Source: Deltaproteobacteria bacterium (GTDB taxonomy: Bacteria > SAR324 > NAC60-12). From it: a stretch of DNA of 33,765 nt. Position numbers and translations under genes: made by a program. The notes under the pieces were generated by a model. It was not told the origin of the DNA and made no database searches. It saw nothing but the letters and a program-made list of their open reading frames with translations. Shown one piece after another: positions 1-33,765 of this stretch. Every line of letters starts with the position of its first letter. Position 1 is the stretch's first letter. Where the stretch lies: positions 1 through 33,765 of the forward strand of contig PBTB01000096.1 of the NCBI GenBank assembly GCA_002726945.1, written 5' to 3'.

Positions 1-1
1 A

Positions 2-148
2 AACTCATCAAAAATCCCATTTTTTGCTGATTTTGGCCATCTGAACACTGTATCAAACAAATCTTCATCCTGTGAAATTGAAGAAATGTCATTTAATATC
101 AGCAATTTGGGTATTTTTCGGCCAAGCACTAAATTGCAGCCTTGTTGA
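2..148 (+). CDS. Possible 3' end of a CDS entering from the left edge (NSSKIPFFADFGHLNTVSNKSSSCEIEEMSFNISNLGIFRPSTKLQPC*)
   Basis: Open frame 2 from the window edge to TGA at 146-148, followed by a terminator-like hairpin; AT-rich relative to the rest. The minus strand is also open here, so the call is uncertain. Confidence 0.25.
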   Translation, partial: NSSKIPFFADFGHLNTVSNKSSSCEIEEMSFNISNLGIFRPSTKLQPC

Positions 149-159
149 GTATAGCCAAA

Positions 160-196
160 GCCGCTACGTCCTGTTGTGGGGCGTGTCGGCTTTTTT
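160..196 (+). terminator. Rho-independent terminator-like hairpin
   Basis: GCCGCTACG-(13 nt)-CGTGTCGGC imperfect stem followed directly by TTTTTT. Confidence 0.5.
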
Positions 197-238
197 GGTT
201 TTCGGTTGCTGGTTGTTGGTTTTCGGGAGTCGGTGGAC
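197..238 (-). repeat. Degenerate heptanucleotide repeat (GGTTTTC GGTTGCT GGTTGTT GGTTTTC GGGAGTC GGTGGAC)
   Basis: Six consecutive 7-nt units each beginning with GG; reverse complement gives AACAACC AGCAACC GAAAACC, the same family as 1458-1502. Confidence 0.7.
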
Positions 239-270
239 AGGAAGGAGGGAACCCTTATCCAAAACTCACA

Positions 271-1344
271 TTATTGAGTGTCGGACGGTTCCCACACCCA
301 CTCCAGCAGCAGGCTGAAGTCCTCGGAGGTGTTGTAGATCGTGTCTTCGGTGAACCCAAAGCGCCAGCGGCTGGGGGTGGTGCGGTACTCAAATCCCAGC
401 ATCAGGATGAACTGGGCGGTGCCGATGGCTTGCACCGGAGGATACGGGGTTCGGTAACGTGGTGAGGCGAACTGAAATTGCCCAAGCCATGCCCAGGGTT
501 CCTCGCAGGATCGGGAGAATCCCAAAGTGCCACTCAGGAAGGTCTTGTGCTGGGGATACGCCTGATGCTTGGTGGCTCCGGGTGCCACGCCTCCGAGGTT
601 CACCAACCAGTCGGTGGGGCAGTCCCAAAAAGTTCCGGCCCCCTCCACCATCACGCCCGCGCCAAAATCCCGTGCCCCGGAACTGATCGTCGGTAGATCG
701 GTACGCGAAGGCTCCTTCCAAACCAGCCGACCCGCCCAGTGCGTTCTGGAATCGCGCATTGGCAGGGCGTACTTGAGCATGACGATCCAGTCGCCCCAGC
801 CTCGTTGCGAAGCGTACAGGTCGAGAACTCGTCCCTCGTTGACATCGTCGGATGTGCAGCCAATGCTCGGATCTGAGGGATTGCACTGCCAGTAGCGGTA
901 TTCCCCATTCGGACGGATGCGTCGTGAATTGTACGGCAGCCCAAGAACTTCATGAAAGCTGCGCATGAACGGATCCCAGCGTCCTGAACCTTCATCGGTG
1001 TAGCGTCCGATCACGCCCAAGTCGAAGCCTGTACCCAGTCCCAGCTGCGCCTGCACGGTTTGCTCCCAGCGTTCGTGGTCAATGAGATAACGGGCGCTGC
1101 GCTCGCCCTTGTTCTTGAAGAGGACGGTCGTGTTGCTACCCTGCCAGCTCAGCCGCACCGCCGGCTCCCCGTGTTCCAGCACACAGGCCGAATCCGGTGG
1201 CAGTTCCAGCAGAATCGCTGCTGGGGGCATCTGGTTGCGGTGTAGGGTTGGCTTGAAGCAGGACGCGGGAATCGTTTCAGGAAACAGGAGGCTGAGGGCC
1301 GAGCTGAGCAGAACGGGCAGCAGGGTGCGTGAGAAACAGTGCAT
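271..1344 (-). CDS. DUF3187-like outer-membrane/periplasmic protein
   Basis: Start chosen at MHCFSRTLLPVLLSSALSLL (signal-peptide-like); body (GYTDEGSGRWDPFMRSFHEVLGLPYNSRR...) resembles DUF3187 proteins. Confidence 0.65.
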   Translation of the reverse strand: MHCFSRTLLPVLLSSALSLLFPETIPASCFKPTLHRNQMPPAAILLELPPDSACVLEHGEPAVRLSWQGSNTTVLFKNKGERSARYLIDHERWEQTVQAQLGLGTGFDLGVIGRYTDEGSGRWDPFMRSFHEVLGLPYNSRRIRPNGEYRYWQCNPSDPSIGCTSDDVNEGRVLDLYASQRGWGDWIVMLKYALPMRDSRTHWAGRLVWKEPSRTDLPTISSGARDFGAGVMVEGAGTFWDCPTDWLVNLGGVAPGATKHQAYPQHKTFLSGTLGFSRSCEEPWAWLGQFQFASPRYRTPYPPVQAIGTAQFILMLGFEYRTTPSRWRFGFTEDTIYNTSEDFSLLLEWVWEPSDTQ

Positions 1345-1400
1345 GACGACCCGCAGGTTACCAGAGGGCTTCCGGACCAAAAAGCCAAATCCGGTTTTTT

Positions 1401-1428
1401 TTGCACGAAGCAGGGGGTGTGCTACTCT
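1401..1428 (+). promoter_or_regulatory. Candidate sigma70-type promoter for the IOR gene
   Basis: TTGCAC (1401-1406), 16-nt spacer, TACTCT (1423-1428). Confidence 0.3.
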
Positions 1429-1457
1429 CAATTGAAGTGGTCGGTGGCAGGGAACCC

Positions 1458-1502
1458 AGCAACCAACCACCAGCAACCAACCACCAGCAACCACCAGCAA
1501 CC
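1458..1502 (+). repeat. Heptanucleotide tandem repeat (AGCAACC/AACCACC)
   Basis: AGCAACC AACCACC AGCAACC AACCACC AGCAACC ACC AGCAACC, ending 4 nt before the IOR ATG. Confidence 0.9.
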
Positions 1503-1506
1503 CAAC

Positions 1507-4500
1507 ATGAAGCTTCGTGACGTGACGCTTGACGACAAGTACACCTTGGAATCCGGATACGCCTTCATGACGGGGATTCAGGCACTGGTGCGGCTGCCGA
1601 TGGTGCAGCACCGCCGTGACCTTGCCGCTGGGCGCAACACCGCCGGATTCGTCACAGGCTACCGGGGATCTCCGCTGGGGGTGCTGGACCAGCAGATGAA
1701 ACGTGCTCAAGGGCTGTTGCAGGAGCATCACGTCAAGTTCCACACCGCCGTCAACGAAGACCTCGCGGCCACCTCGCTCTGGGGGACACAGCAGGCGAAC
1801 CTACTCGGCGAGGGCAAGTACGATGGTGTGTTCGGCATGTGGTACGGCAAGGGCCCAGGAGTGGACCGCTCCGGGGATGCGTTGCGCCACGGGAATCTCG
1901 CGGGCACCATGCCGCTGGGGGGAGTGCTGGCCCTGCTCGGCGATGACCACACCTGCGAATCGTCCACGACCTGCCACCAGAGTGAGTTTGCCATGATGGA
2001 CGCGATGATCCCCGTTCTTAACCCCTCCGGCGTGCAGGAAATCCTCGACTGCGGATTGATCGGCTGGGCGCTTTCTCGCTATGCTGGAACCTGGGCTGCG
2101 CTCAAGTGCGTTCACGACACCGTGGAATCCACCGCTTCCGTTGATATTGGCTCCAGCCGCCTCAAGCTCATCACGCCCGAAGATTTTGTGCTTCCGGAAG
2201 GCGGGATGCAGATTCGCTGGCCCGACACCCCTCAGGAGCAGGAGCGTCGGCTGCACGAGTTCAAACTGCCCGCCGTCCTTGCCTTTGCCCGCCTCAATCG
2301 ACTCAACCGCACCATCTGGGACACCCCGGACGCGAGGTTGGGCCTGGTCTCCACGGGCAAGTCGTACATGGATGTGCGGCTCGCGCTTGAAGAGTTGGGC
2401 ATTGACGAAGGGCTCGCGCAACGGTTGGGGCTGCGCCTCTTCAAGGTTGCTATGTCGTGGCCGCTCGATCCGGAAGGACTCCGGGAGTTTGCACAAGGGC
2501 TGGACTGTATCATCGTCGTTGAGGAAAAGCGCGGACTCATCGAACCGCAGCTCAAGGATGCACTCTACGGAATGACAAACGCACCGGGAATCGTTGGCAA
2601 GCACGACGAATCCGGAGCGATCCTCTTTCCTTCCGCAATGGCACTGGACCCCAACCACATCGCAGTGGAACTCGGAAAGCGCGTCTTGGAGTATGCCAAC
2701 GACAAAAACCTGCAAAAGCGGGTGGCCTTCATCCAAGAGTTGATGACGCCCGACTTGGTTCCGGAACCCTTGGCGCGCTTGCCTTACTTCTGCGCGGGGT
2801 GTCCGCATAATTCCTCAACGCTTGTGCCGGAGGGCAGCCGGGCGCTGTCTGGCATCGGTTGTCACTACATGGCACAGTGGATGGACCGAAGCACCGCCGG
2901 CTACACGCAGATGGGCGGTGAAGGATCAAGCTGGGTGGGCGAGGCGCACTTCAGCAAACGCGAACACGTCTTCCAAAACGTGGGAGATGGCACCTATTAC
3001 CACTCCGGATTCCTTGCGCTGCGGGCTGCAGTCGCTGCAGAAGTCAACGTCACTTTCAAAATCCTCTTCAACGACGCGGTCGCCATGACCGGAGGCCAGC
3101 GTATGGACGGACCTCTGACGGTTCCTCGCATCACCCAACAGGTGATGGCCGAAGGGGCAAAGTGCGTGGCGGTGGTCACGGACGAACCGGAGAAGTACAA
3201 GAGTGAAACCGGATTTCCGGAGGGCACGGTGGTTTACCACCGCAAGCAGCTTGATGAAGTTTCACGCGAATTCCGCGAGATTCCGGGGACCTCCGTGATT
3301 GTGTATGACCAAACCTGCGCTGCCGAAAAACGCCGCCGCCGCAAGCGCGGAGAATTCCCGGACCCCAAGCGGCGTATCCTCATCAACGAGGCGGTTTGTG
3401 AAGGCTGCGGGGACTGCGGGGTGAAGTCGAACTGCGTGGCGGTGTTACCGCTTGAAACCGAGCTGGGACGCAAGCGCACCATTGACCAATCTGCCTGCAA
3501 CAAGGACTACTCCTGCGCCAACGGGCTTTGCCCGAGCTTTGTAAGCGTGTACGGCGGGAGACTGCGCAAATCCAAACCTGCCGTGACCGAAGCCGACACC
3601 TATGACGCTCTGCCCGTTCCGGAGCTCCCCGAAATTGACGGCACGTACAACATTGTCATCACGGGGGTAGGGGGCACGGGCGTGATTACCGTGGGTGCCT
3701 TGCTGGGCATGGCCGCGCACCTTGAAGGCAAGGGTATCGGCATCATTGACATGATTGGACTCGCCCAAAAAGGTGGAGCGGTCCTCAGCCATCTGCGGCT
3801 CGCCAATCATCCGGGAGAAATCCACGTTCCCCGGATTGCGTCTGGCGGAACCGATTTGATCATCGGCGGCGATTTGGTGGTTACAGGAGGGCACAAGGCG
3901 CTCTCCACCGTGCGCAAGGGGCACACGCGCCTCGTTGTCAACAGCTACGAGATGATCACCGGAGACTTCACGAAAAACCCCGACTGGCTCTTCCCCAACT
4001 TGGAATTGAAGCAGGGGATCGAACACGCAGCAGGAGCCGGGAACACCGAGTTTCTTGATGCCACAGGGCTGGCCACTGTCTTGATGGGCGATGCGATTGC
4101 GGGGAACCTCTTCCTGCTCGGATTCGCATTCCAGCGTGGTTTGGTTCCTCTGGGTGCGGAGTCACTGGAAAAAGCTATCGAGTTGAACGGGGTTGCGGTG
4201 GAGATGAACAAGACCGCATTCCTTTGGGGACGCCGCGCTGCCCACGATCTGGGGAAGGTCTGCAAGACTGCGTTTGCCGACACGGTGGTTCCAGACGAGC
4301 CAATCGCGCCCAAGACACTGGACGCACTCATCAACCACCGCAGTCAATTGCTGGTGGAGTACCAAAACCAAGCCTACGCTGAACGCTACCGTTCCCTTGT
4401 TGAGCGGGTGCGAGAAGCGGAATCGGTATTTGTCGCCAAGGAGCGCGGGCATGGCCCGCTCCTACAATCCGGAGGTTCCAGCGACCAGCGACCAGCGACC

Positions 4501-5049
4501 AGCGACCAGCCGCTCACGGAGGCGGTGGCGCAGTACTATTTCAAGCTGCTGGCGTACAAGGACGAGTACGAGGTCGCCCGGCTTTACACGAACGGGGATT
4601 TCCTCAAGCAGGTGGAGGCGACCTTTGAGGGCGATTACGCTCTCCAGTTGCACCTCGCGCCGCCCCTGTGGTCAAAGCGCAATCCGGGAACGGGCGAGCC
4701 GGTCAAGCAGACTTACGGTCCATGGATGCTCAAGACGATGGGTGTGCTCGCCAAATTCAAATTCCTGCGCGGCACTGCACTCGATCCTTTCGGACACACT
4801 GAGGAACGCCGTCTGGAGCGGCAACTCAGCAAGGATTACGAGGCGTTGCTCACAGAAATTCTGCACCGCCTCTCGTCTGGAAACCACATGATCGCCGTTG
4901 AACTTGCTTCGCTCCCCGAACACATCCGGGGCTACGATTTGGTCAAGCAGCGCAGTGTGGAGCAGGTGAAAGCCAAGCAGCAGGAGTTGCTGCAAAAACT
5001 CCGCAGGGGAGCCGCTCAGTCGCAAGCCGCCGAAACCGTGGAGGCGTGA
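1507..5049 (+). CDS. Indolepyruvate ferredoxin oxidoreductase, fused alpha/beta-type
   Basis: MKLRDVTLDDKYTLESGYAFMTGIQALVRLP..., GYRGSPLG, TPP-binding region, ferredoxin-like Cys cluster (CEGCGDCGVKSNC), gamma-type domain (GVGGTGVITVGALLGMAAH). Confidence 0.9.
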   Translation: MKLRDVTLDDKYTLESGYAFMTGIQALVRLPMVQHRRDLAAGRNTAGFVTGYRGSPLGVLDQQMKRAQGLLQEHHVKFHTAVNEDLAATSLWGTQQANLLGEGKYDGVFGMWYGKGPGVDRSGDALRHGNLAGTMPLGGVLALLGDDHTCESSTTCHQSEFAMMDAMIPVLNPSGVQEILDCGLIGWALSRYAGTWAALKCVHDTVESTASVDIGSSRLKLITPEDFVLPEGGMQIRWPDTPQEQERRLHEFKLPAVLAFARLNRLNRTIWDTPDARLGLVSTGKSYMDVRLALEELGIDEGLAQRLGLRLFKVAMSWPLDPEGLREFAQGLDCIIVVEEKRGLIEPQLKDALYGMTNAPGIVGKHDESGAILFPSAMALDPNHIAVELGKRVLEYANDKNLQKRVAFIQELMTPDLVPEPLARLPYFCAGCPHNSSTLVPEGSRALSGIGCHYMAQWMDRSTAGYTQMGGEGSSWVGEAHFSKREHVFQNVGDGTYYHSGFLALRAAVAAEVNVTFKILFNDAVAMTGGQRMDGPLTVPRITQQVMAEGAKCVAVVTDEPEKYKSETGFPEGTVVYHRKQLDEVSREFREIPGTSVIVYDQTCAAEKRRRRKRGEFPDPKRRILINEAVCEGCGDCGVKSNCVAVLPLETELGRKRTIDQSACNKDYSCANGLCPSFVSVYGGRLRKSKPAVTEADTYDALPVPELPEIDGTYNIVITGVGGTGVITVGALLGMAAHLEGKGIGIIDMIGLAQKGGAVLSHLRLANHPGEIHVPRIASGGTDLIIGGDLVVTGGHKALSTVRKGHTRLVVNSYEMITGDFTKNPDWLFPNLELKQGIEHAAGAGNTEFLDATGLATVLMGDAIAGNLFLLGFAFQRGLVPLGAESLEKAIELNGVAVEMNKTAFLWGRRAAHDLGKVCKTAFADTVVPDEPIAPKTLDALINHRSQLLVEYQNQAYAERYRSLVERVREAESVFVAKERGHGPLLQSGGSSDQRPATSDQPLTEAVAQYYFKLLAYKDEYEVARLYTNGDFLKQVEATFEGDYALQLHLAPPLWSKRNPGTGEPVKQTYGPWMLKTMGVLAKFKFLRGTALDPFGHTEERRLERQLSKDYEALLTEILHRLSSGNHMIAVELASLPEHIRGYDLVKQRSVEQVKAKQQELLQKLRRGAAQSQAAETVEA
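4439..4463. repeat. REP-like palindrome inside the IOR coding sequence
   Basis: aggagcgcgggc-atg-gcccgctcct; reverse complement AGGAGCGGGCCATGCCCGCGCTCCT resembles the widespread GTAGGAGCGGGC..GCCCGCG REP type. Confidence 0.65.
4480..4511 (+). repeat. Heptanucleotide tandem repeat, 4 perfect AGCGACC units plus partial
   Basis: AGCGACC x4 at 4480-4507 then AGCC, within the IOR CDS. Confidence 0.95.
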
Positions 5050-5079
5050 AAATCCAGGACCGCGGACTTCTGATTTTTT

Positions 5080-6366
5080 TTAGGAGACGAGTCCGGAAAG
5101 CACATCGAAGTAATCGGGGAAGGTTTTGCGGACGCAGCCTGGATCGTTGAGAGTCACGGGTACGGTGCCGCAGGCGGCAAGCGAAAAGGCCATCGCCATG
5201 CGGTGATCATCGTAGGTGTCGATGGTTGCGGACTGCAGATTATCCGGAGGTGTGACCACAAGGTAATCGCGCCCTTCTTCCACCTCCGCCCCAAGCTTGC
5301 GGAGTTCGGTGCAAACCCCCTCCAGCCGCTCGGTTTCCTTGACCCGCCAGTTGTAGATGTTGCGGATGGCGGTCGCTCCCTCGGCGAAGAGCGCAACGAC
5401 GGCAAGCGTCATCGCCGCATCCGGCATGCGGTTCATGTCCACGTCCACCCCACGCAGTGTGCCGCCGGTTACGGTTACGGTATTTGGCTGCCAACGCACC
5501 TCTGCACCCATCTGCTCCAGCACTTCCGCAAAGTGAGCGTCGCCTTGCAGGCTGTCGGTTCCGCAGCCCTCGACCGTGACACTCCCCCGCGTAATCGCTG
5601 CCCCACCCAGAAAATAGGAAGCCGAAGAAGCATCCCCTTCGACATGTGCAACTCCGGGGCTTTGGTAGGTCTGCCCGGCGTGGATCTGAAAGCACTGAAA
5701 ATCATCGTTGCGAACCTGTACGCCAGAGCGTTCGATCAGCCGCAGTGTCATCTCCACATAGGGCTGGGAGACGAGGGTGTCGGTGATGTTGAGGATCACG
5801 TCGGTGCGGGCGTAGGGTGCGGCCATCAGCAGGGCGGAGAGGTACTGGCTGCTGATCGCTCCGCTGATGTGGGCGATGCCGCCCGCCAGTCCGTTGGCCT
5901 CGATTTCCACTGGAGGACAACCCGTGCCAAGCGTACAGCGCAAGGTGGCTCCCAACTGCGACAGCCCGTCCACCAAATCCTGAATTGGGCGCTCGCGCAT
6001 CCGGGGAACGCCGTCCAGCACAAAGCGTCCCTGCCCCAGCGTCAAGGCCGCCGTCAACGGGCGCATCGCGGTTCCGGCGTTGCCGAGCATCAGTTCGGTT
6101 CCAGACGAGCGGAAAGGCCCGGCCTGACCTGTCACCGTTACACGGTTTTCTGCACGGTCTTCCGTGTATTCGATGCCAAGCTGATCGAAGGCACCGAGCA
6201 TCGCCCGGATGTCGTCGCTGTCGAGCAGGTTGCGGATTTCGGTCGTGCCCTCGGCAAGTGCTGCGAGCAGCAGGATGCGGTTGGAAAGGCTTTTTGAACC
6301 GGGCAGCGAGACGGTGCCGGAAATCCGGCGGATGGGCTGGAGGATGAGCGTTTCGGGGGGGCTCAT
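5080..6366 (-). CDS. aroA: 3-phosphoshikimate 1-carboxyvinyltransferase (EPSP synthase)
   Basis: [63 protein letters not shown] motifs. Confidence 0.96.
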
Positions 6367-7265
6367 GCCCGCCCCCGGATTTTGTGCTCGATGTAAAACT
6401 CGGCGGCCTTGTACGAACTGCGCACCAAGGGTCCGGCGGCGACGTAATCGAAACCCAGCGCCTCGCCCGCCTGCCGCAGTTTCTCAAACTCCTCCGGGGG
6501 CAGAAAGCGTTCCACCTTGAGATGCTTGCGGGTGGGCTGGAGGTACTGTCCCAGCGTGAGGAAATCCACATCGACCTCCCGCATGTCCTGCATTGCTTGG
6601 AAAATTTCGTCCTGCGTTTCCCCCAGCCCTAGCATGAGCGAGGACTTGGTGTGACGCTCCGGGGCATTGGCCTTGAGGTAGCGCAGCACCTCCAGCGACT
6701 GGCGATACCCGGCGCGGGGATCCCGGACCTTTTCCGTAAGCCGTGCCACCGTCTCAACGTTGTGGGCCAGCACGTCTGCTCCGGAATCAAGCATCTGCTG
6801 CACCAGAGTGGTTTCTCCCTGAAAATCCGGCATGAGGATTTCGATGAGCAGACCCGGATTGGCCCGTTGGGTGGCGCGGATGCAGCGGGTGATGTGCCCT
6901 GCGCCCTGATCCTCCAAATCATCACGGTCCACCGTGGTTAGCACCACATAGCTGAGGTTCATTTTCCGGATGGTTTCTGCGAGGTTGCGTGGCTCTTCCA
7001 TGTCCAACACCCCCGGACGCTTGGCGGTGGTCACGGCGCAAAAGCGGCAGCCTCGTGTGCAGGTGTCGCCCATCACCATGAAGGTCGCGGTACCGCTGTT
7101 CCAGCATTCGCCGATGTTCGGACACCGTGCCTCCTCGCAGACCGTTGCGAGCTTCTGTCCGTGTGACTGCTCCTTGAGCCAGTTGAAGCGCGCTCCTCCC
7201 GGAAAGCGCACCTTGAGCCACGGCGGCTTGGCGGGACGAGCGGGGGTTGCCTGCGTTTCGGGCAT
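6363..7265 (-). CDS. lipA: Lipoyl synthase (radical SAM)
   Basis: [37 protein letters not shown]; 4-nt overlap with aroA. Confidence 0.96.
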
Positions 7266-7326
7266 GGAGGTGATTTTCGGAGTCCGGATTTGAATCAGGC
7301 ACAGGTTGTCAGGCTGTAGACGTTTA

Positions 7327-7357
7327 GGGTTCTCCCTGCAGCTTGCAGCCTGAACCC
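7327..7357. other. Nested hairpin in the lipA upstream region
   Basis: GGGTTC-tcc-CTGCA-gct-TGCAG-cct-GAACCC, perfect 6-bp and 5-bp stems. Confidence 0.5.
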
Positions 7358-7429
7358 CGACCGCCTATACCTCTTTCTGACTCTGTTCAGCATACCACGA
7401 CGAATCGGAGGAGGTGCAAGTAAAAGTGG

Positions 7430-7757
7430 ACCTGCTTGACTATGCCGTAGTGTTGTTCTTCCAGTACGGTTTCCATTGCTGATTGTTTCTGGCAGTTCTG
7501 AGAGCGAGCATGGAGTCGGCATTTCAAGGAGTCCATCGGACTCCCTGGATTTTGAGCCGTTTTTGAATGAGTTGCCTGTGTGAGCTTTCAATCCGCCCTG
7601 TGACAATGGGGAGTTGATTTTTCAGGGCGTTGGGGTCATCAAACGGGCCGGGCCGGTTTTGGATGCATTGAATGGGGGTTCTTGATGGAGCCCTCCGAGC
7701 CCTCCGCTGATTCAGGCGACAAGACACGAAAAAACCCAGCACCAATCCGAATTGCAC
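7430..7757 (-). pseudogene. Transposase C-terminal remnant (ISKra4/ISLre2-like DDE type) with in-frame stop
   Basis: Minus frame reads LPIVTGRIESSHRQLIQKRLKIQGVRWTP*NADSMLALRTARNNQQWKPYW; GRxES...RLK..G.RW..NADxMLALR pattern, interrupted by TGA. Confidence 0.55.
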
Positions 7758-7775
7758 ATGAGGTTATGCAGAAGT

Positions 7776-9032
7776 TTACATGTGCGGGCGCAGCATCCGC
7801 AGCAGGAAGACCATTGTCAGGCACACCACGCTCAGCATCAGCAATGCAGGAGTGAACCCGCCCGTTGCATCGGAAATTAACCCCAGGCTAAGCGGACCCA
7901 AAACCCCGCCGATTTCCGCAGCCGTAAAGAACAAGCCTCCGGCGGTGCCGGTGTCCTGATCGCGAATGCCCTTGATCTCCACAAGCACCAGCAACAGGAT
8001 CGTTATCATGATTTGAGTCACCCCCATGAGCGCAAGCCCCGCAAGGATCAGCATATCCAATTCGGAGCAGAGTAGCAGAGCGGCAACCCCTGCGCAGCAG
8101 AACAACCCTGTCAGCACGGCGATGCGACGCTGAGGTAGCGCTAATCTTGGGATAATCAGGGCACTCAGGATGCCCACTCCCGTGGGGAGCGATGCCCAGT
8201 AACCCGCACGGTTTGCATCCATGCCGCGAGTCTGAAGGATTTCGTGCAGCCAGTTGTTGAGTCCATGGTTGTAGAGGAAGGCACCAATGCCCAGCAGCAA
8301 AATCCACTGGACTGCTGGAAGCCGGATCAGTTTGGTAAAGACGGCAAGCGGCGGCTGCCGCGTCACTTGGGACTGGAGACGCTCAAGGCTGTGGTTGAGC
8401 GGATGGAAACTGATTGCCAGCCAGAACAGGCTGGAAGCCCAAACCACCAATCCGTAAGTGAAGAGGACAGAGCGCCATTCCCCCTCAAAAAGGGGCATCA
8501 TCATGGCGTTGGTCAGGGACAAGGCGGTCACGCCGCCGAGGGCAGGTCCGGTGATGTAGAGTCCCATTGCCAGCCCCCGCTCCGGACCCTCGAACCAAAG
8601 GCGGATGAGCTTGGGAGCTCCAGCAGAAAGCAGGGGGCCACCCAGCCCGAACACTGCCACGGCGAGGAACAGACTGGCGTGCCCGAAGGCCAACCCCCGC
8701 AACATGCAGGAGAGTCCGATCAACCCGGCGGCCAGGAGCAAGGCCCAACGTAGCCCCATACGGTCCACCAAGGTGCCGCAGGGGAGCGCGGAGCCGATAT
8801 AAACAAGTTGCCAAGCGCCCAGCACACTCCCCATGGCGGCATAGCTCATTTGTAAATCCGAGGTGATCGGGCGGACCAGTGGGGCGAGAGCACTGGCGGT
8901 CAGTCCGAAACAGTAGTACAACAGCCACACCCCGGACAGCATCACCCAACGGTAGGGGTGGACGGTAAGCGGTCGGTTTGGATTCAAAGGGGCTTTCGGA
9001 ACCGGACCAGTCGCAGCTTGGAGATTGAACAA
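7776..9032 (-). CDS. MFS transporter (CynX/NimT-like)
   Basis: 418 aa polytopic protein; APLVRPITSDLQMSYAAMGSVLGAWQLVYIGSALPCGTLVDRMGLR. Confidence 0.85.
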   Translation of the reverse strand: MFNLQAATGPVPKAPLNPNRPLTVHPYRWVMLSGVWLLYYCFGLTASALAPLVRPITSDLQMSYAAMGSVLGAWQLVYIGSALPCGTLVDRMGLRWALLLAAGLIGLSCMLRGLAFGHASLFLAVAVFGLGGPLLSAGAPKLIRLWFEGPERGLAMGLYITGPALGGVTALSLTNAMMMPLFEGEWRSVLFTYGLVVWASSLFWLAISFHPLNHSLERLQSQVTRQPPLAVFTKLIRLPAVQWILLLGIGAFLYNHGLNNWLHEILQTRGMDANRAGYWASLPTGVGILSALIIPRLALPQRRIAVLTGLFCCAGVAALLLCSELDMLILAGLALMGVTQIMITILLLVLVEIKGIRDQDTGTAGGLFFTAAEIGGVLGPLSLGLISDATGGFTPALLMLSVVCLTMVFLLRMLRPHM

Positions 9033-9298
9033 GGTGGATGGGTTGATGATACGGGAATGCTCTGGGGTTTGTCAAAAATCAGGTGGGGTTGATTGGGCAA
9101 GACCAGTCGGGTTGATGCTGGAAGGGGAGAGGTTCTCAAGCAATCCTTGCTTGTGACTTGCCAATACTGTCCGGTTACAACAAGACAGGCTCTTAATACG
9201 GTTCAAGAGGCTGAAGAAGATGGACGAGCCGCAGGCGTGTGAGTCGGGGTTGTGTGTTCAGGGTATTCCAGAAGTCAACAAGCCCGTTTTTATGGCTC

Positions 9299-9745
9299 TC
9301 AGCCCTGCATTAATTCGATAATGAGATTCGACAGTCTGCCACGGGTATCGATATAGAGAGCGGTTCGCCGGTCTTTTGGTCGGATACTCAAAATCACTTC
9401 AAAACCCTGATGCTCGAGTTCTGCCGTTTCGGCCTCGAGATTTTCAACCTTATAGGCGATGTGGCCAATTCCCTCGCCGGATTTTTCGAGCAACTCTCGA
9501 TGCACGGTGTGTCCTGCAACCGGCTGCAGCAATTCAATCCCCATGGTTCCCATCTTGCCCATCACCCCACGCGTCTGCACTGCGGGGTCCGGTGTCTTGC
9601 CGTACACGAGGTACTCGGCCATGTTGCGGCTGTCAATGAGAAACGGTGTCTGAAATTCTGCGCCAATGGCGGCGAAGTTTGCCATTGCGACATCAAGATC
9701 CTTGACAGGGATACCAACGTGATGGTGTGTCCAGGTGTCTTTCAT
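9299..9745 (-). CDS. VOC-family protein (methylmalonyl-CoA epimerase-like)
   Basis: HHHVGIPVKDLDVAMANFAAIGAEF...GIGHIAYKVENLE...; glyoxalase/VOC fold pattern. Confidence 0.8.
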   Translation of the reverse strand: MKDTWTHHHVGIPVKDLDVAMANFAAIGAEFQTPFLIDSRNMAEYLVYGKTPDPAVQTRGVMGKMGTMGIELLQPVAGHTVHRELLEKSGEGIGHIAYKVENLEAETAELEHQGFEVILSIRPKDRRTALYIDTRGRLSNLIIELMQG

Positions 9746-9754
9746 AGGAGCCTG

Positions 9755-10162
9755 TCAGTTGGCGTACTGCACGAATTCAACCCAATTACCATCCGGATCG
9801 TTGACGATCGCAATTCGAACTCCGGACCGGATCTCGGTCACCGGTACGGCCACACTGGCACCACTATCGGCACACTCCTGTGTCACCTCGTCAAGATTTG
9901 ATACCGTGATCGTAAAGTAGCGATAACCGGTTGCACCGCCAATGCCTCCGGGTGGCGCATCCACGTCTGCCAGATTGCCTGGCGTCACCAGCTTGATCAT
10001 GCTGGAGCCGCACATCAGTCGCAACATGTTGCCACCTCCGGACATCGGTGTCTCCTCCTTGAAGTTGAACCCCAGGGTGTCGCGGTAGAACGTGAGCATG
10101 GCCTCAGGGTTACGGGTCACGATGCCAAGGTCAATGGCATCCTTCTTGAGTTTTGCTGACAT
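9755..10162 (-). CDS. VOC-family (glyoxalase-like) protein
   Basis: IDLGIVTRNPEAMLTFYRDTLGFNF...NDPDGNWVEFVQYAN. Confidence 0.85.
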   Translation of the reverse strand: MSAKLKKDAIDLGIVTRNPEAMLTFYRDTLGFNFKEETPMSGGGNMLRLMCGSSMIKLVTPGNLADVDAPPGGIGGATGYRYFTITVSNLDEVTQECADSGASVAVPVTEIRSGVRIAIVNDPDGNWVEFVQYAN

Positions 10163-10197
10163 GGTGTATTTCTGGTTTGTTGTCTCTCCTTTTGCTG

Positions 10198-10225
10198 CCC
10201 GATAGCCAGTAGCTATTGCAACACC
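10198..10225 (+). repeat. Partial copy A of dispersed repeat (CCCGATAGCCAGT...GCAACACC)
   Basis: 26/28 identical to the first 28 nt of the copy at 12989. Confidence 0.6.
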
Positions 10226-10555
10226 CTTTCGGTTCTCAACGTCTTCTACTGTAAACCATAATTTTCAGGAAAGCAACCTGCTCAATGTGGGATAAGATGG
10301 TATATTCGTTTCAGGAAATCGCCTTAAGTGATTTGGAAATTTTCAGAAGCTGTTGCCGAATCTGTTGATGCAGGTGGTATTTCCTTTTTTCAGGAGCACC
10401 CATTGCCATATTCCAGACTGTAAGCCTCCAAAGTGTTCTGAGAATCCCCGGTCAGGACGGAGCCCACGGGGATAAAAGCTGATGTCATCACACGCCCAAG
10501 CACTCTTGCACCACCATGGGACCGCAAAGCCTTTGTCGTATCGTCCAGAGACCTC

Positions 10556-11695
10556 CTAATAATTTCGGAGACGGGCAAATTTATCAGCATGAAAGTTCGT
10601 ATCGCCATAGAGCGCTTCGGCAACGCGCACACGCTTGAGAAAAAATCCGATATTAAGTTCATCGGTCATGCCTATTCCGCCGTGCATCTGGATGGCTTCC
10701 TGAGCCGCCAACTGTGCAACCCAACCAACCTTCGACTTGGCGACTGACACGATGAGTGACCTGTCATCTGAGGCGGCATCAAGTGCCTGTAACGCCCGTA
10801 TTACGGCCGATCGGCCAATTTCAATCTCTGCAAAAAGATGTGCCGCACGGTGCTGAAGTGCCTGGAACGAACCGATGGGCTGACCAAACTGCTGGCGGGT
10901 GGTGATGTAGTCGACCGTTTGCGCAAGACACTGCTGTGCTGAACCGGACATTTCAGCAGCGAGACATGCTCGACCTGCATCAAGCACATGTTCAAGCGCG
11001 GAGTAACCCGCACCTGCTTCACCGAGCAGCGTCTCGGCATCGACCTCAACCCCCTCAAGTCGGACTGTGGCGGAATTTCGACTGTCTACCATCGTCTGTC
11101 GCTGGATCTCGATTCCGGAGGCAGCACTGGGCACAAGAAACAACGAAATGCCGTTTGTGTCATTGGGGCCCCCTGCGCTTCTGGCCGATACCAGTATCAG
11201 GTCAGCCACATGCCCATCGGCAACAAAGAATTTGCTGCCGGAAATCCTGAAACCCCGTTCGGTTGGCTGTGCTGTGGTGGAGATTGATGCCGGCGAGTGG
11301 CTGCGGCCCTCATCCACGGCAACAGCAACATTCAGGGAGCCAGCTGCCAGTGGAGGGAGCCATTTGTTACACTGACTTGCAGACCCGTAACCGACCACTG
11401 CAGTGGCCCCCATCACTGCTGTCGAAAGATAGGGTGATGCCATCAGTGTTCGACCCATTTCTTCGGCAATCACCCCGGCAGCAACGTGACCCATTCCCAC
11501 GCCACCGTGATCTTCAGGCACCAGTACCCCCGTCCAACCCATCTCAACCACCGATTCCCAGGTCTTGCGATCAAAACCATCGGCACTGGCCTCATCACGC
11601 AGTCGTCGCAGTTGGTCGATTGGTGCAGACGTCTGCAGAAATGTCCGGGCTGTGTCCCGTAGTATTTTCTGTTCGTCGCTGAGTACCATGGCCAT
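10556..11695 (-). CDS. Acyl-CoA dehydrogenase family protein (subunit 1)
   Basis: MVLSDEQKILRDTARTFLQ...TRQQFGQPIGSFQALQHRAAHLFAEIE...AIQMHGGIGMTDE. Confidence 0.9.
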   Translation of the reverse strand: MAMVLSDEQKILRDTARTFLQTSAPIDQLRRLRDEASADGFDRKTWESVVEMGWTGVLVPEDHGGVGMGHVAAGVIAEEMGRTLMASPYLSTAVMGATAVVGYGSASQCNKWLPPLAAGSLNVAVAVDEGRSHSPASISTTAQPTERGFRISGSKFFVADGHVADLILVSARSAGGPNDTNGISLFLVPSAASGIEIQRQTMVDSRNSATVRLEGVEVDAETLLGEAGAGYSALEHVLDAGRACLAAEMSGSAQQCLAQTVDYITTRQQFGQPIGSFQALQHRAAHLFAEIEIGRSAVIRALQALDAASDDRSLIVSVAKSKVGWVAQLAAQEAIQMHGGIGMTDELNIGFFLKRVRVAEALYGDTNFHADKFARLRNY

Positions 11696-11716
11696 GGGTA
11701 TCTCCTTACGCTCAAT

Positions 11717-12913
11717 TCAAGCTGATGGCAGGCCGAGGATTCGTTTCGCAATGATGTTGAGCTGAATCTCGGATGTGCCACCTTCAATAGAGTTGCCTTT
11801 GGTCCGTAACCAGTCCCGCGCAAGGTTGGCTTCATGGCCAAGTGTCAGTGCATCATGTCCTGCACTGTACATCATCAACTCATAACGTCGCTTGTTCAGC
11901 TCTGTGCCAGAGTATTTCAGCATTGCAGACATGGCGCCAACCCCTTGTCCTGCCTTGGCTTCATCTGCAACACGTTCAGTTGTCCACAGGAACGCAAGGC
12001 TGTCAATTTCTGTTCTGACAACATCGGTCCGCAGCACCAAATCCGAAAGCACACCGAGTTCGTTCAGGCCGACCTGCTGTGTCACGATCTCGCTGAGCGG
12101 TCGCATGGCGGCACGGCCGATGGCCGAACCCCCGATCATTTCACGCTCATGCGTCAACAGATACTTGGCAACCGTCCAGCCCCGGTTGAGGTCTCCGACC
12201 ACGTTATCCACCTTGCAGCGTGCGTCATCAAAAAAGGTTTCACAGAAATGCGACATGCCCGAGAGCAGCTTGATCGGTCGTGTGGTCACCCCCGGTTGTG
12301 CCATGTCGACCAGCACAAGACTGATACCGTCATGCTTGGCTGCCTCAAAGTCTGTGCGGACCAGAACAAATATCCAGTCTGCCTTATGCCCGTATGACGT
12401 CCAGATTTTCTGGCCGTTAATCAGATAATGGTCACCGTGGAGTTCGCATCTTGTCATGAGCGAAGCCAGATCCGAACCCGAATTGGGTTCCGAGTAGCCC
12501 TGAGCCCAGCGGATTTCACCCCGGGTGATTGGTGGCAGATGGGTTTGCTTCTGAGCTTCAGTGCCGTATTTCAGCAGTGCAGGCCCCAGCATCCAGACAC
12601 CAAAAGACATGAGCGGTGGCCGGGCTGAAAGGGCTTTCATCTCCTCGCGCAAGATCTTGCCCTCGGATTTTGAAAGCCCTCCTCCGCCGTATTTGACCGG
12701 CCATTCGGGGGCCGTCCAACCTTTTTCGACCGTTCGTTCAAGCCAGACTTTCTGCTCGTTGCTTTTGAATGTTGGGTTTCGACCACCCCAGACGGCGTCA
12801 TTTTCTTCCCTGAGCGGCTGGCGCATATCAGCAGGGCAATTGTTCTCAAGCCATGCCCGGGTTTCACGCCGGAATTTGTGCAGATCAGTCAATGTGATTT
12901 TCTGGTTTGGCAA
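11717..12913 (-). CDS. Acyl-CoA dehydrogenase family protein (subunit 2)
   Basis: RWAQGYSEPNSGSDLASLMTRCELHGDHYLINGQKIWTSYGHKADW...IEGGTSEIQLNIIAKRILGLP. Confidence 0.92.
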   Translation of the reverse strand: MPNQKITLTDLHKFRRETRAWLENNCPADMRQPLREENDAVWGGRNPTFKSNEQKVWLERTVEKGWTAPEWPVKYGGGGLSKSEGKILREEMKALSARPPLMSFGVWMLGPALLKYGTEAQKQTHLPPITRGEIRWAQGYSEPNSGSDLASLMTRCELHGDHYLINGQKIWTSYGHKADWIFVLVRTDFEAAKHDGISLVLVDMAQPGVTTRPIKLLSGMSHFCETFFDDARCKVDNVVGDLNRGWTVAKYLLTHEREMIGGSAIGRAAMRPLSEIVTQQVGLNELGVLSDLVLRTDVVRTEIDSLAFLWTTERVADEAKAGQGVGAMSAMLKYSGTELNKRRYELMMYSAGHDALTLGHEANLARDWLRTKGNSIEGGTSEIQLNIIAKRILGLPSA

Positions 12914-12988
12914 ATTGGTGTTTCAACACAGCACCGTGGTTTGTAGCACCGCCTACTCCCTACGAAATTTGCTTAAATGATTTCTTGG

Positions 12989-13042
12989 CCCGATAGCCAG
13001 TCGCTCTTGCAACACCTGCTGCGAGCAGGTGCGGACGTTGCC
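12989..13042 (+). repeat. Copy B of a 54-nt dispersed repeat with internal perfect hairpin
   Basis: 52/54 identical to 33710-33763; contains CACCTGCT-GCG-AGCAGGTG (13013-13031). Confidence 0.85.
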
Positions 13043-13094
13043 GTCATGTTGGTGCTAAGTGGGAGAATGGAGTACTGATGGTGAACAGGCAAGC

Positions 13095-13425
13095 GAAACC
13101 GGTGTCCCTCGGCGTTGTTTTGGTGTTTGTTGGTGGTGGGGTGGGGTGGGCTACGCTGTACCTGCTTGGGACGGTAGCCGCGAAGACCGCGGTTGCGCCT
13201 GAACTCGCGGCTGATCGTGGACTTGTGACGCTTCAGCACGGTTGCAATCTCGCTTGGGGGATGACCCGCTTTCAAAAGCGCCTCAATCTGGTAGCGTTCT
13301 TCTTGGGTGAACTACATGTCATCTCTCATTGGTGCGCTCATGCTTGTTGGTTTGAAAGGCTCTCATGCGAACGCAGCGTACCTCTCTTCACCCGACGGGG
13401 AGTTGCACTTACGAGTTGAATTCCG
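13095..13425 (-). pseudogene. IS30-family transposase N-terminal remnant plus terminal sequence
   Basis: Minus frame FTQEERYQIEALLKAGHPPSEIATVLKRHKSTISREFRRNRGLRGYRPKQVQR then loss of homology; preceded in frame by TAG; upstream GGAATTCAACTCGTAAGTGCAAC resembles IS30-family termini. Confidence 0.75.
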
Positions 13426-13441
13426 CGAGGGAAAACAACAG

Positions 13442-13501
13442 AGCTTGTCGTCAAGCAATTCTCAGACGTCCCCCCGCTGAACGCATACGTCCCGAGAATT
13501 G
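13442..13501. other. Two adjacent hairpins downstream of the IlvD/Edd gene
   Basis: GCTTG-TCGT-CAAGC (13442-13455) followed by CAATTCTC-A-GACGT-(17 nt)-ACGTC-CC-GAGAATTG (13456-13501). Confidence 0.65.
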
Positions 13502-13517
13502 GGAGTGCCCTTTTTCG

Positions 13518-15218
13518 CTACGGGCTCTTGAGGAAGTCGAAGTCGCAGCCCTCGTCGGCTTGCAGGACGTGTTCCATGTAGAGCTTGGCGTAGCCGCGAC
13601 TCGCATCGATTGATTGGGATGCCGAAACATTGACGGCTTCGGTTCGTCGGCGGGATAGCGTCTCGTCCGGAACCAGCAGTTCAAGTCGCCGGTTCTTCAC
13701 GCTCAGCTCGATCTCGTCGCCATTCCGGACCAGCCCCAGTGGTCCTCCTGTTGCGGCTTCTGGAGTGACGTGCAGCACCACGGTCCCGAAGGCGGTGCCG
13801 CTCATCCGTGCATCGGAAATCCGCACCATGTCCTGCACTCCTGCCTTGGACAACTTGCTGGGAATCGGCAGGTAGCCCGATTCCGGCATCCCTGTGCCAC
13901 TGCGGGGTCCGGCATTTTGCAGCACCAGAAAATCGTTCTCCGTGACCTCCAAACCCGGATCGTCAATGCGGTTCGACAAGTCCTCCAGTGAAGTGAAGAC
14001 CACCGCGCGCCCCTTTTGCTCAAACAGGCGTTGATCCGCTGCCGAGCGTTTCAGAATGGCCCCTTGAGGGGCAAGCGAGCCAAAGAGCGCCACCAACCCT
14101 CCCACGGACTCAACGGGTTTGTCAAAGGGGTGAATGATGGAACGATCCACAAATTCTGATGCTTGCCCCAGTCGCTCTCCCAAGGTTTGTCCGGTAATGG
14201 TCGGACAGTCCAGATGCAGCAGCGGCTTGAGTTCCTGCAAAACCGCACCCACCCCCCCTGCTGCAAAGAAGTTCTCCATGTAGTGAGAACCCGTTGGTTT
14301 GAGGTTGACCAGCACCGGAGTGGCGTCGCTGAGCCGATTGAGGGTTTGCAGGGAAATTTTCACGCCCAAACGTCCGGCAATGGCGGTGAGGTGGATGATG
14401 GCGTTGGTTGAACCGCCAAGGGCGAGCAGCACTCGCAGGGCGTTCTCGATGGAGCGGGGAGTGATGAGACGATCCGGGGTGATGCCGTTTTCGGTGAGCT
14501 GCACTGCAAGTTCCCCGGTGGCTTCAGCGGCACGGAGCCGATCCGCATGAACCGCAGGAATCGCGGCGGTTCCGGGCAGCGTGATCCCCAGCGTTTCCGC
14601 AAGACACGCCATTGTGCTGGCCGTGCCCATCACAGGACACGTCCCTGCTGTGACGGCCAGCCGATCTTCAATGCCGTCAATCTCGGTTTTCGAGAGCGTC
14701 CCTGCCCGGAATTGTGCCCAGAAGCGGCGGCAATCCGTGCAGGCGCCCAAGCGTTCTCCCCGATGCGAGCCAGTCATCATCGGACCGGCCACGAGTTGCA
14801 CAGCAGGTAATCCGGCAGAGGCGGCGCCCATCAGTTGCGCGGGAACCGTCTTGTCGCAGCCTCCCATCAGCACTACTGAATCCATGGGCTGGGCGCGGAT
14901 CATCTCTTCCACGTCCATGGACATGAGGTTGCGGAACATCAGGCTGGTGGGGTTGAGGAAGACTTCTCCGAGGGAAATGGTGGAAAACTCCAAGGGCAAG
15001 CCACCCGCTGCCAGCACCCCGCGCTTAACGGCTTCGAGCAGTTCGGGAAAGTGCCGATGGCAGTTGTTGAAGCCACTGGACGGGTAGGCGATGCCGACCA
15101 CCGGACGCGCCAGCAGTTTTCCGGAATACCCCATTGACTTGGCGAACGAGTATCTTAGATAGCGGGAAAAATCCGGGTCGCCGTAGTGGGTCAGTCCCCG
15201 CTTTAAGCCTTGAGACAT
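13518..15218 (-). CDS. IlvD/Edd-family dehydratase (sugar-acid or dihydroxy-acid dehydratase)
   Basis: RPVVGIAYPSSGFNNCHRHF, LMGGCDKTVPAQLMGAASAGLPAVQL, GACTDCRRFWAQFRAG, CPVMGTASTMACLAETLG; substrate not assignable. Confidence 0.88.
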   Translation of the reverse strand: MSQGLKRGLTHYGDPDFSRYLRYSFAKSMGYSGKLLARPVVGIAYPSSGFNNCHRHFPELLEAVKRGVLAAGGLPLEFSTISLGEVFLNPTSLMFRNLMSMDVEEMIRAQPMDSVVLMGGCDKTVPAQLMGAASAGLPAVQLVAGPMMTGSHRGERLGACTDCRRFWAQFRAGTLSKTEIDGIEDRLAVTAGTCPVMGTASTMACLAETLGITLPGTAAIPAVHADRLRAAEATGELAVQLTENGITPDRLITPRSIENALRVLLALGGSTNAIIHLTAIAGRLGVKISLQTLNRLSDATPVLVNLKPTGSHYMENFFAAGGVGAVLQELKPLLHLDCPTITGQTLGERLGQASEFVDRSIIHPFDKPVESVGGLVALFGSLAPQGAILKRSAADQRLFEQKGRAVVFTSLEDLSNRIDDPGLEVTENDFLVLQNAGPRSGTGMPESGYLPIPSKLSKAGVQDMVRISDARMSGTAFGTVVLHVTPEAATGGPLGLVRNGDEIELSVKNRRLELLVPDETLSRRRTEAVNVSASQSIDASRGYAKLYMEHVLQADEGCDFDFLKSP

Positions 15219-15449
15219 TGGTTAGGTTTTAGGTTGGAGGTGTTTAGGCAGCGGGAGTATACGGGTACTGGCACAGTACGCCTTTACCGACCACAGCGAG
15301 CAGGTTGTTGCTGGTTGTGGAGCGTTCGCAGGCAGATAGTCCCCCTCTGGAGTGTTGTTCCTCTGAAAATCGGGAAAAATAATTGTAAACCGGGGGGAAT
15401 GCGGGGGGAGTTGACGGTCTTGGGGAACAGCGCACGAGGTCCTCAAGGA

Positions 15450-16277
15450 TCAGTGAGGCCGCAGGCCTTCCCGGAAGGTTGGGAAGCGCAACTCGTACCT
15501 CATTTCCCGGAGCAGCCGCTGGTTGTCGATACGGCGCTTCGGGACGTTTCCTGGCGACAAACTTTCTGGTCGTTCCGGCAGCATTTCCGGGGTTAACTTT
15601 GGATGGTGCTGTACCAGCCACTCCGCCACCTCCCACGAGGGTCGCGCCTCCTGATCTACCGCGTTGACACAGCCCGGACCCTCCGGATGCTGCACCAGCC
15701 AGACCACGATTCCCGCCAAGTCACAGACATGGATACGATGCGTCAACCCCGGAGTTGCCGGAATTCCCTTTCCCACCTTGAGGCGTTCCACCAAGTTACG
15801 ACCGGGGCCGTAAATTCCTCCAGGCCGCAAAACCTGCACCTTGAAAAACTCGCACAGCACCTGCTCCGTTTTCAGTCGGAGTTGGCCAGAGGGGGCATCC
15901 GGGCTGAGTGGCATGTCCTCGTTCCACAACCTCTCCTGCCAAGAGTAAACACCTGTGGTGGAAATGTAGATGAGTCGTTGCTGTTGCGGGCGGTTCTGCT
16001 GCATCCACGCACCCCAAGCCTGCAAGCGCAGCGCCTCGTCTTCTAGATTTTTTTCTACTGGAGGAATGGTGAGGACCAGCACCGCATTGTCATTGGGCAG
16101 CTGGTGGAATGATTCCGGATTATCCCAATCAAAGCAGTGCTGGGCAAGGGCCAGTCCTGCCACTCGGCTTTCCCGCCACGTTCCCCACGAATCCGGTGAA
16201 AATGCATGTTCTCTTAGCAGGGTTTTTCCAAGAAATCCGAGTCCGAGCACTCCAATTTTGGGGAGATTTTCACTCAT
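15450..16277 (-). CDS. NAD(P)-dependent epimerase/dehydratase (SDR)
   Basis: MSENLPKIGVLGLGFLGKTLL, YISTTGVYS, VLRPGGIYGPGRN; ATGA overlap with upstream gene. Confidence 0.8.
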   Translation of the reverse strand: MSENLPKIGVLGLGFLGKTLLREHAFSPDSWGTWRESRVAGLALAQHCFDWDNPESFHQLPNDNAVLVLTIPPVEKNLEDEALRLQAWGAWMQQNRPQQQRLIYISTTGVYSWQERLWNEDMPLSPDAPSGQLRLKTEQVLCEFFKVQVLRPGGIYGPGRNLVERLKVGKGIPATPGLTHRIHVCDLAGIVVWLVQHPEGPGCVNAVDQEARPSWEVAEWLVQHHPKLTPEMLPERPESLSPGNVPKRRIDNQRLLREMRYELRFPTFREGLRPH

Positions 16278-17545
16278 GGTTTGGGAAGATCGTCTGGGTT
16301 CAGCTTCACCCGAAGGGTGCCTTGGCGCACTGGTGTTCCACGAAGTTCGACTTGTTCCAGCGCGAGCAAGGTGGCCGATTGCACCTCGGGTCGTTGTGCA
16401 AAACGATCCCGGATCGCCTGCAGGGAATCGGGGTTGAGCGTCAGGAGGGTGAGTTCCATTCCTGCGGGTTGGTAGCTGAAATGGGCCGCCCAAGCTCCCT
16501 GCACGAGTTGCAGCCACGACTCCACTTGCTGAAAATGGATTGGCGGGTGCTTGTAAGTCTCGTTCCACAAGCCTTGGAGCCTCAACACCTGCTCTTGCTG
16601 CTGTTGCAACGCCTGCCACGTTTCCTGCTCCTGCAAGCGTGCTTGAAGAAGCTGGTTTTGTAAGGCGAACTCCACCTGCAGTATCTGAAGCTGTTGCTCA
16701 CTGCGTCGCCACGACCACACCCCCCAGGCAATCGTTGTACAGAGCAGGAGCGACAGTCCGGCTTCGACCCAAGGAAACGGTTTCCGGATGCGGTTCATCC
16801 ACATGAACCCTCGGCTGGGATGCTTGGAAAATCCGGGCCAAGCCTGCACCAAGGTCTGCATTTCCAACGTTGCGGAGTCGGAAATCGGCTCTCTGGATTC
16901 TTCAGTTCCAAGGGAGAGCGGAATGTGGACGATGGCGTCATTGCGGGTGCCAAAGTGATCCGCCGCCCAAGTTGTGGCAGCGGCTTGTGGAAGCTGCGGG
17001 AGTTCGCAAACTTGCTGAAAGACCCCTTCATGCTGCTCCACAAAGAAGGATTGTTCCAGTCCGGAAAGCACGGTTTTGGAAGATTCGTTGGGAAGCAGGG
17101 AGAGCCACCCGGCAATGAGGGGAATCAAAGGCAACGGGACTCGAAACTGCTGGCGGAATGCCTGAACCAATTGTAGTGCTGCTGAAGTGGGGCGGGCGTA
17201 GAGCAGTCCAGCACGCTCATGCTGTCCGGATTCGAAGAACTGCAATCCGATGGGGGTTGAGTCCGGAGGGTGGGTGAGTTGGAAAAGCTGGGCCTGCGCG
17301 TAGTGGTACGCCTCTTCGGAAGAAGGCTGGATGACCGTCTTAAACCCGACTTGCACCCACGGAAATTCCAACCACGCCACCGCCTGTTTGAAACGCATCT
17401 CCTTGCAATGGACCAGCACCTCGTCCAGAGTCAAAAGGGATGCGACAGCCCGGTGGACCGAGACCCCTTGGTCACTGACAAGACCGAGAGTTTTTTCTCC
17501 AAGCACGAGGTGCAGGGAGTTTTGGCGAGTGAATCGGAACCACAC
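16274..17545 (-). CDS. PilM/GspL-like protein with TM and PilN-like C-terminal region
   Basis: N-terminal ~270 aa, single TM (AGLSLLLCTTIAWGVWSW), coiled coil and small C-terminal domain; directly downstream of the prepilin peptidase. GTG start is a guess. Confidence 0.5.
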   Translation of the reverse strand: MWFRFTRQNSLHLVLGEKTLGLVSDQGVSVHRAVASLLTLDEVLVHCKEMRFKQAVAWLEFPWVQVGFKTVIQPSSEEAYHYAQAQLFQLTHPPDSTPIGLQFFESGQHERAGLLYARPTSAALQLVQAFRQQFRVPLPLIPLIAGWLSLLPNESSKTVLSGLEQSFFVEQHEGVFQQVCELPQLPQAAATTWAADHFGTRNDAIVHIPLSLGTEESREPISDSATLEMQTLVQAWPGFSKHPSRGFMWMNRIRKPFPWVEAGLSLLLCTTIAWGVWSWRRSEQQLQILQVEFALQNQLLQARLQEQETWQALQQQQEQVLRLQGLWNETYKHPPIHFQQVESWLQLVQGAWAAHFSYQPAGMELTLLTLNPDSLQAIRDRFAQRPEVQSATLLALEQVELRGTPVRQGTLRVKLNPDDLPKP

Positions 17546-17573
17546 GGTGAGAACGGAGGCAGGGTCGTGAACT

Positions 17574-18299
17574 TTAGAATGTGTGCAGGAAAACCAGCCA
17601 CGGTGACTTGCACAAACAGGCTTGCTGGAGCAGGACGGTGCCGACTCCACCCAGACAGAGGAACGGGGCAAACGGAATCCGGGTTTGCAGCAGCGGTTGG
17701 CGGGTGCAAAACAGCACAAACCCGCCAATGAGGAGTCCGGACAGGGCTGCAATGAGGACTGTGGTGAGCAAGCCCTGCCACCCCACCCAAAGGCCGATCA
17801 GCCCCAACACGGCAGGATCGCCCTCCCCCAGCCCCTCGATGCCGCGAACGGCGGCATAAAGCATCCCGAGCCAGTACAGCCCTCCAGCTCCGAACACTCC
17901 ACCGAGCAACAGTTCAACCGTGCTGGCAGGCACGAACAAAACCGCCCAACCAAGCTGGAGCAAGGCGGTGAGGGCGACCAAACGAATGTCAATGGTGAGA
18001 TGCTGCCAATCCCACCACGCGATGCCGCTCAAAGCGGCAAGTAGCAGGCTGTCGCTCAGCAACAGCGCATAATCCTGCCGGAGCATCGCCAAAATCGCTG
18101 TGGTTGCAATGAGAGCAAGGATGACGGGTTTCGGCAACCTTGCGTCCAAAAACTCGTCTGTGCCAACAGGAGAGGGTTCTGAAGCTCCGGGATCGGGCGC
18201 AACAGCGGCAGGGATTCGTCGCAACCACCACTGGAGGGCGAGCGTTGCAGTTATTCCCGCCGTGATACCTGCCCCCACCCAGCCGAATTCTGTGAACAT
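17574..18299 (-). CDS. Prepilin peptidase (A24 family), catalytic domain only
   Basis: WWDWQHLTIDIRLV and GLGEGDPAVLGLIGLWVGW (GxGD) in a polytopic protein; lacks CxxC zinc/methyltransferase N-domain. Confidence 0.8.
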   Translation of the reverse strand: MFTEFGWVGAGITAGITATLALQWWLRRIPAAVAPDPGASEPSPVGTDEFLDARLPKPVILALIATTAILAMLRQDYALLLSDSLLLAALSGIAWWDWQHLTIDIRLVALTALLQLGWAVLFVPASTVELLLGGVFGAGGLYWLGMLYAAVRGIEGLGEGDPAVLGLIGLWVGWQGLLTTVLIAALSGLLIGGFVLFCTRQPLLQTRIPFAPFLCLGGVGTVLLQQACLCKSPWLVFLHTF

Positions 18300-18319
18300 G
18301 CCCGCACCTCTTGCGTGGG

Positions 18320-19246
18320 TTAATCGGATACCGGGATGGTGACGCTCAACGTGCCGCGCTCCACCCCAAACAGTCCAAGGTTGTCCGTGGTCGCACGAAT
18401 CACCACCTTGCCGTTGAACAACCGATCCTCCGGATGAGGCGGTTTGAGAGTACCTCGCACCACGGCTTTCCCATTGCGATTCAGCGTCACCCGTTCCGGG
18501 AAGTCGAATCCGTAGTAGTTGGCGGTGAGGCGGATCAATCCCGGTCGGTCCACCCCATCATTGCGGCCTCGGCGAACCAGATTCACTGAAAACTCAATCG
18601 GAGTGTCGGTGGTCAAGTTCGGGATTTCCTGCGGAGTCACGAGCTGCAATTGCAGTGCGTGGGGAACCGGGTTCACTGTCCGGAAGAGCTTGTTGTTGAC
18701 TCGCGCACGGTAAATACGGGAACCTGCTTTCAGCATCAGGGTGGAGGCACGGTTGCGGACTCGGACGGAATTTGAGGCAACCGCAACGCTTGTGTGCGAC
18801 TTGGTGGCCTGAACCTGAAACTCGGCTTTCCCAGATTCGATGCTGAGAGCGGGAGTGGTCAACTGGTGCGGCACTGAACGTTGCCGAAACCAAGCACTGA
18901 GCGTGCCGTGGTAGAGCGTGATCTGGAGGCTCCCGCTCGGGGTGAGCGTTCGCTCTGCCTTGCGGATGAAGTGCAGTTGCGTTTTTTCCAGCACCCGAAC
19001 TTCCGATCCGTCCCGGAGCAAGAGCGTCACCTTGCCGTTGGCCAGAGTGCGGAGGTGATGGTTGGAGGAAAGCAACGCTCCCTCTGTGGCTTTTTGGGTC
19101 GTCTGCTGCTGATCCTGCCACATCCGCACTTCCCCGGACACTTGGGACAGTAAAGCGATGGGGACTGCACCAACGCAGCTTGGAGCAAGGCAGAGCAGGG
19201 CACTGACGAGAAACGGAAACGTGCGGGGCATCCGACGGATACGCAT
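18320..19246 (-). CDS. FecR-domain secreted protein
   Basis: Signal peptide (FPFLVSALLCLAPSCVGAVPIA), then VSGEVRMWQ...LRTLANGKVTLLLRDGSEVRVLEKTQLHF. Confidence 0.75.
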   Translation of the reverse strand: MRIRRMPRTFPFLVSALLCLAPSCVGAVPIALLSQVSGEVRMWQDQQQTTQKATEGALLSSNHHLRTLANGKVTLLLRDGSEVRVLEKTQLHFIRKAERTLTPSGSLQITLYHGTLSAWFRQRSVPHQLTTPALSIESGKAEFQVQATKSHTSVAVASNSVRVRNRASTLMLKAGSRIYRARVNNKLFRTVNPVPHALQLQLVTPQEIPNLTTDTPIEFSVNLVRRGRNDGVDRPGLIRLTANYYGFDFPERVTLNRNGKAVVRGTLKPPHPEDRLFNGKVVIRATTDNLGLFGVERGTLSVTIPVSD

Positions 19247-20016
19247 CAACGCTGGCGGCGGTAGAATTCTTGGAGCGGTGACAGGATCAAGTCCGGGTGC
19301 CAAAGCCCGTGAGTGTACTGGTTTTTTGGGAGGATCGTGTAACGCCCATTGGGCATCTGGCGCCCGGCTTCTCGAACCGACAGAAAGCGGGGTTCAGAGG
19401 TGGCCGTGAAAAGTTGTGCGGACACCCGGATCGAGTTGAGGGGTTCGCTTACCCCCTCCCAACGACAGGACTCGCCCAAGCTGGTGGAGTACACTTCCGG
19501 ATTCCCGTTGGCGATTTGCTCCTGCTGCTCGCTGGAAAGATGTGCCTCTGAGTGCCACTGCTGGAGGTAGGCGGCAATGTGTCCGTTACAGAGCTGGTTT
19601 TGCGCCTCCTCCAGCACCTGAAGCTCATCAATGAGCGGATAAGGATGCGCTCCGGCGGTGGCAAGGGTGCGGATGTGATCGGGGTGCGAAACCGCCAGAG
19701 AAAAGCCCACCTGCGCACCAAGGCCAAATCCGAGAAAGTGGGTGCAGTCCACCTGAACCTCGCGGAGGACTTCCAGCACATGCGCTGCGCGGGCCCTGAT
19801 GGAGTAATGCCCGGATTCCAAAGGGGCATCGCTGCGGCCTTGCCCAAGGGGTTCGATGACCACGAGTCGAAAGGTTTCCTGTAATTGTTCAATGTAACCT
19901 GTCTGCCACCAGGCGTCCAGATTCACCAGAAAAGGTCCATGCAGGAACAGGTACGGCTCCCGCTCTCCCGCGGTCTCGTAGTGGATGCGTTGGCGGTTGG
20001 CGATTACAAACGGCAC
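19246..20016 (-). CDS. Alpha/beta hydrolase
   Basis: IHYETAGEREPYLFLHGPFLVNLDAWWQTGY...FLGFGLGAQVGFSLAVSHPDHIRTLATAG; GTG start at 20016 overlapping the lpxL stop. Confidence 0.75.
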   Translation of the reverse strand: MPFVIANRQRIHYETAGEREPYLFLHGPFLVNLDAWWQTGYIEQLQETFRLVVIEPLGQGRSDAPLESGHYSIRARAAHVLEVLREVQVDCTHFLGFGLGAQVGFSLAVSHPDHIRTLATAGAHPYPLIDELQVLEEAQNQLCNGHIAAYLQQWHSEAHLSSEQQEQIANGNPEVYSTSLGESCRWEGVSEPLNSIRVSAQLFTATSEPRFLSVREAGRQMPNGRYTILPKNQYTHGLWHPDLILSPLQEFYRRQR

Positions 20017-21095
20017 GGTCCGTCCTCCAGAGCTTGCATCCGGGCCAGTTCGGCCTCGGTGGGTTTGTGCCGCCAGCGCCGATGGAACCACGCCCACTGT
20101 TGTGGATGCTGCCGGATGAGCGATTCCATGTGCCGATTCAGGTTTCGGGTGATGCGGAACACGGCGTGATCCTCGTCTTCTTGGGGTTGTTTTTTCTGCA
20201 CTCCGAGATCAGTCAGATGCAACCGGAACCGACCATCCTGCTCCCGGACGAAGAGTCCGCTCACCACGGGTGCTCCGCTCATGAGAGCAAGAGCGGCAGC
20301 ACCGATTGGCGTCTTCGCGGGCAAGTTGAAAAAGGGTGCCCAAATACTGGGAACGTTGGTGTCCTGATCAATCGCCAGCACAAACACCTCGCGGTTCCGG
20401 AAGCACGTGAGGATTTTTCCCAGCGCCTCTGAGTCTCCACGAGGCACAATCTGCATCGGTCCGCGCTCACGCATTGCTCGCAGCCTTTGGTTGATCCTGG
20501 GTTCCGGGACATTGGTAACGGCGGCGACCATCGGCTGGTTCAGGGGTTCGGCAAGGGCACTGAACAGTTCCCAGTTGCCTAGGTGCATGGTCAGCACAAT
20601 CACACCCTTTTGCTGCTTGAGGGCATTCTCAAGCACTTGGGGATTCTTGATGCTCAGCCAATGCTCCGGAGCCGCTGCAATCTGCGACATGCCCAAGAAC
20701 TCGAACAAAAACTGCCCGAAACTCTGGAAGCACTCCCGGCACCACTGCTTGCGCTCCATCGTGCTCACCTCCGGGAAGACCCGTTCCAGTTGCGTGTCGG
20801 CAATGCCCCGATCCTTGGGAAAGAGGTGGTACACCAGCGTCCCGGTGATGCGCCCAAGCTGCTGAAGCCGGGGCACGGACAGCGTTTGCCCCAGCCACAC
20901 CCCAAAGCAGAAAATGCGGTACTCTATCCCCCGACGGAAGGAAGTGGCCCAAGACGCACGATGCTTCCGGAAGGGTTCGTAGGAAATGGAACCGGTAGCA
21001 TCGGCGGACTCAAACCCAAGGGGATCGCGCTCCATGGAACTGGGGGAATCCGAGCTGTCGCTGTTGAACATCGGAGCTGTCGACATCTCAGCCAT
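20004..21095 (-). CDS. Lipid A biosynthesis acyltransferase-like (LpxL/HtrB family)
   Basis: VLTMHLGNWELFSAL (HxxxxD/E-type), AIDQDTNVPSIWAPFFNLPAKTPIGAAALALMSGAPVVSGLFVREQDGRFRL, WAWFHRRWRHKP. Confidence 0.88.
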   Translation of the reverse strand: MAEMSTAPMFNSDSSDSPSSMERDPLGFESADATGSISYEPFRKHRASWATSFRRGIEYRIFCFGVWLGQTLSVPRLQQLGRITGTLVYHLFPKDRGIADTQLERVFPEVSTMERKQWCRECFQSFGQFLFEFLGMSQIAAAPEHWLSIKNPQVLENALKQQKGVIVLTMHLGNWELFSALAEPLNQPMVAAVTNVPEPRINQRLRAMRERGPMQIVPRGDSEALGKILTCFRNREVFVLAIDQDTNVPSIWAPFFNLPAKTPIGAAALALMSGAPVVSGLFVREQDGRFRLHLTDLGVQKKQPQEDEDHAVFRITRNLNRHMESLIRQHPQQWAWFHRRWRHKPTEAELARMQALEDGPCRL

Positions 21096-22473
21096 TGAGG
21101 ACTTGGGTGAGGTACTCGCGGACAGCACCCGCCTGAGCAGGAAGCACGGCGCAGCGCGTCTCCAGGTTCTCCAGTTCGGCAAGCGGCGGGGGCATTTCCG
21201 GAGTCGTGCCTGCTGCTTGGTGGACTGCCGAGCTGAACTTGGCAGGATGGGCGCAAGCAAGGCAGACCACTGGACCTTCCAAGTCCACCTGCTTGGCGGC
21301 TTCCACACCAACCGCCGTGTGGGGATCAAGCAAGTAGCCGTACTCCTCGTAAGTCTCCCGAATGGCCCTGAGCGTTCCGGCCTCGTCCACTCGTGCGGAG
21401 CCAAAGGTGGCTTGCGCTGTTTGCAGCCGCTCACCCTCAATGGTGAGGCATCCGGTTTCCTGAAAATCCTGCATCCAGCGCCTGAGTTGCTCCGGAGAGC
21501 GACCACTGAGGTCAAAGAGGTAGCGCTCAAAATTGCTGGAGATTTGGATGTCCATCGAGGGACTCAGTGTCTGCCGGACTCCGGCAGTGTGGTACTCCCC
21601 TTTGCTGAAGAAGCGGTGCAGGATGTCGTTTTCGTTGGTGGCGACGACAAGCCGATGGATCGGCAGCCCCATCTGCCGGGCGTAGTGGCCCGCGAGGACA
21701 TTGCCGAAATTTCCGGAGGGGACCACAAAGTTGACCGCTTCCCCGGAATTGCTGGAAACCCGCCCCCATGCATAAAAGTAGTACACGATTTGGACGAGGA
21801 TGCGTGCCCAGTTGATCGAATTGACCGCACCAAGATGGTGACGGGTCTTGAATTCAAGATCGCCGAACAGTTCCTTGACGATGTGCTGGGCATCATCGAA
21901 CAAGCCTTCCACCGCAATGTTGTGGACGTTGGCATCCAAAACGGTGGTCATCTGCCGCTCCTGCACCGGACTCACTCGCCCCTTGGGATGCAGCATGAAC
22001 ACGGAAATGTCCTTGTGTCCACGCATTCCGTGGATCGCTGCACTGCCGGTGTCTCCGGAAGTCGCTCCAAGGATGCGCAAGGGCTGTCGGCGTTTTTTCA
22101 GGACATGCTCAAAGAGATGCCCCAGCAACTGGAGGGCCACATCCTTGAACGCAAAGGTGGGGCCGTGGAACAGTTCCAGCAGGTGCACACGGCCAAGGGT
22201 GCGGACGGGCGTGACCTCCGGGTGCGTGAAGCTGCGGTAGGCTTGTTCGATTTGGCCACGGAGGTCAGCTTCCGGAATGGCCCCTCCGGTAAAACTCCGG
22301 ACGATTTCAAGGCTGAGTTCCTGATAGGACAGATTGCGCCACTGCGGGAGTTGATCCCGCACCTGCGGTAGCGAATCCGGAACCAACAGGCCGCCGTCCT
22401 CGGCCAGTCCTGCGATCAGGGTGTCCTCAAAGGACAGCCCCTGCACGCCTCCACGTGTACTCAGGTAGCGCAT
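21088..22473 (-). CDS. thrC: Threonine synthase
   Basis: MRYLSTRGGVQGLSFEDTLIAGLAEDGGLLVP, HGPTFAFKDVALQLLG, ILGATSGDTGSAAIHG, VVPSGNFGNVLAGHYARQMGLP. Confidence 0.95.
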   Translation of the reverse strand: MRYLSTRGGVQGLSFEDTLIAGLAEDGGLLVPDSLPQVRDQLPQWRNLSYQELSLEIVRSFTGGAIPEADLRGQIEQAYRSFTHPEVTPVRTLGRVHLLELFHGPTFAFKDVALQLLGHLFEHVLKKRRQPLRILGATSGDTGSAAIHGMRGHKDISVFMLHPKGRVSPVQERQMTTVLDANVHNIAVEGLFDDAQHIVKELFGDLEFKTRHHLGAVNSINWARILVQIVYYFYAWGRVSSNSGEAVNFVVPSGNFGNVLAGHYARQMGLPIHRLVVATNENDILHRFFSKGEYHTAGVRQTLSPSMDIQISSNFERYLFDLSGRSPEQLRRWMQDFQETGCLTIEGERLQTAQATFGSARVDEAGTLRAIRETYEEYGYLLDPHTAVGVEAAKQVDLEGPVVCLACAHPAKFSSAVHQAAGTTPEMPPPLAELENLETRCAVLPAQAGAVREYLTQVLNG

Positions 22474-22544
22474 GGTGTGTGCTTGAGGTTGTGACCTGTG
22501 CGGAAGTGTGGTACCACCATGCACCACGTTAACTTCACAGGGAT

Positions 22545-23111
22545 ATGCTGATTCAAAGACTGCTCGCCGCATTCGGTTGGGGAACGCTGCTTTGGCTGCT
22601 CGCCTCCATGGCACAAGCGCAATCGTTCCCGGTCATTCCGGAATTCCAACTGTATCAATCGGTAGGAACACGAGGGAGTATTTATACCACAGGTGCCGCC
22701 GGGTTAGCCATTCATTTGTTTGACGAAAGTGGCGGAGATCCGGGGCTTTACCTCCAGCTTTTGGTGCTGCGAAGCCCCAAGTCGGCCTTGGGGTTCGAAT
22801 CACGAATTGGCGGACTGAAGCCTCTTGAGGACGGTGCCGGCTACGAAATCGGGTTGCACAACCGCTGGGGCCAAGTTCCCGGGAAAGCAGCGAGCCTGAC
22901 CTACCGCCATCTGGAGTGGAAATCGGTGATGGTTGACGGAGTAGCGGGGTATTCCGCCAAGGCGGAGGTGCTGCATATGGGCTGGAGTTGGACCTCATGG
23001 GACGCCAACGCCGTCGTCTGGCTGCTGGGGCTGGACCTCACGTCCCTCAAACTTCCGAGCAACTCGGGAGGCGAAGCCCAACTCGCACTTGGCTTCCGCA
23101 CCGGGTTTTGA
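22545..23111 (+). CDS. Small secreted/outer-membrane protein of unknown function
   Basis: Signal peptide (LLWLLASMAQAQ), alternating beta-type pattern, C-terminal Phe. Confidence 0.6.
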   Translation: MLIQRLLAAFGWGTLLWLLASMAQAQSFPVIPEFQLYQSVGTRGSIYTTGAAGLAIHLFDESGGDPGLYLQLLVLRSPKSALGFESRIGGLKPLEDGAGYEIGLHNRWGQVPGKAASLTYRHLEWKSVMVDGVAGYSAKAEVLHMGWSWTSWDANAVVWLLGLDLTSLKLPSNSGGEAQLALGFRTGF

Positions 23112-25526
23112 TCAGGGGATCGGCGTGTTGGCCCTAGTCAGGGCATCCTGCACAATTTGCTGCTCTTGCTTGCGAAGCACAAAGTCGCTGCTGAAGATCA
23201 TCAACGCCTGTTCAGACAGGGCATTTTCCAAGAGCCTGGTCTCGTCCATTCCCAGCAACCCACGTACCAACCGAGTGAACATATTTTTTGGGGTTTCAAA
23301 GGAACCCTTCCTGATCATCAGGTACTTCTCTATTGGTCCAGAAATCTCAAAGCGTCTGCCCTCAGCATCGTAGGGATAAGCCTGCCCCGTCGGATTGAAA
23401 TACCCGGAAGCCAGAAACTTCAGGCGCACAAAGTTCAACAGAAAATCGATGGTCTCCCGACTTTCGTGCAGGTCGTTTTCCAGACCGAGAACGAAAGTCC
23501 CGTCGGGATCAAACTGCGCCTCCAGCTTGTCCAGAACGTTGAAGAACATGTGGGGGTGATTCAGGACATGGTGGAGCATCTTGGCGCGTCGTGAACGCGG
23601 GATGTCCTTCAGTGCCGCCTTGAGAACTGCCATGATGTTGGACGGGAGGGGATTGAAGGAGCTTTCCCCGGTTGCCCCCTGATGCAACTGATGCTTGAGC
23701 AGCCCCTGAGAGAGTGTTTTCCCCTTCTGAGCAGCCGCTGCGCCAGTAGCAGGACTTGCGGACTCCCGGTTCGCAAGCTCCTTGGCGGCCCCTGCTTTGG
23801 TCTTCAGGCGTGCCCGGACGGGTTCCAACTCCTGATTCAACTCCTTGAGGAATCTCCGTTCCTCGGTTGCCGCCGAGTCCAGCATCTCAGAAACCACCCA
23901 TTCCAGTTCCTCCGCTTGAGATTTGCAAATCCCCAGACGCTCTTGAGCCGCCTCCGGAATCTGCTGCACAATCTCGGTGAGCTTGGCTTTTTGCGCCTCG
24001 GAAGCGGTACCGTCCTTCACCACTGCCCGGAGCGCGTCCTGAGTCTCCTGCATCTGCCACATGGTGGTGAGCAACTGATCGAAAACAAGCGAGACGCTGC
24101 CAAGCACCATGCACGCGGAAGAAAGCGAAGTCCGCTCCTCGTAAGCCTTGTGGAACCGCTGGAACAACGCAACCCCTTGCATGTCTGGAGATTGCAGAAG
24201 GAATTCGAGGTGGTCGTTGAGCCGCTCCTCATACTCCTGCAGGTGCAGCTGCCCTTCATCCACCAGCGTGATGCCGTGAGCCACCCCCTCAATGACCGCC
24301 CGCTCAAAAAGTCCGGAACGCTCAACATGGTTGTTGAGGTTCGCCAGAATTTGCTGTCGTGTTTGTGCAACCCGCACGGCTTTCTGGAGCAGACCCCGGA
24401 TCGTCTCCAGTGTTTTCTTGAGGAACACGTGGGTGATGCTGCGGGCTGAGGCGTTGTTGTAAATCTTGCCGAAGGAGATGGAGAGGTTGTTGAGAATGGA
24501 CGCAATTTGCGAAAGGGCATCGTGGGCTTCTTGAAGTGCGCTCACGATGAGTTGCAGCTGGGATTGCGCGCCTGCGGTTTCCTTGTCGAACTGCGGGATT
24601 CCAGACTCCGGACCTTCTGCGCAGAGAACATCAAGTCGGTCATTGCAGATTTTCAGGTAGCGAACCGGCTCAAGCGGGACGTAGAGCAGTTCCAGCCGGA
24701 GTTGCGCGTCGGTCTGCACCACCTCTTCCAGTGAGGTGGTGGCCCGGAGTTTGTTGGCATCGGGAGTGGATTGCAAAGCGATGCGCTGCTTGAGTTGATC
24801 CAGTTGGTTGTGAAGTTGTTTGGAATCCACGTCATTGGACTTTGCACCCGGAACCGGTTTCACGGAGTTCGCCTGAGCTTGCTCTTCAAGGTCGAGCATC
24901 TTCCGGGCGAGTTGAAAGTACTTGTACACCGCTTGAAGCTCCTCCACCGAGAGGGGGTGGCTGGTGTCCTTGAGCTTGCTGTTCGCAAGCAGTTTCTGCA
25001 CAAGCCCGGAGGCTTTCTGGTACAGTTCGAGAAACTGCTGCTTGGTCTCGTCATCGACCGGGATGGGCAGGGGGATCCGGACCCACCGGCCTTGTTCTTC
25101 AACACCAGCCCTGATCCGCTCCACTTCTTGCCACGAGAGCGCGAGGGCATTTCCCGGAGAGACGCCACGCGGTTCTGTCATGTAGAACCCGTGGTCGAGG
25201 CTCATGTGGATGCAGTGCGAGAGGTGAGAGATTTGCTTGCCCATCGCAATGTACTTCGCCGCCTGTTGCTGGAAGAGGTGCGATGTGCGACACTGTTCGT
25301 AGAGTCGGGCGAAGGTTTGGTTGATGAGCTTGAAGGTTGCCGCGATGGCCTGTTGCTCCTCACCAGGAATGAACCAGCGATGCTCCGGGCTGAGTGCTGC
25401 CCGCACAAACTGGCTGATCGCCTGAGCCTCACGCTGGGCGTCCTGAACCTGCGAGACTGGCTGGCGTTGCTTCTTCAGAGACGATTGGATTTTCTTGGCT
25501 TGTTCAAGGACAGCTTGATCACTCAC
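23112..25526 (-). CDS. Uncharacterised ~804-aa helical/coiled-coil protein
   Basis: Single long ORF; GTG start (VSDQAVLEQAKK) preceded by GGAG. No recognised domain. Confidence 0.75.
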   Translation of the reverse strand: MSDQAVLEQAKKIQSSLKKQRQPVSQVQDAQREAQAISQFVRAALSPEHRWFIPGEEQQAIAATFKLINQTFARLYEQCRTSHLFQQQAAKYIAMGKQISHLSHCIHMSLDHGFYMTEPRGVSPGNALALSWQEVERIRAGVEEQGRWVRIPLPIPVDDETKQQFLELYQKASGLVQKLLANSKLKDTSHPLSVEELQAVYKYFQLARKMLDLEEQAQANSVKPVPGAKSNDVDSKQLHNQLDQLKQRIALQSTPDANKLRATTSLEEVVQTDAQLRLELLYVPLEPVRYLKICNDRLDVLCAEGPESGIPQFDKETAGAQSQLQLIVSALQEAHDALSQIASILNNLSISFGKIYNNASARSITHVFLKKTLETIRGLLQKAVRVAQTRQQILANLNNHVERSGLFERAVIEGVAHGITLVDEGQLHLQEYEERLNDHLEFLLQSPDMQGVALFQRFHKAYEERTSLSSACMVLGSVSLVFDQLLTTMWQMQETQDALRAVVKDGTASEAQKAKLTEIVQQIPEAAQERLGICKSQAEELEWVVSEMLDSAATEERRFLKELNQELEPVRARLKTKAGAAKELANRESASPATGAAAAQKGKTLSQGLLKHQLHQGATGESSFNPLPSNIMAVLKAALKDIPRSRRAKMLHHVLNHPHMFFNVLDKLEAQFDPDGTFVLGLENDLHESRETIDFLLNFVRLKFLASGYFNPTGQAYPYDAEGRRFEISGPIEKYLMIRKGSFETPKNMFTRLVRGLLGMDETRLLENALSEQALMIFSSDFVLRKQEQQIVQDALTRANTPIP

Positions 25527-25529
25527 GAG

Positions 25530-25543
25530 ATTCTCCAGAGAAT
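25530..25543 (-). promoter_or_regulatory. Palindrome containing the ribosome-binding site of the 804-aa protein
   Basis: ATTCTCCAGAGAAT, perfect 14-nt inverted repeat overlapping GGAG. Confidence 0.35.
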
Positions 25544-25606
25544 GAAGAGTTGCGGGTACGGAACTCCGGTTGTTACACTGCTCATGGCCAATACTGAACG
25601 GATCTG

Positions 25607-27547
25607 GTGAAAACCACGATGGGAAAACTGCTAGACCATATCGCACAACCACAGGATGTTCAACCCCTCTCTTTGAAGGAGTTGGAACAACTGGCCCAAG
25701 ATTGCCGCGATCGCATCATCGAAGTGACCAGCAAACAGGGAGGGCACCTTGCCTCGTCCTTGGGGGCGGTGGAACTGACGGTGGCCTTGTTCAAGGTGTT
25801 CAACCTGAAGCAGGATCGGCTGCTCTGGGACGTGGGACACCAAGCCTATGCCCACAAGCTGCTGACAGGACGGAGCGAGCGTTTTGAGACCCTTTCCCAA
25901 AAGGGCGGGATCAAGAAATTCCTCTCCCGCGATGAAAGCCCGTATGACCATTTTGGGGCGGGACACGCCTCCACTTCGATCTCCGCCGGAGTCGGCATGG
26001 TCGTCGGTCGGGATCTGCAAGAGCAGCCGCATCAGGTGATCGCCGTCATCGGCGATGGAGCCATGACCGGAGGTTTGGCATTTGAAGCGCTCAACCACAA
26101 CGGCTTCCTCGACAAGCGCATGCTGGTGGTGTACAGCGACAACGGCATGAGCATTGATCCCAATGTGGGGGCGCTCTCCAAGTTCATCACCCGCATCAGC
26201 ATTTCCAAACCCTACAACATCATCCGGGAAGAAGCCTTGGAGATGGCCACCAAGGTGCCCTTCTCCAAAACGGTCCACACCGGATTCCAGCGGATTCACG
26301 ACTCGGTCAAGTCGTTCTGGTCTCCCGGAATGCTCTTTGAGCAGTTGGGCTGGCGCTATTTCGGTCCCATTAATGGTCACAACCTCAAGGACTTGGTTGA
26401 TCTGCTGGAACACGTCAAGGGACTGGAGGGGCCAATCGTGGTCCACGCCCTCACGCAAAAAGGCAAGGGTTACAAACCTGCGGAGGGAGATGCCTTCAAG
26501 TACCACGGGGTGAAACCCTTTGTTCCGGAAAGCGGAGAGTTCATCACCAAAAAACCGGGAACGGTCAAGGAAACCAGCTACTCCAAGGTGTTCGCAGACA
26601 AGCTCGGTGAATTGATGGAGCAAGATCCACAGGTGACGGTTTCCAGCGCAGCGATGATAAGCGGGACCGGGATCATTGGGCTGCAAAGGAAATATCCGGA
26701 GCGTGTGTTGGACGTTGGCATCGCGGAGGGACACGCCGTGACTTCTGCAGCAGGAATGGCGACCACTGGAATCAAGCCCTTCGTGGCAATCTACTCGACC
26801 TTTCTTCAGCGGGCGCTTGATCACATCATCCACGATGTTGCCGTGCAGCACCTGCCCGTGCGCTTCATGCTGGACCGAGCCGGCTTGGTGGGAGCGGACG
26901 GTCCCACCCACCACGGTGCCTATGACCTCACCTACCTCCGGATGATTCCGGAAATGGTGGTGATGGTTCCCAAGGATGGCGCGGAATTGCGGCGCATGGT
27001 CGAATTTTCGCACGGGTATGATGACGGCCCCAGCGTGGTGCGCTACCCCCGGGGCGACACCGCGAGTTTGGACGAAAGCTCCGTGCCACCCATCGAGTTG
27101 GGGAAAGCCCACCTGCTACAGCCCGGCAGGGATGTGGCGCTGCTGGCGGTAGGGACGATGGTTGCAGTCGCGGAAGAGGTTGCTGAGCCCCTGCAAGCCG
27201 ATGGCTTTTCAGTGGCCGTGGTCAACGGACGCTTTGTCAAGCCGCTGGATGCCGAACGGATCACCGCGCTTGCCTCCACCGTGCACCTGCTGGTGACACT
27301 GGAGGAAAACACGGCACACGGCGGATTCGGCAGTGGAGTGCTGGAGGTGCTGAGCGGGGCTGGAGTCACCGTGCCCACGCAAGTTTTCGGCATTCCGGAT
27401 CGCTTCATCGCGCAAGGGTCTCCGGACCAGCAACGCGAGGATGCCGGACTTTCGGCGGAACAAGTGCTTGCTAAAATCCGGGAGCGCCTGTTCGTGCTTC
27501 ATGCGTACCCACGTCGAGGTCGCACCAAGCAACGGATGCCTGCGTGA
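25607..27547 (+). CDS. dxs: 1-deoxy-D-xylulose-5-phosphate synthase
   Basis: LLWDVGHQAYAHKLLTGR, GHASTSISAGVGM, GDGAMTGGLAFEALN, HDVAVQHLPVRFMLDRAGLVGADGPTHHGAYDL. Confidence 0.97.
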   Translation: MKTTMGKLLDHIAQPQDVQPLSLKELEQLAQDCRDRIIEVTSKQGGHLASSLGAVELTVALFKVFNLKQDRLLWDVGHQAYAHKLLTGRSERFETLSQKGGIKKFLSRDESPYDHFGAGHASTSISAGVGMVVGRDLQEQPHQVIAVIGDGAMTGGLAFEALNHNGFLDKRMLVVYSDNGMSIDPNVGALSKFITRISISKPYNIIREEALEMATKVPFSKTVHTGFQRIHDSVKSFWSPGMLFEQLGWRYFGPINGHNLKDLVDLLEHVKGLEGPIVVHALTQKGKGYKPAEGDAFKYHGVKPFVPESGEFITKKPGTVKETSYSKVFADKLGELMEQDPQVTVSSAAMISGTGIIGLQRKYPERVLDVGIAEGHAVTSAAGMATTGIKPFVAIYSTFLQRALDHIIHDVAVQHLPVRFMLDRAGLVGADGPTHHGAYDLTYLRMIPEMVVMVPKDGAELRRMVEFSHGYDDGPSVVRYPRGDTASLDESSVPPIELGKAHLLQPGRDVALLAVGTMVAVAEEVAEPLQADGFSVAVVNGRFVKPLDAERITALASTVHLLVTLEENTAHGGFGSGVLEVLSGAGVTVPTQVFGIPDRFIAQGSPDQQREDAGLSAEQVLAKIRERLFVLHAYPRRGRTKQRMPA

Positions 27548-27730
27548 GCAAGTCAGAAGGACGCCGTGACGTTTTTCACTTGACTTCATGGCCGTTTCTG
27601 TCCATTACTTTGAGTCTTGAAATCCCTGTTCTGGCACACAAACGCTTCTGCTGTCGGACGGATTGACCAGAATAGATGGTTAAGCTCCCCAAGGAGGTGG
27701 AGTCCCAAAAATCACATCAAGGAATGAGCT

Positions 27731-28126
27731 ATGAGTAATGAGTTGATGAGTCGTCTGGAGGGCAAAGTCCAGGAAATGGTGGACACCCTTGAACTCTACC
27801 GCATGGAGAATGCGGATTTGAAGGTGTCCAACAAGGAGTTGCAAACCGCCAATGAGGAATTGCAGGCCGCCAAATCCTCGCTGGAAGAGCAGCAGTTGGA
27901 GTGGGAACAGAAGCTGACGGCGCTCATCGAAAGGTTTGAGCAGATCGAAAGCGAGGATTCCAACAGTGAGGCCGAGCCTTCCTCAAGTGCCGAGACTGCC
28001 CCGGACAAAGGAGGAGATGCAGACGCTGCAGCATCCGACCCTGGAGGTTTGGACAGTGAGGGTTCGGATTCGGGAACAACGACCTATCAGGCACCTTCCT
28101 ACGATACCCCCAATCAGGGCTACTGA
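27731..28126 (+). CDS. ZapB-like coiled-coil protein with disordered acidic tail
   Basis: Short N-terminal coiled coil (VDTLELYRMENADLKVSNKELQTANEELQ) then S/D/G/Y-rich tail. Confidence 0.55.
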   Translation: MSNELMSRLEGKVQEMVDTLELYRMENADLKVSNKELQTANEELQAAKSSLEEQQLEWEQKLTALIERFEQIESEDSNSEAEPSSSAETAPDKGGDADAAASDPGGLDSEGSDSGTTTYQAPSYDTPNQGY

Positions 28127-28151
28127 GCTTTTCGGCCCACCTCCTGGGAGT

Positions 28152-29813
28152 ATGCGGATGGTGGGCTGCTTTTCTTTCTCTCTTCCGATCTCTTGCTTGC
28201 GGGGTTTTCTTGCCGCAGGTTTGTTCGCGCTCCTGCTGGCACTTGCCTTTCCTTCTGCCCTTCACAGCCGTCCTCACACAGGAATTCTGACCCCGCGCGT
28301 CATCTACCCGTCTCAAGGGCATGAGTGGTTCGGGAGTTTCCTTCAGGACGAGTTGTCACAGCAACTCCGCTTCTCTAACCGTTTTGCGGTGATGTCCCCG
28401 TTTGCTGCACGGCTTTGGCAGAAACGCTATGGCACCCGCTCTCCTGAAGCGTTGAAGACGTCCCTCCAAGAGGCTCAGCTGGAACTCTTGGTTGACGCCA
28501 AAATCCAAAAAGTGCTGCGCCGCGTGGGGGTGGAGTGGCAGATCGTTCGGGTCACGGACAACACGGCTCAGGTGATTCCCCTCTCCAAAAGCTACCCGCT
28601 GGACACTCCGGATGAGTTCGTTGCCGCAGTGCTTGCGGACTTGGGAACCGAGATTCCGGAGTTCTCCGGGCTGCAAGGGTTCCCGAGGGGGCAGACGTGG
28701 GAGGCTGTCCGGGCGTTTTATCAGTGGCGGGATCAGGAAGTCCCGCAGCGGGGTTCTCCGGAGTGGAGTAACTTCCGCAACCAGCTTCACGGTTTGGCGG
28801 CGGATCATCCTTCGTTGGAGGAGCAGGTGCTGGAATACGAGGCACTGCTCGACATCTTGGAAGCCGGAGAGCAGAATCCTGCATATGTGCCGATCCTGAA
28901 AAAAGCAGACGAGCGGCTGCAAATCCTGAAGACCCGTCAGCCGGGGAATTCCGAAATCAGCACGTTGCTGGCACTGAGTTACTACCTTCAGGGCGAGACC
29001 CTGCAAGCCAAGTCCGAGGTGGTGATCGCCAACGCGAAAAACCCGTTCGCGGGGCCGGCACTAATGATTTATGGACTGGTGATTGGCCGCACTCCGCAGG
29101 AGGGCAAGTCCTTCATCCAGAAAGGCTTGCGCCTCTACCCTTTTCTGGCGGACAGCACTTACGGAACACTGCCACCCTACCACACCCTGATCCGTCCACT
29201 GGGTCCATGGCTGGTGCCGGAGTCTTCACAGCCCCGGCCCGATTACGATGAACGGATGGCCGAGGGACAGCAGCATTTTCGGGAAGGCAAGTTCGATCAG
29301 GCGCAGCAGGTGTTTTCAGACCTGAGTGCCACCGTGCCCATGATTGCCGATCCACAAGTTTATCTCGCCCGCATCGAAATCCAACGTGGCACCCCCGAAA
29401 CTGCACTGAGGCGGTTGCAGGGATTACAGCGACGGTTCCCGGACGATCCCGGAGTGGCGCTCTACCTTGGCTATGCCCATGAAAAACTCGGGCACCATGA
29501 CCGCGCTGAGGATGCCTACCGCAACACATTGAACTTGCGTCCGGACAATCCTCGGGCCTTGCTCCGTCTCAGCACCGTATTGATCCGGCGTAAGCGTTAC
29601 GACGAGGCTCAGAGTTTTTTGGAAAGCCTCACCAAGAAATATCCGGGTTATGCGGTGGCCTGGTGGAACCTAGGGGTACTCCACCGGAAACTGGGTCAAC
29701 CGCAACAAGCACAACAGGCGTGGGAACAGGCGTTGCGAGTGGAGCCTGAAAACGAACGCATCCGCTCGTCGCTGATGAAACTGTCCGTCCAGTTGGAGTC
29801 GGTTTCGGAGTGA
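28152..29813 (+). CDS. TPR-repeat secreted protein
   Basis: Signal peptide, then LYLGYAHEKLGHHDRAEDAYRNTLNLRPDNPRALLRLSTVLIRRKRYDEAQ TPR pattern; GGGAG upstream of ATG. Confidence 0.8.
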   Translation: MRMVGCFSFSLPISCLRGFLAAGLFALLLALAFPSALHSRPHTGILTPRVIYPSQGHEWFGSFLQDELSQQLRFSNRFAVMSPFAARLWQKRYGTRSPEALKTSLQEAQLELLVDAKIQKVLRRVGVEWQIVRVTDNTAQVIPLSKSYPLDTPDEFVAAVLADLGTEIPEFSGLQGFPRGQTWEAVRAFYQWRDQEVPQRGSPEWSNFRNQLHGLAADHPSLEEQVLEYEALLDILEAGEQNPAYVPILKKADERLQILKTRQPGNSEISTLLALSYYLQGETLQAKSEVVIANAKNPFAGPALMIYGLVIGRTPQEGKSFIQKGLRLYPFLADSTYGTLPPYHTLIRPLGPWLVPESSQPRPDYDERMAEGQQHFREGKFDQAQQVFSDLSATVPMIADPQVYLARIEIQRGTPETALRRLQGLQRRFPDDPGVALYLGYAHEKLGHHDRAEDAYRNTLNLRPDNPRALLRLSTVLIRRKRYDEAQSFLESLTKKYPGYAVAWWNLGVLHRKLGQPQQAQQAWEQALRVEPENERIRSSLMKLSVQLESVSE

Positions 29814-29816
29814 ACC

Positions 29817-30034
29817 TCACCCAGTGCGGGCGAAGACATGACGGGAGGCCAGCAGTGTGAGGGTGCCACTATGTGCGAGCATGAAAATGGTCAGGGTGAG
29901 CCAGAGTCTGTGGTTCTGAAGCAGGGGATGTATGACAAAGTACGCCGGAAAGCAGGTGGCGGCGCATGGCACATGGCACGGGAAGCAGTTGCACCAATGC
30001 TGGTCAGGGCGAACCGCAGGATGTCTCGGTTCAT
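29817..30034 (-). pseudogene. Small membrane-protein ORF split by a frameshift at a 7-bp duplication
   Basis: MNRDILRFALTSIGATASRAMCH... in one frame, then CFPAYFVIHPLLQNHRLWLTLTIFMLAHSGTLTLLASRHVFARTG* in another; ATGGCAC ATGGCAC at 29966-29979 sits at the switch. Confidence 0.4.
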
Positions 30035-30046
30035 CAAGAACGATGG

Positions 30047-30319
30047 TCAGCAGATTCCTGCACCGCCATACATCTGCTGGTACTGGTGAAACCGCTTTTC
30101 CAGATACACCGCCTGCGCTTGCCGTTCGTTGGGGAACCAGGAGTGGAGGACCTGCTGAAGCTGGCTGTCATCCAGTCGTTGAAACATATCCTTGAGGAAC
30201 CGCATCTCAGCGTTCGTAATGGTGCGGTCCGTGACCATCAACCGGGTCAGGGTGTCCACAACCCGCTGCCGTTGTCGGCTTTCGGAGGAAGAGAAGTCAG
30301 AGGTGGATTTTTGTGTCAT
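30047..30319 (-). CDS. Small uncharacterised protein, TerB-like helical
   Basis: RLMVTDRTITNAEMRFLKDMFQRLDDSQLQQVLHSWF; divergent from the TonB-like gene. Confidence 0.5.
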   Translation of the reverse strand: MTQKSTSDFSSSESRQRQRVVDTLTRLMVTDRTITNAEMRFLKDMFQRLDDSQLQQVLHSWFPNERQAQAVYLEKRFHQYQQMYGGAGIC

Positions 30320-30435
30320 TTTATCCGTGAAGGGAGTCAGTCTTGCAAGAGACAGTGCTGCGAATTCTTTGCCAGCCGCCGGGAATGTGGGAAGAATGCT
30401 TGCAAAGCAGCAGGCAGGTGCGCCATCATGCGTTT

Positions 30436-31704
30436 ATGATTATTTCGTCTCTCAGTGCTTTCGTGAACAGGGCGACCCTCCTCCAAAGCTCCCTCCAACT
30501 GCTGGTTGGATTGGTCCTCGCAGGGTTGGGTGGACTGTGCCTGAATCCCGGGTTGGCGCAGGCTCGACAGTATGCCGTTTTGGCGGAACCCAGAGGCGGG
30601 GGCGCAGCTCCGGAGGTGGCAATGCAGCAACTTCAGGCCGAGGTGTTGGAACAGTTGCAGAAGCGTTTTGACTTCTCCCTACAATCCACCTTTGAGCAGG
30701 AGCAGGCCCGCTTGAAGAGTGCCCCCACTCCATCATGCGTGGATGCTTCCTGTGCGGTGGATGCGCTGGAAGCCCTTCCAGGAGCGCATTTGTTCTGGAT
30801 TCGACACCACAGAAACACCGTGCGCGTGTACTGGCGAGGACCGGATTGGCAGTACCAAACCTTTGGGGTGTCCGGAGACGGGCCAGAATCGGTCACACCA
30901 CAAGTGTTGCAGCAGCTTCCATTTCTGGAAAAGCATGTGGTGGCAGTCAGTCCGGAGCGTCTTGAGAAGGTGGCACGAGTGATGGTGGTGCAGGCTCAAC
31001 CCCGTGTTTTGAAAGAGGCTGAATCAAAACCAGAAACCACCACTCCCAAGCCACGCCCGGCGGAACCGACTCCGGTTGCGAAGACAAACGCGCTCCCACC
31101 CTCAAACACGGACACCAAAAAGCGCATCACGGACGTGTTGCAACCGCAAAGCTTGCAGGTCGTCGTGGAGACCAAACGGCCAGCGGTTGAGGCCCAGCAA
31201 CCAATAGAGACGGCTCGGGTTAAACCCAAGCAAACGCCTCTGTTGAAGCAAATCGTGGTGACCGAAGCAGAGCCTCGTACCGAGGAGGTTTCGCCCGCAT
31301 CCGCAGTGGACGAGCCACAGCAACTGGTTGCTGCACTCGTTCCCCAACTCCAGCCTGCTCCGGAAAAAAGCGTTCGGCCTCCCCAGCCCCTCAACGCCTT
31401 GGACAAACTGCGGTTCCGGGTGGCCGAGAAACGCTACAACCAAACGATCTGGCAGCAGATCAAGACTCGGCTGCTCTTTTTCCAGAAACTGAACAAGCTG
31501 GAACGGACTACGATTGAAGCACGAATTCGACTGAGTATTGATGCCTCCGGAAGGATTGTGGAGTGTGCGTTGTTGTTCCCCAGCCGCTCCCGCTTGTTCA
31601 ACCAAGAGTTGCTGAAAGCGGTGGATGCACTGGAACTACCACCACCGCAGGAGGCGCTGGTCCGGAATCCCCCCTATGTGGTCAACATCACCCTCAAGCC
31701 CTGA
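30436..31704 (+). CDS. TonB C-terminal-domain protein with signal peptide
   Basis: LGGLCLNPGLAQARQYAV leader, P/K/T-rich linker, then TTIEARIRLSIDASGRIVECALLFPSRSRLFNQELLKAVDALELPPPQ...VNITLKP. Confidence 0.65.
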   Translation: MIISSLSAFVNRATLLQSSLQLLVGLVLAGLGGLCLNPGLAQARQYAVLAEPRGGGAAPEVAMQQLQAEVLEQLQKRFDFSLQSTFEQEQARLKSAPTPSCVDASCAVDALEALPGAHLFWIRHHRNTVRVYWRGPDWQYQTFGVSGDGPESVTPQVLQQLPFLEKHVVAVSPERLEKVARVMVVQAQPRVLKEAESKPETTTPKPRPAEPTPVAKTNALPPSNTDTKKRITDVLQPQSLQVVVETKRPAVEAQQPIETARVKPKQTPLLKQIVVTEAEPRTEEVSPASAVDEPQQLVAALVPQLQPAPEKSVRPPQPLNALDKLRFRVAEKRYNQTIWQQIKTRLLFFQKLNKLERTTIEARIRLSIDASGRIVECALLFPSRSRLFNQELLKAVDALELPPPQEALVRNPPYVVNITLKP

Positions 31705-31706
31705 CC

Positions 31707-32705
31707 ATGCCGCTCAATTCTTTGGTGTTACAGGAGATTCCAGAGCGATTCCCACAGCCAAAATCAACTGGGTTGGCAGTTTCGGAACAACCGAAACTGG
31801 GGCCAACTGAAGCTCTGGATTTGCTGTTCCGGGAGTATGCACCAAACACCCGGCGGGCTTATGCCCGCGCCTTTCGGCAGTTTCAGGAGTGGACGCAGAT
31901 GCATTCGCTGGAAGAATTGCGTCAGGTGGACAGCTTGCGGCTGCTGGAGTACAAGCAGCACCTGAAAGGCTTGGGATGGAAGCCTGCAAGCGTCAATCAG
32001 TCGGTGAGTGCGCTGCGCAAGATTTTCAAGGTACTCACAGAGTTTGGGCACCTTCCTGAAAATCCAATCCAGCCCTCGGTTTTACGGACGGAAAAGGTTG
32101 CGGCGTTCAGCAACAAGGGGGCCCTTCAGGTCTCGCAACTCAACGCGATGCTTGAGGCGAATGAGCAACTAGACTACGATATTCGCACAGCACCACTGCT
32201 CCGGCAGCGCAATGCCCTGCTCCTGAAGTTCCTCTATTTGACCGCAGCACGGCGGGGCGAAGCCGCCGGCTTGCAGTGGAACAATATTCAACCGGACGGT
32301 CAGCACCATGTGATCGTGTTGCAGGAAACCAAGAGTGGTGCCCCCCAACGGATCAAGCTGCGTCGGGAGTTGAACGAGGGTTTGCAGGAATGGCACAGGA
32401 TGCTCCAAGAGCATGACGTGAACAGCCTCTGGGTGTTTCCGTCACTGGGGTTCCGGACGAGGGGCGGGGCGATGTCAGGCAAGGGCGTGAACGATGTGGT
32501 GGCGCGCTTGGGTCGTGCTGTGGGACTGAACATCTCGGCACACTACCTGCGGCACACGGCGATTACCCTTGCCTTGGAACTGGGAGAGCCGCTTCAGAAG
32601 GTGCAGAGTTATGCGCGGCATGCCTCGGCAAACACCACGATCCGCTACTACCATGACCAGCAATTTCTGGAGCGGAACCCGACGGACCGCTTGCCGATGA
32701 TCTGA
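31707..32705 (+). CDS. Tyrosine recombinase / integrase (Xer-like)
   Basis: SAM-like N-domain; TAARRGEAAGLQW, HYLRHTAITLALE, ARHASANTTIRYYHDQ catalytic residues. Confidence 0.88.
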   Translation: MPLNSLVLQEIPERFPQPKSTGLAVSEQPKLGPTEALDLLFREYAPNTRRAYARAFRQFQEWTQMHSLEELRQVDSLRLLEYKQHLKGLGWKPASVNQSVSALRKIFKVLTEFGHLPENPIQPSVLRTEKVAAFSNKGALQVSQLNAMLEANEQLDYDIRTAPLLRQRNALLLKFLYLTAARRGEAAGLQWNNIQPDGQHHVIVLQETKSGAPQRIKLRRELNEGLQEWHRMLQEHDVNSLWVFPSLGFRTRGGAMSGKGVNDVVARLGRAVGLNISAHYLRHTAITLALELGEPLQKVQSYARHASANTTIRYYHDQQFLERNPTDRLPMI

Positions 32706-32708
32706 AGG

Positions 32709-33506
32709 CTAGACGGCGGACTTTGCGGGTTCCTTGGCAGAGGTGTTGCTTCCGGAGAAGCGGGCCACCCAGATGCTGATTTCGTAAAGAATGATCAGCG
32801 GCCCCGCCATCAGCGTTTGCGTGAACACGTCCGGAGGGGTGAGGATGGCCGCGCCGATGAAGATGACTACAAGAGAATACTTGCGATTGTTCCTCAGCCA
32901 GTCGGCGTCAATGATGCCCAGTCGGGTGAGGATGAAGGTGACCGTGGGCATTTCAAAAACGAATCCGAACGCAAACAGCAGGTGGATCGTCAACGAAAGG
33001 TACGAGGCCATGCTGAGCGTCGGCAAAGTGACTTCATTCTTGAAGCCAAGGAAGAAATCGTAGCCGAAGGGCAGTACGACGAAGTAGCCGAACAGCCCGC
33101 CTCCCACAAAAAGCGGGTAGGAGAGCAGCACAAAGGGCCACACTGCCTTTTGTTCACGAGAATAGAGGGCTGGGCGGATAAACAGCCAGAGTTGACCGAG
33201 AACGTAAGGGAAGGTCAGGAAGAGCGCAGCGTAAAGGCCGATACGCAGGTAAGTGAAGAAAGGTTCGGTCAGTTCCAGAAAATGCAGCGGGATGTTACGG
33301 TCGTCCAGCGGCTTCCGGAAGATGGCCAAGAGCGGCTGATCGAACTCCAGTTCGCAGTAGAACGCCGCCATGAAGACGATCACAATGCCTGCCAGACTCC
33401 GAACCAACCGCGTGCGCAACTCGGTCAGGTGCGCGGTCAATGGCATGGGGACGTCTTCCGAATTCTTGTCTGAAGGTTGGGCCGAATCGTTGGGCGATTC
33501 ACTCAT
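32709..33506 (-). CDS. tatC: Sec-independent protein translocase TatC
   Basis: MPLTAHLTELRTRLVRSL, EPFFTYLRIGLYAALFLTFPYVLGQLWLFIRPALYSREQK. Confidence 0.95.
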   Translation of the reverse strand: MSESPNDSAQPSDKNSEDVPMPLTAHLTELRTRLVRSLAGIVIVFMAAFYCELEFDQPLLAIFRKPLDDRNIPLHFLELTEPFFTYLRIGLYAALFLTFPYVLGQLWLFIRPALYSREQKAVWPFVLLSYPLFVGGGLFGYFVVLPFGYDFFLGFKNEVTLPTLSMASYLSLTIHLLFAFGFVFEMPTVTFILTRLGIIDADWLRNNRKYSLVVIFIGAAILTPPDVFTQTLMAGPLIILYEISIWVARFSGSNTSAKEPAKSAV

Positions 33507-33533
33507 AGGCGGTTGGGTCAGGATGCACAAGTT

Positions 33534-33563
33534 ATAATAACTGATCAGGACCAGCCCTTTCAA
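33534..33563 (-). promoter_or_regulatory. Candidate sigma70 promoter of tatC
   Basis: On the minus strand TTGAAA (33563-33558), 18-nt spacer, TATTAT (33539-33534). Confidence 0.5.
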
Positions 33564-33634
33564 GGTGGTAACGAACTAAAGCCCCAATTAGATTTTTGAT
33601 GGTCCCCCGCTTGAGTGTTGGTGACCGCCCTCAG

Positions 33635-33666
33635 CAAAATTCGCCCTCTCAAGGGTTGTAATTTTG
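33635..33666. other. Hairpin upstream of tatC
   Basis: CAAAATT-CG-CCCT-CTCA-AGGG-TTGT-AATTTTG. Confidence 0.5.
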
Positions 33667-33709
33667 CAGAGAGACGGCGTTTCCCGGTACGTTGCCCCCG
33701 GGTTACAGT

Positions 33710-33763
33710 CCCGATCGCCAGTCGCTCTTGCAACACCTGCTGCGAGCAGGTGCGGACCTTGCC
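33710..33763 (+). repeat. Copy C of the 54-nt dispersed repeat
   Basis: 52/54 identical to 12989-13042; internal hairpin at 33734-33752. Confidence 0.85.
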
Positions 33764-33765
33764 TT

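Follow-up and report, generated by a model that had tools for sequence, protein, structure and literature searches.

The fused indolepyruvate:ferredoxin oxidoreductase (IOR) gene of a SAR324 deltaproteobacterium carries, within its coding sequence, a palindrome followed by a tandem array of a 7-nt unit. This locus raises the question of how such non-triplet repetitive DNA can reside in the gene: as a switch of the reading frame, or as DNA that has become protein sequence? We addressed it in the window, that is, the whole stretch of 33,765 nucleotides analysed, which is contig C56 of a 2.6 Mb draft assembly (156 contigs, 89% complete). The genus is represented by this genome only.

Repetitive DNA in frame within the IOR gene

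The IOR gene (1507-5049, plus strand), delimited from its open reading frame, Pfam domains and homologues, encodes a product of 1180 residues with TPP_enzyme_C, POR and DUF6537 domains (Pfam PF02775, PF01558 and PF20169). The predicted arrangement of a palindrome, 16 nt and four AGCGACC units in frame can be read directly in it. The palindrome, found in the sequence and by DNA hairpin folding, occupies positions 4439-4463 and reads aggagcgcgggc-atg-gcccgctcct. It is imperfect, with an ATG loop and a 2-nt bulge, its left arm being two bases longer than its right (AGGAGC-GC-GGGC vs GCCC-GCTCCT). As DNA, the hairpin has a folding energy of -9.2 kcal/mol (z -2.3); as RNA, the region folds no better than shuffled sequences (z -0.85). 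After the 16-nt spacer (4464-4479), AGCGACC is repeated four times at 4480-4507. With partial units included, the array corresponds to 4.7 units of CCAGCGA at 4478-4510 on the plus strand, detected by TRF (100% match) and by a lag-7 scan, and it encodes SSDQRPATSDQP. The palindrome and array segment is translated as KERGHGPLLQSGGSSDQRPATSDQP, ahead of LTEAVAQYYFKLLAYKDEYEVARLY, and the reading frame stays open across both, to position 5049.

Alignments locate this segment in an expanded linker between the motifs VREAE and LTEAVA (4423-4512, plus strand), which counts 30 residues here and about 9 in relatives of the family, that is, about 63 nt extra. We extended the comparison to 87 IOR homologues, which include members of the same family as well as many other bacteria. 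In the window, 54 residues separate the anchors YQNxxYAxxY and AYKDEYEVARL, vs 30-38 in the homologues, with a mode of 33 (53/87); the gain over the mode is 21 residues, or 63 nt. This bears out the proposed insertion into a linker of the IOR family. The original prediction had named a peptide shared by close homologues as evidence against itself; none of the 87 carries the inserted peptide. A scan of named genomes returned only distant IOR homologues, proteobacterial for the most part.

A search by sequence found no solved structure related to IOR. The last 282 residues of IOR were modelled with AlphaFold2 and 38 homologues, at a mean pLDDT of 88. In this model, the insert is a coil (pLDDT 60-69) between two confident helices (residues 57-82 and 104-117, model numbering). 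According to the model, the insertion site is thus a tolerant, flexible surface loop in an interhelical linker of DUF6537.

The window holds a second array, at 1454-1496 on the plus strand (TRF, lag-14 scan), which is T-free, consists of a 14-nt unit ACCAACCACCAGCA plus heptamers, is related to the IOR heptamers and stops 10 nt 5' of the IOR ATG. Similar arrays are also found 5' of ATGs elsewhere in the genome (C35:11292, C71:16624, C63:10589 and C145:4453), where they may have a role in the 5' UTR. At 192-235, past the 3' end of a minus-strand gene, lies a degenerate heptamer-like stretch in the opposite orientation (TTTTTGG, GGTTGCT, GGTTGTT).

A family of GTAG-type REP elements

Comparison with other copies in the genome identified a REP element, GTAGGAGCGGGCCATGCCCGCGC, at 4443-4465 on the minus strand of the window, the antisense strand of which is translated as ERGHGPLLQ. 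The IOR copy agrees with the genome-wide element at 22 of 23 positions, and its 21-nt core is exact. The REP pattern, which ends with CGA, occurs 14 times at three mismatches or fewer in the 2.6 Mb genome, and its reversed control does not occur. The element (GTAGGAGCGGGCCATGCCCGCGA) has a GTAG head in 12 copies and GCAG in the other two. The GTAG REP superfamily comprises short palindromes, 20-40 bp long, that bear GTAG at a terminus (PMC3733652), and by its sequence the REP part falls within this definition.

The copies, low in number (14), are dispersed: about half are intergenic and the rest lie in long open frames. Some stand directly ahead of a start codon, as at C72:2658 and C76:4649. 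Intragenic copies are found in IOR (C56), in a gene for a RecB-type nuclease-helicase (C40), in an ORF of 502 residues (C66) and in two frames of a Pfa-type synthase locus (C115). Depending on the gene, the 23-nt element is read as VGAGHARE, RGHGPLL or SRAWPAPT; both strands and different frames are used. Another copy, in an ORF of 507 residues (L196), is in an open frame but 5' of the part that aligns with homologues, and was kept as a candidate coding copy only. The C122 copy is one of a head-to-head pair: at C122:8394-8416 (L191), the REP is followed nearby by a second, inverted GTAG end, in a REPIN-like arrangement (GTAGGAGC...GCTCCTAC).

The same REP did not turn up in 30 further genomes of the family. 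A search for the RAYT transposase (NF047646) returned none in the 89%-complete assembly; RAYTs occur in several relatives. Matches to Y1 transposases were rejected as RAYTs, as they are IS200/IS605 TnpA-like fragments with no REP nearby.

Heptamer tracts across the genome

In a sample of 0.70 of the 2.6 Mb, whose contigs were partly picked for holding hits, so that densities are inflated, we counted 17 tandem tracts at lag 7 and 11 at lag 14, vs 0-3 at lags 4-6 and 8-13. A first-order Markov resample of the same 0.70 Mb gave no tract at any lag. Together with the 14 REP copies against none for the reversed control, this places the repeat segment beyond chance. In 0.40 Mb from 14 related genomes, the lag-7 scan found no tract. 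ACCAGNA-type heptamer arrays were observed in two genomes related at domain level only (L276 in G057 and L277 in G091), so the unit family extends beyond this lineage.

The heptamer unit varies by locus (ACCAGCG, ACCGGCA, AGACGGC, AAGCCAG, CAGCCGC, GCAGGCA, ACCCCGA and others). Thirteen of the 17 lag-7 tracts (12 of 16 with one overlapping pair merged) lie in genes, as called by a simple codon-usage caller that assigns 81% of the sample to coding sequence. Non-triplet heptamer repeats are kept in frame within genes, and we claim no enrichment of genic over intergenic tracts. They are associated with the REP family: a near-perfect heptamer tract is found within 100 nt of 4 of the 14 REPs, vs 0.5% of random sites (binomial p ~7e-7).

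Tracts in other genes

The search of the genome for further insertions of REPs or heptamers, suggested by the original prediction, led to a tricorn protease homologue, RecB and a Pfa-type synthase, and to a PolA tract that brings no gain in length. In the tricorn homologue, a loop has 30 residues, vs 11-12 in 16 relatives (+18). Part of the gain, NRQPATDNQ, is encoded by heptamers, and the tricorn sequence of T. acidophilum also does without the extra residues. The 18 added residues (54 nt) are not a whole number of heptamers; the idea that insert length is a multiple of 7 residues, which the 21 of IOR fit, was rejected on this case.

In RecB, a REP with heptamers and a second degenerate stretch lie in a region that is variable among relatives. 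The RecB-type protein (L085:5674-9708, minus strand) shows two separate stretches derived from REP and heptamers, EAVGAGPVREPMTNHQPP and ETTDGRRQTAENAGAGQTHK. In the Pfa-type synthase, a KS-KS-FabA-FabA protein of 2392 residues, tracts are positioned at domain boundaries, directly 5' of the second ketosynthase and of each FabA-containing region. The PolA tract is close to where the matched part of the exonuclease-like domain begins. It was rejected as a third clean insertion, since there is no net gain in length relative to 6vde, which suggests that some tracts may arise within native linkers or replace them. Another tract (L209) probably lies 5' of the true trpB start.

Two contigs (L086:6212-13508 and L205:76-7372) are 99.6% identical over 7.3 kb and may be strain haplotypes or a duplication. 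The array that they share has an equal number of units in both. Their alignment contains two gaps only, one of which (1 nt) borders a 14-nt array located 5' of an ATG.

Coding strands poor in T

On the coding strand, each of the 12 distinct coding tracts contains 0-2 T in 25-40 nt, and 3.3% of random coding 32-mers are comparably T-poor. Every stop codon begins with T, and codons free of T encode A, D, E, G, H, K, N, P, Q, R, S and T only. It follows that a T-free array has no stop in any of the three frames, and that the peptide which it yields in each, devoid of C, F, I, L, M, V, W and Y, is hydrophilic. By inspection, the opposite strands of the tracts are also mostly stop-free, so that avoiding stops is not sufficient to account for the orientation. 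The base composition at these dozen loci points instead to peptide chemistry, since translation of the T-rich strand would give hydrophobic peptides. One heptamer array of the sample, at L090:4415-4450, is read in its T-rich orientation and gives a start that resembles a signal peptide, MKTRCWLLVAGCLLVAP.

Possible origins of the IOR segment

The original prediction had also put forward a contingency locus, in which heptamer slippage would switch the IOR C-terminus on and off within the population. Its claims on the frame were confirmed: 7 is not divisible by 3, and with three or five units the product would end in a missense tail and count 1125 or 1042 residues, respectively, vs 1180, while one, four or seven units retain the true C-terminus. 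In addition, heptanucleotide phase variation is known in Haemophilus HMW adhesin genes (PMC8262952, PMC2651432). However, the array has few units (4.7), IOR is a metabolic enzyme and no surface structure, and similar tracts are present in unrelated housekeeping genes (PolA, RecB, tricorn, synthase), where switching hardly makes sense. The equal number of units in another array, on the two 99.6% identical contigs, also argues against a switch, and we consider this explanation highly improbable. A composite in which REP and heptamer tract move into genes as a single selfish unit, like Rickettsia palindromic elements, is also unlikely, if less so: heptamers do flank REPs within and between genes, and intragenic copies are found in C56, C40, C66 and C115, but the heptamer sequence is specific to each locus, many tracts occur without a REP and many REPs without a tract, and fixed boundaries are not seen.

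Alternatively, the hairpin and array could act as DNA or RNA structure, in the mRNA or the chromosome (pausing, stability, protein binding), the peptide being incidental. Such roles have been hypothesised for REPs elsewhere (PMC3733652), and the DNA hairpin (z -2.3) and the second array 5' of the IOR ATG are in keeping with them. Nevertheless, the RNA fold does not exceed shuffles (z -0.85), and loop placement and strand choice track protein tolerance, which makes a structural role very unlikely. As for ordinary divergence or an assembly artefact, that is, a fast-evolving linker repetitive by chance or a misassembly, the draft state of the genome (156 contigs, interrupted locally by N runs) gives it some ground. 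Against it, the segment matches an element with 14 copies and none in the control, one read easily spans the 33-nt array, and the frame is preserved with conserved sequence on either side; its probability appears negligible.

We therefore favour the reading that the IOR segment is probably a tolerated in-frame scar of a REP hairpin and a heptamer array, and not a switch. That IOR has gained a segment relative to its homologues is a direct observation, as are the REP family, the period-7 tracts across the genome and their association with REPs. Two kinds of repetitive DNA dispersed in this genome, the GTAG-tagged REP hairpin and the heptamer array, are combined in IOR, where about 63 nt have been added in frame to the interhelical linker of DUF6537 and would be translated as a flexible surface loop. 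The REP may have come by single-strand transposition, through a RAYT-type transposase that has since disappeared or is missing from the assembly. A copy made from an intergenic REP-heptamer stretch is the other possible source, and slippage may have lengthened the heptamer array. The almost T-free coding strand would act as a filter, giving no stops and a soluble linker whenever the total length is divisible by three. Overall, the linker insertion and the REP domesticated as protein sequence, both from the original interpretation, find support in the homologue alignments, the genome-wide copies and the predicted coil; the contingency locus does not find such support.

Discussion

Intragenic GTAG-tagged REPs have been described in O. 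terrae, in Xanthomonas recB and in others (Di Nocera et al. 2013, PMC3733652). The present family resembles them as a dispersed, GTAG-tagged short palindrome with some copies in frame, including in recB and other repair genes. It differs in its 14 copies, in a sequence restricted to this genome within the family, in the lack of a RAYT among our matches and in the adjoining heptamer arrays; the string "heptam" is absent from the text of that paper. Rickettsia palindromic elements, of about 150 bp and with a conserved peptide, are likewise inserted in frame in genes of unrelated proteins (PMC10969869). They share with the IOR insert, absent from 87 homologues, the creation of an extra protein segment from an in-frame palindromic insertion, whereas the element here has 23 nt rather than about 150 bp with a conserved peptide, and is read in varied frames and on both strands.

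Dispersed heptamers are known in Nostoc and Xanthomonas (GGGNATC, PMC4692102) and in Beggiatoaceae (TAACTGA, PMC4679880), as well as among cyanobacterial STRRs. The tracts in this genome are similar in their 7-nt unit, in the few copies per array and in their many loci, some directly 5' of start codons; the lag-7 count (17, vs 0-3 for neighbouring periods) singles out the same period. In contrast to the near-constant and mainly intergenic known heptamers, the unit varies here, the coding strand lacks T and the sampled tracts are mostly genic. Simple-sequence contingency loci, such as the Haemophilus HMW heptanucleotides, have in common with IOR that a change in units would alter the frame; they differ from the few units, the housekeeping genes and the constancy seen here in the one array compared, on two contigs. 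A search of the open literature returned no paper on the combination of REPs and heptamers, which is not proof of absence.

More generally, a linker-making process might be envisaged, although we regard it as rather doubtful at this stage. Slippage or repair in a 7-nt register would yield T-free tracts, often beside REPs, and selection would keep the one orientation that is stop-proof and free of hydrophobic residues in every frame, turning non-coding repeats into ready-made linkers in many proteins.

The IOR locus extends intragenic REPs to a new setting, in which they are coupled to strand-biased heptamer arrays. It also offers a testable rule for the entry of repetitive DNA into genes, namely that a coding strand without T spells neither stops nor hydrophobic residues, whatever the frame. 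Should this hold generally, it would be one route by which bacterial proteins acquire flexible linkers from non-coding repeats.
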